This document shows, one piece after another, positions 1 to 64,000 of a stretch of 64,000 nucleotides of DNA (positions are counted from its first letter, which is position 1; each line of letters starts with the position of its first letter). The notes beneath the pieces are model-generated. The model was not told the DNA's origin, searched no databases, and was given only the letters and a program-made list of their open reading frames with translations. Location of the stretch: assembly GCF_000735585.1 (NCBI RefSeq), contig NZ_JNNO01000023.1, positions 1 to 64,000 on the forward strand. Reading direction: 5' to 3'. The DNA comes from Devosia sp. LC5 (lineage in GTDB: Bacteria; Pseudomonadota; Alphaproteobacteria; Rhizobiales; Devosiaceae). The translations under genes and the position numbers were made by a program.

Positions 1-446
1 GTGGTATCGGGCAGCGGCGCCTTGTCGGTATTGGAGCCGCCAAACAGATAGCGCCCGGCAATATCGGAATTGAGCATGGTCACCAGCTCGTCCAGCCGGG
101 CATAAGACAGGCCCGGCAGCGTCGCCATATTGATATTGTTGGTGCCATATTGGCCCGGCATGGCCGAAGCGCGCCCCTCGGCTTCCATCTTGTCGAGGCG
201 CGTCATGGCATTGTCGAGAAAACTCAGGCGCAGATTGACCGTGTCGATATTGGCGGAGAACGAATCGATCTTGGCGAGGCGCGAGCGCACCGATATCGAC
301 ATGGGCAGATCGTTGCCCATCTCGGCCAGGGTCGATGCCTTCATGCCGGTGCCCAGCTGGGTCTGTAGCGTGGCAAAGCGATCCTGCATGCGCGAGATGA
401 CGGAGAACCCGGTCTGGATCGGATACATCGACTTGTTGACGATCAT
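1..446 (-). CDS. flgL: Flagellar hook-filament junction protein FlgL, N-terminal part (cut by window start)
   Basis: Reading the minus strand from an ATG at 446 gives an open frame of about 148 codons that runs off the left edge. It begins MIVNKSMYPIQTGFSVISRM and continues with the heptad-rich helix typical of flagellin/FlgL N-termini (residues about 1-140), so it is the N-terminal D0/D1 coiled-coil part. FlgL joins hook and filament together with FlgK outside the cell. It starts only 12 bases after the flgK stop, on the same strand, as the third gene of a flgE-flgK-flgL unit. Flagellin itself shares this N-terminal fold, so the FlgL call depends on position next to flgK. The C-terminus is not in the window. 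Confidence 0.85.
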   Translation of the reverse strand, partial: MIVNKSMYPIQTGFSVISRMQDRFATLQTQLGTGMKASTLAEMGNDLPMSISVRSRLAKIDSFSANIDTVNLRLSFLDNAMTRLDKMEAEGRASAMPGQYGTNNINMATLPGLSYARLDELVTMLNSDIAGRYLFGGSNTDKAPLPDT

Positions 447-458
447 TCAGGGGTCTCC

Positions 459-2294
459 TCAGGTCGAAGCAAACAGGGCGTCGAGCAGTTCCTTGACCAC
501 CGACACGATGCGGGCATTGGCGGCATAGGCGTTTTGCAGCTCCATCAGCCGCGCCATCTCGGAATTGACGTCCACGCCGTATTCGGACGACATCTGATCC
601 ACGATGGTGTCGAGGGTCAGCTGGCGGTCATCGGACCGGGTCAGGGCCGCATTGATGCTGGAGCCCTGGAAATTGAGGACCTGGCCGATCACCTCGCCCA
701 GATTGCCATTGAGCTGGAAATTCTTGGAATCGGCCGGATTGCCGCCGGAGACGAATTTGAGGTCGTTGAGCTGCCCGATGACGAAATTGGCGCGATCGGC
801 ATCGCCCAGCGTACCGCCCACCTCGTGCTGCACCATCAGGCGATTGTCAGCCAGGATCGCGCTATTGACCGTGATGCGCGCGGCAAAGCCCTGCTTCTGC
901 GGCGGAATGCCATTGAGATTATTGGTGAAGGACGAGTCGCCCTGATCCACGAACAGATTGAACGCCAGGCCATCGCCCTGCACGCCTGAAGCGGTCGTGC
1001 GCACGGCAGCCGATTTGACCGTGGTCGGCCCGCCCGCGCCGCCATCCAGCACGCGAATATTGCCCGCGCCGGTGCTGCTGATTGTCAGGTTGGGCAGCTT
1101 GCTGCCCAGCATGTTGGCGGCCGCAGTGGCATCGCCCGACAGATTGATGCTGATGACGCGCTGCCCGGTGGCGTCGACATAATCCTTGCCATCGGTGCTG
1201 TTGACCACGCGAACGCGCCGTTCGACGCCGTTCTCGGTATAGGTCAGCACCACGTCATTGCCGGGCTGCATATTGGCCAGGCTCAGATCGAAGCCCGAAG
1301 CGCCCGCGGCACTGGCAGGCGTGCCTTGCGCCGTTTTGGTCGAGAAGGCCTGGGCAAGGCCCGCCGCGATCTCGTCGAGCTGGTCCTGCGCTTCCACCAG
1401 GGTGCGGTCGCGCAGGGTGACGAGGCCCGCCAGTTCCCCGCCCTGCAGGATGCCCTGCGCCACCAGATCGAGCTTGAGGCCCGACGGGGTGGTCAGGATC
1501 AGCTTGCCGACCGAGGTCTGGTTCTGATCGACATTGAACTGCGAATTGGGGGAGAGATTGCCCGCGCTTTCAAAGGAGAATTGCGAGACGCCATTGTCCA
1601 ATAGCCCCACACCGGAGCGGGTCATCAGGGAAACGGTGCCATTGGCGCGGTAATCGGCTTGCACGTCGATCAGTTCGGCGACACCAGAGACCAGGCGATC
1701 GCGCTGGTCTTGCAAGCTGGCGCGCGCGGAATCGGTCATGCCCAGGTCGAGCATGCGGTTGTTCACTTCAGCGAGCGAATTGAGCATGCCATTGAGATTG
1801 TTGACGTGGCTGGCGATCTGCCCTTCGGTTTCCTGGCGCATGCCCTGGACCGTGCCGGACAGGCGATTGAGAGTCTCGGCCATGGTCTGGGCAGAGGCGA
1901 CGGCCTGAGAGCGGGCGGCATAGTCGTCCGGGCTGGTCGCAATGCCCTGCAAGGTCTTTTGCAGATCGGCAAAAATGGTATCGAGCGAGCCGGCAGTGCC
2001 GGGCTTGCCCAGCGCGCCCTGCAGGCGATCGAGATAATTGGCCTGGATGCCCGAATTGGCGGCATCGCTGACCTGGCGCGTGTAATAGGTCTGCAGGCTG
2101 GTGTTGAAGGCGCGCGTGGTGCCCAAAGTACGGGCATAGCTGCTGTTCTGCGAATTGTAGTCGACGACGTTGAGCGACTGCCGGTGATAGCCGGGCGTTC
2201 CGGCATTGGCCACGTTGCGGCTGAGGATGGAGAGCGCATCCTGGCTGGTGCGCAGACCCGAAACCGCATTTGTCAGAGATGTCGTCAAACCCAT
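459..2294 (-). CDS. flgK: Flagellar hook-associated protein 1, FlgK
   Basis: The 611-residue product starts MGLTTSLTNAVSGLRTSQDA and has the flagellar rod/hook N-terminal motif ending in NVANAGTPGYHRQ (about residues 28-40). The C-terminus has the matching hook segment with VDVNSEMARLMELQNAYAAN. FlgK is exported by the flagellar type III apparatus and caps the hook so that FlgL and filament can assemble. The start is supported by GAGGAG about 8 bases upstream of the ATG at 2294. The gene lies between flgE and flgL on the same strand, 69 bases after flgE. The variable central domain (about residues 200-500) is Ser/Thr/Gly-rich, as expected for the surface-exposed part. Confidence 0.95.
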   Translation of the reverse strand: MGLTTSLTNAVSGLRTSQDALSILSRNVANAGTPGYHRQSLNVVDYNSQNSSYARTLGTTRAFNTSLQTYYTRQVSDAANSGIQANYLDRLQGALGKPGTAGSLDTIFADLQKTLQGIATSPDDYAARSQAVASAQTMAETLNRLSGTVQGMRQETEGQIASHVNNLNGMLNSLAEVNNRMLDLGMTDSARASLQDQRDRLVSGVAELIDVQADYRANGTVSLMTRSGVGLLDNGVSQFSFESAGNLSPNSQFNVDQNQTSVGKLILTTPSGLKLDLVAQGILQGGELAGLVTLRDRTLVEAQDQLDEIAAGLAQAFSTKTAQGTPASAAGASGFDLSLANMQPGNDVVLTYTENGVERRVRVVNSTDGKDYVDATGQRVISINLSGDATAAANMLGSKLPNLTISSTGAGNIRVLDGGAGGPTTVKSAAVRTTASGVQGDGLAFNLFVDQGDSSFTNNLNGIPPQKQGFAARITVNSAILADNRLMVQHEVGGTLGDADRANFVIGQLNDLKFVSGGNPADSKNFQLNGNLGEVIGQVLNFQGSSINAALTRSDDRQLTLDTIVDQMSSEYGVDVNSEMARLMELQNAYAANARIVSVVKELLDALFAST

Positions 2295-2363
2295 GTCTTG
2301 GGCTCCTCACGCGAGAACAGGGTCCGCAGCCATTGCCGCGAACCCAAACTGTCGCCGCCGCTT

Positions 2364-4139
2364 CTAGCGGATCATGTTGAGCGCTTCCTGCAGCATCTTG
2401 TCGGCGGCGCTGACGATGCGAGTGCTGGCGGCATAGGCCTGCTGGGTCACGATCAGCTTGGTGAATTCATCGGAAATGTCGGTGTTGGAGGCTTCGAGCG
2501 CACCGCCCATAATGCCCTCGCCGGTGAGGTCCAGAATGGCTTCGCCCGATTCCGAGGTCGACGCGAACACTCCGCCATCGAGCCGCTTGAGCGAGTTGAT
2601 GGCGTTGAAATTGGCCGTGACCACCTGCGCCATGTCGATGCGCTCGCCATTGGAATAGGTGGCGACCACCCGGCCATTGTCATTGATGGCCACCGAGACG
2701 AATTCGCCGGCGCCATAGCCGTTCTGGTTCAGCGTCGAGGTATTGGCCTTGCCGTTCACATCAGCGAACTGCGTCAACCCGTTGGTGTCGTAGCGCAATT
2801 CGACATCGCCCACGCCGATGCCGTTGATGTTGAGGCCGGTCAGCGTGGTGGCGCCGCCCGTCGGCGCTGCCAGCGATCCATTGGCGGCAAACTGGAAGGT
2901 TTCGTTGACACGGGTCCACTGCGTCTCCGTACCGGCGGCATTGCCGTTGGACATGTAATAGAGGTGCCAGGTATCGGTGCCGGGGGGTGTGCTGGTGGCG
3001 CTATCGACCTTGGCCCAGCGCATGGTCACCTCAGCCGGGGCGCCGTTCTGGGCGTAGACGGTGATGGAGCCGGCGGGGATCGTGTTGGTAAGGAATTGCG
3101 CATTTTGATTGGCGGTGATGGCGTTCACCGGCGTGCCATTGGCCACTGAGCTGACCGGCGGCGTGGTGTTGAACGAGGTCGAAAGCCCGGCGCTGGCCGA
3201 GGCTGTCATGGCGAAACCCGAATTGGTGGGCATGGTGATCTGCAGTTTGCCGGCGTCGGTACCGGTGGCCGGGATAGCGACGGTCGAACCGGAGCCATTC
3301 GGACGACCCTGCATATGGGTCTCAACTTCCGCCAGGACCTGGGCGACCGTCTTGCCATCGGTGTCGATATACATGTTGGAGGCGTTATTGGCGGGCGGAG
3401 CGCCGGCAGCGGCCGAGTAGAAATTGTAGTTGAACGCAGTGCCGCTGATCGCAATGGTCAGGGACTCGCCCACCAGATCGGCAGGGTCGGTGGTGAACGC
3501 GGTGGTCGAGGTGGCGCGTGCTGGCGTGAAGGTGCTCGGCAGATAATCGCCGGCCCGCATCAGCTCGCTATTGGGTACCGAGGCCTTGTATGCATCGGTC
3601 TTGGGCAATTGCGGCAGGTTGGCCTGGTAATTGATGCGGGTGGTCTGCTGGGCCGGCAGGAAGGCATTGGAGAGCTTGATGACGGCCGGGGCCGAGCCCG
3701 AGACGTTGCCCGTCGCCGGATCGATCGCCAGGCCCTTGAGGTAATAGCCGGCGCCATTGACCAGGAGGCCATCCTTGTCGATCTCGAAATCGCCGCGGCG
3801 GGTGTAGAAATTGGTGCCGGCAAAGGTGCCGTCGCCATCGGCCTGCCCGTTCTTGGGCTCGACCACGAAGAAGCCGTTGGAATTGAGCGCGATGAAGGTC
3901 TCGTTCGCCACCGTCTTGATGTCGCCCTTGACGTCATTGGTGCCGCGCGACTGCGCCAGCACCGCGCCCGGCACCTGGCGGCGGACGGGAGCGTCGGGGA
4001 TTAGATCCAGGAAATCGGTTTCGATGCGCTTGTAGCCAGTCGTCTGCGAGTTGGCGATATTGCCGGAAATGTTTTCCAGCGCGTGCGCCTGCGCTCGCAG
4101 ACCCGTCACCGCACTGGAAAGAGCCCCGTAAATACCCAT
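2364..4139 (-). CDS. flgE: Flagellar hook protein FlgE
   Basis: The protein (591 residues from the ATG at 4139) starts MGIYGALSSAVTGLRAQAHA with the canonical NISGNIANSQTTGYKR motif. It ends with SNTDISDEFTKLIVTQQAYA, the conserved C-terminal D0 segment of hook proteins. A start at 4208 is possible but adds a non-family leader (MALYLLLYLL...). The ATG at 4139 has AGGAG about 7 bases upstream, and the longer frame would cover the sigma-54 promoter, so 4139 is preferred. At about 590 residues it is longer than enterobacterial FlgE (about 400); the extra length is in the middle domains, as in many alphaproteobacteria. It is the first gene of the flgE-flgK-flgL unit. The sigma-54-type promoter at 4192-4208 probably drives it. 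Confidence 0.95.
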   Translation of the reverse strand: MGIYGALSSAVTGLRAQAHALENISGNIANSQTTGYKRIETDFLDLIPDAPVRRQVPGAVLAQSRGTNDVKGDIKTVANETFIALNSNGFFVVEPKNGQADGDGTFAGTNFYTRRGDFEIDKDGLLVNGAGYYLKGLAIDPATGNVSGSAPAVIKLSNAFLPAQQTTRINYQANLPQLPKTDAYKASVPNSELMRAGDYLPSTFTPARATSTTAFTTDPADLVGESLTIAISGTAFNYNFYSAAAGAPPANNASNMYIDTDGKTVAQVLAEVETHMQGRPNGSGSTVAIPATGTDAGKLQITMPTNSGFAMTASASAGLSTSFNTTPPVSSVANGTPVNAITANQNAQFLTNTIPAGSITVYAQNGAPAEVTMRWAKVDSATSTPPGTDTWHLYYMSNGNAAGTETQWTRVNETFQFAANGSLAAPTGGATTLTGLNINGIGVGDVELRYDTNGLTQFADVNGKANTSTLNQNGYGAGEFVSVAINDNGRVVATYSNGERIDMAQVVTANFNAINSLKRLDGGVFASTSESGEAILDLTGEGIMGGALEASNTDISDEFTKLIVTQQAYAASTRIVSAADKMLQEALNMIR

Positions 4140-4191
4140 CAAAAACTCCTCAAACTGCTCGCGCTGGTTGCGCCTGTTCAGCAGGTAGAGG

Positions 4192-4208
4192 AGCAAGTAG
4201 AGTGCCAA
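4192..4208 (-). promoter_or_regulatory. Sigma-54 (RpoN) promoter of the flgE operon
   Basis: Read on the minus strand the sequence is TTGGCAC, five bases TCTAC, then TTGCT. This matches the -24/-12 RpoN consensus (TGGCAC-N5-TTGC) at every key position. It lies 53-69 bases upstream of the flgE ATG in the correct orientation, so a transcript would start near 4180. Use of sigma-54 for hook genes is known from Caulobacter; seeing it here is direct, activity is inferred. Confidence 0.75.
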
Positions 4209-4249
4209 CTGCGCTTGGCGTTGATTTTAAAAGGTAATTTCCTCAGAGA

Positions 4250-4310
4250 CCGGGCAATTGCGGCGAAAACCCGGCAATTGAGTCCGGGCCCACCGGCAGA
4301 AATTGCCGCC
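4250..4310 (-). promoter_or_regulatory. Cluster of GGCAATTG-type boxes, candidate enhancer (FlbD-like) sites
   Basis: Three related elements occur 45-100 bases upstream of the sigma-54 promoter: CCGGGCAATTGCGG near 4250-4263, CCCGGCAATTGAG near 4270-4282, and CCGGCAGAAATTGCCGCC at 4293-4310, which is an inverted repeat with CGGCA/TGCCG arms. They resemble Caulobacter ftr sites bound by the sigma-54 activator FlbD, and the distance suits an enhancer. Assignment to FlbD is inference from resemblance. Confidence 0.5.
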
Positions 4311-4794
4311 CGCTTGTTGAGCCGTGGGGGTTAAGTCTGGTATTTTTGCCGAATGGCCACGTATTTTCGCGGGCATAGATTTAGTATTTCCCGGATCAAC
4401 GAGCCACCTGCATCCTGCCGACAACAATATATCGGAGCTGCTACTAGGCCGGCAGCACCCAGTCCTGCCAAGTCGTCCGTGCCCCCTGCTTTCGTCCAGT
4501 GTTGAACCAATCGCCACGTGGCTGCTTGCGCCCCCCTTTTGACCGTCCATCTCATGTTATCGGGAATACGAAAGCTGCCATTCCGCGGTTTGAAGCGCTG
4601 TAGGAGAAGAGCCGCATTGGGTCGTTAGCCGAAAAGATTGCAGTTCCCAAAGGTGGACTTGAGAATAGGCATGTTATTGAATCTTGGGTGGTGCTGCTCT
4701 CAGTTGTAGGCTGTCAGCACCTGATCTGGATCCATAAAGCTTTCGTTAAATCGACTCGGTCATTTGCGTGCGCGCCCAAAACCATGGACGCGAT
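4311..4794. other. Intergenic stretch between flgE promoter region and recombinase gene
   Basis: No tRNA, no convincing coding frame and no obvious insertion-sequence end were found in these 480 bases. It is somewhat less GC-rich than its surroundings. It must hold the promoter of the recombinase gene, but no clear -35/-10 pair could be singled out. It could also contain a recombination site for that enzyme; no inverted core with flanking arms was recognised. Confidence 0.4.
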
Positions 4795-7101
4795 ATGCCG
4801 ATGCCTAAAGGTGCCCTCACCCCGCGAATGATCTCCGATTTCTGCCGGCTTCGCTTGGCGAAAGTCCTCGAGGAAAACGAGCGGTCCGCGGTTTGTAGGT
4901 ATCTCACAGACCTCCTAGAGCTACTCGTATTCCCGCCGTATCGCGGCCGATGGATCGACTGGGCGCAGGTCGCCATTACCGCCAGCGTCGAGAAGGATCG
5001 GCTCCAGTCCGCTCGGCACCAGCTCCAGCCGGTTTTCGATGCCGTATCGCGTGCAGTCGCCCTGCAGGACGCGGCGCCATCTCTCCGGACGCCACCTGAA
5101 GATATCCTGGCCGCCGAGACGCGGAACGCTCGATCGGTGCGAAAGGCCCGGTCGGTCGCGGCCGCAGAAAAATCAGCACCACGTAAGCGCGGGCCGAAGC
5201 CGAAGGTGATCGTGGAGTTCCCCGAGCCGCTGTGGACCGAATGGGAGGAACCGGAGACCCTTTCCGAGGCGCTGAACCTGCACATGCGACGCCACGGCGA
5301 TTCGGTCCGGCACCTATTCCTGGCGCTGGACAGCAGGGGGACCGCCAACGACCAGCGCACCCTGATGAAGTGGTGCACCGGCCAGCTGGTGCCGCGCACG
5401 GTGCAAAGCCTGGCCGTCCTTGCCAAGGTCGAACGTCGCTACCGACTGCCCGAGGGCTACTTCAAGTCCAAGGTGCCGAACCGCGGACGGGCTACGTACG
5501 GAAATGGCCTCGAGGGGATTTCTGCACATGAGCGCCGGCGCCTTGCTTGGCATCTGCCCGACGACTTCCTCAGCCGGTCGAAATCGGAGCAGGACGAAAT
5601 CCTGATTTGGGTGCGCCGGATCATCATCACGGGATCGACGGATTATCGCCGCTATCAGGCCGAGGCCATGAAGCAAAAATATGCGGTCCGCTTTACCGCT
5701 TTCCTGGGACGCCAGCGCAAGTCGGTCATGGCCAACGACAATCGGGACATCGACCCAGACGACCTGGACGCGGAACTGGAGTCGGCAGTGGTCGATGCGC
5801 CGGCGGCGCTGGACCGCGAAATGAACGAGCTCCTGCGTTTCAAGACCGCCACGCTGACGGCTTTCGGTCTCCAGCGTAATGGCGTCTGGAACGAGGAGAC
5901 GGCATCGCAGAAGGTCGAGCATCTCAGCCTCATGTTCGGCTCGCTGGCGTCGGATCCCCGGAGTACGGTCAAGGGCTGCGGCGTGCCGCTGGATAGCCTG
6001 TGCTTCGCCATGCTGGTCTTTCCGTCTGTATGGGACTGGTACCTGCAATGGCGCGAGCGCCGGCGCGGATTCTACACGAAATGGGAAGTCGACATGCTCA
6101 GTGTGGTCCTGGGCATGACACGGGCCGACACAGGCTGGATACGGCAGACGCCAGCGCTCGCCGATCGCCTGCGGTCGATCCCGGGTCTGATATCCGACCA
6201 TGATATCGAGACGGTCCAAAAGGACTGGGACGCCGCTTGCGAGACTTTCCACAAGCACGCTCGACACCGCATTAAGGAAATCCAGCGCGTCGCGCGCATC
6301 CACCGCGACCCGTTCGAGCCCATCCTGCCGGTGCTAGAGTCCGACAGCCCGGTCGGGGAATACCGCAAGATTACCGAGGAAATCCTGCGCCTAATGCCGG
6401 ACGAACGTCGGTATCCCCGCGCGGCCGCCGAAGCCGTCAGGTCGTTCCTGCTGCTGCGCCTGGGCATGCACCTCGGGCTGCGGCAACGAAACCTGCGCGA
6501 GCTCCTGGTATGCCCGCGCGGCCGCATGCCGACGTCGGAGCGGCACCTCGAGGACAGGAAACGAGGCGAGCTGCGGTGGAGCGATCGCGATAAAGGCTGG
6601 GAAGTTCTGATCCCGGCCGTTGCGTTCAAGAACTCGACGTCGTCGTTCTTTGGGTCGAAGCCGTTCCGGTTGGTGCTGCCAGACCTGGCCGGGCTCTACG
6701 ATATGATCGAAGCCTATCTGGATCGGCACCGGGTCCGCCTGATCGGCGATGCGGCAGACCCCGGCACGTTCTTCGTGAAGTCGGTCAAACGGACCAGCGC
6801 CGACGCATCATATAATCAGAACACATTCTACGAAGCATGGCGCCTGACCATCCAACGCTACGGCATCTACAATCCCTACACCGGCCGTGGTGTCATCCGG
6901 GGCTTGCTTCCGCACGGTCCGCATAATGTCCGCGACGTGCTGGCGACCCACATCTTGAAGCAAACAGGGTCGTATGAGCAGGCCAGCTACGCCATCCAAG
7001 ACACGCCGGCCATGGTGGCAAAACACTACGGGCGCTTCCTGCCTCAGGACAAGGCGGCAATCGCTGCGAAGGTACTCAATAGGGTATGGGAGGCGGCTTG
7101 A
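4795..7101 (+). CDS. Long tyrosine recombinase (site-specific integrase-like)
   Basis: The last 230 residues carry the tyrosine-recombinase signature: an arginine in GLRQRNLREL (about Arg563), a lysine-containing beta-hairpin (AFKNSTSSFFGSKPFR), HNVRDVLATH (His710-x-x-Arg713), and AKHYGRFL with the likely nucleophile Tyr745. Such enzymes cut and rejoin DNA through a 3'-phosphotyrosine. At 768 residues it is about twice the length of phage integrases; the first about 540 residues match nothing I recognise and include a basic KSAPRKRGPKPK stretch (about residues 125-140). The start is uncertain: ATG at 4795 or 4801, or GTG at 4768. No phage genes, excisionase or tRNA flank it, so it could be a chromosomal or relic recombinase. 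Function in integration is inferred. Confidence 0.75.
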   Translation: MPMPKGALTPRMISDFCRLRLAKVLEENERSAVCRYLTDLLELLVFPPYRGRWIDWAQVAITASVEKDRLQSARHQLQPVFDAVSRAVALQDAAPSLRTPPEDILAAETRNARSVRKARSVAAAEKSAPRKRGPKPKVIVEFPEPLWTEWEEPETLSEALNLHMRRHGDSVRHLFLALDSRGTANDQRTLMKWCTGQLVPRTVQSLAVLAKVERRYRLPEGYFKSKVPNRGRATYGNGLEGISAHERRRLAWHLPDDFLSRSKSEQDEILIWVRRIIITGSTDYRRYQAEAMKQKYAVRFTAFLGRQRKSVMANDNRDIDPDDLDAELESAVVDAPAALDREMNELLRFKTATLTAFGLQRNGVWNEETASQKVEHLSLMFGSLASDPRSTVKGCGVPLDSLCFAMLVFPSVWDWYLQWRERRRGFYTKWEVDMLSVVLGMTRADTGWIRQTPALADRLRSIPGLISDHDIETVQKDWDAACETFHKHARHRIKEIQRVARIHRDPFEPILPVLESDSPVGEYRKITEEILRLMPDERRYPRAAAEAVRSFLLLRLGMHLGLRQRNLRELLVCPRGRMPTSERHLEDRKRGELRWSDRDKGWEVLIPAVAFKNSTSSFFGSKPFRLVLPDLAGLYDMIEAYLDRHRVRLIGDAADPGTFFVKSVKRTSADASYNQNTFYEAWRLTIQRYGIYNPYTGRGVIRGLLPHGPHNVRDVLATHILKQTGSYEQASYAIQDTPAMVAKHYGRFLPQDKAAIAAKVLNRVWEAA

Positions 7102-7145
7102 TGATTGGCATCGGAGGAATCGCCAAGTGTGGCAAACAAGCGCCC

Positions 7146-8050
7146 CATTCCAGCCGTTGAGGCCGGCATGGCCATCCACCAAAAGCGGACACCCTGGTTT
7201 GACGACTCCACGGCCCCTTGACCAATCAGCCATTTGCCTTGCCATATTGGGCGGTCGCCACCGGATCCGCTCATGCCTGACACCCGCTCCCCACGTCTCG
7301 CCGTCCTGATCGATGCCGACAACGCCTCGGCTCGGATTGCCGATGGCCTGTTCGAAGAGATAGCTAAGATTGGTGAAGCGAGTGTCCGGCGCATCTATGG
7401 GGACTTTTCCAGCCCGCGGTCTAAGGCGTGGGCCGATGTGTTGTCGAAGCATGCGATCATTCCACAGCAGCAGTTTGCCTACATCACCGGCAAGAACGCT
7501 TCCGACATAACATTGGTGGTCGACGCCATGGACCTCCTACACAGTGGAAGGTTCGATGGTTTTTGCCTCGTGTCATCTGATAGTGACTTCACACGACTCG
7601 CCGCTCGCATACGGGAGCAGGGTGTTGATGTCTTCGGCTTTGGCGAGCAGAAAACGCCAGAGAGTTTCCGACAAGCCTGTCGCCGCTTCGTCTACACTGA
7701 GAATCTTTTGCCGGAAGCCCCAGCAAATGTGGAGAGCGCGGGAGCGAAGGCTGCCCCCCTCCAATTGCCTGCCGATGCCGTGCCAATTCTGATGCGGGTG
7801 ATGGAGCAGATGGACACTGAGGACGGATGGGTGCCCCTTGGCGCGGTCGGCAATCAGCTTGCCAACCTGGCGTCTGATTTTGACCCGCGCACTTTCGGCT
7901 TCCGTAAACTAAGCGACCTCGTTCGGCAGACCAGCGCGTTCGAGCTTGATCAGCCGGAGGGCCGAGCTCTTCGTATTCGAGCTAAGCTCGATAAAAAGCA
8001 TCGCCGATAGCCGGCGAGCGTTGCGGCTCTGCGCTCCATTCCGGCCGTTG
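7146..8050. repeat. Imperfect 14-bp direct repeats flanking the NYN gene
   Basis: CATTCCAGCCGTTG at 7146-7159 and CATTCCGGCCGTTG at 8037-8050 agree at 13 of 14 positions. They sit on either side of the NYN gene. They could be target-site remnants or chance. Confidence 0.3.
7273..8010 (+). CDS. NYN-domain (PIN-like) ribonuclease with C-terminal LOTUS/OST-HTH domain
   Basis: The product (245 residues from the ATG at 7273) has an N-terminal NYN fold of the LabA/DUF88 type. LAVLIDADNAS (about residues 9-19), an aspartate-containing ITLVVDAMDLL segment and FCLVSSDSDF (about residues 95-104) supply the acidic residues that bind metal in PIN-like nucleases. The last 75 residues (PILMRVMEQMDTEDGWVPLG ... 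FGFRKLSDLV) fit an OST-HTH/LOTUS RNA-binding domain. The family is thought to act on RNA, but substrates of bacterial members are mostly unknown. It lies 171 bases downstream of the recombinase on the same strand. Nothing shows that the two are one operon. The frame can be extended upstream to 7234 but without better start evidence. Confidence 0.8.
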   Translation: MPDTRSPRLAVLIDADNASARIADGLFEEIAKIGEASVRRIYGDFSSPRSKAWADVLSKHAIIPQQQFAYITGKNASDITLVVDAMDLLHSGRFDGFCLVSSDSDFTRLAARIREQGVDVFGFGEQKTPESFRQACRRFVYTENLLPEAPANVESAGAKAAPLQLPADAVPILMRVMEQMDTEDGWVPLGAVGNQLANLASDFDPRTFGFRKLSDLVRQTSAFELDQPEGRALRIRAKLDKKHRR

Positions 8051-8211
8051 CCAACGGCAGGCAAGAATCTCAAAAGCCGCCGGTGGGTATATCACAGCAA
8101 CGTCCATGACGCCTCATATCCCACGTTTGGAACTCGCTTCGCTTCCTATAGGTGGAACGGAAAGCGATCCCACTGTGTCCAGTCGAGCAGCGCGCACGAC
8201 CGGCTCAAGCC

Positions 8212-9450
8212 TCAGCCGCGTAGCGTGACCGTCTGAACCAGGCCGCCCGACTGGCCATTACGGATTTCAAGCTGGCCGCCCGAACGTTCGATGATCTCCT
8301 TGGCGATCGCCAGCCCGAGGCCTGCGCCGGGAATAGTTTGGACGCGGCCGGGCTCAGCACGGAAAAAAGGTTCGAAGACACGCATGAGCAAGTCTTGCGG
8401 AATGCCCGGCCCCTTGTCGGCGATCTCGATCACGACGCTGGATCCGTTGGCAACCAGGCTCACAGTCCCGCCCTTGCCATGCGTAGCAGCATTGATCAGA
8501 AGATTGCGCAGTGCCCGCCGCATGGCCAGGCTTGGCAGCAAATCTATGATTGCCCCGTCGAGCCGGCCCAGCTCGATCAAATAATGCTGGGCTTGCAGTT
8601 CCTCGACCGTTTCGGCCAGCAGCTTGTGCAGTTCCACTGGGCTGTGATCACCCCAGGACACTTCCTCGCGCACCAGGCGGATCGCACTATCGGCGATCAG
8701 TTCGAGTTCATCGATATCCTTGATCCAGGAATCGCGGTCTTCGTCGGGCAGGAATTCCACCCGGATGCGCATACGGGTCATGGGGGTGCGCAGATCGTGG
8801 CCGGCGGCGGCGACCAGCCGCATGCGGCTTTCCACGGCGCTTTTAAGGCGGGCTGAGAGCCGGTTGAGAGCGGAGGCGGTTTGGCGCGCTTCCCCCGATC
8901 CAACCTCCGGGATATGAGGAATGACACCATCGCTACTGACTGAATTGACGGCGTTTTCCAGCATGGCAAAGGGCCGCGTCACGCGATAGGCCATGAATAG
9001 GGAAACCGCGATCACTCCCAACACGATCAGGCCAAGCCAGTAGGCCAGAGCAATCCATAATTCGGGCGGCGGCCCATCCATATTGGGAAATTCGACAGCG
9101 AGTTGCCGGCCGGCCACCTCGACCAAGGCCAATTGCCCATCCTGTTCGATCTTGTCATGGACGGCGACTGGCAGGTCGACGCCGCTTTGGCCCAGGCGGG
9201 CTTGTAGGGCATCGGTCAAATCGGGCCGCAATGGCCCCGTCTCGCTCGGCTGGGTGGCCACTTGGCTTGCGGAATCAAGGTTTTCATCAAAAAAGGCGCT
9301 GATAGCGACGATCTGGCTCGCCACCGGCACCACCATGCGGTCGGGGTCGGGTTGGTTCAGGGCAAAAATGACGGCTGTCGTCGCTACCAGGACGACGACG
9401 ACGATGGCGCCGATCAGGATCGCGGCAATGCGGAAGCGTAGCGACCTCAC
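8212..9450 (-). CDS. Sensor histidine kinase, EnvZ/OmpB-like
   Basis: This 412-residue protein has a membrane segment at about residues 8-31, a periplasmic part of about 100 residues, a second segment at about 131-154, a HAMP-like linker, and a dimerisation/phosphoacceptor helix with AAGHDLRTPM (His218). The ATP-binding domain shows RNLLINAATHG (N box), DKGPGIP (G1) and GAGLGLAIAKEI (G2). It should autophosphorylate and pass phosphate to the response regulator encoded immediately upstream; the two genes overlap by 4 bases. The pair is divergent from an RND efflux operon, so the likely signal is a toxic compound or envelope stress. The signal itself cannot be read from the sequence. Confidence 0.92.
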   Translation of the reverse strand: MRSLRFRIAAILIGAIVVVVLVATTAVIFALNQPDPDRMVVPVASQIVAISAFFDENLDSASQVATQPSETGPLRPDLTDALQARLGQSGVDLPVAVHDKIEQDGQLALVEVAGRQLAVEFPNMDGPPPELWIALAYWLGLIVLGVIAVSLFMAYRVTRPFAMLENAVNSVSSDGVIPHIPEVGSGEARQTASALNRLSARLKSAVESRMRLVAAAGHDLRTPMTRMRIRVEFLPDEDRDSWIKDIDELELIADSAIRLVREEVSWGDHSPVELHKLLAETVEELQAQHYLIELGRLDGAIIDLLPSLAMRRALRNLLINAATHGKGGTVSLVANGSSVVIEIADKGPGIPQDLLMRVFEPFFRAEPGRVQTIPGAGLGLAIAKEIIERSGGQLEIRNGQSGGLVQTVTLRG

Positions 9451-10172
9451 GGGCTGGTCTCGCTGACTTCGACCCGCGTCGCAAGCTGATAGCCACCATT
9501 GCGGATGGTCTTGAGGATGTTGGCTGAGCCGGCTTCGCGGAACTTGCGGCGAAGCCGGCTGACCAGCACGTCGATGGAACGATCAAACGGGTTGGCTTCG
9601 CGGCCCTGCGTCAGATCGAGCAATTGATCGCGCGAAAGGACCCGGCCCGGCCGGTCCAGAAACACCTGCAGCAATTGATATTCGGCGCCGGTCAAGTCTA
9701 CCGGAAGCTCATCCCGACCGATCACCGAACGGGTCGAGGCATCGGCGGTAAAGCCATCGAAATGATAAAGCTGCCCGGTTGAGATTGCTGGGCTGGGTGC
9801 GTTGACCGGCGCGCGGCGCAGCACAGCACGCATGCGAGCCACCAGTTCGCGTGGGCTGAACGGCTTACCGAGATAGTCGTCGGCGCCCAGTTCCAGCCCG
9901 ATAATGCGATCGACCTCTTCCTTGAGCGCCGTCACCAAGATCACCGAAACATGAGGCGTGCGATTGCGCAGCATGCGGCAGATATCGAGCCCGGACCCGT
10001 CGGGCAGCATCACATCGAGCACCACCAGATCGATGGCCTCGCTGGCAATCCGCTCATCGAATTCCTGCCGGCTGCCGGCAAGGGAAACGCGAAAGCCCTG
10101 TTCGCCGAGAAAGCGGGCGAGCAGGCGACGAATTTCAAGATCGTCATCGACGACCAGAATGTGAGCGGACAT
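9447..10172 (-). CDS. OmpR/PhoB-family response regulator
   Basis: From the ATG at 10172 (GGAGG about 8 bases upstream) the product has 241 residues. The receiver domain shows the acidic pocket VVDDD (residues 7-11), phosphoacceptor Asp53 in LVVLDVMLPDGSG, Thr81 and Lys103 in LGKPFSPREL. The C-terminal winged helix contains SRDQLLDLTQGREANPFDRS and RLRRKFREAG. It is co-transcribed with the sensor kinase (4-base overlap). Direct repeats in the 10173-10360 intergenic region, shared with the divergent efflux operon, are its likely target. A longer frame upstream to 10301 lacks family sequence and is not used. Confidence 0.93.
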   Translation of the reverse strand: MSAHILVVDDDLEIRRLLARFLGEQGFRVSLAGSRQEFDERIASEAIDLVVLDVMLPDGSGLDICRMLRNRTPHVSVILVTALKEEVDRIIGLELGADDYLGKPFSPRELVARMRAVLRRAPVNAPSPAISTGQLYHFDGFTADASTRSVIGRDELPVDLTGAEYQLLQVFLDRPGRVLSRDQLLDLTQGREANPFDRSIDVLVSRLRRKFREAGSANILKTIRNGGYQLATRVEVSETSP

Positions 10173-10237
10173 GGCAAACCTCCACATCTTCAATAGCCCA
10201 GACGAGACTATTGCAAAGCGCGATTTTGTAACCGCAC

Positions 10238-10269
10238 GTTGCCAAGGTCGGTCTGGCAATATCTGGCAA
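10238..10269. promoter_or_regulatory. Direct and inverted repeats, candidate response-regulator operator
   Basis: CTGGCAA occurs at 10253-10259 and again exactly 10 bases later at 10263-10269, with an inverted GTTGCCA at 10238-10244. Tandem half-sites spaced one DNA turn apart are the usual target of OmpR-family regulators. The site lies between the regulator gene and the divergent efflux operon, so it may control both. Confidence 0.55.
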
Positions 10270-10360
10270 CAATAATGGCCCTTCCAGCAATATACCGACA
10301 CATCGGGACAATTCTGAGCAAAGAAGCTGGGGCATCAAGCGGGGCGAACTGCGCAATGGA

Positions 10361-11746
10361 GTGTCCCCCGTGTTCCGCGTCACCACGACTCTTGCCACCA
10401 CACTGCTCCTTGCGGGCTGCACGACACTAGGCCAGCCCTATGTCGCGCCAAGTGTTGACACCAATGCCCGCTACGGCACCGCTGTGGCGGGTGGGGCCAA
10501 ATCCGTAACCGCAAATACGATGTGGTGGCGCGCCTTCAACGATTCCCAGCTCAACGCGCTGATCGAAGCCGGGCTCAAGCAGAACCTGACGGTTGCGCAA
10601 GCCGTCGAGCGAGTGATTGCGGCCCGCGAAACCGCTGCCGCCAGTGGCATTGGCCTGCCGACCGGGTCGGCCTCGGGCTCGGCCGCAGCAGAAGGCAACA
10701 GCGCCGGTGGCGATGTCGAATTGAACCGCTCGGCGACAGCTACGCTCAACTGGGAAATCGATCTCTTCGGCGGCCTGGCCAAAAGGCGCGAAGCCGCGCA
10801 GGCCTCGATCGACGCGGCAACCGAAGAAGCCAATATGGCGCGATTGACCTTGATCGGGGATATCGCCACCGCCTATGTCGAGGCGCGGGGGTATCAGGAC
10901 CGCATCCATATCGCCCGCACGACGCTGGAGAGCCAGAACCAGACCCTGGCGCTGACCCGCAAGCAGAATGAAGTCGGTGTCGTCACCCGGCTCGACGTCA
11001 CCCAGCTTGCAGGCGATGTGGCGAGCACCGCAGCGAGCATTCCGGCACTCGAAATTTCGCTGAACGAGTCCATTCATCGATTGGGGGTGTTGCTGGGCCA
11101 GCAACCCTCAGCGCTCAAATCCATGTTTGCCGCCGCAACGCAAATTCCGCGCCTGTCGGGAAGTGTGCAGGCCGGCATTCCATCCGACCTGATGCGGGAC
11201 CGGCCCGACATTAGGAAGGCCGAACGCACCCTGGCCGAGGCCGCAGCCAATATCGGGGTGGCGCAGTCCGACCTCTATCCAAGCCTGACGCTGGCCGGCA
11301 ATCTCTCGGTGAGTTCTTCCACCAGTTGGTCGCTCGGCCCCACGCTGAGCCTGCCCATTTTCAACCGCGGCGCCCTGCAGGCCACCGTTCGTCTTGAGGA
11401 ATCCGATGCAAGGCAGGCCTACCTTGCCTATCGCGAGACGGTGCTCGAAGCGGTTGAAGAAATCGAGAACGCGCTAGTGGGCTTCAGCAAGCAACAGGCC
11501 CGCCGCAGCGAGCTCGCCAAGAGCTATACTAGCTACTCCGAGGCCACCGATATTGCCGATGATCTCTACCGGGCGGGCGATACGACGCTGCTTGACCTGC
11601 TGACGGCCCAGCGCTCGCTCTACGACGCACGCGACTCGCTGGCGCAGAGCTCGGTCGCGGTGGCGACCCAATACATCATTCTTTGCAAAGCCCTGGGCGG
11701 CGGCTGGAACATATCCGGCGCCACCACGGCGGAGTCCCGCTCATGA
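10361..11746 (+). CDS. Outer-membrane channel lipoprotein of an RND efflux system (NodT/OprM family)
   Basis: The product (461 residues) starts with a lipoprotein signal, TTLATTLLLAGCTTLGQPY, whose lipobox LAGC places the mature cysteine near residue 20. Two outer-membrane efflux repeats follow, with typical segments WWRAFNDSQLNALIEAGLKQ, LNWEIDLFGGLAKRREAA and PDLMRDRPDI-like SDLMRDRPDIRKAERTLAEA. It forms the trimeric TolC-like exit duct. The start is a GTG at 10361 or a second GTG at 10370; there is no strong ribosome site for either. The ATG at 10356 is out of frame. It is the first gene of a three-gene operon, overlapping the adaptor gene by 4 bases. Confidence 0.92.
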   Translation: MSPVFRVTTTLATTLLLAGCTTLGQPYVAPSVDTNARYGTAVAGGAKSVTANTMWWRAFNDSQLNALIEAGLKQNLTVAQAVERVIAARETAAASGIGLPTGSASGSAAAEGNSAGGDVELNRSATATLNWEIDLFGGLAKRREAAQASIDAATEEANMARLTLIGDIATAYVEARGYQDRIHIARTTLESQNQTLALTRKQNEVGVVTRLDVTQLAGDVASTAASIPALEISLNESIHRLGVLLGQQPSALKSMFAAATQIPRLSGSVQAGIPSDLMRDRPDIRKAERTLAEAAANIGVAQSDLYPSLTLAGNLSVSSSTSWSLGPTLSLPIFNRGALQATVRLEESDARQAYLAYRETVLEAVEEIENALVGFSKQQARRSELAKSYTSYSEATDIADDLYRAGDTTLLDLLTAQRSLYDARDSLAQSSVAVATQYIILCKALGGGWNISGATTAESRS

Positions 11747-12975
11747 CGCATTCTGTCTTTTCCCGCTTGGTTCTGGTGCTGTCCACCAGCATGTTTTTTC
11801 CGCTTGGCGCGGCTTTCGCACAACCTGCTGGCCTTCCTCCTGGCATGGGGCTGCCGGCCGGTCCGACCGAAGTTGGCGTCGTTACTTTGACCGCCCAATC
11901 GGTTGCGATGACCAGTCTATTGCCCGGTCGGGTAGCCGCCTCGGCGACCGCCGAAGTGCGTCCGCAGGTAGGCGGTCTCATCACCGAGGTGAAGATTACG
12001 GAAGGGCAAGACGTCAACGCCGGCGACGTGCTCTTCGTCATCGACTCGGCGAGCTACCAGGCCGAGGTTGCGGTGGCGGAGGCTGATGTCGCCAGTGCCG
12101 AGTCGCAGATTCCTGCCGCCCAGGCCACCGTTACCCGCTACACTTCCCTGGTGCAGTCGGGCGGTGTCGCCCAGACTGAGCTGGATACTGCCGAAGCCAC
12201 TTTGGCCCAGGCCAAGGCCCAACTCCTCTCGGCGCGGGCCTCGCTGCGGAAAGCCCAACTATCGTTGGACCGCGCCAATGTCACCGCGCCGATTTCCGGC
12301 ACCGTTGGCACTATCGAGGGACAGATCGGCGCGCTGGTTACCGAAAACCAGGCCGACGCGCTGACCACCATTCGCCAACTCGACCCGGTCGATATCGAAC
12401 TGGCCGAGAGTAGCACCAATCTGCTGGCGCTGCGCCACGCCCTGACGTCGGGTGCGCTGGAGGGGCAGAACGGAGAGCCGCCCACCATCTCGCTGACCCT
12501 GGAAGACGGTTCCAGCTATGATCAGACTGGCACCATCTCGGCCGCCGACATTATCGTCAGCCAGACCACTGGCAGCTTCACCATTCGCGCCAGCATGCCC
12601 AATCCCGATCGTCTGCTGATGCCGGGCATGTTCGTTCGGGCCACGGTGAGCGTGGGCAGTCAGCCCAATGCCTATCTCGTGCCGCAACGGGCGGTGACCT
12701 TCAATGACGAGGGGCAGCCCACCGCCTATTTTGTCGGCGCCGATAACAAGGCCGAGCAACGCGTGCTCACCGCCAGTCGCGAGTACGAGAATGCCTGGGT
12801 TGTCCTGTCAGGCGTCAAGGATGGCGATCAGCTCATCGTCGATGGATTGCAGAAGATCACGAATGGCGACGAGGTCAGCCCGCTCGCCGTGGTCATCGAG
12901 GACAATGGCGTGATCAAGCAAACGCCGCCGCGCGAAGTTGCCGACGCCATGCCAGTTGCCGGAGCCAACCCATGA
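11743..12975 (+). CDS. RND efflux periplasmic adaptor (membrane fusion protein)
   Basis: The protein (410 residues from the ATG at 11743, which overlaps the preceding stop) has a signal peptide ending near GAAFAQ. A biotinyl-lipoyl-like half follows (EVRPQVGGLITEVKITEGQD, about residues 65-85), then an alpha-helical hairpin rich in Ala/Gln (about 105-175), the second lipoyl half (LDRANVTAPISGTVG) and beta-barrel/membrane-proximal domains. MexA/AcrA-type adaptors bridge the inner-membrane pump and the outer-membrane duct. Tight 4-base overlaps with both neighbours show translational coupling. The substrate range cannot be predicted. Confidence 0.93.
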   Translation: MTHSVFSRLVLVLSTSMFFPLGAAFAQPAGLPPGMGLPAGPTEVGVVTLTAQSVAMTSLLPGRVAASATAEVRPQVGGLITEVKITEGQDVNAGDVLFVIDSASYQAEVAVAEADVASAESQIPAAQATVTRYTSLVQSGGVAQTELDTAEATLAQAKAQLLSARASLRKAQLSLDRANVTAPISGTVGTIEGQIGALVTENQADALTTIRQLDPVDIELAESSTNLLALRHALTSGALEGQNGEPPTISLTLEDGSSYDQTGTISAADIIVSQTTGSFTIRASMPNPDRLLMPGMFVRATVSVGSQPNAYLVPQRAVTFNDEGQPTAYFVGADNKAEQRVLTASREYENAWVVLSGVKDGDQLIVDGLQKITNGDEVSPLAVVIEDNGVIKQTPPREVADAMPVAGANP

Positions 12976-15900
12976 GCGAGGTGACCGTGACCAATTCGGC
13001 GCCGGCCAAGGGGCCGCGCAAATCCATTGCCAGTTTCTTCATCGCCCGGCCGATCTTTGCCATGGTGCTGGCCATTGGCATTTCGCTGGCCGGTATCGTC
13101 AGCGTCTATACGCTGCCTATTTCCCAATATCCTGAAATCGCGCCGACCACAGTGAGCGTCAGGGCCACCTATACGGGCGCCAGCGCCGAAGCGGTTGAAA
13201 ACTCGGTGACCACGGTTATCGAGAATGGCATGACCGGCTTTACTGACCTGCTCTATATGTCGTCGAGCTCCACCACCGGCTCGTCTAGCGTGGATTTGAC
13301 CTTCGGCAGTTCGGTCGATCCGGACATCGCCCAGGTGCAGGTACAGAACAAGCTCGCTCTGGTCGAAAGCCAATTGCCTGAATCGGTGCAGCAGTCGGGC
13401 CTGGAGGTCAGCCGCTCCGGCAACAGCATCCTGATGATCGGCAACATTGTCTCGCCTGACGGCAGCCACACCAGTGACCAGCTCGCCGACATTATGTCCT
13501 CCATTATCGAGCCTCGCATCGAGCAGCTTGAGGGCGTCGGCGGCATCCAATCCTTCGGTTCAAGTTATGCAATGCGTATCTGGCTCGACCCGTTGGCGCT
13601 GGCCCAGTACAGCCTGACGCCGGCCGATGTCTCTTCGGCCATCGAGAAACAGAACACCCAGGTTGCAGTCGGCTCGATCGGCGCCTCGCCGACTGTCGAG
13701 GGCCAGCAATTGCGCGCCACCGTCACCGCACAAAGCCTGTTGCAGACGCCCGAGGAATTCCAGAACATCGTTCTCGTCTCCGGCGAGGATGGCGCCACCG
13801 TCCGGCTGGCAGACGTCGCCAGGGTCGAGCTCGGGCTCGAATCCTACGGCTCCAGCTCGACCTATAATGGCCAGCCGGCGGCGGGTTTCGGCGTTATGCT
13901 GACCAGCGGCGCCAACGCCCTGGACACTGCCGAGGCGGTGCACGAAGCGCTGGACGGTCTGGCCAATACCCTGCCCGAAGGCGTGGAGGTCGCCTATTCC
14001 TATGAAACGACGCCTTTCGTCGAGCTCTCGATCGAAAAGGTCGTCCACACGCTGATCGAAGCCATCATTCTGGTCTTCGTGGTGCTGTTGATCTTCCTGC
14101 AGAATTTCCGCGCCACCCTGATCCCCATGATCGCGGTGCCCGTGGTGCTGCTGGGCACTTTCGGCGTTCTGTATGTGCTGGGTTACTCAATCAACACGCT
14201 GACCATGTTCGCCATGGTGCTGGCCATCGGCCTGCTCGTCGACGACGCAATCGTCGTGGTGGAGAATGTCGAACGCGTCATGGCCGAGGAGCATCTATCG
14301 GCTCGCGAAGCGACCGAGAAGTCAATGTCCCAGATCACGGGCGCCTTGATCGGCATCGCCCTGGTCCTGACTGCCGTGTTCATCCCCATGGCCTTCATGT
14401 CCGGTTCGGTGGGGGTGATTTACCGCCAGTTCTCGATCACCATTTCCACCGCGATGATCCTGTCCGTGCTGGTCGCCGTCGTCCTGACGCCCGCTCTGTG
14501 CGTGATGTTGCTCAAGCCGCATGATCCCGGCAAAAAACGGTTCGCGCCCTTCCGCTGGTTCAATACCGGCTTTGGCAAGGCGACCGGGGGCTATGTGAGC
14601 ACGGTCGGCCACCTCGTTCGCCGTCCGCTGCGCATGCTCGTGGTCTTCGCGGCCATTTGTGGCGGCGCCTATTATGTCTACAGCCAGATGCCGAGCTCCT
14701 TCCTGCCCGAGGAAGACCAGGGCGTGTTGATGACCATCATTACCCTGCCCAACGGCGCTAGCGCCGCCCGCACGCAGGCGGTGATTGACCTGGTGGAAGA
14801 CTATTATCTCAACGTCGAGACCGAGGCAGTCGACAGCGTGTTTATGTCGCTGGGCTTCAGCATCTCGGGCAGCGGGGAAAACGCCGCTATGGCCTTCGTC
14901 CGGCTCAAGGATTTTGCCGACCGGACGGATCCCAGTCTCTCTGCGGCAGCCATTTCCGGGCGTGCCATGGGCTATTTCTCCAAAATCCGCGATGCCGAAA
15001 TTTTCGCGCTGGCCCCGCCGGTGATCCAGGGCCTGGGCCAGTCCAACGGCTTTTCTATGGTATTGCTTGACAACGCCAACAACGGTGCCGATGCGCTCGC
15101 ACAGGCGGCCAACCAACTCGCCGACAATACGGCCGGCAGCAGCATCGTCACCAATATTCGCGGTAACACGCGCGATCTGGACACCCAGCTCAAGGTGACG
15201 ATCGACCAGGAGAAAGCCGGTGCATTGGGCGTGGATCTAGCCGCAGCCAATGCCTTGCTCGGGGCCGCCTTCTCCGGTTCGCAGGTCAACGATTTCATCT
15301 ATCAGGGCGAGATCAAGCCAGTGATTATGTCGGGTGATGCCGATTTCCGCATGCAGCCGGAAGACATCAAGAACTGGTATGTGCGCAACAATACCGGCGA
15401 AATGGTCCCCTTCTCGGCCTTTGCCACCACGTCCTGGGAAAAAGGCTCCAGCTCGCTCGCCCGCTTCAATGCCACCTCATCGGTCACGATCAGCGGATCT
15501 GCGGCCGCTGGCGTCAGCTCTGGCGACGCGATGGACGAAATGGAGGCCCAGGTCGCCAAGCTCGAGGGCGGCTATGGCGTCGCCTGGACCGACCTGTCCT
15601 ACCAGGAGCGCCTGTCAGGTTCGCAGGCCACTATGCTGTACGGCCTGGCCGTACTAGCAGTATTTCTCTGCCTCGCAGCGCTTTACGAGAGTTGGATTAT
15701 CCCGTTCTCCGTCATCCTGGCCGTTCCGGTCGGGATTTTCGGCGCCGTCGTCGCCGCCCACACGTTCGGGCAGGACAACGACGTCTATTTCAAGGTGGGC
15801 CTCCTCACCACGATCGGCCTGGCCGCCAAGAATGCAATCCTGATCGTCGAATTTGCCAAGGATCTGGCGGCACAGGGCCGAAGCGCCATCGAAGCTGTGC

Positions 15901-16139
15901 TGGAGGCGGCGCGTTTACGGCTACGCCCGATCATCATGACTTCGGTGGCCTTCATTCTCGGGGTGCTCCCGCTCGCCACGGCCACGGGGGCCGGCTCAGG
16001 CGCCCAAAACGCCATCGGTATCGGCGTGCTGGGCGGCATGCTGGCGGCGACAGTACTTGGGATTTTCCTCGTTCCTGTATTCTTCGTCATCGTGAGCGGC
16101 AGGACCAAGGTTGTCACAGTTTCAGTTCCTGAGGAATGA
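12972..16139 (+). CDS. RND multidrug efflux pump, inner-membrane permease (AcrB/MexB family)
   Basis: At 1055 residues this is the standard HAE1 length. It has a first transmembrane helix (FIARPIFAMVLAIGISLAGI, about residues 23-42), two large periplasmic loops and eleven further helices. The proton-relay aspartates are present in GLLVDDAIVVVENVERVM, the family motif in TM4. It should expel drugs or metabolites driven by proton influx, in complex with the two proteins encoded just upstream. The start ATG overlaps the adaptor stop by 4 bases. Regulation by the divergent two-component system is likely from gene arrangement. Confidence 0.95.
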   Translation: MSEVTVTNSAPAKGPRKSIASFFIARPIFAMVLAIGISLAGIVSVYTLPISQYPEIAPTTVSVRATYTGASAEAVENSVTTVIENGMTGFTDLLYMSSSSTTGSSSVDLTFGSSVDPDIAQVQVQNKLALVESQLPESVQQSGLEVSRSGNSILMIGNIVSPDGSHTSDQLADIMSSIIEPRIEQLEGVGGIQSFGSSYAMRIWLDPLALAQYSLTPADVSSAIEKQNTQVAVGSIGASPTVEGQQLRATVTAQSLLQTPEEFQNIVLVSGEDGATVRLADVARVELGLESYGSSSTYNGQPAAGFGVMLTSGANALDTAEAVHEALDGLANTLPEGVEVAYSYETTPFVELSIEKVVHTLIEAIILVFVVLLIFLQNFRATLIPMIAVPVVLLGTFGVLYVLGYSINTLTMFAMVLAIGLLVDDAIVVVENVERVMAEEHLSAREATEKSMSQITGALIGIALVLTAVFIPMAFMSGSVGVIYRQFSITISTAMILSVLVAVVLTPALCVMLLKPHDPGKKRFAPFRWFNTGFGKATGGYVSTVGHLVRRPLRMLVVFAAICGGAYYVYSQMPSSFLPEEDQGVLMTIITLPNGASAARTQAVIDLVEDYYLNVETEAVDSVFMSLGFSISGSGENAAMAFVRLKDFADRTDPSLSAAAISGRAMGYFSKIRDAEIFALAPPVIQGLGQSNGFSMVLLDNANNGADALAQAANQLADNTAGSSIVTNIRGNTRDLDTQLKVTIDQEKAGALGVDLAAANALLGAAFSGSQVNDFIYQGEIKPVIMSGDADFRMQPEDIKNWYVRNNTGEMVPFSAFATTSWEKGSSSLARFNATSSVTISGSAAAGVSSGDAMDEMEAQVAKLEGGYGVAWTDLSYQERLSGSQATMLYGLAVLAVFLCLAALYESWIIPFSVILAVPVGIFGAVVAAHTFGQDNDVYFKVGLLTTIGLAAKNAILIVEFAKDLAAQGRSAIEAVLEAARLRLRPIIMTSVAFILGVLPLATATGAGSGAQNAIGIGVLGGMLAATVLGIFLVPVFFVIVSGRTKVVTVSVPEE

Positions 16140-16481
16140 TAGAAAAAGGTCGGGCCCCTCCGACGTGCTCTCAGAGGCGCCAGTCGCTGCACTATATCCG
16201 TATCGATGCGGAGCAAAGGCAACTTGTAAGGGTACCAACCCGCCCAAACTGCTGCATGCGGTCGGTAATCGAACGCACCGCTCAATGGAGCGACTGCTTG
16301 CTCGGTTCCTTCACCAGAAGCCGTCCGTCTGCTTTCGGCCCCCTTTCAGCCATTTAGCGGGATCCGGGCAACTGCAAGAATGGGGCCGCTTGCAGCCTGT
16401 CCGGTTATATTCTCAACCGGTGGCAAGCAGACGATGTACTTGTGACCAAATCAACCGCGCCTGGTCCGAGACGCCGCTCTG
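16140..16481. other. Gene-poor stretch after the efflux operon, with one inverted repeat
   Basis: No convincing gene was found. A short GTCGG/CCGAC hairpin right after the efflux stop (16149-16164) has no T-run. CCGGTT at 16401-16406 and AACCGG at 16415-16420 form a perfect 6-bp inverted repeat with an 8-base spacer, possibly a terminator stem or operator. Confidence 0.35.
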
Positions 16482-16610
16482 ATGATTACTGTGGTGGCGC
16501 TGGTGACGACGCTGGTGCTGAGCAGATGGAACAGCGCTCGTCTGTCGGCGGACCGGAACCTAGCCGAGCTCTTCGAAACCAGCCGCTCACCAACTTCCAC
16601 GCAAATATGA
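16482..16610 (+). CDS. Possible 42-residue membrane peptide (hypothetical)
   Basis: A short open frame starts at ATG 16482, MITVVALVTTLVLSRWNSAR, and stops at 16610. The first about 14 residues are hydrophobic enough for a membrane segment and the rest is polar. No ribosome site is obvious and the frame ends three bases before the convergent ETF-QO gene. It may be a chance frame or a remnant. Confidence 0.15.
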   Translation: MITVVALVTTLVLSRWNSARLSADRNLAELFETSRSPTSTQI

Positions 16611-16613
16611 CAG

Positions 16614-18284
16614 CTACATGCCCACGTAGTTCGGGCCAGACCCTCCCTCTGGCGGCACCCAGTCGATGTTCTGCGATGGGTCCTTGATGTCGCAGGTCTT
16701 GCAGTGGACGCAATTGGCAGCGTTGATGCGCAATTGCGGCGCGCCCGCTTCCTCCACGATTTCATAGACCCCAGCCGGGCAGTACCGCTGCGCCGGCTCA
16801 TCATAGATCTTCAAATTTACTTCGGTGGGAACCGATTGGTCGCGGAGGCGCAAATGGACAGGCTGCTCTTCGTCATGTGTCAAATTGGCCAGATAGACTG
16901 ACGATGCGCGGTCAAAGGTAAGCTTGCCATCCGGCCTGTCATAAAGGATGGAACCCGCCGATTTTGCCGGTTTTAGCGTGGCGTGGTCAGCGTTGCCGTG
17001 GCGCAATGTGCCGAAGATGGACCGCCCCAGTATTCTGTGAGACCACAGGTCGATCCCACTCAGACCCAAACCCAGAAGCGCGCCAAAACGACTCACAATA
17101 GGCTTTGCATTGCGCGTCGGCCAAAGATCCTGCCGGATCGGCCCCTCGGTCACGCTCTCATTCAGGTTCTCGATCAGGTCATTGCCGCGTCCGGCCGACA
17201 GTGCGTCAACGAGCGCATCCGCCGTTTTGATGCCTGACCACATTGCGTTGTGCGTGCCCTTGATGCGCGGCAAGTTCATGAATCCTGCTGAACAACCAAT
17301 CAGCGCTCCACCCGGAAAAGCGAGTTGCGGAACCGACTGCCAGCCACCGCTGGTCATAGCGCGCGCGCCAAAGGCAATGCGCTCCCCGCCTTCCAGGAGC
17401 GCACGCAAGTGAGGGTGCGTCTTGTATCGCTGCATCTCGTCAAAAGGCGAAAGATGAGGATTGTCGTAATTCAGGTGAACGACTAGGCCGATATGCACCC
17501 GCCGGCCCTCGCCGTGGTACACAAACCCCCCGCCCCCGGTTCCTGTTGAAAGCGGCCACCCAACGGTGTGCTCGATGCGTCCGGGCACATGCCGTTCCGC
17601 CGGCACTTCCCAGACCTCCTTGATACCGATGCCATATTTCTGCGGACCGCTTTCGTGGTCCAGATCGAAACGTGCGATTAATTGTTTGGCGAGTGAGCCC
17701 CGCGCGCCCTCTGCGATCAAAGTGTAGCGTGCATGTATCTCCATGCCAGCGGTGAAACCCGGCTTGGGCTTGCCCTCGCGGTCGCGTCCCATGTCACCGG
17801 TGGCCACGCCGCGGACGGCCCCCTGCTGGTCATAGAGCAGTTCAGTTGCTGCAAACCCGGCGAATACATCAATACCGAGCTTGGCCGCCTGCTCGCCCAG
17901 CCACCGGCAGATATCCCCAAGACTGGCAACATAATTGCCGTGATTGTTCAGGATCGGCGGCAGCAGAAATTGCGGCACCGCGAAGCGGCCCTGTCTGGTC
18001 AGGACACTGAAACTGTCGGAGCTAACAGGGGTCCGTAGTGGCGCCCCACAATCCGCCCAGTCTGGAATGAGAGCATCCAGGGCCGTAGGATCAATGACGG
18101 CGCCTGAAAGGATGTGCCCGCCGATTTCCGCGGCCTTTTCCAGAACCATGATGGTCAACGGCTGACCATTGGCCTGTGCCCTTTGTGCCAGCCGGATGGC
18201 AGCACTCAGGCCCGCGGGGCCCGCACCCACAACAACCGCGTCGACCGATATCGCTTCACGCTCACCCATGGGAGTGCTTCCCAT
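16614..18284 (-). CDS. Electron-transfer flavoprotein:ubiquinone oxidoreductase (ETF-QO)
   Basis: The 556-residue product has an N-terminal FAD-binding motif (VVVGAGPAGLSAAIRLA, about residues 17-33) and a C-terminal ferredoxin-like cluster region, YCPAGVYEIV ... CVHCKTCDIKDPSQNI, giving the cysteines for a [4Fe-4S] centre. ETF-QO sits on the inner membrane and passes electrons from reduced ETF to ubiquinone. The start ATG at 18284 overlaps the etfA stop, giving an etfB-etfA-ETF-QO operon; ATG 18269 is an alternative. A specific ETF branch next to an acyl-CoA dehydrogenase operon 13 kb away suggests it serves this catabolic region, though housekeeping use is equally possible. Confidence 0.95.
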   Translation of the reverse strand: MGSTPMGEREAISVDAVVVGAGPAGLSAAIRLAQRAQANGQPLTIMVLEKAAEIGGHILSGAVIDPTALDALIPDWADCGAPLRTPVSSDSFSVLTRQGRFAVPQFLLPPILNNHGNYVASLGDICRWLGEQAAKLGIDVFAGFAATELLYDQQGAVRGVATGDMGRDREGKPKPGFTAGMEIHARYTLIAEGARGSLAKQLIARFDLDHESGPQKYGIGIKEVWEVPAERHVPGRIEHTVGWPLSTGTGGGGFVYHGEGRRVHIGLVVHLNYDNPHLSPFDEMQRYKTHPHLRALLEGGERIAFGARAMTSGGWQSVPQLAFPGGALIGCSAGFMNLPRIKGTHNAMWSGIKTADALVDALSAGRGNDLIENLNESVTEGPIRQDLWPTRNAKPIVSRFGALLGLGLSGIDLWSHRILGRSIFGTLRHGNADHATLKPAKSAGSILYDRPDGKLTFDRASSVYLANLTHDEEQPVHLRLRDQSVPTEVNLKIYDEPAQRYCPAGVYEIVEEAGAPQLRINAANCVHCKTCDIKDPSQNIDWVPPEGGSGPNYVGM

Positions 18285-19219
18285 CAGTCTTGAAGTTGTC
18301 GCGTAAGTTCGGGAATGGCCTCGAAGACATCGGCGACGAGGCCATAGTCCGACACCGCAAAGATCGGGGCCTCGGGGTCCCTGTTGATGGCGACGATCAT
18401 CTTGGATGCTTTCATCCCCGCCAAGTGCTGGATGGCTCCGGAAATGCCACAGGCGACGTAGATGTCAGGGGCGACGATCTTGCCGGTCTGGCCGACCTGG
18501 CAGTCACTGGATACAAATCCCGCGTCCACTGCAGCACGCGATGCCCCGACGGCAGCATTCATTCGTTCGGCAAGGGGCAGGATGAGGGACTCAAATGCCT
18601 CGCGGCTTCCCAAGGCCCGACCGCCCGACACGACCACGCGGGCGCTCCCTAGATCTGGCCGCTCGCTCATATTCGGACTGACCGAAACCACGCGCGATGC
18701 GGACGCGCCTATGCTGGCAGGCATCTGGCGAACTTCGGCAGCACCATCCAGCGCAGCCGGCTCAAAGGCGGAACTGCGCACTGTCAGGACCAGCGTGGGA
18801 TCGGACGAGCTCACCGTTGCTATGGCGCTGCCGGCATAGATGGGACGCTCAAAGGTGTCGGGCGCCACAACTTTAATGACTTCGGACACCTGCATCACAT
18901 CGAGCCTGGCGGCAAGGCGGGGCATCACATTCTTACCCGACGTTCCGGCAGGTGCCATGAACACGGAATAATCCGATGCAAGCCGCGCCAGCAATTCCAC
19001 CATCGGCTCAGCCAGGTGCCGGTCCAGTTGCTGGTTTTCGGCCAGAATGATCGCATCGACACCGCTGATCCTGCTCAGTTGCATGGCGGCCTGCCGGCAC
19101 TCGACGCCCGCAAGCAGGATATGAATACCGGTTCCGATTTCTGCGGCCGCCGAAGCTGCCCGGCGGGCGCTGTCCTGAAAACTGGCTTCAGTGTGATCGA
19201 CTATGACAAGAATGGACAT
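18284..19219 (-). CDS. etfA: Electron transfer flavoprotein alpha subunit
   Basis: This 311-residue protein has the C-terminal FAD-binding ETF-alpha domain: [36 protein letters not shown] and [16 protein letters not shown], then [10 protein letters not shown]. The N-terminal half is the ETF alpha/beta fold ([16 protein letters not shown]). With EtfB it carries electrons from acyl-CoA dehydrogenases to ETF-QO. It begins 17 bases after etfB and overlaps the ETF-QO start. Several ETF paralogues can exist in one genome, so this may be a dedicated set for the local pathway. Confidence 0.95.
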
Positions 19220-19235
19220 GAGTGCCTCAGATCTC

Positions 19236-19991
19236 TCAGATACGGCCTGCGGCCAACCTCAAAATGCTGGCGAGTTCGCCCACCGACCGAACCATGGTGC
19301 CCGCTTGACGGACGTCCGGTTCACGAACACCCAGCAAGGTCAGCCGTGGCGCGATGTCGACGCCGAGGTCCTCAACGGCGATCTCGGCCAGGGGCTTGTT
19401 CTTGGCCTTCATGATGTTGGGCAGCGACGCATAGCGCGGCTCGTTAAGGCGCAGATCCACAGAGACCACCGCCGGAACGGACAGCGCCAAGGTTTCCAGG
19501 CCATCGTCAACCTCGCGCACGACGGTGATCTCGCCACCGGCAATCCGCACAGAGGACGCGAAGGTTGCCTGGGGCCAACCGAGAAACTCGGCGAGCATCT
19601 GCCCTGTCTGGTTACAATCATCATCGATGGCCTGCTTGCCCAGGAAAACCAGGTCCACCGCCTCGCGTTGAGCGATTTTTTTCAATACTTTCGCCACTGC
19701 AAGCGGTTCAATCTCGCGCGGGGCCAGCACATGAATGGCACGGTCCGCGCCTATGGCCAGCGCCTTGCGCAGGGTTTCCTGTGCGGTACGCGGACCGATG
19801 GAAACCACCACAACTTCCCGCGCCATCCCCGCTTCCCTCTGTCGGATAGCCTCTTCCAGGGCAATCTCGTCAAAGGGATTGGCGGCCATCTTGACGCCTG
19901 ACAGATCGACATCGCTGCCATCATTGCGAACGCGTATCCGCGCTGTGGAATCGGCAACCTGCTTGACGGGAACAAGGATGGAATAGGTCAT
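19236..19991 (-). CDS. etfB: Electron transfer flavoprotein beta subunit
   Basis: The 251-residue product begins [20 protein letters not shown] and has the family segments [19 protein letters not shown] and [20 protein letters not shown], followed by the recognition-loop region ([20 protein letters not shown]). EtfB binds AMP and docks to acyl-CoA dehydrogenases. It is the first gene of the three-gene operon. A strong hairpin separates it from the upstream transporter gene, so it probably has its own promoter. Confidence 0.95.
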
Positions 19992-20031
19992 GGCTTTCTC
20001 TGAAGTCCGGGGCGGCTATGTTAGGCCGTAT

Positions 20032-20063
20032 GCGCCTGGCGCCCCGCTTTGGGTACCAGGCGC
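20032..20063 (-). terminator. 8-bp stem hairpin between transporter gene and etfB
   Basis: GCGCCTGG at 20032-20039 pairs with CCAGGCGC at 20056-20063 around a 16-base loop. It lies just after the stop of the minus-strand solute-binding protein gene. The T-run is on the other side (TTTT at 20064-20067, plus strand), so termination of the minus-strand transcript is plausible but not a textbook intrinsic terminator. Confidence 0.5.
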
Positions 20064-20071
20064 TTTTAAGG

Positions 20072-21151
20072 TCAGTGGCCGGCGATCATTTCATCGATGA
20101 CCTTGCGGGTAGCCGTCAGCTCATCGAATTGAGCCGCCGATGACACGGACACCATATGCGAACCGACTTCGCCGATGCGGCGATTGAGATCGGCGCCCAC
20201 GGCGGAGTCCGGATTGGTCAACTGGCCAAGATGCTCTTCTTCGCCGACCATGGACATGCCCTCGGTTACAAACCAGGCAGCGAACAGACGTGCGGCATTG
20301 GGATTGGGCGCATATTCGGGCACGAAAACCTTCATGCCCAGGACCGGCGTATAATCCGTGAACGGACGGAACCGGAGCGGCTCACCGCGATCGATGGCCA
20401 GGTCCGTGGCGTAAGCCATGCCCGTCCCAATCGCCGCTTCACCTGCCGAGACAGCCGCTCCGACTGCGCCGCTGCCGTCCTTGAGCACCGGGTTGTTGTT
20501 CAACAGCCCCTCGACAATCTCCACCGTGGCGTCATGTCCGATTTCGTAATTGAGATAGTCGACCGGCGCGATGTGGAAGGCATTGAGCGCGAGCTTTCCC
20601 TGCCATTTTGGGTCGGCCATATCCGCAACCTTCTGCGGCAGGTCGGCTTCGTCGACAAAATCGGGGTTCCAGATTAACCCATAGACCAGGTCATACATGG
20701 CCAGGACGGAGTTCTTCATCTCCGGCGGCACCCCACCTGTTGCCGCTGCAATGCCACGCAGATTGTCTGCGAACAGACCGGCCCAATCGACATTGGCCAC
20801 ATATCCGGCCTGAACCGACGGCCACAGATCATCGACACTGCCCTGCCCCACATCGGCGCTGAACCGACCTGACGGACTCTCGGCCGCCAGTCGGGACATC
20901 AGAGTGGTCGGGTGCATCGGCGCCCATTCAATATTGATATCGAGATCGTATTTGTCCTTGAACGCATCGATCAGCAGTTCGCGGCTTTCCGGCTTGGTGG
21001 GCTGAAGCAGCAGGACCACCAGATTGCCTTCTTCCCGCGCACCAGCGACCAGATCTTCAACGTTTTCGGCGGCCTGGACGGCGGCACCACCCAAAGTGGC
21101 GAACATCGTGCCAGCGACAAGTAGCGCCGGCAAATGGCTCAGTTTGCGCAT
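20072..21151 (-). CDS. ABC transporter substrate-binding protein (Fe3+/organic-acid type)
   Basis: The 359-residue product has a signal peptide (MRKLSHLPALLVAGTMFATL, cleaved after AVQA) and a class F/Fe3+-type periplasmic binding fold: EGNLVVLLLQPTKPESRELL, EWAPMHPTTLMSRLAAE, DVGQGSVDDLWPSVQAGYV. Such proteins bind ferric iron, phosphorylated sugars or small organic ligands; the typical iron-binding tyrosine pair is not obvious, so an organic ligand is favoured by the catabolic context. AGGAGGAG precedes the ATG at 21151. Its permease and ATPase are probably those at 23706-26603, on the same strand but separated by the GntR gene. Confidence 0.85.
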   Translation of the reverse strand: MRKLSHLPALLVAGTMFATLGGAAVQAAENVEDLVAGAREEGNLVVLLLQPTKPESRELLIDAFKDKYDLDINIEWAPMHPTTLMSRLAAESPSGRFSADVGQGSVDDLWPSVQAGYVANVDWAGLFADNLRGIAAATGGVPPEMKNSVLAMYDLVYGLIWNPDFVDEADLPQKVADMADPKWQGKLALNAFHIAPVDYLNYEIGHDATVEIVEGLLNNNPVLKDGSGAVGAAVSAGEAAIGTGMAYATDLAIDRGEPLRFRPFTDYTPVLGMKVFVPEYAPNPNAARLFAAWFVTEGMSMVGEEEHLGQLTNPDSAVGADLNRRIGEVGSHMVSVSSAAQFDELTATRKVIDEMIAGH

Positions 21152-21267
21152 GATTTTGAACTCTCCTCCTGTGCCGCAGGCAGATCAGGGCCGCGGACTT
21201 TTCATGGCCAAGGCTCCTCCCTTTGCCATGACTCAACGATAAATCCGGAAAACATGCACGTCAACAT

Positions 21268-21282
21268 AATATCAGACCTTTT
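21268..21282 (-). promoter_or_regulatory. 15-bp element shared with the acyl-CoA dehydrogenase promoter
   Basis: The minus strand reads AAAAGGTCTGATATT, identical over 15 bases to 31314-31328. It lies about 120 bases upstream of the solute-binding protein start and 170 upstream of the GntR start. GGTCTGA is a half-site type seen in targets of FCD-class GntR regulators, so the neighbouring GntR gene is the likely binder. The rest of 21152-21449 holds AT-rich promoter sequence and no gene. Confidence 0.55.
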
Positions 21283-21449
21283 AAAAAAACATGCCAAATC
21301 GACATTTGGAGGTTGGTGGCGCATTTCATAGCCGTCCGCTTTCGCAAGTCACCAATCTGCACCGGCCACAGAAACTAAAATACTTATTTGTCCGATCAAT
21401 GATCCATAGATAAGATATGCCCATTCTAATGCCTGTTTCAGGAGGCCTC

Positions 21450-22244
21450 ATGAAAACCACACGCCCCAGGACTCCCGCCAAGTCAGCAGACCCGTCGCCC
21501 GTCGGGCGTCCGTTGAAAGGTGCAGAGAAGTCTACCGGCCGCCGCTTCAGTATCGAGCGAATTCGCATTCCCAAGGCGGCAGACGTCCTCGCATCTCATC
21601 TGCGCGACGAGATTGTGGAAGGCCGTTTATCCAATGGGGAAATGCTGCCTACTGAACGCGAGCTGGCCGAAGGCGCCGGCCTGTCGCGCTCGTCGGTTCG
21701 CGAAGCATTGCACATGCTCGAGATCGAGGGCTTGCTGGTGACCAAGCCTGGCCGGAACGGCGGGTCCATGGTTTGTCAGCCAAGCCGGGACACCATCGTC
21801 AAGACTGTCAGTCTGTATATATCGAGCCGCAAGACGCAACTGACCTCATTGATCGAAGCGCGGGCCGCGCTCGAGCCTTCCGGGGCCATGTTGGCAGCGA
21901 AGCATCGGACCGATGTCGATATCGAAGCGATTCGGTCCATGCACGAAAACCTTGAGGCGAGCATTGACGATCTTGACGAGTTCCTGCGCGCCAATATCGA
22001 TTGGCACCTGGCGGTCATACATGCCAGCCACAACGACCTGATGATCGCTTTCATGGAGTCGATCTCGGGTCAGGTTTATGCGGCCACCAATGTGGAGCGC
22101 ATGAACCCGCTCGAAATCAGGCAGCAGGTCATCAAGGTGCATGGCCGCATTAGCGATGCCATCATCGAAGGCGACCCTGCCGCCGCAAAGCGCAGGATGG
22201 AGCGGCATGTGGGCGCTTATGCGGGGCATCTGGGCATTGAATAA
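21450..22244 (+). CDS. GntR-family regulator, FCD (FadR) subfamily
   Basis: The product (264 residues from the ATG at 21450, GGAGG 5 bases upstream) has a basic leader of about 40 residues and then a winged helix: ADVLASHLRDEIVEGRLSNG, PTERELAEGAGLSRSSVREA, LHMLEIEGLLVTKPGRNGGS. The C-terminal helical FCD ligand-binding domain includes DEFLRANIDWHLAVIHASHN (metal-binding Asp/His) and RMERHVGAYAGHL. These proteins usually repress catabolic genes until an acid ligand binds. It is divergent from the solute-binding protein gene and convergent with the rest of the transporter operon. Shared GGTC/GACC elements across the region mark its likely regulon. Confidence 0.92.
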   Translation: MKTTRPRTPAKSADPSPVGRPLKGAEKSTGRRFSIERIRIPKAADVLASHLRDEIVEGRLSNGEMLPTERELAEGAGLSRSSVREALHMLEIEGLLVTKPGRNGGSMVCQPSRDTIVKTVSLYISSRKTQLTSLIEARAALEPSGAMLAAKHRTDVDIEAIRSMHENLEASIDDLDEFLRANIDWHLAVIHASHNDLMIAFMESISGQVYAATNVERMNPLEIRQQVIKVHGRISDAIIEGDPAAAKRRMERHVGAYAGHLGIE

Positions 22245-22282
22245 AACAAGGCAGGGGCCGCCAAGCCTGTTCGGAAACGACG

Positions 22283-22654
22283 CTAGATCAGTTCCGAGTG
22301 AAAGGCCTTCGCCACGATCCTCCAGCCATCGGCGGGCCGCAGCAGGTGCAAGACGTCAACGAAGATTTGCGTCGGCGTGACCATCTCGAGCATGACCGTC
22401 GCGCAATGGGGGCCGGCGAACTGGATGGAGCGTAGTGCACTCCGCTGTTCGTGCCCCTGCGATGCAGCAGAGGGACGGTTCGCAACGATGTCGATCCATT
22501 CACTGGCGAGAAAGAGTTTCAACGCGCCTTCGGCAACGAATTGTAGACGGCAGTCCGGCAGGAACAGGGTCCTCAGGGTTGCCGCGTCGCCTTCGTGAAA
22601 GGCTCGGGCATAAGTTTCGGCGAGTGTGGCCACTGCAGTGTAGTCTGCGTTCAT
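22283..22654 (-). CDS. SnoaL/NTF2-like small protein
   Basis: The 123-residue product (ATG at 22654, GAGGACAAC upstream) has the cone-shaped NTF2 fold pattern: an N-terminal helix ALAETYARAFHEGDAATLRT, LFLPDCRLQFV, and C-terminal strands CATVMLEMVTPTQIFVDVLH and DGWRIVAKAFHSELI. Members include ketosteroid isomerase, limonene-epoxide hydrolase and polyketide cyclases, as well as many of unknown function. It is the last gene of the minus-strand transporter operon, 23 bases after the aldo/keto reductase. It could isomerise or cyclise an intermediate of the pathway. The catalytic residues cannot be assigned with confidence. Confidence 0.75.
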   Translation of the reverse strand: MNADYTAVATLAETYARAFHEGDAATLRTLFLPDCRLQFVAEGALKLFLASEWIDIVANRPSAASQGHEQRSALRSIQFAGPHCATVMLEMVTPTQIFVDVLHLLRPADGWRIVAKAFHSELI

Positions 22655-22677
22655 TGTGTTGTCCTCACGTGTTGTCC

Positions 22678-23688
22678 TCACGCATTGATCTCGAGCACTT
22701 GCTTCATCCAGCGGCATCCGTTGTGAAAATTGGTCACTGCGCTACCCGGCGGCACCAGCGCATCGAACTGCGCTTCCAGTTCAGCAGGAAAGGCCAGGTC
22801 AAGAACCGGCAGCATGTCTTCCAGCTGCGCCATGGTGCGCGGACCGAAAATCGGCGCTGTCACCGCAGGACGATCCCGCACCCACGCCATTGCCAATTGC
22901 GCCACCGGCACACCGATCTCGCCCGCTATGCGCGCCACACCAACGCCGACGGCAATTCCGCGGTCATTGACGCGGTCAGCATAGGCGCCGCCACGAACGA
23001 CGGCCCGAGAATCTGCGGGCAGATCTGCCTTGCTGGTGTAACGTCCTGCCAGCACGCCCTGGGCCAGTGGCGCATAAGGAATGAGCCCTATGCCTTCCTG
23101 CAGGCATAGCGGCACCAATTCATTCTCAACACGGCGATCGAGCAGGTTGTAAGGGGGCTGCTCGGCTACGAAACGAACCAGGCCGCGTCTTTCGCTGACG
23201 CCGAGGCCCTCCATGACTTTCCAGGCCGGGTGGGTGGAAGTGCCGATATAGCGCACCTTGCCCTGCTGAACGAGATCGTTCAACGCCCCCATAGTTTCTT
23301 CGACAGGCACCTCGAAATCCGGGCGATGCAATTGATAGAGGTCGATATGATCGACTCCCATGCGCCTCAAGCTGCGTTCGCATTCGCGAATGATATGCAG
23401 ACGGGAATTGCCCCGGTCGTTCGGCCCTTCGCCAACCGGATAATGCACCTTGGTGGCGATGACGATGTCATCGCGCCTCCCGAATTCTCGGATAGCCCGA
23501 CCAAGATAGGCTTCGCTACGCCCTTCATTGTAGGAATTGGCCACGTCGAACAGATTGATGCCTGCAGCCATGGCGCGTAGCATGATCGCTACGGACTCGT
23601 CTTCCGGCGTAGGCCCGCCGAAATTGAAAGTGCCAAGGGCCAGTGGCGAAACCTTGAGGCCGCTGCGACCCAGATACCGGTATTGCAT
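22678..23688 (-). CDS. Aldo/keto reductase
   Basis: This 336-residue protein starts MQYRYLGRSGLKVSPLALGT and has the AKR catalytic set: Asp and Tyr in NLFDVANSYNEGRSEAYLG (about residues 48-66), Lys in IVIATKVHY and His in HIDLYQLHRPD. A NADP-binding segment is expected near the C-terminus (VRDRPAVTAPIFGPRTM). It should reduce an aldehyde or ketone, or oxidise the corresponding alcohol, with NAD(P). It lies between the ABC permease gene (17 bases) and the NTF2-like gene, so it is co-transcribed with the importer and probably acts on the imported compound or a derivative. Confidence 0.92.
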   Translation of the reverse strand: MQYRYLGRSGLKVSPLALGTFNFGGPTPEDESVAIMLRAMAAGINLFDVANSYNEGRSEAYLGRAIREFGRRDDIVIATKVHYPVGEGPNDRGNSRLHIIRECERSLRRMGVDHIDLYQLHRPDFEVPVEETMGALNDLVQQGKVRYIGTSTHPAWKVMEGLGVSERRGLVRFVAEQPPYNLLDRRVENELVPLCLQEGIGLIPYAPLAQGVLAGRYTSKADLPADSRAVVRGGAYADRVNDRGIAVGVGVARIAGEIGVPVAQLAMAWVRDRPAVTAPIFGPRTMAQLEDMLPVLDLAFPAELEAQFDALVPPGSAVTNFHNGCRWMKQVLEINA

Positions 23689-23705
23689 CGAATATCCTCT
23701 TTCGT

Positions 23706-25451
23706 TCAGGCGCTGGATTTGCTCGACCGCCCCAGTTCCAGGCGGGACGTGAAAATCTGCACTGGCACCACCAGCATCAGCAGTCCGGCCACCAGCACGA
23801 TGGCCAGCGCGGATGATTTCGGAATTTCCGGCGTCGTCCAGAGAACGTAAAGTTCGGATGCCGCCACGACATTGGTCGCTGTGATGAGAAACAGCGGAAA
23901 GGTGATGTCACGGGCGCTGTGACCTGCCACCCAAAGCCAGCCATTGAGAATATGCGGCAAGAGGAGCGGAAAGATCACGCGCCGAAGCATGGTGAACCAT
24001 CCTGCACCCGAGATCAGTGCCGCGCTTTCCAGCTCCTTGTGAATCTGCAGCAGGGCGGCATGCATGGTCCTGGTGCCGTAGGCGATATAGGCCGTGACAT
24101 GGGCAAGGATGATCAGCCAGATCGTGCCGTAAAGCGGGGTCCGCAGATAGATGAGCAGGATCGCAATCGCCAGCACCACTGGAGGAATGGCCATCGGCGC
24201 AAAGGACACCAACTCCAGCGCACGGCTCACACGGGTCTTGGTGCGCACGGCAATCCAGGCGATCATCACCGAGAGCACCATCACAATGGTGGCGGAAAAC
24301 AGGATCAGGATGATCGTGTTGAACAAGGCCCTGGTGATCTGACGTTCCTTGAAGACACTGGCATAGTTCTGCAGCGTGAAGCGGCTCAGCGCCTCCCAGG
24401 AGGGTATTGCATAGAACGGCTGGAAGCTGGTCCAGAGCAGCACCAGGAACGGCAGCAGCATGATTGTGAAGTAAAGTCCCACCATGACCGCAGCTGGCAG
24501 CTTCCAGGCCCCGAGCGGACGCTTCGAAGGGCGGAAGGCCTTGCCAGTCACCACTCGGAAACGCTCACCCAGCCGGACCACACGAAAATAGACGGTCATC
24601 AGCACAGCCGCCAGAACCAGGAAGAACGTGCCGAACGTGGCGGTCAGCGAGTAGTCAGGGCGGGAAATGTCGGAATTGGCCAGTAGGAAAATCTGGGTGG
24701 ACAGCACCTGAACCTTGGCGGTCAGGCCGATGACCAGCGGCAGGTCGAAGGCCTGGATCATCGCCATGAACAACAGAATGCCGACCGACATCAGTCCGGG
24801 CACCAGCAGAGGCAGGGTCACCGTGCGGAACACGCCCAGGCCTGAGGCACCATGCACCGCCCCGGCACTTTCCAATTGCGGGTCCATATTGCGCAGCAGG
24901 CCGGCAATCATCGAAAAAGCGGTGGGCGCAATGGCGAGACCGGTGATCACGATCATCGAGCTCATCGAATAGATGGTAAAGGCCACCCCTTCGACACCGA
25001 ACAGGGCGCGCACCACCACATTGATGATGCCATTGCCGGGATTGCCCAGCAGAATCCACCCGAAGGCCAAAACCACTGGCGGAATGGCCATCCACGAATA
25101 CATCAGGGTGCGCACAAGCGCCTTGCCCGGCAGGTCCGTCCGTTCCACGAGCCAGGCTATGCCGAAGGCGAGCAATACCCCAATAGTCACCGAACCGAGC
25201 GCGTATTGCAGCGTATTGAGGACAATCTCGAGCAGGCGAGGATTGGTGACGGCCTCGATATAATTGTCGGGCGAGTAGGTACCGGACTCGAAAGGCAATT
25301 CCCCCGAGGGGGCCAGGCTGGTCCGGAACAGGATGAGCAGGGGCGCGACAACCAGAAGGGTCATCAGCGCAAGCAAAACAATGGAAACGATCGTTGTGAC
25401 GTTTCGCCTGGTGTGCTGATTGGTCAGTGCTGCGGCGGGTGCAGAAGACAT
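23706..25451 (-). CDS. ABC transporter permease, double-length (Fe3+/organic-acid type)
   Basis: The product (581 residues from the ATG at 25451, AAGGA 8 bases upstream) has about twelve membrane helices and two binding-protein-dependent permease halves, each with an EAA loop (MDPQLESAGAVHGASGLGVF and IHKELESAALISGAGWFTML). This fused arrangement is typical of FbpB/SfuB-like importers. It forms the channel with the ATPase encoded 27 bases upstream, and the solute-binding protein at 20072-21151 probably feeds it. A TTG start at 25469 is less likely. The substrate is unknown. Confidence 0.92.
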   Translation of the reverse strand: MSSAPAAALTNQHTRRNVTTIVSIVLLALMTLLVVAPLLILFRTSLAPSGELPFESGTYSPDNYIEAVTNPRLLEIVLNTLQYALGSVTIGVLLAFGIAWLVERTDLPGKALVRTLMYSWMAIPPVVLAFGWILLGNPGNGIINVVVRALFGVEGVAFTIYSMSSMIVITGLAIAPTAFSMIAGLLRNMDPQLESAGAVHGASGLGVFRTVTLPLLVPGLMSVGILLFMAMIQAFDLPLVIGLTAKVQVLSTQIFLLANSDISRPDYSLTATFGTFFLVLAAVLMTVYFRVVRLGERFRVVTGKAFRPSKRPLGAWKLPAAVMVGLYFTIMLLPFLVLLWTSFQPFYAIPSWEALSRFTLQNYASVFKERQITRALFNTIILILFSATIVMVLSVMIAWIAVRTKTRVSRALELVSFAPMAIPPVVLAIAILLIYLRTPLYGTIWLIILAHVTAYIAYGTRTMHAALLQIHKELESAALISGAGWFTMLRRVIFPLLLPHILNGWLWVAGHSARDITFPLFLITATNVVAASELYVLWTTPEIPKSSALAIVLVAGLLMLVVPVQIFTSRLELGRSSKSSA

Positions 25452-25478
25452 TGAAGCGTTCCTTTGCAAGAGCAGTCG

Positions 25479-26603
25479 CTACGACCGACAGGCCAGAACA
25501 AGGCACCGGTCTTCGGGAAGGCGGAAGGCGACCGCGGTTCCCGTCTCATGCCGCTGATATGGACTACCGAATACCCGCACGATGGCCCCATCCGCCGACA
25601 CGAGCTCAATGTCGAAGAACTCGCCCAAAAAGCTGGTGCGACCGACGGTGGCAGCAAATACGTTCGCCCCCTTGGCTTCGGCCCCGGCGGGCAGGATCTC
25701 TACGCCATGGGGACGCACCATCAATTCGGCTGTCTGCCCCTGCTGCGCGGTTGCCGGCAGGGGACAAGAAAGCGGCCCAAACGCCGTGTTCACCACGCCG
25801 CGCCCATCGACACCCACCTGCTCGACTTTGCCCTGGATGATATTGCTGCGCCCGACGAACTCGGCCACGAATGCCGACTTCGGCCGAAGGTAGAGGTCTT
25901 CCGGCGTTCCGAGCTGAACCACGCGCCCCTTGTTCATCAGGGCGATGCGATCGGACATCGAGAGCGCCTCGGTCTGGTCGTGGGTGACATAGATGGTGGT
26001 GATGCCCAGCGCCTTGACCAGATCGCGCAACTCGACACGCATGGCGTCGCGGAGCTTGGCATCCAGATTGCTCAGAGGCTCATCGAGCAGAATAATGGAA
26101 GGCTCGCTGACCAGGGCGCGCGCCAATGCCACACGCTGCTGCTGTCCACCGGAAAGGTATGGCGCAGGCCGATCCACATAGTCCTGCAGCATGACACGTT
26201 CGAGGGCCGCCTGCACTTTCGTGCGCACCGTGCTCGAGGGCAGTTTGCGCGGGCCATGCTGCAGCGGAAAAGCCACGTTCTCATAGACCGTCATATGGGG
26301 CCAGATCGCGTAGGACTGAAAGACCATGCCAAGGCCGCGCTTGTTTGGCGGCACCAGGATACCCGGGTCACTGTCGAAGACGACCCGGTCACCCATCGTG
26401 ATACGTCCGGTGCCCGGATGCTCGAGCCCTGCAATACACTGCAGGGTAGTCGTCTTCCCGCATCCGCTGGGGCCAAGCAGGGTGAAGAACTCTCCCTGAG
26501 CGATATCCAGCGAGACGTCGGTAAGCGCCGGCGCAGGCATCGCCCCGGCACCGACCTCGCCGGTTGGAGGATAATACTTGTTCAAGTTTTCTAGGCGCAG
26601 CAC
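25479..26603 (-). CDS. ABC transporter ATP-binding protein
   Basis: From a GTG at 26603 with GGGAGG about 6 bases upstream, the product has 374 residues. It contains Walker A (LLGPSGCGKTTTLQCIAG), the ABC signature LSGGQQQRVALARAL, Walker B IILLDEPLSNLD and the switch histidine in YVTHDQTEALS; a TOBE-like domain fills the last about 110 residues. An ATG at 26750 would add 49 residues of non-family sequence, so the GTG is preferred. It powers import through the double permease next to it. It heads an ATPase-permease-AKR-NTF2 operon that diverges from the beta-lactamase-fold hydrolase. Confidence 0.93.
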   Translation of the reverse strand: MLRLENLNKYYPPTGEVGAGAMPAPALTDVSLDIAQGEFFTLLGPSGCGKTTTLQCIAGLEHPGTGRITMGDRVVFDSDPGILVPPNKRGLGMVFQSYAIWPHMTVYENVAFPLQHGPRKLPSSTVRTKVQAALERVMLQDYVDRPAPYLSGGQQQRVALARALVSEPSIILLDEPLSNLDAKLRDAMRVELRDLVKALGITTIYVTHDQTEALSMSDRIALMNKGRVVQLGTPEDLYLRPKSAFVAEFVGRSNIIQGKVEQVGVDGRGVVNTAFGPLSCPLPATAQQGQTAELMVRPHGVEILPAGAEAKGANVFAATVGRTSFLGEFFDIELVSADGAIVRVFGSPYQRHETGTAVAFRLPEDRCLVLACRS

Positions 26604-26760
26604 AGTCTTCCTCCCAATTTCCAGCGATCTCGGCACCGGAGACCGAACCACCCGCCCCTCTCGATCCTTGGTATGGACTCTTGGGAGCACCCCGCCAGAA
26701 CGGCGGATATGGAAACTCAATGGGCGCAAACTAGCTGACGGCATATTCATACGTCAATTG

Positions 26761-26794
26761 CTTTGGTTCAATAATATGCTATTATCGACCAAAG
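26761..26794. promoter_or_regulatory. 34-bp imperfect palindrome, candidate GntR operator
   Basis: Outer arms CTTTGGT (26761-26767) and ACCAAAG (26788-26794) are exact reverse complements, and inner ATAAT/ATTAT segments continue the symmetry. It is in the centre of the 302-base divergent region 26604-26905. A TTGACG (26754-26759, minus strand) abuts it and could be the -35 element of the transporter operon. TGGT/ACCA arms fit GntR-type regulators. Confidence 0.55.
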
Positions 26795-26883
26795 TTCGAT
26801 TTCAAGGCCTCCTTCCGCGGTGATAGAGGTCGAAAAAGCCGGTATAACGCTTATAAATGATCAAATAGGCGCCATAACACCGT

Positions 26884-26895
26884 TTGGTTGACCAA
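26884..26895. promoter_or_regulatory. TTGGTTGACCAA element just upstream of the hydrolase start
   Basis: A near-perfect 12-bp palindrome lies 11 bases before the hydrolase ATG. Ten of its bases (TTGGTTGACC) recur in inverse orientation at 40283-40292 upstream of the SMP-30 gene. It resembles FCD-class GntR operators. The rest of 26604-26883 is AT-rich in its right half (a TATAAC/TATAAA-like stretch near 26841-26858) and holds no gene. Confidence 0.5.
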
Positions 26896-26905
26896 AAGGA
26901 ATGTC

Positions 26906-28060
26906 ATGTACCAGTCTGCACAGCCGATCCCTATGACCTTGAGACAGGAAGGCCTTGAACGGCTCGACACTGCCGTGCGCGCCGGCATCGCTGCTGAGCT
27001 TTACGACGGCATGGCAATCGCCATTGCAGACAGCAAGGGGCAGACTCATACCCTGGTGGAAGGGTTTGCAGACCGGCAGCAGAACCGCATGCTGTCGAAC
27101 GATAGTGTGTTCTCGATTATGTCACTGACCAAGCCAATGACCGCCATCGCCATCTTTCAGGCGGTGGAACAGGGCCGGCTGTCCTTGACGACGAGAATTG
27201 CCGATATCCTGCCGGATTTTGCCGCCAACGGAAAGCAGCGCGTTACGGTCGCGCAATTGCTCTCGCATACAGGCGGAATGCCCTTCACCTTGCCTGGTCT
27301 CACTGAGAGCATAGAAGGGGACTTGCGGGCGACGGTCGCCCTTGCCTGCAAAGTGGCGCCGATCAACCCGCCCGGCCAGGTGGTCAGTTATTCGGCGCAG
27401 GTATCCTATGACATTCTCGGCGGCGTGATCGAGCAGATCGATCCAGCAGGAAGACGCTACGCAGACATTATCGACCAGCAGATCCTGCAGCCATTGGGCA
27501 TGACCCGAACCGCGATCGGCCTGCGCGCAGATCTTGTGGCGGACCGCGTTCCCGTCGTGCCACGCAATCCCACTGAGATGAACCAGCGCCTGGCAGCGCG
27601 CGATACCAGGATCACGGCACAAACAGAGCTGCCTGGAGGCGGTGGTTTCTCTACCCTGGGAGACATGGCGCGGTTTGCGGCCATGCTGGCCTCCCGCGGC
27701 ACCCTTGACGGATCAAGGGTCATATCGGCAGCCAGCCTCGATTTGGCGACAACGAACCATACTGGCTTGCTGCCCAACAATACCCTGGCCGCCCAGCGCG
27801 AAGCACGGGGCTGGGAACCGTTTCCGGCATTTCTCGGACTCGGCTTCTTCCTGCGCGGCACCGGGCTTTTTCCAACGCCCTTTGGCCAACTGGCTTCCCC
27901 GGCCACATTCGGAGGTATCGGCGCAGGCTCGACCGTCATGTGGGTCGATCCGGTTCGGCAGGTGAGCGCTGTAATGCTCTCGAGCGGATTGATGGATCAG
28001 GTGGACAGCCACCTGCGCTTTCAACGGCTCTCCGACATGATTCACGCCGCTCTCGCCTGA
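26906..28060 (+). CDS. Serine hydrolase of the beta-lactamase/esterase family (class C fold)
   Basis: The product (384 residues from the ATG at 26906, AAAGGA 5 bases upstream) has the SxxK motif SLTK (Ser73, Lys76) in FSIMSLTKPMTAIAIFQAVE. The YxN-like motif is YSAQVSYDILGGVI. No export signal is visible, so it probably acts in the cytoplasm on a small ester or lactone, like EstB, rather than on cell-wall peptides. It is first in a three-gene operon with a flavin reductase-like gene and a GMC oxidoreductase. The promoter region carries GntR-like elements, so induction by the imported compound is likely. Confidence 0.88.
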   Translation: MYQSAQPIPMTLRQEGLERLDTAVRAGIAAELYDGMAIAIADSKGQTHTLVEGFADRQQNRMLSNDSVFSIMSLTKPMTAIAIFQAVEQGRLSLTTRIADILPDFAANGKQRVTVAQLLSHTGGMPFTLPGLTESIEGDLRATVALACKVAPINPPGQVVSYSAQVSYDILGGVIEQIDPAGRRYADIIDQQILQPLGMTRTAIGLRADLVADRVPVVPRNPTEMNQRLAARDTRITAQTELPGGGGFSTLGDMARFAAMLASRGTLDGSRVISAASLDLATTNHTGLLPNNTLAAQREARGWEPFPAFLGLGFFLRGTGLFPTPFGQLASPATFGGIGAGSTVMWVDPVRQVSAVMLSSGLMDQVDSHLRFQRLSDMIHAALA

Positions 28061-28087
28061 ACTCCTCTCAACTCGCGGACCCAGATA

Positions 28088-28702
28088 ATGGAAATCGACC
28101 CGACCCCACTCGCCATGCGTGACAACTACAAGCTGATGACCGGACTGATCGTGCCACGGCCGATTGCCTGGGTGAGCACTTTGTCGGAAAACGGTCAGGT
28201 CAACCTGGCGCCGTTCTCGGCCTTCACCTTCGTGTCCCACAAGCCACCCATGCTGGCGATCAGCATTGGGCGCCGCGGGACCGAGCTCAAGGACACTGGC
28301 AACAACATCCTGCGCACGGGTGAGTTCGTCGTCAACATTGGCAACCTGGCCCTGCTTGAGCCATTGCATCTGAGTTCCGCCCATTATCCCAGCGACGAAA
28401 GCGAAGTAGAGGCGCTTGGACTTGAAACCGCGCCGAGTTCCCTTGTGGCGCCGCCACGGCTTGCTGACGCGCCCGCCAGTCTTGAATGCCGGCTGAATTT
28501 TTCGCGCCCATTCGGGGATGAGGAGAACTATCTCATGGTCGGCGAGGTTTTGCGCTTTCATATCAAGGATCACCTGGTCAATGCCGGAAAGGTCGAAACC
28601 CGTGATCTCGACCCCGTGGCCCGACTGGGCGGCCCCAAATATGCGACTCTGGGCGAAATCGTAATCATGCCCCCTGCCCTGGTCGTGGAGCGGGTGGAAT
28701 AG
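28088..28702 (+). CDS. Flavin reductase-like (FMN-binding split-barrel) protein
   Basis: This 204-residue protein has the flavin reductase-like domain: LMTGLIVPRPIAWVSTLSEN, VNLAPFSAFTFVSHKPPMLA and EFVVNIGNLALLEPLHLSS. It binds FMN. Some members reduce flavin for a partner oxygenase, others have roles not yet settled. No two-component monooxygenase is encoded nearby, so either the partner is elsewhere or the protein acts alone. It follows the hydrolase by 27 bases and precedes the GMC oxidoreductase by 5. Confidence 0.85.
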   Translation: MEIDPTPLAMRDNYKLMTGLIVPRPIAWVSTLSENGQVNLAPFSAFTFVSHKPPMLAISIGRRGTELKDTGNNILRTGEFVVNIGNLALLEPLHLSSAHYPSDESEVEALGLETAPSSLVAPPRLADAPASLECRLNFSRPFGDEENYLMVGEVLRFHIKDHLVNAGKVETRDLDPVARLGGPKYATLGEIVIMPPALVVERVE

Positions 28703-28707
28703 CACTC

Positions 28708-30324
28708 GTGGCCGACCGCACCGACGAATTCGTTTTTGACTATCTTGTCGTCGGCGCCGGCACGGCGGGCGGACTACTGGCAAGTCGGCTTGCGGCCGAC
28801 GGACGTTTCACAGTGGCTCTCGTCGAGGCCGGTCGACGGTCGGCGAACCCGCTCCTCTCCCTCCCCCTTGGCGTGGGCCAGGTGTGGAATGATCCGCGCT
28901 ACAACTGGTCCTATCGCAGCGAACCAGAACCGTTCCTGGATGGCCGTGAGCTCTATCTGCCACGTGGTAAGGTGCTGGGTGGTTCCTCAGCCATCAACGC
29001 CATGAACCATGTTCGGGGCAATCGCCACGACTACGAAAGCTGGGCCGCGCTGGGCCTCAATGGCTGGAGCTACGATGAAATCTTGCCCTACTTCCTGCGC
29101 AGCGAAGACTGGCGCGGCAGTCCATCGGCCATGCGCGGCGCGGGCGGGCCGATAGCCGTCTCGGAGCCGGCACAAAAGGACCCGATCATCGATGCGGTCT
29201 TTGCCAGCCTCCGGGCCGCCGGGCACAGACATAATCGAGACTACAATGGTGTGGTGCAGGATGGCTTCGGCCGCGCGCAGTTCAACATGAGCCAGGGGCG
29301 TCGCCAGGACACAGGCTCGCGCTTCGTCTTTCCGGCGGCACGGCGCCAAAGCTTAAAAGTCTTCGGCAATACCGTGGCCGACCGCATCCAGTTTTCGGAA
29401 CAGGGGCGCGCCATTGCGGTCGATGGCGTCCGGGACGGACTGCCCCTGACGATCCGGGCGCGGCGGGAAATCATTCTTTCAGCCGGAGCCTACGGTTCGC
29501 CAGCCATCTTGTTGCGCTCCGGCATTGGACCGGCCGAGGAACTGGCGGAGCACAACATCCCGTTGGTCGCGAACCAGCCAAATGTCGGCCGAAATCTCTT
29601 CGATCATCCCCGTATCGCGTTGGAATATGTCCGGCGCAGGCCTTCGCAAATTCATAGGACCCTGAGATATGACCGGCTGGTCATGGCATTGGCCCGCGGA
29701 ACCCTGTTCGGCACCGGTCCGGCGACCCAGCCCCTTGCGGCTGGGCACCTCTTTGCGCATACGCGCCCGGGGTTGCCCGCCCCAAATGTGCAGGCCCTGT
29801 TCAGACTCTTCAATCCACGGCTGCGCCCACGCTGGCCGTTTAGCCCCCGAGGCGAGGCCGATACCTTCGGCTTTGTCATCTGCCTGCTGCACCCGCAGAG
29901 TCGTGGCTATGTGCGGCTCAGAGCACGCGCCCCTCACGCCCCGCCGGGAATTCGCCACAACTTTTTCGCCAGCGCCGAGGACTTGCAGCAATTGGTTGAA
30001 GGGGGGCGGATGCTCCGCGCGGCGACCACCAGTCCATTGCTGGACGACCACGCTGCCGGTGAGCTCTATCCCGGTGACGACTGTCAGTCAGATGATGAAT
30101 GGGCGGATTTCGTGCGGAGTACGGCCGACACCATTTTTCATCCTGGAGGCACCTGCGCCATGGGCACCGTGACCGATGCGGATTTGTCGGTCCGGGGTGT
30201 TTCGGGACTGCGCATTGCCGATGCCTCGGTGATGCCGCTGCCAGTCTCGGGCAACACCAATGCTGCAGTTATGATGGTCGCTGAGCGCGCCAGCGACCTC
30301 ATTCTGCGCTCTTCGCACTGCTAG
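28708..30324 (+). CDS. GMC-family FAD-dependent alcohol oxidoreductase
   Basis: The product (538 residues, GTG start) has the FAD motif VVGAGTAGGLLASRLA and the GMC signatures KVLGGSSAINAMNHVRGNRH and SAGAYGSPAILLRSGIGP. The C-terminal catalytic histidine lies in FHPGGTCAMG and the second conserved His/Asn position in PVSGNTNAAVMMVAERASDL. It is close to choline dehydrogenase and other alcohol dehydrogenases of 530-550 residues. It should oxidise a primary alcohol to the aldehyde, which the aldehyde dehydrogenase at 37913-39337 could take on to the acid. Third gene of the hydrolase operon and convergent with a metallo-hydrolase gene. Confidence 0.9.
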   Translation: MADRTDEFVFDYLVVGAGTAGGLLASRLAADGRFTVALVEAGRRSANPLLSLPLGVGQVWNDPRYNWSYRSEPEPFLDGRELYLPRGKVLGGSSAINAMNHVRGNRHDYESWAALGLNGWSYDEILPYFLRSEDWRGSPSAMRGAGGPIAVSEPAQKDPIIDAVFASLRAAGHRHNRDYNGVVQDGFGRAQFNMSQGRRQDTGSRFVFPAARRQSLKVFGNTVADRIQFSEQGRAIAVDGVRDGLPLTIRARREIILSAGAYGSPAILLRSGIGPAEELAEHNIPLVANQPNVGRNLFDHPRIALEYVRRRPSQIHRTLRYDRLVMALARGTLFGTGPATQPLAAGHLFAHTRPGLPAPNVQALFRLFNPRLRPRWPFSPRGEADTFGFVICLLHPQSRGYVRLRARAPHAPPGIRHNFFASAEDLQQLVEGGRMLRAATTSPLLDDHAAGELYPGDDCQSDDEWADFVRSTADTIFHPGGTCAMGTVTDADLSVRGVSGLRIADASVMPLPVSGNTNAAVMMVAERASDLILRSSHC

Positions 30325-30344
30325 CGGCGACCGGAAGGCCGCCG
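30325..30344. terminator. Hairpin between convergent genes
   Basis: CGGCGACC at 30325-30332 pairs with GGCCGCCG at 30337-30344 (one A-C mismatch) around a four-base loop. It begins right after the GMC stop and lies before the convergent metallo-hydrolase stop. There is no T-run, so it may be a weak bidirectional terminator. Confidence 0.4.
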
Positions 30345-30355
30345 CCACTACCGTT

Positions 30356-31234
30356 TCAGAGTTGGAACTGCCAGGTTTCGGGCACCCATTCAAAGGCATC
30401 CCCAGCCCGTGCGACATGTCCCAAGGCAGGGAACGCAAGATGCGAGGCCGTCATCAACCAACGCTTGTCGGCCAGCATCTCTAGGGTATTGCGCCGGGTC
30501 TGCGTGGCAAGATCGCGATCCACGTCGAACAGGAAATTCTCGTCCAGCAGGCGAAAGCTATAGAGCTGCGAGTAGACCAGGTCGCCGGCAATGAAGAGCT
30601 GCTCATCTCCTGATTGCAGCAGATAACCGGAATGTCCCGGCGTATGGCCGGGAAGCGGAAAGGCCGAAATTCCCGGAAAAACCTCCCCGATGCCGTCAAA
30701 AAGCCGAATGTGCGCATAGTGCTCAGGCAGTGTGCGGGCGCGCATGATCCAGGGTCGGTTGCGATCATTGGACCGCGCCAGAACCAGATCCCCCATATAA
30801 TAGTCGAATTCGTCGCGGTGGACGATCAGCTCTGCATTGGGAAAGGTCGCACCGCTCTCGTCAAGCAACCCGCCAACATGATCGGCATGCATGTGCGTGA
30901 GCAACACCCCGTCTATGTCCGCCAGTGAGATGCCAATGGCCGCCAGGTTCTCCTTCAGCAGGCCGGAGGTCTCCCCGAACAATGGCCCGCTGCCGGCATC
31001 GACGAGATAAGTGCCATCCACTGTTTCCAGCACATAAACCGCCGTCCCCATCTTGAAGGGGCCCGGCTGCAAGAACCCGTCCTGTGCAATTTTGTTGAAC
31101 TGCTCCGCACCGGCCGAGAACATGTCCGGAGCCGCTGTCAGCTCGCCGTCGGAAATGATGTTCACAAGGACTGAGCCAATGCGGCGGCGGTAGATTGCCG
31201 GCACCTGTCGGCTTCTGTCTTCATACTGTTTCAT
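30356..31234 (-). CDS. MBL-fold metallo-hydrolase (lactonase-like)
   Basis: From the ATG at 31234 (GGGAGGGATT upstream) the product has 292 residues. The zinc motif is THMHADHVGG (His114, His116, Asp118, His119), followed by further ligands around LPGHTPGHSGYLL and near the end (MTASHLAFP). The arrangement is that of the AHL-lactonase/AttM-like group, but many other esters and lactones are possible. No signal peptide is visible. It is divergent from the acyl-CoA dehydrogenase operon, across the region with the shared 15-bp element, and probably belongs to the same regulon. Confidence 0.88.
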   Translation of the reverse strand: MKQYEDRSRQVPAIYRRRIGSVLVNIISDGELTAAPDMFSAGAEQFNKIAQDGFLQPGPFKMGTAVYVLETVDGTYLVDAGSGPLFGETSGLLKENLAAIGISLADIDGVLLTHMHADHVGGLLDESGATFPNAELIVHRDEFDYYMGDLVLARSNDRNRPWIMRARTLPEHYAHIRLFDGIGEVFPGISAFPLPGHTPGHSGYLLQSGDEQLFIAGDLVYSQLYSFRLLDENFLFDVDRDLATQTRRNTLEMLADKRWLMTASHLAFPALGHVARAGDAFEWVPETWQFQL

Positions 31235-31313
31235 AATCCCTCCCACTCCCTTGATGCCATTTGGGGCCTTCATTTTGATGCCAGGACCTACCTACCACAC
31301 CGTCCTTCTCAAC

Positions 31314-31328
31314 AAAAGGTCTGATATT
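31314..31328 (+). promoter_or_regulatory. 15-bp element shared with the solute-binding protein promoter
   Basis: AAAAGGTCTGATATT here is the exact reverse complement of 21268-21282. It lies between the divergent metallo-hydrolase and acyl-CoA dehydrogenase genes. A 15-base identity between two promoter regions 10 kb apart is unlikely by chance and points to a common regulator, most simply the GntR protein encoded at 21450-22244. Confidence 0.6.
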
Positions 31329-31442
31329 TAGAAGGTAGTATATTTCTTGACGTTGGACTTTCGAGGCAATATTGTGTCGTCACTCAAATACGACCGCGCG
31401 CCATATGGAGCCGCGGCACCCAATATGGTGGAGGAGCACGCA

Positions 31443-32651
31443 ATGAGTGCAGTTCTTGACGACCCCGGATTCGCTCAGTTCGACGGGTGGGCGATGCCGC
31501 CAGAACTCCAGGAATTGCGTCAGACCGTCCGGGGCTTCATGACCGACCAGTTGCGCCCTGCCGAAGACAAACTCCCCCACGACGCTTATGCCCTTCCGGA
31601 GGAAGCGCTGATCGAACTGCGTCGAAAGGCCCGCAACCTCGGGCTGTGGTGCGTCCAAAGTCCCGCAGAGTATGGCGGTGCAGGACTGAGCCTGCTCGGC
31701 CAGGTAATCGTTGCCGAAGAAGCCGCAAAATGTCGAATGGGCGCCTACATCCCCGCTGGCGGGGCATTCGGCTTCGATCCGCCGAATGTTATCTTCAAGG
31801 GAAGTCGCGATCAGATCGAGCGTTACGGAATCCCGACCATTGAAAGTGGCGAAAAGACATTTGTCGCCATTTCAGAGCCCAGCGGAGGCTCGGACCCGGC
31901 CCGCGCCATCCAGACCCGCGCCGTCCGCAAGGGCGACCGCTACATAGTCAATGGCACCAAAATCTGGATCACCGGTGCTGGCCAGTCAAAATGGGGGGTG
32001 CTGTTCGCCCGCACCGGCGAGGAAAAAGGGCGGGGCGCCATCACCAGCTTCATCGTGGATGTCGACCGGCCTGGCCTCACCCTTTCCCCCATCAACGTCA
32101 TCCGCTCCTATTCGCCTTACGAACTTTCCTTCGAGGACTACGAGATCCCGGTCGAAAACCGCCTGGGCGAAGAGGGGCAAGGTTTTGCCCTCGCCGAGGA
32201 CTGGTTGGTACATGCGCGCGTCCCCTACGCTGCCGTTACCGTGGGCACGGCGCAAGCAGCGCTCGATATTGCGCTCGACTGGGCACGCGACCGCGAGACA
32301 TTCGGCAAGAAGCTGGGCGACCACCAGGCCATTCAATGGATGCTCGCCGATTCTGAGGTGGATTTGCGTGCTGCGCGCCTGTTGATCTACCAGGCGGCCT
32401 GGAAGGCCGAGCGCGGCGAAGACATCAAGCTTGAGGCCTCGATCTGCAAACTCTTTGCCAGCGAAGCCGCCAACCGCGTCATCGACCGCTGTGTTCAGAT
32501 CCTGGGCGGGATGGGCGTAGCCGCCGAACTGCCGCTCGAGCGCTGGTTCCGCGAAACCCGCATCAAGCGCATCGGCGAAGGTCCATCCGAGGTGCACCGC
32601 ATGGTCATCGCCCGCGATCTGATCCGCAATGGCTCACGCGAGGTCTTCTGA
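31443..32651 (+). CDS. Acyl-CoA dehydrogenase
   Basis: The product (402 residues from the ATG at 31443, GGAGGAG about 8 bases upstream) has the three-domain ACAD layout. FVAISEPSGGSDPA and KIWITGAGQSKWGVLFART are the FAD-binding middle domain; GTAQAALDIALDWARDRETF and CVQILGGMGVAAELPLERWF are the helical C-terminal domain. It should introduce a 2,3 double bond into an acyl-CoA and pass electrons to ETF. It is the first gene of a seven-gene operon with overlapping or nearly overlapping genes. An upstream start at 31347 adds a leader without family similarity. Confidence 0.93.
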   Translation: MSAVLDDPGFAQFDGWAMPPELQELRQTVRGFMTDQLRPAEDKLPHDAYALPEEALIELRRKARNLGLWCVQSPAEYGGAGLSLLGQVIVAEEAAKCRMGAYIPAGGAFGFDPPNVIFKGSRDQIERYGIPTIESGEKTFVAISEPSGGSDPARAIQTRAVRKGDRYIVNGTKIWITGAGQSKWGVLFARTGEEKGRGAITSFIVDVDRPGLTLSPINVIRSYSPYELSFEDYEIPVENRLGEEGQGFALAEDWLVHARVPYAAVTVGTAQAALDIALDWARDRETFGKKLGDHQAIQWMLADSEVDLRAARLLIYQAAWKAERGEDIKLEASICKLFASEAANRVIDRCVQILGGMGVAAELPLERWFRETRIKRIGEGPSEVHRMVIARDLIRNGSREVF

Positions 32652-33424
32652 TGCCGGTCAACCTCACCATCGACGAGGGCATTGCCACCATCGTTCTCGA
32701 CCGGCCCGAACGGCTCAATGCCATGGATCAGGAGCACTACCGACTGCTCTCCGAGGCCTGGATCGAAGTACGGGACAATCCTGCCATTCGGGTCGCCATC
32801 ATTACTGGCGCTGGAGAGCGCGCGTTTTCGGTGGGGGCCGATCTCAAGAGCTTCGCGGGGTCACCGGCGCCCCTGGATCAGGTCTGGCAGCCCCAAAAGG
32901 ATATGCTGCTCAACCGGGGCCTGGAAATCTTCAAGCCGATCATCGCCGCAGTTAATGGCTACTGCCTGGGCGGGGGCATGACACTCCTGCTGGCCACGGA
33001 CATCCGGATCGCCTCGTCCAGCGCCGTATTCGGTCTATCCGAGGTCAAGCGCGGCCTTATCGCGGCCAACGGGGGCACCCAGCGCATCCTGCGCCAGCTC
33101 CCCCATGCCATCGGAATGGAAATGCTGCTGACCGGCGACAATATTTCGGCCGAGGATGCAGCGCGCTGGGGTCTGGTCAATCGGGTGACCGAACCCGACC
33201 AACTCATGCAGACCGCACAAGATATGGCCCGGCGAATTGCCATCAATGCGCCTTTGGCCCTGCAAGCCAGCAAGGAACTGGCGTTGCGCAGCTACGACAC
33301 AGACCTGGCCAGCGGCCTGCGTTCCGAACAGGTCGCCAACCGGCTTCTCCAAACCAGCCAGGACCTGGCCGAGGGCACGAAGGCCTTCTCCGAGAAACGT
33401 CCGCCCAACTTCCAGGGACATTAG
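32651..33424 (+). CDS. Enoyl-CoA hydratase/isomerase family protein
   Basis: The 257-residue protein has the crotonase fold: IATIVLDRPERLNAMDQEH, ERAFSVGADLKSFAG (oxyanion hole), and IIAAVNGYCLGGGMTLLLAT, FGLSEVKRGLIAANGGTQRI. It should hydrate the enoyl-CoA made by the preceding dehydrogenase to a 3-hydroxyacyl-CoA. The usual glutamate position near the GLSEVKRGL segment is kept as Glu in LSEVKRG, but the second glutamate cannot be fixed by eye. It overlaps the dehydrogenase stop and is followed two bases later by the CoA transferase. Confidence 0.92.
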   Translation: MPVNLTIDEGIATIVLDRPERLNAMDQEHYRLLSEAWIEVRDNPAIRVAIITGAGERAFSVGADLKSFAGSPAPLDQVWQPQKDMLLNRGLEIFKPIIAAVNGYCLGGGMTLLLATDIRIASSSAVFGLSEVKRGLIAANGGTQRILRQLPHAIGMEMLLTGDNISAEDAARWGLVNRVTEPDQLMQTAQDMARRIAINAPLALQASKELALRSYDTDLASGLRSEQVANRLLQTSQDLAEGTKAFSEKRPPNFQGH

Positions 33425-33426
33425 AG

Positions 33427-34629
33427 ATGAACCCAAACCCGTCCAATCTGCTGTCCGGCGTTACCGTCATCGACGTCGGCCAGATCTACAATGGTCCCTA
33501 CTGCACGTTTCTGATGGCCATGGCCGGCGCCAATGTCATCAAAGTCGAGCCTCCCCAGGGTGATCCGTTGCGCAGGCGATCCGTCGTGGGCGGTGCCGCC
33601 CTGCCCTTCGCCATGCTCAACTCCAACAAGTCCATGGTGTCGCTGAACCTTAAGAGCGAGCGCGGCAAGGAAATTTTCCGCGAAATGGTTGGCCGCGGCG
33701 ACGTGGTGGTCGAGAACTACGCACCGGGCACGATGGAGAAGCTTGGCCTGGGATATGAAGACCTCAAAACCATCAATCCCAAACTGATCTACGCCGCCGG
33801 ATCAGGCTATGGCCGCAGTGGCCCCAAGGCTAGATATCCAGCCATGGATCTCACTGTTCAGGCCATGGCCGGAGTGATGAGCACAACCGGTTTCCCAGAC
33901 CGTCCCCCGGTCAAGGCAGGTCCCGCCATTTCCGATTTTTTCGGCGGCATACATCTCTATGCGGGCTTGATGACCGCCCTCTACGCCCGAGCCATGACCG
34001 GCGAGGGCCGACTGGTCGAGGTCTCAATGCTTGAGGCGGTCTATCCCTCGCTGAGTTCCAGCCTTGGTCTGTTCTACGGCACTGGCGGCGCCATTCCCCC
34101 GCGAACCGGCAATCGCCATGCAGGCCTCGCCGAGGCGCCTTACAATGTTTATCCGACCAGTGACGGGCATATCGCCATTATCTGCGTGTCCGAAGCCCAT
34201 TGGCGCTTCCTGACCCAGGCCATGAACCAACCCGAGCTGGGCGACGATCCGCGCTACGATACGCTCAAGAAGCGCGTGGATTGCGTCGAGGACGTCGACG
34301 CGCTGGTGGGGGCCTTCACCGCCAAATGGGCCAAGCAGCCGCTGTTCGACCTGCTCATGGCTCATCGTGTGCCCTGCGCCCCGGTGCGTACGCTCGACGA
34401 GGTGGTCAATGACGATCATCTGCATGAGCGCGGGGCGCTGCAATGGATTGACCACCCCATCTATGGCCGGGTGGTTCTGCCACATTCGCCGCTACGCTAT
34501 CAGGACCAGCCACTCGCGGAAATCGTCCCCTCGGGCGAACTCGGGCGCGACAACCGGGACATCTATTGTGGCTGGCTGGGCCTGTCGGCTGCTGAGTTCG
34601 ACGGCCTTGGCGAACAGGGCGTGATCTGA
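33427..34629 (+). CDS. Family III CoA transferase (CaiB/BaiF)
   Basis: This 400-residue protein has family III features: VIDVGQIYNGPYCTFLMAMA, GANVIKVEPPQGDPLRR, VVVENYAPGTMEKLGLGYED and the segment YPAMDLTVQAMAGVMSTTG with the expected catalytic aspartate (about Asp141). It transfers CoA between acids, so it probably activates the pathway acid to its thioester without ATP. The donor cannot be told; succinyl-CoA is common. It is translationally linked to its neighbours (2 bases upstream, ATGA overlap downstream). Confidence 0.93.
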   Translation: MNPNPSNLLSGVTVIDVGQIYNGPYCTFLMAMAGANVIKVEPPQGDPLRRRSVVGGAALPFAMLNSNKSMVSLNLKSERGKEIFREMVGRGDVVVENYAPGTMEKLGLGYEDLKTINPKLIYAAGSGYGRSGPKARYPAMDLTVQAMAGVMSTTGFPDRPPVKAGPAISDFFGGIHLYAGLMTALYARAMTGEGRLVEVSMLEAVYPSLSSSLGLFYGTGGAIPPRTGNRHAGLAEAPYNVYPTSDGHIAIICVSEAHWRFLTQAMNQPELGDDPRYDTLKKRVDCVEDVDALVGAFTAKWAKQPLFDLLMAHRVPCAPVRTLDEVVNDDHLHERGALQWIDHPIYGRVVLPHSPLRYQDQPLAEIVPSGELGRDNRDIYCGWLGLSAAEFDGLGEQGVI

Positions 34630-35753
34630 TGCAGGGCAAGGTGGTCATCGCCGGCATCGGGCAAACAGAATTCGGCAGGCACGAAGGCCGGTCGACCTAT
34701 TCGCTCAATGCCGAAGCAGCCCGCAAGGCGCTTGCCGACGCAGGCATCGAAAAAGACTGCGTCGATGGGTTGTTCGTCAAGTTTCCAACCTCCAATTTCG
34801 AGTTCATGTACGGCCAGAAGCTTGCCGAGGCGCTCGGGATCGTGCCCCGTATTGGCGGGGTATGGGATCAGGGCGGCGCCGCCAATGCTTCCCTGGTGGG
34901 CTATGCGGCAATGGCGATCGAGGCCGGTCAATGCGACATTGCCCTCGTCACCTTCGCAGACAATCCCAAGTCAGGCACCCGTCAGGCCTACCAGCGCCCA
35001 TGGGGCAATGACGAAGTCCATGGCTGGTTCGGTGTCCCAGCCGGCTACGCCATGATAGCGCAGCGCCATATGCAGCAATATGGGACTCGGCCAGAGGACC
35101 TGGCGGCGGTCGCCATGGCCTGCCGCCGCCACGGCGCCAGCAATCCGCGGGCGCAATTGCGCAAGCAATTGAGCCTGGACGACTATATGGCCTCCCCGCC
35201 CATCGTCTCACCGCTGCGACGGGACGATTGTTGCCTGGTTTCGGATGGCGGCGCGGCCCTGATTTTGATGAGCGCCGAGCGCGCGCGATCTCTCAAGGTC
35301 GACAAGCCCGTGCCCATACTCGGCTTCGGTCAGGGACAGACCTCATGGGAGGTCAGCCAGCGCCCCGATCTGACGACCACAGCGGCAAAGGTATCGGCGG
35401 CGACAGCGTTCGCGGCGGCGGGGCTGACACCGGCCGATATTGATGTGGCCCAGATCTATGACTGCTTCACCATCACGCCTTTGCTGACACTGGAAGACTA
35501 CGGGTTCTGCAAGCCCGGGCAGAGCGGCGCCTTCGCCTCGGAAGGCAATCTGGAGCTTGGTGGCGCCCTGCCGATGAACACTTCGGGCGGACTGCTTTCG
35601 GAGACAGGTATGCCCGGCATGCAACTCATTATCGAAGGGGTGCGGCAGATGCGCGGCGAGTCCGTCAACCAGGTGCCCGACGCACAACACTGCATCATCT
35701 CCAATCAGGGCGGCATCATGCATACGCACTCCACCCTTCTACTCGGAAACTAG
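34629..35753 (+). CDS. Thiolase-like protein lacking the nucleophilic cysteine (SCP-x/Ltp2 type)
   Basis: The 374-residue product has a thiolase fold (VVIAGIGQTEFGRHEGRSTY, DVAQIYDCFTITPLLTLEDY, GGALPMNTSGGLLSETGMPG). Where true thiolases have the catalytic cysteine (CxSG, about residue 82) it reads VWDQGGAANASL. This is the pattern of lipid-transfer-type thiolases, among them actinobacterial Ltp2, which with a DUF35 partner catalyses retro-aldol cleavage of a hydroxyacyl-CoA rather than thiolysis. The next gene is a DUF35 protein, so the same partnership is likely. It could cleave the 3-hydroxyacyl-CoA made by the hydratase. This activity is inferred. Confidence 0.85.
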   Translation: MQGKVVIAGIGQTEFGRHEGRSTYSLNAEAARKALADAGIEKDCVDGLFVKFPTSNFEFMYGQKLAEALGIVPRIGGVWDQGGAANASLVGYAAMAIEAGQCDIALVTFADNPKSGTRQAYQRPWGNDEVHGWFGVPAGYAMIAQRHMQQYGTRPEDLAAVAMACRRHGASNPRAQLRKQLSLDDYMASPPIVSPLRRDDCCLVSDGGAALILMSAERARSLKVDKPVPILGFGQGQTSWEVSQRPDLTTTAAKVSAATAFAAAGLTPADIDVAQIYDCFTITPLLTLEDYGFCKPGQSGAFASEGNLELGGALPMNTSGGLLSETGMPGMQLIIEGVRQMRGESVNQVPDAQHCIISNQGGIMHTHSTLLLGN

Positions 35754-35762
35754 GAGGGCTCA

Positions 35763-36179
35763 GTGAACCTGTCACCGGCATTTCCCACCCCAATTCTGGA
35801 TGCGGTCAACGGTCCGTACTGGCAGGCACTGGCGGCCGGCGAGCTGACATTCCAGCGCTGCGAACAATGCCACCATGCGTGGTTGCCGCCCCGAACTGAA
35901 TGTCCGCGCTGCCTCTCCGATCGCCCCGTCTGGGAACAGGCTTCTGGTGCAGCGCGCCTTGTCAGCTGGGTCGTCTACCACAAGGCCTTTAATCCGGCAT
36001 TTGCTGACCGCCTGCCTTACAACGTTGCGGTCGTCGAACTGGCCGAAGGTCCCAGGCTGATCAGCAATCTTGTCGGCTGCGAAGACGAAAGCACATTGCG
36101 GATCGATTTGGCCCTCAGCTTCGAAACTCGCAATGAGCATGGCACCACCATTCCCGTTTTCCGGCCGCGGAGCGTCTGA
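35763..36179 (+). CDS. DUF35 / Zn-ribbon OB-fold partner of the thiolase-like protein
   Basis: This 138-residue protein (GTG start with GGAGGG 5 bases upstream) has a zinc ribbon, CEQC (Cys33, Cys36) and CPRC (Cys47, Cys50), followed by an OB-fold (LVSWVVYHKAFNPAF, YNVAVVELAEGPRLISNLVG). DUF35 proteins bind next to SCP-x/Ltp2-type thiolases and are needed for their activity. It lies 9 bases after the thiolase-like gene, in the usual order. It probably recognises the acyl-CoA. It has no catalytic activity of its own that I can identify. Confidence 0.88.
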   Translation: MNLSPAFPTPILDAVNGPYWQALAAGELTFQRCEQCHHAWLPPRTECPRCLSDRPVWEQASGAARLVSWVVYHKAFNPAFADRLPYNVAVVELAEGPRLISNLVGCEDESTLRIDLALSFETRNEHGTTIPVFRPRSV

Positions 36180-36181
36180 CA

Positions 36182-37108
36182 ATGTCGTCGAAAGTCATCA
36201 TCACCTGCGCCATTACCGGCTCGATCCACACACCTTCAATGTCGCCCTTCCTGCCGGTCACCGCCGAAGAGATCGCGGATTCGGCCGTTATGGCAGCTGA
36301 GGCCGGCGCCGCGATCCTGCATCTGCACGCCCGCGACCCTCAAACCGGCAAGCCTGATCAGCGGCCGGAGGCGTTCCTGCCCGTTGTCCAGTCGGTGAGG
36401 CAGCGCACCGATGCGGTCCTCAATTTGACCAGTGGCGGTGCACCCACCATGACCATCGCCGAGCGCATCCAGCCGGCCATGGTGCTCAAACCCGAGCTGG
36501 CCTCCTTGAACATGGGATCGATCAATTTCGCCCTCTTCCCCATGCTGGCCCGCTTCACAGAGTTCAAGCACGACTGGGAGCGCCCCTACCTGGAGGGCAG
36601 TCGCGATCTGATCTTCCGCAATACCTTCGCTGACATCGAATATGCGCTGGCCCAATGCGGCGGCAACGGTACCCGATTCGAGTTCGAATGCTATGATATC
36701 GGGCATTTGTACAACCTGGCGCACTTTGCCGATCGCGGTCTGGTCAAGCCGCCATTCTTTGTTCAAAGCGTCTTCGGCCTGCTTGGTGGCATAGGCGCTC
36801 ATGCAGAAGATCTTCATCACATGAAACGCACCGCCGATCGGCTGTTTGGCGATGATTACCGCTGGTCGGTGCTTGGAGCTGGTCGCAATCAGATGCGCGT
36901 TGCCACCCTCGCGGCCGCACAGGGTGGCAATGTCAGGGTTGGACTGGAAGACAGTCTATGGTCAGGCCCTGGCCGACTGGCGCAGTCCAATGCGGAGCAG
37001 GTCACAACCATCCGCGCCATCTTGGAAGGCCTCGGCCTTTCCATTGCCACGCCAGAGGAAGCACGTGCATTGCTCGACCTCAAGGGCGGGAACCTCGTGG
37101 ATTTCTAG
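36182..37108 (+). CDS. BKACE-family beta-keto acid cleavage enzyme (DUF849)
   Basis: The 308-residue product begins MSSKVIITCAITGSIHTPSM and has the DUF849 TIM-barrel signatures AGAAILHLHARDPQTGKPDQ, VLNLTSGGAPTMTIAERIQP, and SVLGAGRNQMRVATLAAAQG with VRVGLEDSLWSGPGRLAQSN. The zinc ligands are the two His of HLHARD and a downstream acidic residue. Known members condense a beta-keto acid with acetyl-CoA and split it to acetoacetate and an acyl-CoA; 3-keto-5-aminohexanoate cleavage is the prototype. The substrate of this copy is unknown. It is in the acyl-CoA operon, 2 bases after the DUF35 gene. Confidence 0.9.
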   Translation: MSSKVIITCAITGSIHTPSMSPFLPVTAEEIADSAVMAAEAGAAILHLHARDPQTGKPDQRPEAFLPVVQSVRQRTDAVLNLTSGGAPTMTIAERIQPAMVLKPELASLNMGSINFALFPMLARFTEFKHDWERPYLEGSRDLIFRNTFADIEYALAQCGGNGTRFEFECYDIGHLYNLAHFADRGLVKPPFFVQSVFGLLGGIGAHAEDLHHMKRTADRLFGDDYRWSVLGAGRNQMRVATLAAAQGGNVRVGLEDSLWSGPGRLAQSNAEQVTTIRAILEGLGLSIATPEEARALLDLKGGNLVDF

Positions 37109-37118
37109 GGAGAATGGA

Positions 37119-37892
37119 ATGACTGCACGAAAGACGGCCTTGATTACCGGTGCCAGCGCCGGGATAGGGCGCGCCGTTGCCACTGAATTGGCAAAGGCCG
37201 GCTATGCCATCGCCCTGGTCGCGGTGGACAATCCGCAGCTTCATGAGACCACAGCCGAGATCGACAGGCTGAGCCAGGCACAGGCATTCGCAGCCGATCT
37301 CAGCCGGACAAGCGCCATTCCAGAACTGGTCGACAATGTCGTCGCTGCCTTTGGCCAGCTCGACGTGCTGGTCAATTGCGCTGGAATTTCCAAGCGGGGC
37401 GCCCTTGATGAACTCGATGACGCCGATTGGCAGGATGGCTTCGCGGTCAAGTTCTTCGGCACCATCGCCATGATCAAGGCCTGCTGGCCCCACCTCAAGG
37501 CGCAGCGCGGGTCGATCGTCACCATTGCCGGGGCTTTGGGCCACACGCCCAGCGACACCTCGCTTGTCGGCGGGGCAATCTGTGCCGCGCTCATCAACTA
37601 TACCAAAGGCATCGCTGAAACAGGGCGCCGGGACGGTGTACGCGTCAACGCCCTCAATCCCGGCTGGATCGATACGGGACGGCTAGGCAGCCAGCTTGAG
37701 CAAAAAGCATTAGCCGACGGGCATGGCGACACGATACGGGCCGGACAGGACATGATTGAGGAACTCAAGATCCTGCGCTTCGGCCAGCCTGAGGATGTGG
37801 CCCGGCTGATCGGATTTCTGGTTTCAGATGCCGGCTCGTTCATCCATGGCACGGCAATCGACATCGATGGCGGCCTGAACAAAGGGGTGTAG
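37119..37892 (+). CDS. SDR-family protein without the usual catalytic residues
   Basis: The product (257 residues from the ATG at 37119) has the short-chain dehydrogenase nucleotide motif ALITGASAGIGRAVATELAK and VLVNCAGISKRGALDEL. In the active-site region the normal Ser and Tyr-x-x-x-Lys are absent: SIVTIAGALGHTPSDTSLVG and GAICAALINYTKGIAETG replace them, with glycine and cysteine at the Tyr and Lys positions if AAL is taken as the anchor. C-terminal NPGWIDTGRLG and GTAIDIDGGLNKGV are normal. It may bind NAD(P) without reducing, or use other residues. It is the last gene of the acyl-CoA operon and ends inside a palindrome. Confidence 0.85.
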   Translation: MTARKTALITGASAGIGRAVATELAKAGYAIALVAVDNPQLHETTAEIDRLSQAQAFAADLSRTSAIPELVDNVVAAFGQLDVLVNCAGISKRGALDELDDADWQDGFAVKFFGTIAMIKACWPHLKAQRGSIVTIAGALGHTPSDTSLVGGAICAALINYTKGIAETGRRDGVRVNALNPGWIDTGRLGSQLEQKALADGHGDTIRAGQDMIEELKILRFGQPEDVARLIGFLVSDAGSFIHGTAIDIDGGLNKGV

Positions 37893-37905
37893 CGCGCTAC
37901 ACCCC
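37884..37905. terminator. Perfect 22-bp palindrome, bidirectional terminator
   Basis: The arms GGGGTGTAGCG and CGCTACACCCC are exact reverse complements. The SDR stop codon is inside the left arm. On the minus strand the stem is followed by TTTGTT, so it is a good intrinsic terminator for the convergent aldehyde dehydrogenase operon and may also stop the plus-strand operon. Confidence 0.7.
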
Positions 37906-37912
37906 CTCCGCC

Positions 37913-39337
37913 TCAAGCGGCAAATTGCGATACATACTTGGTGACCATATAGGCCGCCACGCCCTCGGTACCGCCTTCAGAACCATGTCCGCTTTCCTTG
38001 ACCCCGCCAAACGGCGTCTCGGGCAATGAGATCTGCGGCGTATTGATGCCGAGCATCCCCACCCTCAGATTCTCGGACACGTAGTGGGCGTGGCCGACAG
38101 AATTGGTATAGGCATAGCCCGCCAGACCGTAGCCCAGGCCGTTGGCGTGCCGCATCATTGCCTCTCGGTCATCGAAAGGCAGCAAGGTTGCCACGGGTCC
38201 AAACGGCTCTTCGCTCAAAATGCGACTGTCTTTGCCAAGCTGGTCGATCACCGTAGGCTGGTAGAAATACCCCTGATTGCTGTCGCGCGTGCCGCCAAGC
38301 AGAAGTCGAGCGCCCTTAGCAACCGCATCGCCCACCAGGCCGTCAATCCGCTCCAGTTGCCGCGCGGACGCCAGGGGTCCCATCTGCACGCCTGCCTCGG
38401 CGCCGTCGCCTATTTTCAACTTGGACGCCTCGCGGCAGAAGGCTTCGACAAATGTGTCGTATATGCCCTGGTGCACATAGAAGCGCGTCGGCGAATTGCA
38501 GACCTGGCCGCCATTGCGGTATTTGCTCGCAACCAGGATGCGCGCTGTGGCCTCGACATCCACATCATCGAAAACGATTGCCGGGGCATGTCCGCCCAGT
38601 TCCAGCGTCGCATGCACGAGATTGGCCGCCGCCTTGGCTGCGATAACCTTGCCGGTCTCGGAGCCACCGGTAAAGGAGACCTTGGCGACGCCTTCCCCGG
38701 CCAGCAAGCTGTCGACAAGAAATACATTGCGGCCGAAAAGCAGGTTGACGACGTCAGCCGGCAAACCAGCCTCGATGAAAGCCTCCAGGACATTGATGGC
38801 AGCGCGCGGTGTCTGCTTGTTTCCGACCAGGATCGCGCTGCAACCGGCCGCGAGGCATTCGCTCAGTTTGCGCGCAACGAACATCACCGGCACATTCCAG
38901 GAGGGAATCAGGACCGAGACGCCCACCGGCTCGCGGGTCACCATTTGGGTAAATCGTGCATCTCGCGCCGGAATGACCCGACCATATTGTCGGACACCTT
39001 CGGAAGCCGACCAATCGATCATGTCTGCCGAGACGGCGACCTCAACCATCGCCTCGGCAAGAATCTTACCCTGCTCGCGTACCAGATCCATGGCAATTTC
39101 GGCCTGCCTTGATCGCAGAACAGTTGCTGCATTGCGTAGGATCTGCGCACGTTCATAGGCAGATTTGCTGCGCCAGATATCAAGTCCGCGCCGGGCGCTG
39201 GCCAGCCCTTCATCGATCTGCGCCTGCGTGGCCATCAAGCCGGTACCCAATTCGGTACCCTTTGCCGGATTGATTGCGGCAAAGGCCTCAGCGCCATCCT
39301 CCCGCCAGCGTCCTGCGATGTAGTGGGCATAGGTCAT
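37913..39337 (-). CDS. Aldehyde dehydrogenase (NAD(P)-dependent)
   Basis: The product (474 residues from the ATG at 39337; a GTG at 39343 has a better-spaced GGAG) has catalytic Glu246 in LELGGHAP and catalytic Cys280 in NGGQVCNSPTRF. The NAD-binding loop is SFTGGSETGKVIAAKAA. The family is ALDH class 1/2-like, of normal length. It should oxidise the aldehyde produced by the GMC enzyme or released by the retro-aldolase to a carboxylic acid. It lies 17 bases after the SMP-30 gene, on the same strand, and is terminated at the palindrome 37884-37905. Confidence 0.93.
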   Translation of the reverse strand: MTYAHYIAGRWREDGAEAFAAINPAKGTELGTGLMATQAQIDEGLASARRGLDIWRSKSAYERAQILRNAATVLRSRQAEIAMDLVREQGKILAEAMVEVAVSADMIDWSASEGVRQYGRVIPARDARFTQMVTREPVGVSVLIPSWNVPVMFVARKLSECLAAGCSAILVGNKQTPRAAINVLEAFIEAGLPADVVNLLFGRNVFLVDSLLAGEGVAKVSFTGGSETGKVIAAKAAANLVHATLELGGHAPAIVFDDVDVEATARILVASKYRNGGQVCNSPTRFYVHQGIYDTFVEAFCREASKLKIGDGAEAGVQMGPLASARQLERIDGLVGDAVAKGARLLLGGTRDSNQGYFYQPTVIDQLGKDSRILSEEPFGPVATLLPFDDREAMMRHANGLGYGLAGYAYTNSVGHAHYVSENLRVGMLGINTPQISLPETPFGGVKESGHGSEGGTEGVAAYMVTKYVSQFAA

Positions 39338-39353
39338 GTGCACGTAAAGCTCC

Positions 39354-40250
39354 TTAAGACTCGTTCCAGTGAGCGAGCGGCAACCCGGGGATTGGCGACC
39401 GGAAAACAGCAAGGCGCGTCATGTTGAGCCCGCCGACATAGACGGTTCTGAGATCTGCGCCCGCAAAGGTCAGGCTGGATGGGTGATCGAGAATGGTGCC
39501 GTCTTGGTCTTCGAAGACCAGGTGGCATCGACCATCCGGTGCGATCATGTAGAGTTGGTTGCGCGTGATTTCGGTGACCCAGAGATTGCCTGCGCTGTCA
39601 AAACAGATGCCGTCAATCAGGGCGCCCTGCTGGATGGGGTCCGGCCCGAAGACTTCCTTTGGCCCTACGCTGCCATCGTCATTGATGGGCGCGCGTGAAA
39701 CTCGGCCAGCGCGCGTTTCGGCCATGTAGAGATAGCGTCCCGCCGCATCGACCCGCACCTCATTGGTGAAGAGCAGGCCATCCACCACAATACGGGGGCC
39801 CTGTTGATCGATCAGGATAACGTAGCCATCGGAAACATCGCGATCGAGTGCCTCAAGGTGATTTTCGAGGCGAGAGGACACCGAGAGCCAATAGCGACCA
39901 AGATTGTCCCTGCCGACGAAATTTGCGGCCCCCACAGGAACACCATCTACACTGTCGAGAAACACCTCATGGCGGCCATCCGGAAACAGCCGATAGAACT
40001 TGCGGAGGGCGATATTGGCCAGCAGCAATGTGCCATCGGGTGCCAGCGTCATGCCGTTCGGTTTGCCACCCAAAGTTCCGATAAGCGTATGTGAGCCACC
40101 GGGGGCCAGTCGCGTGGCTGACCCGCGATTGTCAGAGACCCACAAGGTCCCGTCGGGCCGCGCCACTATGCATTCGGGGCGGCTTAACCCCTCTCCGAAG
40201 AAACTGAAATTTTCTGGCGACAACACAAAATCGGCCATGACGACGCTCAT
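39354..40250 (-). CDS. SMP-30/gluconolactonase-family protein
   Basis: The 298-residue product is a six-bladed beta-propeller: SRPECIVARPDGTLWVSDNR, GKPNGMTLAPDGTLLLANIA, LLFTNEVRVDAAGRYLYMAE and LIDGICFDSAGNLWVTEITR. The conserved metal-binding acidic and Asn residues lie in the PNGM and NEVR segments. Such proteins hydrolyse lactones. It probably opens a lactone intermediate of this pathway. Start at ATG 40250 or 40238; neither has a strong ribosome site, and 40238 would be 12 bases shorter. Its upstream region has a GGTCAACCAA element shared with the hydrolase promoter. Confidence 0.88.
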   Translation of the reverse strand: MSVVMADFVLSPENFSFFGEGLSRPECIVARPDGTLWVSDNRGSATRLAPGGSHTLIGTLGGKPNGMTLAPDGTLLLANIALRKFYRLFPDGRHEVFLDSVDGVPVGAANFVGRDNLGRYWLSVSSRLENHLEALDRDVSDGYVILIDQQGPRIVVDGLLFTNEVRVDAAGRYLYMAETRAGRVSRAPINDDGSVGPKEVFGPDPIQQGALIDGICFDSAGNLWVTEITRNQLYMIAPDGRCHLVFEDQDGTILDHPSSLTFAGADLRTVYVGGLNMTRLAVFRSPIPGLPLAHWNES

Positions 40251-40282
40251 TGGTTCATTATTTAGACCTCAAAATACACAAA

Positions 40283-40292
40283 GGTCAACCAA
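40283..40292 (-). promoter_or_regulatory. TTGGTTGACC element upstream of SMP-30/ALDH
   Basis: The minus strand reads TTGGTTGACC, the same ten bases as 26884-26893 upstream of the beta-lactamase-fold hydrolase. It is about 33 bases upstream of the SMP-30 ATG. It supports a common GntR-type regulator for the region, alongside the 15-bp pair at 21268 and 31314. Confidence 0.45.
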
Positions 40293-40298
40293 TAGCAA

Positions 40299-41207
40299 CT
40301 AGGCCAATTCCTCCTCATTGCCCCTTTTGGGCTCCAGCGGGCCCAGAGCGCGAAACTGGTTCCGCACCTCTACAACAAAGGCACGGACGCGAGCGGTGCG
40401 GCGAAAATCCCGGTGATAGAGCACCCAAACATCTTTGTCCGATGGGGCCTGCAGTCCCGGCAGAAGGACCAGATCCGCTATGACGCGACCGACCATGAGA
40501 GGCAGTTCCACCACGCCCATGCCCGCCCGCGCTGCGGCCAGGCCCGTCGATTTGCCATCGACCTTCGCCAATGCCCGACCTCGCGGGAAATAGCGCTTGG
40601 TCCAGGGCGGCGAACCTTTGCTTTGGTCAATCCAGATCCAGTCCAGATCGTCGCACTGCGCTGCCTTTGTCGCATCCAGTCCTCGGCGATCGAGAAAGCC
40701 CTGACTGCAATAGAGCCCATTCTCATTGGCGATGAGCCTGTGTCCCATGAGCGTGTCCTGCGGCGCAGCCGTCGCCCGAATAGCGATGTCCGCCTCATGC
40801 CTGGTCAGACTCGATAGCTGGTCAGACGCAACGAGTTCAAGCTCGATGTCGGGGTGCCGTCTGGCAAATTCGGCGACCATCGGCATCAACACATGGTTGG
40901 CCAGCAGCGGTGGCGCGGTGACGACCAACCGGCCGGCCAGGCGAGCATCTTCCGCACTCGCCCCACGCGAGAATTCGGTAGCCTTACGCTCCACCTGCTC
41001 AGCAACCGCGACAAGCGCGGCACCAGCGGCTGTTGGCACCGCACCACTGGCCAGCCGGTCGAACAGGCGCGCACCAATACGCTCTTCAAGTTGAGCAATC
41101 CGTCGTGACACCGTCGAATGATTGACGGCAAGCAGCTTGGCCGCTCCTGTGGTACTGCCCGTACGCACCAGCGCCAGGTAAAAGCGAATGTCGTCCCAAT
41201 CCTGCAT
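40299..41207 (-). CDS. LysR-family transcriptional regulator
   Basis: The product (302 residues from the ATG at 41207) has the N-terminal winged helix MQDWDDIRFYLALVRTGSTT, LLAVNHSTVSRRIAQLEERI, and a periplasmic-binding-protein-like effector domain. It is divergent from the metallo-hydrolase gene at 41328 across 120 bases, the usual LysR arrangement, and is therefore the likely regulator of that gene. Its own ATG is part of the palindrome at 41207-41224, which suggests autoregulation. The effector is unknown. The 15-residue extension to 41252 is not family-like. Confidence 0.9.
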   Translation of the reverse strand: MQDWDDIRFYLALVRTGSTTGAAKLLAVNHSTVSRRIAQLEERIGARLFDRLASGAVPTAAGAALVAVAEQVERKATEFSRGASAEDARLAGRLVVTAPPLLANHVLMPMVAEFARRHPDIELELVASDQLSSLTRHEADIAIRATAAPQDTLMGHRLIANENGLYCSQGFLDRRGLDATKAAQCDDLDWIWIDQSKGSPPWTKRYFPRGRALAKVDGKSTGLAAARAGMGVVELPLMVGRVIADLVLLPGLQAPSDKDVWVLYHRDFRRTARVRAFVVEVRNQFRALGPLEPKRGNEEELA

Positions 41208-41224
41208 TGTGCGATTATGCACAA
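41207..41224. promoter_or_regulatory. 18-bp inverted repeat at the LysR start, candidate operator
   Basis: TTGTGC at 41207-41212 and GCACAA at 41219-41224 are perfect inverted arms separated by GATTAT. It overlaps the LysR start codon and lies about 105 bases upstream of the divergent metallo-hydrolase gene. LysR proteins commonly bind such repeats between divergent genes. Confidence 0.5.
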
Positions 41225-41327
41225 CAACTGTCCAAAAGTCGATGATTTTCAATCACGCAGATCACTGTTAGCCCAGAGCGAACATCCCGAGGATCACTTC
41301 TTGGGGACCACCGATGGAGACTGACTG

Positions 41328-42260
41328 ATGAGAATTTCCCGACGCAACGTACTAGCCAAAGGCGGAGCGGCGACGCTTGCTGGCCTGACCATGCCCGCTG
41401 GACTGACCCTGTCCGCCGCCGAGGACGCGCAACCTGCCTGGACAATCGGTGATTTCAGGATCACGCCACTGCTGGACGGCGTGGTCGAAGTCGACGAGAC
41501 CATCTTCACCGACGCTGACCCAGCCGCTCGCCGCGACCTGTTGGAGGACGCTGGCCAGCCGGAGGGCAAGATCCGGCTCGACGTCAACACCTTCCTGATC
41601 GAGCGTGGCGACACCACCATTCTCGTCGATACCGGCACGCGCGACCTCTACGGCCCCACGCTTGGAAAGCTGCCCGCTGCCCTTGCCGCCGCCGGCGTCG
41701 ACCCATCGGACATTCAGCATGTCATCCTCACCCACATGCACAACGATCACGTGGGTGGACTGGTCGACGGCAATGGAAAGTCCGCCTTTGCCAACGCACA
41801 ATTGCACGTGGCCGAGGCTGAATGGACCTACTGGACCTCCGAGGACAATTTTGCCAGCGCAACGGCCGCAGGCCAGTTTTCCTTCGCTGGCGCCCGCGCC
41901 GCCACCCCGCTCTATCAGGACCGCGTCCAACCTTTCTCGGGCACGGCAGAAATTCTCCCTGGCATTCACCCCATTGCCCTGCCTGGCCACAGCCTGGCTC
42001 ATACCGGCTTCCGCCTCACCTCCGGTGCTGATCAATTGATCATCTGGGGCGATGTTGTGGTTTCACCTGAACTGCAATTCGCGCATCCGGAATGGACCTC
42101 GACTTTTGATGCCGACCCAGCGCAGGCGGCACAATCGCGCATGCAGATTTTCCGTGAAGTCGCTGCCGATCAGATCCCGGTACTTGGCATGCATCTTCCT
42201 TTCCCGGGCGCAGGGACGGTTCTACGAAATGGAGATGCCTACGAACTGACCGCACTCTAA
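41328..42260 (+). CDS. Exported MBL-fold metallo-hydrolase (Tat substrate)
   Basis: The 310-residue product starts MRISRRNVLAKGGAATLAGL, a twin-arginine signal with SRRNVLAK followed by a hydrophobic stretch. The mature protein has the zinc motif THMHNDHVGG (His136, His138, Asp140, His141), ALPGHSLAHTG and a late histidine (PVLGMHLPFPG). It may therefore be folded, metal-loaded and exported as a periplasmic lactonase or related hydrolase. It is divergent from the LysR gene and has no downstream partner on its strand. Confidence 0.88.
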   Translation: MRISRRNVLAKGGAATLAGLTMPAGLTLSAAEDAQPAWTIGDFRITPLLDGVVEVDETIFTDADPAARRDLLEDAGQPEGKIRLDVNTFLIERGDTTILVDTGTRDLYGPTLGKLPAALAAAGVDPSDIQHVILTHMHNDHVGGLVDGNGKSAFANAQLHVAEAEWTYWTSEDNFASATAAGQFSFAGARAATPLYQDRVQPFSGTAEILPGIHPIALPGHSLAHTGFRLTSGADQLIIWGDVVVSPELQFAHPEWTSTFDADPAQAAQSRMQIFREVAADQIPVLGMHLPFPGAGTVLRNGDAYELTAL

Positions 42261-42499
42261 GTAGCTCGTCTAGACGCCCGCATCTGGCGACAAACGCTTC
42301 ATCGGCCTGTGCAATGAGTGCAAATGACACGGGCCGATGACGCTATGAATGTCTCCGCGACCCGTTTCAATTAGGGGCCTGGCCGCATTGAGGAACCAAC
42401 GAAGACCGATGAATGGTCGACGTGGGGCCGGTGGCAGACCGGCAGCTATCAGCATCGGGGAACGAATTGCAGCCATCGGCCGTCCAAGAACGACGATAT
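42261..42499. other. Intergenic region between convergent genes
   Basis: It holds only a short CGTCTAGACG palindrome at 42269-42278 and no coding frame I can support. Confidence 0.4.
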
Positions 42500-43930
42500 C
42501 TATGGATACAGCTCGATATGGTCGTGCGACGAATGCGGCGCCCAGCCGGGGTGCCCGGTTCTGGCAAAGCTGAGGAGACGGCCGGACATGCGGATTGCCA
42601 GCTCGGCTGCGCCCTCGTCGCCTTCGGCGAGGGGGATGCGGCTCAGGTCGCCGAAGACAAAGGGCTCGTCGAAGCCGTGCGCGGCACCCAGCCGCCCCCC
42701 CTCGAAACTGGACACCCAGGCGAATTCATAGGCAAAACCGGTGCCGCCTTCTTCCGCATGTGCTGTTACCGTCTTGATGGCAGGATCGCGATAAATGGCG
42801 CGGGATAGAAAAACTTCTTCGTATTGGGTGAAGGTCAACGCGGGGTTTTCGGCTTCCAGCGCGGCGAGACTGGCCTCTGCTGTCGGCGATCCGAAGCGGG
42901 CGATGGAGGCCAGCAGAGCTGCGCGAGTGGTGACCTCGGGCATCATGCCGAAGGCGTACCACATGCGGGCTTCGTCCCGGGCCCAGCCGGTGACGATCTG
43001 GTGGTCGCGGAAGCGTCCGGATGCAAGGCCGTCAAGCGGATGTCGCTGCAGACTGGTGCCGTCGAGCACGATACCAAAGGTGCGGCCACCGGGGGCATTG
43101 CGCTCTCCCAGATGCGTCGCCAGCACCTGATCCTGCGTCGCCAGGATGGTTTCGACCGGCAGGGCACGCAGTGCCGTTTCGTCACCCGGCGTCACACCCG
43201 TGCGGGCGAGGAAATCTGCCGTCAGGGCAATCGCCGTCTCCGGCGCGATGATGCGGCTGGCGGGGCCGCTCATCAGCCAGACCCGGCGGTAGAGATCCGC
43301 TACGCCATCGACGCCGAACAGGGCGGCGATAGTGAAAGCCCCGGAGGACATGCCGACCAGCGTGACATTGTCCGGGTCACCTCCGAAAGCCGCGATGTTG
43401 TCGTGCACCCAATGCAGTGCCGCGATGAAGTCCAGCATGCCGCGATTGGCGGTGGCGTATTCGGGTCCGAAGGCGTCGCCCAGATAGAGGAAGCCCAGGG
43501 CGCCGACCCGCATGTTGGGCCGCACCAGCACGACATCGCCCCGGCGGACAAACTCCGCCTCGTTGAGAGAGGAGCCTTGCGCGGCACCGCTCTGGAAGCC
43601 GCCGCCAAAGGCATGGACGATAACCGGTCGGCGGGCTTCATCGGCTGCGGGGGTAAAGACGTTGAGGTTGAGGCAGTCCTCGCCGGTTTCGAAGCCGTCG
43701 CCGCGCGGTGCCCAGTCCGGTGCGCGCCGGACGGCTTGCGGCGGTGCGAAGCGGAAACGCGTTGCATCGACCAAGCCGCGATTGTCCACCGGCACCGGCG
43801 CCTTGAAGCGCAGCGCCCCCACCGGGGGCTCGGCATAGCGGATGCCGAGGAAGCGATCGCCGCCCTCGTCCCGAAAGCCGCGATAGATTGCCTCGCGACT
43901 GGGGACATCGACAATGCTGGCGTCGCTCAT
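42500..43930 (-). CDS. Carboxylesterase (type B esterase/lipase family)
   Basis: The product (476 residues from the ATG at 43930) has the family features RFLGIRYAEPPVGALRF, EDCLNLNVFTPA, the oxyanion segment HAFGGGFQSGAA and the nucleophile elbow GMSSG (Ser195). No signal peptide is visible. It is the last gene of an eight-gene operon that starts with the AtuA pair and includes a Dpp-type importer, and it overlaps the ATPase gene by 4 bases. It probably cleaves an ester taken up by that importer. The size is a little below the eukaryotic type B esterases, as usual for bacterial ones. Confidence 0.9.
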   Translation of the reverse strand: MSDASIVDVPSREAIYRGFRDEGGDRFLGIRYAEPPVGALRFKAPVPVDNRGLVDATRFRFAPPQAVRRAPDWAPRGDGFETGEDCLNLNVFTPAADEARRPVIVHAFGGGFQSGAAQGSSLNEAEFVRRGDVVLVRPNMRVGALGFLYLGDAFGPEYATANRGMLDFIAALHWVHDNIAAFGGDPDNVTLVGMSSGAFTIAALFGVDGVADLYRRVWLMSGPASRIIAPETAIALTADFLARTGVTPGDETALRALPVETILATQDQVLATHLGERNAPGGRTFGIVLDGTSLQRHPLDGLASGRFRDHQIVTGWARDEARMWYAFGMMPEVTTRAALLASIARFGSPTAEASLAALEAENPALTFTQYEEVFLSRAIYRDPAIKTVTAHAEEGGTGFAYEFAWVSSFEGGRLGAAHGFDEPFVFGDLSRIPLAEGDEGAAELAIRMSGRLLSFARTGHPGWAPHSSHDHIELYP

Positions 43931-44871
43931 GCCGACGCCATTCCGTCCAGCAGGTGACAGGCCGCCTTCTGTCCACCACCCAGATCGCGCATTGCCGGCT
44001 TGTCGGTTGTGCAGCGCTCGAAGGCATGGGGGCATCTGGTGCGGAAGGCGCAACCGGAGGGCACGGCGTGGGCGCTGGGAATTTCACCCTTGAGCCGTGC
44101 CCTTTGGCCGCTTCCCTTCCCCGGGGCAGAGGCGAGAAGCGCTTGGGTATAGGGGTGGGCCGGCGCGCCATAGATGCGATCACGCGGCCCTTGCTCGACG
44201 ATTTCGCCGAGATACATCACGCCGATCTCGTCGCACATGAACTGCACCACGCGCAGGTCATGGGAGATGAACAGCATGGTGGTGCCATGCCGGTCCTGCA
44301 GGTCGCGCATCAGGTTGAGCACCTGCGCCTGCACCGAGACATCGAGCGCGCTGACCGGCTCGTCGGCAACGATCATTTCGGGATTGGTGGCCAGTGCCCG
44401 GGCAATGGCAATGCGCTGACGCTGGCCGCCCGAAAATTCGTGCGGATAACGGTCGAGCGCGGCGCGGGGCATGCTGACTTCGGCGAGCAGCCGCTCGGCG
44501 GTCCTGAGCTGTTCGGCAGGCGTGCCAATACCATGGACAAGCTGGGGTTCGACCAAGGCGTCGCGCACGCTCATGCGCGGATTGAGCGAGCCGAACGGGT
44601 CCTGAAAGATCATCTGCATGTGACGCCGCTCGGCGCGCAGGTCCCGGGCAGACAGGCCGGCAAGGTCGCGCCCGCGGAAGCCGATCGCGCCGCTGGTGGG
44701 TTCGACCAGGCGCAGCACCAAGCGGGCGGTGGTGGACTTGCCGGAGCCGGATTCGCCTACCAGCCCGAAAGTTTTTCCCTTTGGGATGGTGAAGCTGACA
44801 TCGCGCACGGCCTTAACGGCCTTGAACGATTTGGAGAGGCCCGTGACGGAGAGGACGGTTTGCGTGCTCAT
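43927..44871 (-). CDS. ABC transporter ATP-binding protein, Dpp/Opp F-type
   Basis: The product (314 residues from the ATG at 44871) has Walker A GLVGESGSGKSTTARLVL, signature SGGQRQRIAIARAL and Walker B MIVADEPVSALDVSVQAQVL. A C-terminal OppF-type extension has the cysteines AVPSGCAFRTRCPHAFERCT, a probable iron-sulfur-binding segment found in this ATPase group. It pairs with the D-type ATPase encoded just upstream (4-base overlap). A longer frame to 44997 adds non-family sequence and overlaps the neighbour deeply. Confidence 0.93.
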   Translation of the reverse strand: MSTQTVLSVTGLSKSFKAVKAVRDVSFTIPKGKTFGLVGESGSGKSTTARLVLRLVEPTSGAIGFRGRDLAGLSARDLRAERRHMQMIFQDPFGSLNPRMSVRDALVEPQLVHGIGTPAEQLRTAERLLAEVSMPRAALDRYPHEFSGGQRQRIAIARALATNPEMIVADEPVSALDVSVQAQVLNLMRDLQDRHGTTMLFISHDLRVVQFMCDEIGVMYLGEIVEQGPRDRIYGAPAHPYTQALLASAPGKGSGQRARLKGEIPSAHAVPSGCAFRTRCPHAFERCTTDKPAMRDLGGGQKAACHLLDGMASA

Positions 44872-45887
44872 CGATTGCCCTCCAGCGGGTGCCAGCAGCG
44901 GGCATCGGTCTGGCCGTGCCGTTCGAGCGATGGACGAGTCTGGCATTGTGCATCGGCGCGGCTGCAGCGCGGCGCAAAGCGGCACCCTTCGGGCCATTGC
45001 CCCACCGGCGGAACAGTGCCGAGGATGGGGGTCAATCTGGTGCGGCCATCGTCATGGGCGGGCACGGCATCGATCAGACCCCGTGCGTAGGGGTGGGTCG
45101 GTGCTCCGACGATATCGGCGCTGAGACCGCGCTCGACCACGTCACCGGCGTACATGACCACGGCCTTCTCGCAGAAATCGCCCACCACTTCGAGGTCGTG
45201 GGTGATGAAGAGCATGGCCAGATTGAGCTCGCGCCGCATGTCTTCGAGCAGGTCGAGCACCTGGGCCTGGATGGTCACGTCGAGCGCCGTGGTCGGCTCG
45301 TCGGCAATGATCAGCGAAGGGCCACAGGAAATGGCCAGGGCGATCATGACGCGCTGGCGCATGCCACCGGACAATTCATGCACATAGCCCTTGAGGATGT
45401 CGCGGGCGCGGGGAATGCCGACCCGGTCCAGCAATTCTGCGGCCCGATTGGTGGCCTCGCCCTGGCTCAGGCCCAGATTGTGCCGAAGCGTGTCTGTCAT
45501 CTGCCGGCCGATGGAAAGGGCCGGATGCAGCGCCGTCATCGGCTCCTGAAAGATGAAGCCCATATGCCGCCCGCAGAGCCGGCGCCGATCCCCCGGGGAC
45601 AGGTTCGAAATGACCTTGCCATTGAGCGTGATCGTGCCAGATATCACTGCGTTTTCCGGAGCAATGCCCATGATGGCTGAAGCCGTGATGGACTTGCCGC
45701 AGCCGCTCTCGCCCACCAGCGCAACGGCCTCACCCTGGCGGATGGAGAAGGAGACATCGGTGACGATGGGCAGCATGCCATCGGCATTGCGCAATGACAG
45801 ACTGAGATTGTCGACATCGAGAACGGTGGGGGCAAGCGGAGCCGGCGAGAGCTGATCGGCCGGCAGCGGGGCGAGGTGCGCGGTCAT
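44868..45887 (-). CDS. ABC transporter ATP-binding protein, Dpp/Opp D-type
   Basis: This 339-residue protein has Walker A ALVGESGCGKSITASAIMG, signature ELSGGMRQRVMIALAI, Walker B LIIADEPTTALDVTIQAQVL and the OppD/F C-terminal cysteine segment (GCRFAPRCSRADAQCQ). With the F-type partner it energises the DppB/C-like permeases. It overlaps the permease gene upstream by 4 bases. The first about 25 residues, before the ATPase fold, are Pro/Ala-rich and may not be translated. Confidence 0.92.
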   Translation of the reverse strand: MTAHLAPLPADQLSPAPLAPTVLDVDNLSLSLRNADGMLPIVTDVSFSIRQGEAVALVGESGCGKSITASAIMGIAPENAVISGTITLNGKVISNLSPGDRRRLCGRHMGFIFQEPMTALHPALSIGRQMTDTLRHNLGLSQGEATNRAAELLDRVGIPRARDILKGYVHELSGGMRQRVMIALAISCGPSLIIADEPTTALDVTIQAQVLDLLEDMRRELNLAMLFITHDLEVVGDFCEKAVVMYAGDVVERGLSADIVGAPTHPYARGLIDAVPAHDDGRTRLTPILGTVPPVGQWPEGCRFAPRCSRADAQCQTRPSLERHGQTDARCWHPLEGNR

Positions 45888-46828
45888 TGATAACGGATCC
45901 GGGGGTCAAGAATGGCGTAGATGAGGTCGATGGCCAGGTTGAGCACTGCCAGGACCAGCGAAATGGTGAGGACTCCGCCCTCGACGAGCGGATAGTCGCG
46001 CCGCCCGACGGCTTCGACCAGCATGCGTCCGAGGCCGGGCAGCGCGAAGATGATCTCGATAGCCACCGCTCCACCCAGCATATAGCCGGCGGAGAGGCCC
46101 GCCACGGTCACCACCGGCATGGCGGCAGTGCGCATGGCGTATTGGCCGATGACCTTGCTTTCCGGCAGGCCCTGGGCCCGGGCGGTAGTGATATAGGGTT
46201 CGTTGAGCACATCGAGCATGGACGAGCGCATCATGCGGGTCATCAATGCGGACTGCCGGACGCCCAGCGCCAGGGCCGGCAGGAAAATGGTCGATGCGAA
46301 GGCGATAACGCCCGCCGATGGCGGATTGTAGCCGGCCACTGGGAACCAGCGCAGCGTCACCGCGAAGATGAAGATCAGCAGCAGGGCGAACCAGAATTCG
46401 GGCAATGATATCCCCAGCACCGCCGTGGTCACCACGCCACGGTCAATCGGCCTGTTGCGGTTCATGGCCGAGATCAGGCCCATGGTGATGCCAATCAGAA
46501 TGGCCAGGGTCAGTGCCACCAGGGTGAGCATGATCGTCACCCCGGCATAGCGGGGAACGATCTGCATCACCGGCTCGCGGAAGAAGATCGAATTGCCCAG
46601 GTCGAGCGTGACGATGCCCTTGAGCCAGAGCAGGAACTGTACCCAGATGGGTTGGTCGAGGCCGAGCTGGGTCCGCAGTGCCGCGATCTGTTCGGCGGTG
46701 GCCTGATCGCCCAGCATCATGCCGGCAGGATCACCTGGCGACAGGCGCAGCAGCAGAAACACCAGGATCAGCGGCACGAAGATCGTGGGCAGGATCAGAA
46801 GGAAGCGTTTTCCGAGATAGCGCAGCAT
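45884..46828 (-). CDS. ABC transporter permease, DppB-type
   Basis: The 314-residue product has six membrane segments and the DppB N-terminal signature MLRYLGKRFLLILPTIFVPL. The EAA loop includes MLDVLNEPYITTARAQGLPE. It is one half of the membrane channel; the DppC-type partner is encoded immediately upstream. Substrates of this transporter class include peptides, opines, sugars and other small organics, and nothing here is decisive. Confidence 0.93.
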   Translation of the reverse strand: MLRYLGKRFLLILPTIFVPLILVFLLLRLSPGDPAGMMLGDQATAEQIAALRTQLGLDQPIWVQFLLWLKGIVTLDLGNSIFFREPVMQIVPRYAGVTIMLTLVALTLAILIGITMGLISAMNRNRPIDRGVVTTAVLGISLPEFWFALLLIFIFAVTLRWFPVAGYNPPSAGVIAFASTIFLPALALGVRQSALMTRMMRSSMLDVLNEPYITTARAQGLPESKVIGQYAMRTAAMPVVTVAGLSAGYMLGGAVAIEIIFALPGLGRMLVEAVGRRDYPLVEGGVLTISLVLAVLNLAIDLIYAILDPRIRYQ

Positions 46829-46829
46829 G

Positions 46830-47732
46830 TCAGCGCCTCCGTGCCAGGCGCGGATCGAGAATATCGCGCAGACTGTCGCCCAGGAGATTGAGCGCGAGAA
46901 TGGTGAACATCAGCGCCAGGCCGGGAAACAGCACGATCCACGGCGCCTGGGCGATATAGTTGCGCGCTTCAGTCAGCGCATTGCCCCAGCTGAGTTCCTT
47001 GGGACCGATGCCCACCCCGATAAAGCTCAGGCCCGCTTCGCCCAGAACGGCTGCGGAGAAGATGAAAGAGGCCTGCACCAGAATGGGGGAACTGACGGCC
47101 GGCAGGATGTAGCGGGTGAACAGGCGGAGCGTCGGCACGCCCACGGCGCGGGCCGCCTCGATCATCTGCAATTCGCGCACGACCAGTACCTGCCCGCGCA
47201 CGATTCGTAGGGATGGGGCGATGAGCACGATGGAAAGCGAGGTGATCACCGTGGTCATGGACGGGCCCATGATGCCGGCCGCGGCGGTGGCCAGAACAAT
47301 GCCTGGAAAGGCCATGAGGCCATCGACAAGGCGCATGAGTACCACGTCGACCTGACGATAGAAGCCGGAAATGGCGCCCAGAACGACGGCGATGGACATG
47401 GAAATCACCGTCACGACAAGGCCAACCAAGAGTGAGGTGCGGCCGCCATGCAGCACCATCTTCAACATGTCACGCCCCAGATTATCGGTGCCGAAAAGAT
47501 GTTCGGCACCGGGCGGGATAAACCGATCGGCCGGGCTGACCCGCAGCGGGTTACCGGGCGCCAAGAGCGGTGCAAGCACCGCGCTGAGCGCCAGGATTGT
47601 CAGCATGATGATCGACGCCATGGCCGTGGGATTGGCCAGGAGCCGCTGCCAGACCGATCTGTTGGTGGTGACGAAGGCCTCTTCGTCACCACCGGACAGG
47701 CGGTCGGGAGATGTCGCCTGGATCAGGGTCAT
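46830..47732 (-). CDS. ABC transporter permease, DppC-type
   Basis: This 300-residue protein has the DppC layout: an N-terminal cytoplasmic segment, SVWQRLLANPTAMASIIMLT as first membrane helix, PPGAEHLFGTDNLGRDMLKM just before the permease domain, and an EAA loop (IEAARAVGVPTLRLFTRYIL). It forms the channel with the DppB-type protein encoded 1 base downstream, and it follows the solute-binding protein gene by 3 bases. Confidence 0.93.
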   Translation of the reverse strand: MTLIQATSPDRLSGGDEEAFVTTNRSVWQRLLANPTAMASIIMLTILALSAVLAPLLAPGNPLRVSPADRFIPPGAEHLFGTDNLGRDMLKMVLHGGRTSLLVGLVVTVISMSIAVVLGAISGFYRQVDVVLMRLVDGLMAFPGIVLATAAAGIMGPSMTTVITSLSIVLIAPSLRIVRGQVLVVRELQMIEAARAVGVPTLRLFTRYILPAVSSPILVQASFIFSAAVLGEAGLSFIGVGIGPKELSWGNALTEARNYIAQAPWIVLFPGLALMFTILALNLLGDSLRDILDPRLARRR

Positions 47733-47735
47733 AGA

Positions 47736-49307
47736 TCAGCTCTGCGGGGGCGGTGCGACATTGTAGAAGTCGCCAGAGCGCGAAGGAATGCGCGCGGGAT
47801 TCCCGACACCGGTGCGAATGCCATACATGTTGGATTCGGTACCGAACTTGATGAACGGGAACTGGTCATAGGCCAGCACGTGGATCTTCTCGAAGATGGC
47901 CTTGCGGGCATCCGGATCGAGCGTCGTGGCAATGTCCTGCATCAGTGCCATTTTCTCGGGATCTTCCCAGAAGCCGGGATAGCTGGCGTTGAGATAAGCG
48001 ATCGAGGTCGGATCGACATAGGTAGGCAGGAAGCTCGAGAAAGCATCCATCGCTGCTTCATCGGCCCGGGCCTGGATGTAATTGGCCATCGGCGATTCCA
48101 CGATCTCGACATTGATCCCATATTCCTCGAGCATCTGCGAGGCAGTGATCGCGGTCAGGAAATGCTTCTGGTACTGCTCGGAAGCCACCAGCCAGCGGAT
48201 GGGCTCGCCATCATAATCGGAGGCGGCGAGATATTCCTCGACCTTCTCGGCGTTGGGGGTTCCGAAGCCATCGGGGACGCCGGCGGTGGTGTACCAGAAC
48301 GAATTGGGATCGGGGATCCAGCTCGGATCAAGCGTGTAGAATTCGGGATTGCCCACCGAAGCGAGCATGATCGGCTCCATCTCCAGTGCATAATATATGG
48401 CCCGGCGCAGGTTGACGTCGACGGCGACGCCCGACCTGGTGTTGAACACCACGGTCAGCGACTGGTTGTTCGGAACCACCACGGCTTCGGTGTTGGGGTC
48501 ATTCTGCAGCGCATCGTAGAAGTCGCTCGGCAGCTCATTGGCAATGTCGATTTCGCCGGTGATCAGCGAGTCACGGCGCACCGAGGCTTCCGGCATCAGG
48601 CGGAAGATGATCTCGTCGGCATAGGCGTGCTTCATGCCCGAGGCGCTGGAGCTGGGTTCGCTGCGCGCCGCATAGTCGTCCCAACGGGTCATGGTGACAC
48701 CCTGATCCGGCTGATATTCAGTCAGAACATATGGTCCAGTGCAGTCGAGGCCACGTGTGGCTTCTGTCGGCGATGCGCCCTCGAGCGAGGCTGAAGACAT
48801 GACGACCGCCTGGGTCCCTGCCAGGAGGCCGGGAACGATTGGTGAAGGCGATGCCAGCTCGAACACCACGGTCTTGTCATCAGGCGCTGTGATGGCAGAT
48901 ACAGCACCCTTGAAGGCCGCGCCGATGCCGGCTGACTCGCGGAACCGTTCGAGCGATGCGACGACGTCTGCCGAGGTAAGCGCGGCGCCCGAATGGAACG
49001 TCAGGCCATCGCGCAGGGTCACGGTGAGGCTGGTGCCGTCTTCGCTATATTCAAAGCTGTCGGCCAGCATGGGCTGGGGCGTCCAGCTTTCATCGAGCGC
49101 GAACAGGCCCTCGCAGATGACGCCGGCGGTGGCCCAGTTGACGCCGAAGGTGGTGACCACCGGATCGGGCGAGGGCGCCATCTGGGAAATGGCGACGCGC
49201 AGGGTGCCGCCCCGCTCGAATTCCTGGGCCACTACCGGCTGGGCGACGATCAGCGCCAGTGACGATCCGGCCAGGAGGGCCCCTCGCATGCGTTTGTTCT
49301 TGGTCAT
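47736..49307 (-). CDS. ABC transporter substrate-binding protein, family 5 (Dpp/Opp type)
   Basis: The 523-residue product has a signal peptide (MTKNKRMRGALLAGSSLALI, cleaved after QPVVAQ) and the SBP_bac_5 fold: ATAGVICEGLFALDESWTPQ, LRDGLTFHSGAALTSADVVA, LRRAIYYALEMEPIMLASVG. It binds the transported ligand in the periplasm. The gene is third in the operon, after the AtuA pair. The ligand-pocket sequence does not tell whether it takes a peptide. Confidence 0.93.
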   Translation of the reverse strand: MTKNKRMRGALLAGSSLALIVAQPVVAQEFERGGTLRVAISQMAPSPDPVVTTFGVNWATAGVICEGLFALDESWTPQPMLADSFEYSEDGTSLTVTLRDGLTFHSGAALTSADVVASLERFRESAGIGAAFKGAVSAITAPDDKTVVFELASPSPIVPGLLAGTQAVVMSSASLEGASPTEATRGLDCTGPYVLTEYQPDQGVTMTRWDDYAARSEPSSSASGMKHAYADEIIFRLMPEASVRRDSLITGEIDIANELPSDFYDALQNDPNTEAVVVPNNQSLTVVFNTRSGVAVDVNLRRAIYYALEMEPIMLASVGNPEFYTLDPSWIPDPNSFWYTTAGVPDGFGTPNAEKVEEYLAASDYDGEPIRWLVASEQYQKHFLTAITASQMLEEYGINVEIVESPMANYIQARADEAAMDAFSSFLPTYVDPTSIAYLNASYPGFWEDPEKMALMQDIATTLDPDARKAIFEKIHVLAYDQFPFIKFGTESNMYGIRTGVGNPARIPSRSGDFYNVAPPPQS

Positions 49308-49325
49308 TTCATTCCTCCCTTTGCC

Positions 49326-49706
49326 CTAGCGGGCGGTTTGCAGAACGGACGCCGCCTGGAGCGCCTCGCCCGGTTCGATCGGCACCGGGATCTCCATTCC
49401 CAGCACCAGATAGCTCAGACACTTGCCGTGGGTGTCCACGCCAAGGCTGGAATTGACGCCGCCCTCGAGGGCGTCCTCGATGACGAAATTGAGCGCGGCG
49501 AGAAGGGGCAGTTCGTAGCGGGTGACCCGGGTGACGCCGCGATGGGCAAAGAGCGCCGCGACGCGCTCGGCGGTGACTTCGGCCAGAAGCAACGGCCAGT
49601 GGCGCGGCTCATAGGCGATGACATTGACGTTGAGGCGGTTGCCCTTGTCGCCGGAGCGGCCATGGGCGATCTGGTGCAGGGTGACCGTGCGCAGGGGGGC
49701 GGTCAT
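49326..49706 (-). CDS. AtuA C-terminal-domain-like small protein
   Basis: The 126-residue product (ATG at 49706) starts VTLHQIAHGRSGDKGNRLNV and continues to RYELPLLAALNFVIEDALEG. It matches the small protein that is often encoded right after AtuA-family (DUF1446) proteins, or fused to their C-terminus. Its start overlaps the AtuA-like stop by 4 bases. Its role is probably to complete the AtuA-type protein; no activity of its own is known to me. Confidence 0.75.
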   Translation of the reverse strand: MTAPLRTVTLHQIAHGRSGDKGNRLNVNVIAYEPRHWPLLLAEVTAERVAALFAHRGVTRVTRYELPLLAALNFVIEDALEGGVNSSLGVDTHGKCLSYLVLGMEIPVPIEPGEALQAASVLQTAR

Positions 49707-51067
49707 GGCTCGCCTCCGGCGAAGTGGAAGCCCATGTCCACGAGGTCGCGGGGCACCATGTGCGAGAGCGTCCGCACGCGGGGCCGCACGCTTTGGCGCA
49801 CGCCGCCGCCGCCGGCCGGGCCGCAGCAATAGAGGGCATTGACCTCCTGCACGGCCCTTTCCACCTCGCGTTGCGACTTGCCGCCGAAGGCGAAGCGGAC
49901 GCGATAGTCGCCGTCGGCGGTGTCGCCGAAATCGTCCAGCAGATCGCCGTGGTCGCTGTCGAAGGCGCTGACGCAGCCGATGATGTCGGCGCGATGGCGG
50001 ACGGGCAGGTCGCGCCGGCGGACGCGTTCGCTGATGGTGGTGATGGCCAGCCGCGCCCGGGCCAGGGCGTTGGGACCGGCATAGGAAATTTCGGCCTCGC
50101 CCAGCCAGTCCCCGTAGAAGCTGACGGTGGCCTTGAGCTGGCGGGGCGCCTCGTGCCCGCGCGCGCCGGTGACCCGGACCCTATCCGGCCCGACCTGGTC
50201 GAGCGCGACACCTGTTATGTCCAGGGTCACATCCGGCGTGAGATAGGCCGCAGGGTCGTGGATTTCATAGAGCAGCTGTTCCTTGACCGTGCGCAGGTCG
50301 ACAAGCCCGCCTGTGCCTTCCGCCTTGGTGATGACGAAGCTGCCATCGGCCTCGACCTCGGCGATGGGGAAGCCGATATCGGCGGTGCCCGGAACATCCT
50401 TGAAGCCGGGATCGGCAAAGAAACCACCCGATACCTGGGCGCCGCATTCGAGCAGGTGCCCGACCAGCGTCCCCGCCGCGATGCGATCCAGATCGTTCCA
50501 GGACCAGTTGAAATGGGCCACGAGCGGTCCCAGGGCCAGAGCCGGATCGGCCACGCGGCCGGTGACCACAACCTGGGCGCCGGCCTTGACTGCGTCGGCG
50601 ATCGCCCGGGCGCCCAGATAGGCATTGACGGCGATGACGTCGCCATCGAGGTCGGGCAGGCGTCCATCGCCGTCCCAGCGCTCTGTCTGGCGCAGGTCCA
50701 CCTTGCCCACGAGATCGTCGCCGGTGACGATGGCGATGCGCAGCGTGCCCAGACCCAGCCGTTCGGCCAGCGCCGCAATGGCGCGGGCCGCGGCCGGCGG
50801 ATTGGCCTGGCCGAAATTGCCCACGATGACGATGCCGGCCGAGATGCACTGCGCCAGGATCGGTTCGAGAATGTCGGTGAGGAGAGGCTCGAAGCCGCGC
50901 CGGGGATCGTCGCGCTTGGCAATCTGGCCCAGCGCCAGGGTGCGCTCGCCCAAGGTCTCGAAGATCACCGCGCCACCCTCGCCAGCAGCTGCGATTGCAG
51001 CCACTACCGATTGCGGGGCGTCGATACGGTCACCCGAAAAGCCAGCGCCACTGCCAATACGATACAC
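49703..51067 (-). CDS. AtuA-family (DUF1446) protein
   Basis: The 454-residue protein starts at a GTG (51067, GGGAGGATCCTC upstream) with YRIGSGAGFSGDRI, the typical DUF1446 opening. Further segments are GIVIVGNFGQANPPAAARAI, VVVTGRVADPALALGPLVAH and GHLLECGAQVSGGFFADPGF. The family is named for acyclic terpene utilisation in Pseudomonas, but its reaction is not established. Here it heads an operon with a Dpp-type importer and a carboxylesterase. It is divergent from a GntR gene with palindromic elements between them, which is the likely control. Confidence 0.85.
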   Translation of the reverse strand: MYRIGSGAGFSGDRIDAPQSVVAAIAAAGEGGAVIFETLGERTLALGQIAKRDDPRRGFEPLLTDILEPILAQCISAGIVIVGNFGQANPPAAARAIAALAERLGLGTLRIAIVTGDDLVGKVDLRQTERWDGDGRLPDLDGDVIAVNAYLGARAIADAVKAGAQVVVTGRVADPALALGPLVAHFNWSWNDLDRIAAGTLVGHLLECGAQVSGGFFADPGFKDVPGTADIGFPIAEVEADGSFVITKAEGTGGLVDLRTVKEQLLYEIHDPAAYLTPDVTLDITGVALDQVGPDRVRVTGARGHEAPRQLKATVSFYGDWLGEAEISYAGPNALARARLAITTISERVRRRDLPVRHRADIIGCVSAFDSDHGDLLDDFGDTADGDYRVRFAFGGKSQREVERAVQEVNALYCCGPAGGGGVRQSVRPRVRTLSHMVPRDLVDMGFHFAGGEP

Positions 51068-51090
51068 GAGGATCCTCCCTGATCGCCATT

Positions 51091-51114
51091 ATCATCGGTA
51101 TGATTATCGATAAT
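51091..51114. promoter_or_regulatory. Two overlapping palindromes between AtuA operon and GntR gene
   Basis: ATCAT(CGGT)ATGAT at 51091-51104 and the perfect 12-mer ATTATCGATAAT at 51103-51114 overlap by two bases. They are in the divergent promoter region of the AtuA operon and the second GntR gene, so they are probably its operator. Confidence 0.6.
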
Positions 51115-51186
51115 GTCAACAATGATTGTATGGCTATGGAAAATTGGCTAGTTTGGGCGGGTGGAAAGCGTGGATTCGAGGACCGC

Positions 51187-51861
51187 ATGCGGGTTGCCAA
51201 ATCGCTGTCGGAACAGGCCAAAAGCTGGGACGGAGTATACCGCGACTTGCAGCGGCAGATCATTGCAGGGCAACTCCGACCGCGTGAGCGGCTGGTGGAG
51301 GACGAAATCATCGAGCGGACTGGTGCAACCCGTCATGCCGTCCGGCGCGCCTTTGACGAACTCGAGCGTGTAGGCCTAGTTGTACGGCAGCCCAACAAGG
51401 GCGTGCAGGTGCGCGACTATTCCATTACCGAGGTGGAAGAACTCTACGAGATCCGTGAATGCCTGGAGACCCGCGCCGCCACCCATTTCGATCGTCCTGC
51501 CGGACCAGAGCTGGTGGCGCAGCTCACCGACATCGCTACGCGCCACCGCGAAGCCTCGCGCAGCCAGCGCTATGCCGAAGTCTTTTCCCTCAACAACGAT
51601 TTTCACGAAGTCCTGTACCGGGCGGCGGGCAACCAGCAGCTAGCCGACGCCATTCTGCACTATACCTTCGCCACCCATCCCATCCGCACCCGCGCCTTTC
51701 CGAGCGAGGAACTGCGTGAAATCGCTATTGGCCAGCACTTTGACATGATCGATTCCATCGCGCGCGGCGCCCCCGGCGAGCTCGCGGAGATCATCCGCCT
51801 GCATATCCAGGGACCAAAGGAATTTTACCTCAAGGCCACCTATATTCAGGGTGCCCTTTAG
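51187..51861 (+). CDS. GntR-family regulator, FCD subfamily
   Basis: The product (224 residues from the ATG at 51187, GAGGA 4 bases upstream) has the winged helix YRDLQRQIIAGQLRPRERLV, EDEIIERTGATRHAVRRAFD, ELERVGLVVRQPNKGVQV, and an FCD domain with YEIRECLETRAATHF and NNDFHEVLYRAAGNQQLA (metal-binding Asp/His). It probably represses the divergent AtuA operon through the palindromes at 51091-51114. ATG at 51130 or 51136 would lengthen it by about 17-19 residues. It is convergent with the PAS-LuxR gene. Confidence 0.9.
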   Translation: MRVAKSLSEQAKSWDGVYRDLQRQIIAGQLRPRERLVEDEIIERTGATRHAVRRAFDELERVGLVVRQPNKGVQVRDYSITEVEELYEIRECLETRAATHFDRPAGPELVAQLTDIATRHREASRSQRYAEVFSLNNDFHEVLYRAAGNQQLADAILHYTFATHPIRTRAFPSEELREIAIGQHFDMIDSIARGAPGELAEIIRLHIQGPKEFYLKATYIQGAL

Positions 51862-51864
51862 CTT

Positions 51865-52419
51865 CTAGCCGGCGGGTTGGGAGAGGAACCAGGCGACCAG
51901 TTCGGCTGAATTGCTGACCCCAACAGACCGCGCCAGACGAAGCCGATGCGCTTCGACAGTCCGGTGCGAAAGCCCCACTTCCTGGGCAATGGCGGCATTG
52001 GTCTTGCCCTGCGCCACCAGGGTCAGGATCTGCCGCTGTCGCCCCGTGAGCTTGAGCGTCGTTTCACTCACCGGCCGGCTCATCGGCTCGAAGCAATAGA
52101 GCGCTGCGGCGAAAGGGTCGCCGGCATCCTGCGACCGCCCATTGACCCGGCACCAGAATCGCCTGCCGTCGGCGGCGGCCATGATGCGCTCGTCGTAGTA
52201 GACAGCGCCGCCGGGCAGATGGTGACGCCACATTTCCCCGGTGCGCACGAAGTCGGCAATGGCAGGATAGAGCCGCGAAAAGCTGGCCTCGACCAGTTCC
52301 TCCCGCCGATAGCCGAACAGGTCCGTAAACTCGGTATTGCAGTCGCGGATAATGCGATGGGTCGCATAGACCATCGGCACCGGTATGTCGGCGAGGGCGA
52401 AGTGAAGCGCTGTAGTCAT
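51865..52419 (-). CDS. PAS-domain LuxR-type regulator
   Basis: This 184-residue protein has an N-terminal PAS domain (MVYATHRIIRDCNTEFTDLF, GYRREELVEASFSRLYPA) and a C-terminal LuxR helix-turn-helix (LTGRQRQILTLVAQGKTNAA, IAQEVGLSHRTVEAHRLRLA). There is no receiver domain, so it is not a classical response regulator. PAS may sense a small molecule. It is divergent from the CoA transferase operon over about 80 bases and is therefore the likely activator of it. Confidence 0.85.
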   Translation of the reverse strand: MTTALHFALADIPVPMVYATHRIIRDCNTEFTDLFGYRREELVEASFSRLYPAIADFVRTGEMWRHHLPGGAVYYDERIMAAADGRRFWCRVNGRSQDAGDPFAAALYCFEPMSRPVSETTLKLTGRQRQILTLVAQGKTNAAIAQEVGLSHRTVEAHRLRLARSVGVSNSAELVAWFLSQPAG

Positions 52420-52500
52420 GTGGTAGAAATACGACTAACTCCCGACGCCCGACAAGCCCTAGCGTTCGCTCAACGACCCCGAATGGGAGGAGGAGCGCGG

Positions 52501-53214
52501 ATGCGCAAGGTTCGTTCAAGCGTTGCCGAAGCGTTGGCCGGTGTGCTGGCCGACGGCATGACCATCATGTCCGGAGGCTTCGGCCTCTGCGGCATCCCCG
52601 AAGCCCTGATCGAAGGCATTGAAGCCTCGGGCGCCAGGGGGCTGACCGTCATTTCCAACAATGCCGGGGTCGATGGCATCGGCCTTGGACGCCTACTGGC
52701 GACCCGGCAGATCAGGAAGATGATCTCGTCCTATGTGGGTGAGAACAAGCTCTTCGCCGAACAGTACCTGTCGGGCGAGCTCGAGCTCGAGTTCAACCCG
52801 CAGGGGACCCTCGCCGAACGCATCCGCGCCGGGGGCGCAGGTATCCCGGCCTTTTTCACCAAGACAGGCGTGGGCACGCTGGTTGCCGAGGGCAAGGAAT
52901 TGCGCCGCTTCAGCGAGGATGACTATGTCATGGAAACCGGGCTCGTCGCGGACGTCTCGATCGTCCATGCCTGGAAGGGCGATGCCGAAGGCAATCTCGT
53001 CTACCGGATGACGGCGCGGAACTTCAATCCGATGATGGCGACCGCCGGCAAGGTGACCATTGCCGAGGTGGAAGAGCTGGTCGAGACCGGCAGCTTCGAC
53101 CCCGACCATATCCACACGCCGGGCATTTTCGTCGACCGCCTGGTGCATGTACCCAACCTGACAAAACATATCGAGCAGCGCACCGTGCGCCAGCGCGACG
53201 AGGAGGTGGCATAA
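52501..53214 (+). CDS. 3-oxoacid CoA-transferase subunit A (acetoacetate type)
   Basis: The 237-residue product (ATG at 52501, GGAGGAGGAG upstream) starts [20 protein letters not shown] and has [20 protein letters not shown] and [20 protein letters not shown], typical of SCOT subunit A. It pairs with subunit B encoded directly downstream (1-base overlap). The pair transfers CoA from succinyl-CoA to acetoacetate or a similar 3-oxoacid. First gene of a three-gene operon ending in a thiolase, so ketone-body type breakdown to acetyl-CoA is likely. Confidence 0.93.
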
Positions 53215-53870
53215 TGGCGTGGACCCGTGACCAGATGGCGGCCCGCGCCGCGCGTGAACTCGAAGACGGCTTCTACGTCAATCTGGGCATCGGCATCCCG
53301 ACGCTCGTCGCCAACTTCATCCCCAAGGGCATGGATGTGCGGCTGCAGAGCGAGAACGGGATGCTGGGCATGGGCCCCTTTCCCTTTGCGGGCGAGGAGG
53401 ATGCCGACCTCATCAATGCCGGCAAGCAGACCATCACCGCGCTGCCCGAAACCAGCTTCTTTTCCAGCGCCGACAGTTTCGGGATGATCCGGGGTGGTCA
53501 CATCGACCTCTCCATTCTCGGGGCCATGCAGGTTTCCGAGAGCGGCGATCTGGCCAACTGGATGATCCCGGGCAAGATGGTCAAGGGCATGGGCGGCGCA
53601 ATGGATCTCGTCGCGGGCGTCAAGCGCGTCGTGGTGGTCATGGAGCACGAGGCCAAGGGGCAGGCCAAGCTCCTCAAAGAGTGCACCCTGCCCCTCACCG
53701 GTCGGCGCGTGGCGGACCTCGTCATCACTGATCTCGGCGTCTTTTCCATTGCCCGCCGCGGCGAGACTGATATGCGGCTGATCGAACTGGCCGATGGCGT
53801 CAGCGTCGATGAGATCACCGCCAAGACCGAGGCGCGCTTTTCGGTCTCGCTCGCGGAGAAGGCGGCATGA
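53214..53870 (+). CDS. 3-oxoacid CoA-transferase subunit B
   Basis: This 218-residue protein has [20 protein letters not shown] and the catalytic SENGMLGMG motif, with Glu47 as the residue that forms the enzyme-CoA thioester. Subunits A and B are separate here and fused in mitochondrial SCOT. It overlaps subunit A by one base and the thiolase by four. The same fold also serves 3-oxoadipate; the acetoacetate form is preferred from the neighbouring acetyl-CoA acetyltransferase but not proven. Confidence 0.93.
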
Positions 53871-55039
53871 GCGGCGGCGTCATTGTCGGTGCCGCCCGCA
53901 CGCCGGTCGGCAGTTTTCTTGGGCCTCTGAGCAGTGTTCCAGCCCATGACCTGGGCGCCATAGCCATCACCGCAGCTTTGCAACGGGCCGGCGTCTCGCC
54001 GCACGATGTCAACGAAGTCATCCTCGGACAGGTGCTGACGGCCGGCGCCGGCCAGAACCCGGCCCGACAGGCGGCCGTCAGGGCCGGCATACCCAAATCT
54101 GCCACCGCTCTCGGCATCAACCAGGTCTGCGGCTCGGGGCTGAGGGCTGTGGCCATGGGCATGCAGCAGATCCTGTGCGGTGACGCCGATATCGTGGTGG
54201 CAGGCGGGCAGGAATCCATGTCCCTCTCCCCCCATTGCCAGCATTTGCGGGCGGGCACCAAGATGGGGCCGGTGAGCCTTGTCGATACAATGGTGACAGA
54301 CGGATTGCTGGACGCCTTTGGCGGCTACCATATGGGCATCACCGCCGAGAACGTCGCGCGCCAGTTCGGCATTTCGCGCGAGCAGCAGGACGAGTTTGCG
54401 CTCGAAAGCCAGAAGAAAGCTGCCGCCGCCCAGGCCGCCGGACACTTCAAGGCGGAGATCGCGCCGGTGAGCATCGAAACCCGCAAGGGTACGACAGTCG
54501 TCGACGCCGACGATCACCTCCGCCCCGATACCAGCGCCGAGGCGCTGGGCAAGCTGCGTCCTGCCTTCGACAAGGAGGGCTCCGTGACCGCCGGCAATGC
54601 CTCGGGTCTCAATGATGGTGCGGCGGCTTTGGTGCTGATGCGGGCCGACGAGGCGGCGCGGCGCGGCCTCACCCCCTTGGCCCGCATTGCCGGCTGGGCC
54701 ACGGCGGGTGTCGATCCCTCGATCATGGGCACGGGCCCCATTCCCGCCTCGCAGAAGGCGCTCGCCAGGGCGGGCTGGACCATTGCCGATCTCGATCGCG
54801 TCGAGGCCAATGAAGCCTTCGCCGCACAGGCCTGCGCGGTCAATGCCGGCATGGGCTGGAACCCCGACATCGTCAACGTCAATGGCGGCGCCATCGCCAT
54901 CGGCCATCCCATCGGGGCGTCCGGCGCGCGCATTCTCGCCACCCTGTTGCACGAGCTGGCACGCAACAATCTCAGCAGAGGTCTTGCCACGCTCTGCATC
55001 GGCGGCGGCATGGGCGTGGCCATGTGCGTGGAACGATAG
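53867..55039 (+). CDS. Acetyl-CoA acetyltransferase (thiolase)
   Basis: The 390-residue product has the full thiolase set: catalytic Cys88 in [11 protein letters not shown], His in [19 protein letters not shown] and the second Cys in [11 protein letters not shown]. It therefore is a true thiolase, unlike the Cys-less copy at 34629. With the CoA transferase it would split acetoacetyl-CoA into two acetyl-CoA. It also could act in the synthetic direction. Third gene of the operon; ATG overlaps the subunit B stop. Confidence 0.93.
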
Positions 55040-55097
55040 TGCAGCGGGGCGCAAACTCCTGCCACACGTTTCATATGTCGGGTATCGCAGAGACACA

Positions 55098-55118
55098 ACA
55101 AAAAGCCGCCAGTCGGCT
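55098..55118 (-). terminator. Hairpin with T-run, terminator of sspA
   Basis: On the minus strand AGCCG, a 5-base loop and CGGCT are followed by TTTT and TTG. It lies 115 bases beyond the sspA stop, in the 193-base gap before the convergent thiolase. The stem is short (5 bp). Confidence 0.45.
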
Positions 55119-55232
55119 ATCGGCCCCAAACCGGCAGTCATCGAAGATGTGCTTTCTTGTCCGTAACGTCTTCCTAGATGCTCATACCCCCCGTCGTCGC
55201 ATAGCGGTCCTCGGCCACGCAGTCGGCGACGG

Positions 55233-56393
55233 TTAGGCCAGACGTGCGGCTGCACTCACGATGGCTTTCGCCGCATTCAGAATATCGCTCTCTGTGGTGG
55301 TCCGTCCTACGCTGAATCGGATCGAGGAGGCCGCCTCTTCCATGCTCAGGCCGATGGCAGTGAGAACGTGAGAAGGTTCCAGACTGCCCGAGGTGCAGGC
55401 AGACCCTGTTGATGCTGCAACTTCTGGCTGAAGCATCGCTAGAAGTTGCTCCGCGTCTGCCCCCTTTATGTTGATATTAGCGTTTCCAGGGTGCCGAAGC
55501 TTGTGATCCTTGGTCCCGTTTAACTCGAAGTCGAGCCCACCTTGTCGAAGGTAAACGAGGAACTGATCACGGATTTCGGCGACCCTGGCACGCTCTTCCA
55601 TCCCACTTGACGCCACGATCTCGCAGGCGGCACCCATGCCAACACACAATGATAACGGCAAAGTTCCTGGCCTGATGCCCTGCTGCTGGCCACCACCAAA
55701 CAAAATAGGCGTTATCAGCGGCTGTAGCTCTCGAGATATATAAAGTGCGCCAACACCCATTGGCCCCCCCATTTTGTGTGCCGACAGGCTGAGCATGTCG
55801 CATATGGTCGCTACACCTGAAAGATCGGTAGCGTAAGGAGCTTGAGCAGCATCGCAGTGCAAGAAGACATTACTGCGTTTTGAGGCGATGGAAACGATGT
55901 CTTGGATAATGCCGATTTCGTTGTTCACAATGCCGATGGATATCAGCGCAGTCTGAGCTGTCACCATTGACGCAATCGCGTCGGGCGAAACTTTGCCTTC
56001 CCTGTCCACCGCAACCTCGTCAACGGAAAATCCATACTCCGAAAGAGCCTCGCAGGCCGCAAGAACGCTCTTGTGCTCGATTGCGCTCCTCAGGACGCGG
56101 TCTTTCCCTCGTTTCCGCTCCTTCCGCATCCCTAATATAGCAAGGTTATTGGCTTCAGTTGCGCCGGACGTGAAGAAGATTTCATCTGGATCAGATCCGA
56201 TCATCGCGGCGACTTGTTGGCGTGCTCGCTCTACTTTCGCCGCCGCCGCCCATCCGAACGAGTGTTCAATTGAGCTAGCATTGCCATAGCCCGCTTCGAG
56301 CATCGCTTCCAAGACGATCCCATGCATTGGCGTGGACGCCTGATGATCGAGGTATATGCCAGCCAAACTCACCTCCCGACCTGGACGAAGCAT
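55233..56393 (-). CDS. sspA: Cysteine desulfurase, SspA-like (sulfur donor for DNA phosphorothioation)
   Basis: The 386-residue product has the NifS/IscS class V aminotransferase fold with PLP lysine Lys207 in SLSAHKMGGPMGVGAL and catalytic Cys333 in STGSACTSGSLEPSHVL. YLDHQASTPMH is the usual beginning, so the translation start may be a TTG at 56366, which follows GGGAGG, rather than the ATG at 56393. It would mobilise sulfur from cysteine for DNA modification. It is divergent from sspB, a common SspA position. Its GC content is visibly lower than the rest of the window (about 53-58 percent in samples). Iron-sulfur assembly is an alternative role, but the context favours Ssp. Confidence 0.85.
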   Translation of the reverse strand: MLRPGREVSLAGIYLDHQASTPMHGIVLEAMLEAGYGNASSIEHSFGWAAAAKVERARQQVAAMIGSDPDEIFFTSGATEANNLAILGMRKERKRGKDRVLRSAIEHKSVLAACEALSEYGFSVDEVAVDREGKVSPDAIASMVTAQTALISIGIVNNEIGIIQDIVSIASKRSNVFLHCDAAQAPYATDLSGVATICDMLSLSAHKMGGPMGVGALYISRELQPLITPILFGGGQQQGIRPGTLPLSLCVGMGAACEIVASSGMEERARVAEIRDQFLVYLRQGGLDFELNGTKDHKLRHPGNANINIKGADAEQLLAMLQPEVAASTGSACTSGSLEPSHVLTAIGLSMEEAASSIRFSVGRTTTESDILNAAKAIVSAAARLA

Positions 56394-56462
56394 CCAGATG
56401 AGCGTTGACCCTAGCGGGTTGGCAATTTAGTGTCACTACAGACGTTATCCTGAGGCAGCTAA
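56394..56462. promoter_or_regulatory. Divergent promoter region between sspA and sspB
   Basis: The 69-base gap contains TTGACC at 56405-56410 followed 17 bases later by TAGTGT, a weak -35/-10 pair toward sspB. No operator-like repeat was seen. Confidence 0.35.
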
Positions 56463-57434
56463 ATGGTTCGTGGCCCCCTATTCGAACAGGACTACCGTCC
56501 GCAATTTTCGGGTCATGAAACCTTCCCGCTTAAGTATGGCTGGCTGAAAAAGGCAGTAGACGCAGTTAGTTCCAGCGATCCATTCGTTTCAAATCGTTCA
56601 TTATTTCTTGCAGATGAGGCCATTGGAAACTTTGGCGTCGGCAAGAACATGGTCGCCGCCATTCGGTATTGGTCCGAATCGGTTGGGATGATTACGCCAG
56701 CAAATGGCGATGGGGTAATCGAGGTTACGGCGCTTGGCGAGTTGATATTCGGCAAACGCGGGTTGGATCCCTACATGGAGGTCGCCGCGACCTCTTGGCT
56801 CGCTCATTGGCGTCTTTGTGGTCGGCCCAACAGGACAACTTGGTTTTGGGTGTTCGGCTACCTGCCGGTGACTGATTTCTACAGGGAGAACATCTATTTG
56901 GGCCTTACCAGTCTCGCCAAGGACCGCAAGTGGCAGCGCATCTCGGACCCGACGGTAAAGCGCGACGTCGACTGTTTCATCCGCAGCTATGCCTCGCGGG
57001 TGGCCGCCGGCGGCGCGGTGCACGAAGACGAGCTAGAATCCCCTCTCGTTGAACTCGGACTGATCCGCGCCGTCGGCCGCAAGGACGGTTTCCGGATGGT
57101 GCGCGGCGCCAAACCGAGCCTTGGACCCGGCGTATTTCTTTATGCGCTTCTCGATTTTTGGGAGCGGTTTGCGGGTGGGAGTGCGTCCCGGAAGAATTCG
57201 CTATCCTTTGAAGCGATTGCTTATGAGCCGGGATCACCCGGCCGCGTATTCCTGCTCGATGAAACCGATCTCGCCGATCGCCTTGCGGATCTCGAGAGCT
57301 TCACCGACGGCGCCCTGATGTGGTCCGAGACTGCGGGCCTGAAGCAGGTGCTGCGCCGGCGCGACATCGACGATACCCGAGCTCTGGAATACGTGGCCCG
57401 CGATTATGCCGATGGCATAAGGCTCGCATCATGA
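56463..57434 (+). CDS. sspB: DUF4007 protein, SspB-like (DNA nickase of phosphorothioation)
   Basis: The 323-residue product carries the DUF4007 hallmark QFSGHETFPLKYGWLKKAVD at residues 14-33, followed by SNRSLFLADEAIGNFGVGKN and MVAAIRYWSESVGMI. DUF4007 proteins are SspB of the SspABCD system, where SspB is reported to nick DNA so that sulfur can be inserted. The first about 400 bases are much less GC-rich (42 percent in 56581-56640) than the second half. The stop overlaps the next gene by 4 bases, so sspB-sspC-sspD form a tight operon. Function is inferred from family and neighbours. Confidence 0.88.
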   Translation: MVRGPLFEQDYRPQFSGHETFPLKYGWLKKAVDAVSSSDPFVSNRSLFLADEAIGNFGVGKNMVAAIRYWSESVGMITPANGDGVIEVTALGELIFGKRGLDPYMEVAATSWLAHWRLCGRPNRTTWFWVFGYLPVTDFYRENIYLGLTSLAKDRKWQRISDPTVKRDVDCFIRSYASRVAAGGAVHEDELESPLVELGLIRAVGRKDGFRMVRGAKPSLGPGVFLYALLDFWERFAGGSASRKNSLSFEAIAYEPGSPGRVFLLDETDLADRLADLESFTDGALMWSETAGLKQVLRRRDIDDTRALEYVARDYADGIRLAS

Positions 57435-60400
57435 CCCTGATCGACCGCGTCGCCATCGAGCCGCGTTTCCAACGCGCCGTCCGCATCGACACCGACCTCG
57501 GCAATCCCGAGGCCCTGCGCGGCTTTGTCTGTCCGCCGTCCTCGGTGAGTATCCTGCGTTCGATGGCCGAGCACGTGTCCGATACCGGACAGGCCGCCTT
57601 TACTTGGACGGGCCCGTACGGGTCCGGCAAATCGAGCCTCGTCATTGCGTTGAGCGCCCTGATGAACGGCAACACCGCGTTGCGCGACGAGGCCGCCGGG
57701 ATCATCGGCCGCGATTTCGCGACCGAGATCTGGTCGAAAATGCCGCCCATGAAGAAGGGTTGGCGCATCCTCGGCATCGTCGGCCGCAAGGACAATCCTG
57801 TTTCGATATTCGGTGAGGCGATCGAAAAGGCCGGACTGGCGACGGCGCCGGACGGCTGGACCGAAACGGCTGTGCTCGACGCGCTGACTTCCGCTGCGGC
57901 CGAAAAGTCCGACAAGCACGGTGGGCTGCTCGTTTTCGTCGACGAAATGGGCAAGATGCTCGAAGCCGCCGCGCGGGGACATGGCGACGTCTACCTCGTG
58001 CAGCAGGTCGCCGAGCTGGCGTCGCGCAGCGGCGGCCGGCTCGTATTCGTCGGTATCCTGCACCAGGCCTTCGACGAGTATGCCGCTAAGCTCTCCCGCG
58101 ACCTGCGCGACGAATGGACCAAGATCCACGGGCGCTTCATCGACCTGCCGGTCAACGTCGGCAGCGAAGAGCAGATCACCATCCTCTCTCAGGCCATCAA
58201 GGGCGACCCCGAGGGCGACGCCCACCTGCCTGCGGCACATGCGGTGGCGCGCTCCATGTCTTCGGGGCGCATCGACGCATCCGATGGCCTGGCCACCCTG
58301 TTGGCGTGCTGCTGGCCCTTGCATCCGGCCACCGCCGCGCTTCTCGGCCCGATTTCGCGGCGCCGTTTCGGCCAGAACCAGCGCAGCATTTTCGGGTTTC
58401 TCAATTCGGCCGAACCGCACGGCTTCCGGGACTTCCTGCGGCAGACCGAGTCAGGCACCTTCATGCCCGACCGGTTATGGGAATATCTCAGGTTCAACCT
58501 CGAGCCCGCCATACTGTCTTCGCCGGACGGTCACCGATGGGCCGTCGCTGCGGAAGCCATAGACCGCTGCGGCGCCATGGGCGGCGACGACATGCACCTG
58601 CGCCTGCTCAAGACAGTTGCCGTCATCGATCTGTTCAAGGACCGGTCGGGCCTCGTGGCGTCGGACGATGTCATATTGTCCTGCTTCCCCGACAGGTCGG
58701 ACGATGAGGTCAAGAGCGGGCTTTCGGCCCTGGCGAAATGGTCGCTGATCGTTTTCAAGAAGTTCGTGGGTTCCTATGCCGTCTATGCCGGCAGCGATTT
58801 CGACATCGAAGCGGCCATCGACGCCGAAGTGGCCGATCGTCCCGAGATCGACATGGCACTGGTCCGCTCGCTCTCCGGTCTCCAGCCCGTCCTGTGCAAG
58901 CGCCATTACCACCGCACCGGAGCGCTGCGCTGGTTCGACATGGACATCGTGCTTTCCGGCGCCGTGGAGAAGCACCTGCAGACCTACCAGCCGGCCGAGG
59001 GTACGATCGGCCAATTTGTGCTGGTGGTTCCCGACGGCGGCGAGACGATGCCGGAACTTGACCGGACACTGAAAGAAATCGCTCCGAAGCAGTCTGATTG
59101 GGACACTGTTTTCGGTATCGCCTCCAACACCGAATACATCCTCAACCTGGCCCGCGAAGTTCAGGCATTGGGCCGCGTGATGGCCCATCCCGATCTGCAG
59201 GGCGATCCCGTTGCACGGCGTGAGGTCACCGCGCGTCTGGCCGGCGCCCAAGGCATGTTCGAAGCCGAAGTCGCCCGGGCGTTCGGCGTGGTCACGTGGT
59301 ACCACGGCAAGGGACCGTCCGAGAGCAAGGCACTGCGCCACGTCAGCCAGATGGCGTCCGAGTATGCCGATCGGCGGTTCCTCTATTCCCCCGTGCTCCA
59401 TAGCGAGCTGCTCAACCGCATCAAGCCGTCGAGCAATGCCGTGGCAGGTCAAAACACCCTGCTCAAGGCCATGGTGACCGAGGGTCACCGCGACCGGCTG
59501 GGCATCGACGGTTTCCCGGCCGAGGGCGGGCTCTACATGTCCTTGCTGGCCAAGACCGGGCTGCACGGGCAATCAGGCGAAGAATACGCTTTCTTCGATC
59601 CGCGCGAGGGTAAGGACCCGGCACGCCTCGGCCCGCTATGGTCGGCTGCCGAGAAGCACCTGCGCAAACATGCCGATCGGTCGGTGTCGCTGGCCGAGAT
59701 CTATGAGCTCTGGGGCAGAAAGCCGTTCGGGCTGAAGCGGGGTGTCATGCCGGTGCTCGTCATCGCCTTCATGATGACGATGCGGACCTCGCTGGCCTTC
59801 TATCGCGACAGCATTTTCCAGCCCGCATTGCGCGATATCGATATCGACTACTTGGTCAAGGATGCGTCCCTCCTGCAGGTCCGCTGGATGGATCTCAACG
59901 AGGATGCCAGGGAGCTGTTGTCCGGCCTCGCCGACGTCGTGCGCGATCTCGACCGGCAGAATTCGCTTGCCGATCTCGAACCCATCGACGTCGGCCGCGG
60001 CCTCGTCGCCATCTATTCGCGCCTGTCGTCATGGACCCAGCGCACCCAGCGTCTCTCTTCGAACGCCACTGCGGTCCGAGGCGTCTTCAAGAAGGCGTCG
60101 GACCCAAACAAGCTCATCTTCAACGATCTTCCTGGGCTCTTCTCGGCCGGCACCGCCGGGCATGATGCCGTGATCTCCAACGTCCGCGAGGGTCTCGAAG
60201 AGCTGGTCGCGGCCCATCCCGGCATGCTCCACCGCATGCGATCGGAGCTGCTCGCCGAGCTGCAGGTGCCTAATGCTTCGCCCAAGGCCATTGCCGACCT
60301 GCGAGCCCGGGCCGAGAACATCCGCGACCTAGCCGGCGACTTCCAGCTCGAGGCCTTCGTCGGGCGTGTTGCCACCTTCAAGGGCAGCGACGAAGATATC

Positions 60401-60775
60401 GAGGGTCTTGCGAGCCTGGCCGCCAATCGGCCGATGCGGGACTGGTCGGATGCCGATATCGACCGGGCTGCGATGGGTTTGGCCACGCTGGCCCAGAAGT
60501 TCAACCGGGCCGAAGCCTTCGCTCACGTCAAGGGCCGCAAGGACAAGCGCGAAGCCATTGCGTTCGTCGTGAGTGTCGGCGGCCGGCCGGAGCCGATTTT
60601 CGGCGAGTTCGACGTCAGCGAGGCGGATCGGCCGCTCGTGGACGACCTCGTGGCAAAACTCGGCACGCAATTCTCGGGCGCCGACCGCAAACACGTGCTT
60701 GCTGCCATTGCCCGGTACGGGGCGAGTATTCTCACCGCACAAAACGACGAAGACAAAAGAAAGGCGGCCGTCTGA
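57431..60775 (+). CDS. sspC: Large P-loop ATPase, SspC-like
   Basis: The product (1114 residues from the ATG at 57431) has Walker A TGPYGSGKSSLVIAL (residues 60-74) and Walker B LLVFVDEMGKM (residues 166-176). The remaining about 900 residues have no domain I can name. A long ATPase between a DUF4007 gene and a PAPS-reductase-like gene is the SspC position. Its ATPase activity is expected to drive or regulate sulfur insertion. It overlaps sspB by 4 bases and sspD by 1 base. The frame extends upstream to 57320 inside sspB, but the ATG that overlaps the stop is the natural start. Confidence 0.85.
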   Translation: MTLIDRVAIEPRFQRAVRIDTDLGNPEALRGFVCPPSSVSILRSMAEHVSDTGQAAFTWTGPYGSGKSSLVIALSALMNGNTALRDEAAGIIGRDFATEIWSKMPPMKKGWRILGIVGRKDNPVSIFGEAIEKAGLATAPDGWTETAVLDALTSAAAEKSDKHGGLLVFVDEMGKMLEAAARGHGDVYLVQQVAELASRSGGRLVFVGILHQAFDEYAAKLSRDLRDEWTKIHGRFIDLPVNVGSEEQITILSQAIKGDPEGDAHLPAAHAVARSMSSGRIDASDGLATLLACCWPLHPATAALLGPISRRRFGQNQRSIFGFLNSAEPHGFRDFLRQTESGTFMPDRLWEYLRFNLEPAILSSPDGHRWAVAAEAIDRCGAMGGDDMHLRLLKTVAVIDLFKDRSGLVASDDVILSCFPDRSDDEVKSGLSALAKWSLIVFKKFVGSYAVYAGSDFDIEAAIDAEVADRPEIDMALVRSLSGLQPVLCKRHYHRTGALRWFDMDIVLSGAVEKHLQTYQPAEGTIGQFVLVVPDGGETMPELDRTLKEIAPKQSDWDTVFGIASNTEYILNLAREVQALGRVMAHPDLQGDPVARREVTARLAGAQGMFEAEVARAFGVVTWYHGKGPSESKALRHVSQMASEYADRRFLYSPVLHSELLNRIKPSSNAVAGQNTLLKAMVTEGHRDRLGIDGFPAEGGLYMSLLAKTGLHGQSGEEYAFFDPREGKDPARLGPLWSAAEKHLRKHADRSVSLAEIYELWGRKPFGLKRGVMPVLVIAFMMTMRTSLAFYRDSIFQPALRDIDIDYLVKDASLLQVRWMDLNEDARELLSGLADVVRDLDRQNSLADLEPIDVGRGLVAIYSRLSSWTQRTQRLSSNATAVRGVFKKASDPNKLIFNDLPGLFSAGTAGHDAVISNVREGLEELVAAHPGMLHRMRSELLAELQVPNASPKAIADLRARAENIRDLAGDFQLEAFVGRVATFKGSDEDIEGLASLAANRPMRDWSDADIDRAAMGLATLAQKFNRAEAFAHVKGRKDKREAIAFVVSVGGRPEPIFGEFDVSEADRPLVDDLVAKLGTQFSGADRKHVLAAIARYGASILTAQNDEDKRKAAV

Positions 60776-61605
60776 TGGCCCATCGCCATGTTCTGGGATT
60801 GTCGGGCGGCCGCGACAGCGCCGCTTTGGCCGTCTACATGCGGCACCACCACCCCGAGATCGAGGTCGAATACTTCTTCACCGACACCGGCAAGGAGCTC
60901 CCCGAGGTCTACGAGTATCTTGGCCGGCTCGAGGGTGTCCTGGGAAAGCCGATCCTTCGGCTCAACCCGGATCGCGACTTTGATTTCTGGTTGATGCAGT
61001 ACAACTCGTTTCTCCCTTCCGCGCAGACTCGCTGGTGTACGCGCATGCTCAAGCTCCGGCCTTTCGAGAACTGGGTGAAGCCCATGCTCAAGGAAGGTGA
61101 CGAGGTGACCTCCTATGTGGCCATCCGCTCAGACGAGGATTACCGCGAGGGCTACAGCTCGAAATCCGCAAACCTGAAGGTCCGGCTGCCGTTCCGGGAA
61201 GACGGTGTCGACAAGGCCGGTGTCATCGAGCTGCTTGACGCTTCGGGCCTGGGCCTGCCGTCCTATTACGAGTGGCGCTCGCGCAGCGGCTGCACCTTTT
61301 GCTTCTTCCAGCAGAAAATCGAATGGGTGCGCCTCATGGAGCGGCACCCTGAAGCGTTCGAAGAAGCCAAGTCGTACGAGAAGTCCGCGGTCGAGCACGG
61401 CTCCCCGTTCACTTGGAGCCAGGGAGAGTCCCTGGATCAGTTGGCAATGCCTGAACGCGTTGCGCAGATCCGGAAAGACCATGCGGTACGCCTCGAACGC
61501 GCCCGCGCCAAGATGCAGCCCAATCCGCTGCGCCCGGACGGCGAGCCGTTGGACATCGACGATTTGTACGGTCAATCCAAGATGTGTTTGACTTGCCATA
61601 AGTAA
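60775..61605 (+). CDS. sspD: PAPS-reductase/ATP-pyrophosphatase family protein, SspD-like (DndC relative)
   Basis: This 276-residue protein has the ATP-pyrophosphatase PP-loop SGGRDS (residues 10-15) in HVLGLSGGRDSAALAVYM. Cysteines at 88, 173, 176, 271 and 274 (SGCTFCFFQQ, MCLTCHK at the C-terminus) could bind the [4Fe-4S] cluster known in DndC/SspD proteins. The enzyme would activate the DNA backbone phosphate by adenylation and accept sulfur from SspA. It is the last gene of the tight sspBCD unit. An 87-base gap follows before the next gene. Confidence 0.88.
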   Translation: MAHRHVLGLSGGRDSAALAVYMRHHHPEIEVEYFFTDTGKELPEVYEYLGRLEGVLGKPILRLNPDRDFDFWLMQYNSFLPSAQTRWCTRMLKLRPFENWVKPMLKEGDEVTSYVAIRSDEDYREGYSSKSANLKVRLPFREDGVDKAGVIELLDASGLGLPSYYEWRSRSGCTFCFFQQKIEWVRLMERHPEAFEEAKSYEKSAVEHGSPFTWSQGESLDQLAMPERVAQIRKDHAVRLERARAKMQPNPLRPDGEPLDIDDLYGQSKMCLTCHK

Positions 61606-61692
61606 CGATTGAAGGCTCGACGCCGGACTGGCGAGCGTGTCTATTGAGGCAAAGCACTGCCGTGATTGGGTAATCGCGTGTCTGGAGGGGCA

Positions 61693-63486
61693 ATGAACAA
61701 TAACGCGCTGGTCGAATTCCTGGCGGCCTATGGGCCGACCTCGGACGGCAACAACATGTACGACGAATTCGTCGTCGGCGCCGCCGCCAAGGCGGGTGTA
61801 GAACCTATCTCCATTCCCGAAACGAGGTCCGTCGAGATCGTGGATCTGCTGCGCGGCGGTCCCGGTCGATCGGTTGTGCTGACCGGGACCGCCGGCGACG
61901 GCAAGACCTACACGGCCAGGAAAGTGCTCGAGCTCATGGGCGGCGGAGCCGATGGTCTGCAGGAAGTCACGCCGTTCACTGACCCCTCTACCGGACGAAA
62001 GGTTGTCTTCGTCAAGGACCTGAGCGAGGTCGGCGCATCCGAAAAGGCCACGCTGATACCGCGCATGATCGCCTCGTTCACCGCTGCCGATCCGCAGGAA
62101 CTGTTCGTCCTCTGCGTCAATGACGGCCATCTGTTGAGGTCGTGGGAGGATCATCTCGGCGGCAGTGCGGTAGGTGCTGCAGTCCTGACCTGCTTCCGCG
62201 AGTTGCTTCGGGACGACCACGAAATCCCTCCTCCCGAATATTCGTTTCGCCTCTTCAACATGTCGCGGACGTCCCACGCTTCGACCATCGACGCCATCAT
62301 CGACCAGATCTGCAATCATCCGCGCTGGAACGACTGCGACGCCGGCTGCGCTTCGGGCGATGCAGGTCGCTGCCCGATCCAGATCAATCGCCGCATACTC
62401 CTGCGGGAGGGCGACGCGTCGATGCGTTCGCGTCTGCGTGCCCTGGTCGAGATCTCGGCGGCCGACGAGCGGCACCTTTCGATCCGGCAGATCATCATCC
62501 TCGTGGTCAACGCCCTGCTCGGGGACGCCAAGAACGTCTACGCCACCCCGCTTCTCAACTGTGCCCGGTCGGCACAGCGCGCCGACGAGGGCGATTACGG
62601 TTACACCAACCCCTACAGCAACGTTTTCGGCGAGAACCACCCGCCCTTCCGCCGCGCCCAGAACACGGCATTTTCCGCGTTGAACGATTTCGCGATTGGG
62701 TTCGAGACCAACAATTATTTCGACGACGTGTTGATGGATGCCCAGTTCAACGGCGTCGACCACACGCAATACGGCAGCCCCAGCTATGCGGGAAAGCGGG
62801 CCAGCTACCTCGAGAACCCCGCCGAGCATATCGGGGATCTGCGCAAGATCCTGACCGCCCAGCGCCGTCGCCTGTTCTTCGAATGGCCGGAAGCGGCGGG
62901 AGACGCGCGTGAGCAGAGCCCCTGGCAATTGTCGGTGCACAGCTACGGCGATCATTACCTCAACATCCTCGTACCCGAGGACAAGCGGGACGCCGAGAAG
63001 TTCCGCAAGACCCGGTCGCGCCTGGTTAAGGGTCTCAACCGGGCTTTGACCGGTTCGCTGACGGAAACCAGCGACCGCCTTTGGCTGACCCAACCGTCGG
63101 GCGTCTACAAGGGTGCCGACATCCCGATCCTGGTGACCGGACCGATCGGCTGGAAGGGTCAGCCCTATAGCCTTCATCTGGCGCCACCTGCCAAACCCGG
63201 GCGGCCGCCCATGCTCCAGCTGTTGGCTGCCTATCCTCCGGTCGGCGTGCTGGCGGCGCTGCCGCTCACCCCGACCCTTTTCGAATATCTCATGCGCGTC
63301 AGCGATGGTGCCCTGCCCATGAGTTTTTCGAACCAGTGCTTCCAGGACGTGCGCAACTTCCAGATCCGATGCGTCGGGCGCATCCTCGATCGCGACGGCA
63401 AGAACGGCTCCGACTTCAAGGCAGTTGACACGGAAGGCGAGAACCTGGCCGAGCGCTCCATCGGCGCCTTGGAGGACGATATCTGA
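61693..63486 (+). CDS. AAA-type ATPase with a four-cysteine motif, candidate SspF
   Basis: From the ATG at 61693 (GGAGGGG 4 bases upstream) the product has 597 residues. Walker A is VVLTGTAGDGKTYTARKVLE (Gly65-Thr72) and a Walker B-like strand is ELFVLCVNDGH. A compact Cys4 motif, C-x7-C-x3-C-x7-C at Cys207, 215, 219 and 227 (CNHPRWNDCDAGC, then CPIQ), could bind zinc or an iron-sulfur cluster. By position after sspBCD it matches the sspF slot of sspBCD-sspFGH loci, whose products damage unmodified phage DNA. I do not recognise the family from sequence alone. The next gene starts within its stop. Confidence 0.65.
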   Translation: MNNNALVEFLAAYGPTSDGNNMYDEFVVGAAAKAGVEPISIPETRSVEIVDLLRGGPGRSVVLTGTAGDGKTYTARKVLELMGGGADGLQEVTPFTDPSTGRKVVFVKDLSEVGASEKATLIPRMIASFTAADPQELFVLCVNDGHLLRSWEDHLGGSAVGAAVLTCFRELLRDDHEIPPPEYSFRLFNMSRTSHASTIDAIIDQICNHPRWNDCDAGCASGDAGRCPIQINRRILLREGDASMRSRLRALVEISAADERHLSIRQIIILVVNALLGDAKNVYATPLLNCARSAQRADEGDYGYTNPYSNVFGENHPPFRRAQNTAFSALNDFAIGFETNNYFDDVLMDAQFNGVDHTQYGSPSYAGKRASYLENPAEHIGDLRKILTAQRRRLFFEWPEAAGDAREQSPWQLSVHSYGDHYLNILVPEDKRDAEKFRKTRSRLVKGLNRALTGSLTETSDRLWLTQPSGVYKGADIPILVTGPIGWKGQPYSLHLAPPAKPGRPPMLQLLAAYPPVGVLAALPLTPTLFEYLMRVSDGALPMSFSNQCFQDVRNFQIRCVGRILDRDGKNGSDFKAVDTEGENLAERSIGALEDDI

Positions 63487-64000
63487 TGCTGGATGCGATC
63501 GAAATGCCGGCAGCGAGTGCACGCGAGCTCAAGTCCCATCTCGGTGAAGACGGGCGCGGCGCCGAGACTCTGATGTGGGTGCAGGAGCAGATCTTCGGCC
63601 ACCGCTATGTGGAAGAGCAGCTGCCCTACATGCTCGTCCTCGAAGTTCTCTCGATCTGCCGGGTCCTGCAGATCGGGGATGACGGGCGGTCCTATGCGGA
63701 GACCCGTATCTTCAATCAATCCGGCCCCACCCCGCAGGACCACGAGTCGGTGGTGATCCCGATCGTCCGGTCCGTGGCGCTGCGCTACATCATCTTCAAG
63801 GACAACTCCCTGGAGCTGATCGCCAAGAACGAGCGCATCGCGCCTCAGGACCGTTTCGACAAATGGATCGAGGCGCTCAATCGCGGCTTCGCCAACGAGG
63901 TCCGCCTGGGCGGCGTCAATTTCGCCTATCTCAAGAATCGGTTCGACGACAAGTTCGAGGACGTCCGCCAGGCCGTCCGCATCATCAAGGGTCTCGAGCT
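63486..64000 (+). CDS. Unrecognised gene, candidate SspG position (cut by window end)
   Basis: An ATG at 63486 overlaps the preceding stop (TGATG) and the frame stays open for 171 codons to the window edge. The product starts MLDAIEMPAASARELKSHLG and includes MWVQEQIFGHRYVEEQLPYM and VVIPIVRSVALRYIIFKDNS. No motif is recognised. It is coupled to the ATPase gene and so belongs to the same module. In sspBCD-sspFGH loci sspG occupies this place, but nothing in the sequence seen so far proves it. Confidence 0.6.
   Translation, partial: MLDAIEMPAASARELKSHLGEDGRGAETLMWVQEQIFGHRYVEEQLPYMLVLEVLSICRVLQIGDDGRSYAETRIFNQSGPTPQDHESVVIPIVRSVALRYIIFKDNSLELIAKNERIAPQDRFDKWIEALNRGFANEVRLGGVNFAYLKNRFDDKFEDVRQAVRIIKGLE

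Follow-up and report, generated by a model that had tools for sequence, protein, structure and literature searches.

Towards the right end of the analysed DNA from Devosia sp. LC5 lies a group of genes that an initial annotation had assigned to a phosphorothioate (PT) defence locus of the Ssp type. This raises the questions of whether the genes constitute a complete PT restriction-modification system, and of how its restriction half might cut DNA. The window, the whole stretch analysed, is 64,000 nucleotides long and forms the first part (positions 1-64000) of a contig of 295.5 kb. We conclude, with a probability of roughly 0.88, that the locus is a complete SspABCD-SspFGH PT restriction-modification system in which SspFGH is remotely homologous to DndFGH and SspH acts as both motor and cutter. 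The locus as such is ordinary, being an intact further SspABCD-SspFGH system; what is new here is a concrete candidate for the SspFGH nuclease site together with evidence for common descent of the two PT restriction modules, and the comparison with DndFGH matters more than the locus itself.

Organization of the locus

The cassette contains seven genes, sspA being transcribed leftwards and the other six rightwards (Table 1). As first described, the cysteine desulfurase gene is divergent from the DUF4007 gene, and a large P-loop ATPase and a PAPS-reductase-like protein with an SGGRDS motif are both present. The initial annotation had also described two coupled genes at the end as the restriction module and had proposed inspection of the sequence beyond the window, for which we used the rest of the same contig; this completed SspG and added SspH. 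The coupling of sspF and sspG stands, but the module comprises three genes rather than two, because the window end cuts sspG and sspH then follows on the contig. The B/C, C/D, F/G and G/H junctions are overlaps of 1 to 4 bases, which fits the expectation for one operon, and the sole gap is one of 87 bases from sspD to sspF. Third-position GC is 0.58 in SspA, 0.65 in SspB and 0.79-0.85 in SspC-H.

Table 1. Coordinates of the ssp genes, SspH domains and downstream transposition genes (contig positions, identical to window positions up to 64000).
Feature	Coordinates	Strand	Size or residues	Remarks
SspA, cysteine desulfurase	55233..56393	-	386 aa	Cys333 in TGSACTSG; PADLOC SspA 403.5 bits
SspB, DUF4007	56463..57434	+	323 aa	PF13182 E 1.6e-85
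SspC, large P-loop ATPase, BrxC relative	57431..60775 (ATG at 57431)	+	1114 aa	PADLOC SspC 1304.7 bits
SspD, PAPS-reductase-like sulfurtransferase	60775..61605	+	276 aa	SGGRDS; PADLOC SspD 1.3e-137
SspF	61693..63486	+	597 aa	Walker A GTAGDGKT; PADLOC SspF 3.4e-163
SspG	63486..65135 (in-window part 63486..64000)	+	549 aa	PADLOC SspG 2.8e-149
SspH	65132-70522 (beyond window, same contig)	+	1796 aa with Met	PADLOC SspH 1071.5 bits
SspH predicted PD-(D/E)XK nuclease domain	68090-69040		residues 986-1302	numbered from the residue after Met
SspH FtsK motor			residues 1530-1713	
TnsA (by position only), TnsB, TnsC, TniQ	77457-83332			downstream of cassette

Assignment of the genes

All seven proteins match their own PADLOC families, SspA, B, C, D, F, G and H (E 2.6e-121 to 0), in agreement with the earlier assignment of an Ssp locus with a restriction module in the sspFGH position. 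A DUF4007 match for the second gene had been set beforehand as the refuting test, and Pfam provides one (Table 1); SspB further matches PADLOC SspB at 1.7e-101 and the solved SspB 6juf at 9.9e-34 in a profile search of solved-structure sequences, in which SspC and SspD matched no solved structure. SspA scores 403.5 bits (2.6e-121) against PADLOC SspA and 398.4 bits (8.9e-120) against DndA, and its match to the solved SspA 6m4j at 2.6e-50 ranks below those to solved DndA and IscS chains; with scores this nearly equal, the SspA name rests on the neighbouring genes. Its Cys333 is conserved at 95% or more among 25 SspA sequences, as are Cys 88, 173, 176, 271 and 274 of SspD among 63 sequences (own sequence included in both cases). 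The sspF, sspG and sspH genes are consecutive, with a Walker A motif in SspF and an FtsK likeness in SspH, the C-terminus of which is matched by FtsK_SpoIIIE (Pfam, 3e-34). The initial annotation had stated that no DndD- or DndE-like gene is present, and this holds at the level of the locus, where PADLOC called no DndB, DndD or DndE among nine proteins; genome-wide, a DndE search was empty and its controls likewise gave no match.

Two other classes of locus share components with this one. The near parity of SspA and DndA scores, together with the remote relationship of SspF, G and H to DndF, G and H (see below), would suit a Dnd system (DndABCDE-FGH) to which Ssp names have been misassigned, but this is highly improbable given that SspB is a DUF4007 protein and SspC is BrxC-like, neither of them DndE or DndD, that SspD scores 456 bits versus 25 bits for DndC, and that SspF, G and H leave the NCBIfam DptF/G/H models unmatched. 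We give equally little credence to a type 4 BREX locus, a class in which proteins like SspB, SspC and SspD also occur: SspC matches BrxC at 2.1e-100 (334.9 bits) and SspD matches BrxP at 8.1e-12, but both proteins fit their Ssp profiles with far higher scores, neither PglZ nor BrxL was called by PADLOC among the nine locus proteins scanned, and the effector place is taken by SspFGH. Assignment as SspABCD-SspFGH is thus preferred.

Relatives and distribution

The SspH profile is matched in 376 of 397 genomes of the order, in the listed rows mostly via the FtsK motor. Matches above 500 bits are confined to 11 of the 397, own genome included, and the neighbourhoods of the other ten were taken; among the 12 same-genus genomes listed, this locus is the only strong match. 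A genome of the same family (G443) contains a whole, uncharacterised seven-gene Ssp cassette in the same order, with DNA identities to the present locus of 75% over 55306-69123 and 80% over 69302-70482. No DNA match extends beyond the cassette on either side, so the shared unit is the seven genes. The SspB-H proteins of the two cassettes are 78-92% identical and SspA only 61%, which together with the low third-position GC of sspA suggests that this gene may have a history separate from that of the rest of the cassette.

An SspG alignment used as query against a genome collection of 84,980 species yielded 221 relatives, from which the best 80 were kept; the nearest among these is in Devosia aurantiaca, 83% in SspG. 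Within these best 80 of 221 loci SspF is present in at least 78, SspC in at least 65, SspD in at least 62, SspB in at least 46 and SspA in at least 25, all of which are minima because in many loci a contig end intervenes or the search used a single sequence; in three loci where SspC was missed its place is occupied by a frame of 1140-1400 aa. In the 65 loci where each of C, F, G and H was found, SspC shares the strand of FGH 36 times and is on the opposite strand 29 times. A swapped modification enzyme was considered for Bacillus/Paenibacillus loci seemingly lacking SspD and was rejected, as the gene there matches PAPS reductase in all five loci checked, four being above the Pfam cut-off and one (L131) just below it (20.3 versus 22.5 bits).

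SspFGH and DndFGH

In the accessible text of Wang et al. 2021 (PMC8092258), SspFGH and DndFGH are described as having no significant protein sequence identity, a statement that the accessible text of Jiang 2023 repeats; a 2025 review, in its accessible part, mentions sspFGH in passing as homologs of dndFGH and gives no evidence there. The literature covered, which includes few subscription journals, names neither a likeness of SspG to DndG nor a nuclease domain in SspH. None of SspF, G and H matches the curated NCBIfam DptF/DptG/DptH (dnd_assoc) models at E 0.01. In profile comparisons each matches its Dnd namesake, with hhalign's own probabilities only 20-36%, and the SspF match to DptF lies above all 60 of 60 shuffles. 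Foldseek returned no match for the SspG fold at E 0.001 or better, and a second-look structure aligner finds the predicted SspG fold to be like that of DndG; a second SspG alignment comprised 37 of the 80 loci, with L111 excluded for a stop in its stretch. DptG (TIGR03236) was found in none of 367 genomes of the order and in one of 369 of the phylum.

The SspH segment ahead of the motor has five catalytic-type residues (E, D, ExK, Q pattern) that are invariant in 73 of 73 sequences, derived from 72 loci and this genome after exclusion of SspH frames shorter than 1600 aa (broken or cut, 8 of the 80 loci), and these residues match those of DptH in a profile alignment. PD-(D/E)XK fold scores for the predicted structure of residues 986-1302 are modest; the structure alignment used 41 of the 72 loci, those left by a cut at 85% identity. 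Among these 41 domain sequences Pfam identifies no nuclease family (DUF5858 in 3 of the 41, best 5.7e-4), and PADLOC returns SspH models and stray weak matches. The domain had no match in a viral structure library at a cut-off of E 0.001, solved sequences searched by profile with either the domain or SspG gave chance-level rows only, and full-length SspH matched FtsK-type motors only.

Modest fold scores, and the lack of in vitro nuclease data for SspFGH in the accessible parts of the published account, would also be expected if the segment were an inactive or structural relative of PD-(D/E)XK enzymes, with another subunit or a host enzyme doing the cutting. The invariance of all five residues and their match to DptH argue against this, and we regard it as unlikely. 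Somewhat less likely still is decay or silence of the locus, with its defence lost. SspF and SspH are broken into several frames in Devosia aurantiaca L108, the closest relative among those listed, and decay may therefore occur in close kin, but at the present locus all seven ssp frames are without internal stops and the catalytic residues are conserved.

We favour an active SspH nuclease, and it is likely that SspFGH and DndFGH represent a single ancient machine, with a nucleotide-binding F, a DndG-fold DNA reader G, and an H that combines a PD-(D/E)XK nuclease with an FtsK/HerA motor; E1178/K1180 of SspH would then be the missing SspFGH cutting site. MAD7/MAD8-like parts of this machine may also serve MADS (methylation-associated defence), with one cutter perhaps coupled to different DNA marks. 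The combination of a precise conserved catalytic site with a shared subunit fold makes the mechanism directly testable.

Genomic surroundings

Downstream of the cassette are genes of 354 aa and 207 aa with no assigned function. A downstream AAA ATPase (PF00004, 9e-28) has a HEAGH motif in its translation, and by reading of that motif would be FtsH-like.

Also downstream is a set of Tn7-like transposition genes (Table 1), in which TnsB matches the Tn6677 TnsB at 4.2e-17, TnsC matches TniB at 1.1e-9, and TniQ is matched at 5.7e-11. Similarity to the host's relatives stops at 55035-55040 on the left and resumes at 83572-83675 on the right, and the whole 28 kb could thus be a single insertion; the two flanks are ~62 kb apart in one relative (G010), and flanks lying side by side were not found in a relative. 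TnsB relatives numbered none in a first scan and 12 in a later one, only 26-32% identical. Paired transposon ends (inverted repeats) enclosing the cassette were not found, and none of the four Tns proteins was matched at E 1e-3 within flanks of up to 10 kb at the 80 Ssp loci, a search that more distant relatives could escape. Carriage of the cassette by a Tn7-like element is therefore possible and unproven. In the accessible text of a published survey on the cargo of Tn7-like elements, DND and BREX are listed as carried defence systems.

Proposed mechanism

By analogy with characterised relatives, SspA would take sulphur from cysteine and SspD would put it into the host DNA backbone, guided by the DNA-binding SspB and the ATPase SspC, and SspFGH would attack DNA without the PT mark. 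Phage restriction by FGH and damage to DNA without PT are published for a relative only, according to the accessible text of Wang et al. 2021 (PMC8092258). On the strength of the sequences and structure predictions, we propose that SspG is a DndG-like DNA-reading subunit, that SspF is a nucleotide-binding subunit sensing or using nucleotide, and that SspH moves along DNA by its C-terminal FtsK/HerA motor and cuts at the putative PD-(D/E)XK site just before it.

Comparison with known systems

The locus resembles the SspABCD-SspFGH system of Vibrio anguillarum FF-93, as presented in the accessible text of Wang et al. 2021 (PMC8092258), in having SspBCD, SspFGH and a cysteine desulfurase, a Walker A motif in SspF, an FtsK-like SspH C-terminus and FGH adjoining BCD; it differs in that the set tested there was IscS-SspBCD, whereas here sspA is within the cassette. 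SspABCD-SspE systems have the same modification genes, but an SspE-type effector (GmrSD_N/DUF262) gave no match in this genome, with controls matched in 8 of 14 genomes.

Similarities to MADS are found in the restriction half. The SspG C-terminus matches MAD7 partially (4.7e-11, 42.4 bits, far under the curated cut-off of 410), and SspH matches MAD8 at 8.3e-21, a partial match inside the FtsK motor; unlike in MADS, PT genes stand in for the methylation genes. A MAD7 search of 385 genomes of the class found none, and its controls were also silent.

The remaining comparison is with DndABCDE-DndFGH (DptFGH), which the locus resembles in the DndG-like predicted fold of SspG and in the order of nuclease then FtsK/HerA motor in H, and from which it differs in its modification half, where SspB and SspC stand in place of DndE and DndD. 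Given the conserved site and the shared predicted fold, results obtained with DndFGH could be carried over to SspFGH.

Composition and variation of the Ssp cassette

SspA (55233-56393) stands apart from the remaining cassette genes in both third-position GC and identity to the cassette of G443, a same-family genome with all seven genes in the same order. Its third-position GC is 0.58, against 0.65 for SspB and 0.79-0.85 for SspC to SspH, and it is 61% identical to its G443 counterpart, whereas the other six proteins are 78-92% identical.

At the Devosia aurantiaca locus (L108:3908-17052) SspC has a frame of 1404 aa, perhaps a C-D fusion, and SspD was not called as a gene of its own. SspF and SspH are each split into several frames there, reflecting either decay in a close relative or sequencing errors. 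In five Bacillales loci (L125, L131, L132, L135 and L138) the SspD place is occupied by a divergent PAPS reductase that escapes single-sequence search; one of them, L138, has an additional DUF6997 gene between this reductase and SspF.

Genes and repeats downstream of the cassette

Distant relatives of the AAA ATPase/FtsH-like neighbour lie near two (at L108:18124-20172 and L149:1-993) of the 80 other Ssp loci, which are the best 80 of 221 loci with SspG relatives. Farther downstream are Tn7-like transposition genes, around which the ends of an element were sought and not found. A search of 346 other genomes of the order at E 1e-30 gave just 12 TnsB relatives, 26-32% identical. One copy of a direct repeat lies just inside the right-hand break (83572-83675), where similarity to the host's relatives resumes, and the other 13 kb beyond; a search of the host genome gave no third strong copy.

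Features near the Ssp cassette and at locus L003
Feature	Location	Remarks
AAA ATPase/FtsH-like (M41-type) protein	contig 73518-75545	near cassette
TnsA, TnsB, TnsC, TniQ	contig 77457-83332	13 kb past window; TnsA by position
Direct repeat, 110 bases	contig 83426-83535 and 96184-96294	copies 88% identical
SspG, SspH	L003:8487-10136, L003:10136-15523	MAD7, MAD8 matches

Matches to MADS proteins

Two proteins of the cassette have matches in the methylation-associated defence system (MADS): MAD7 is matched by the C-terminus of SspG in five of nine SspG proteins (PADLOC, E 0.01), and MAD8 by the motor of SspH in six of six.
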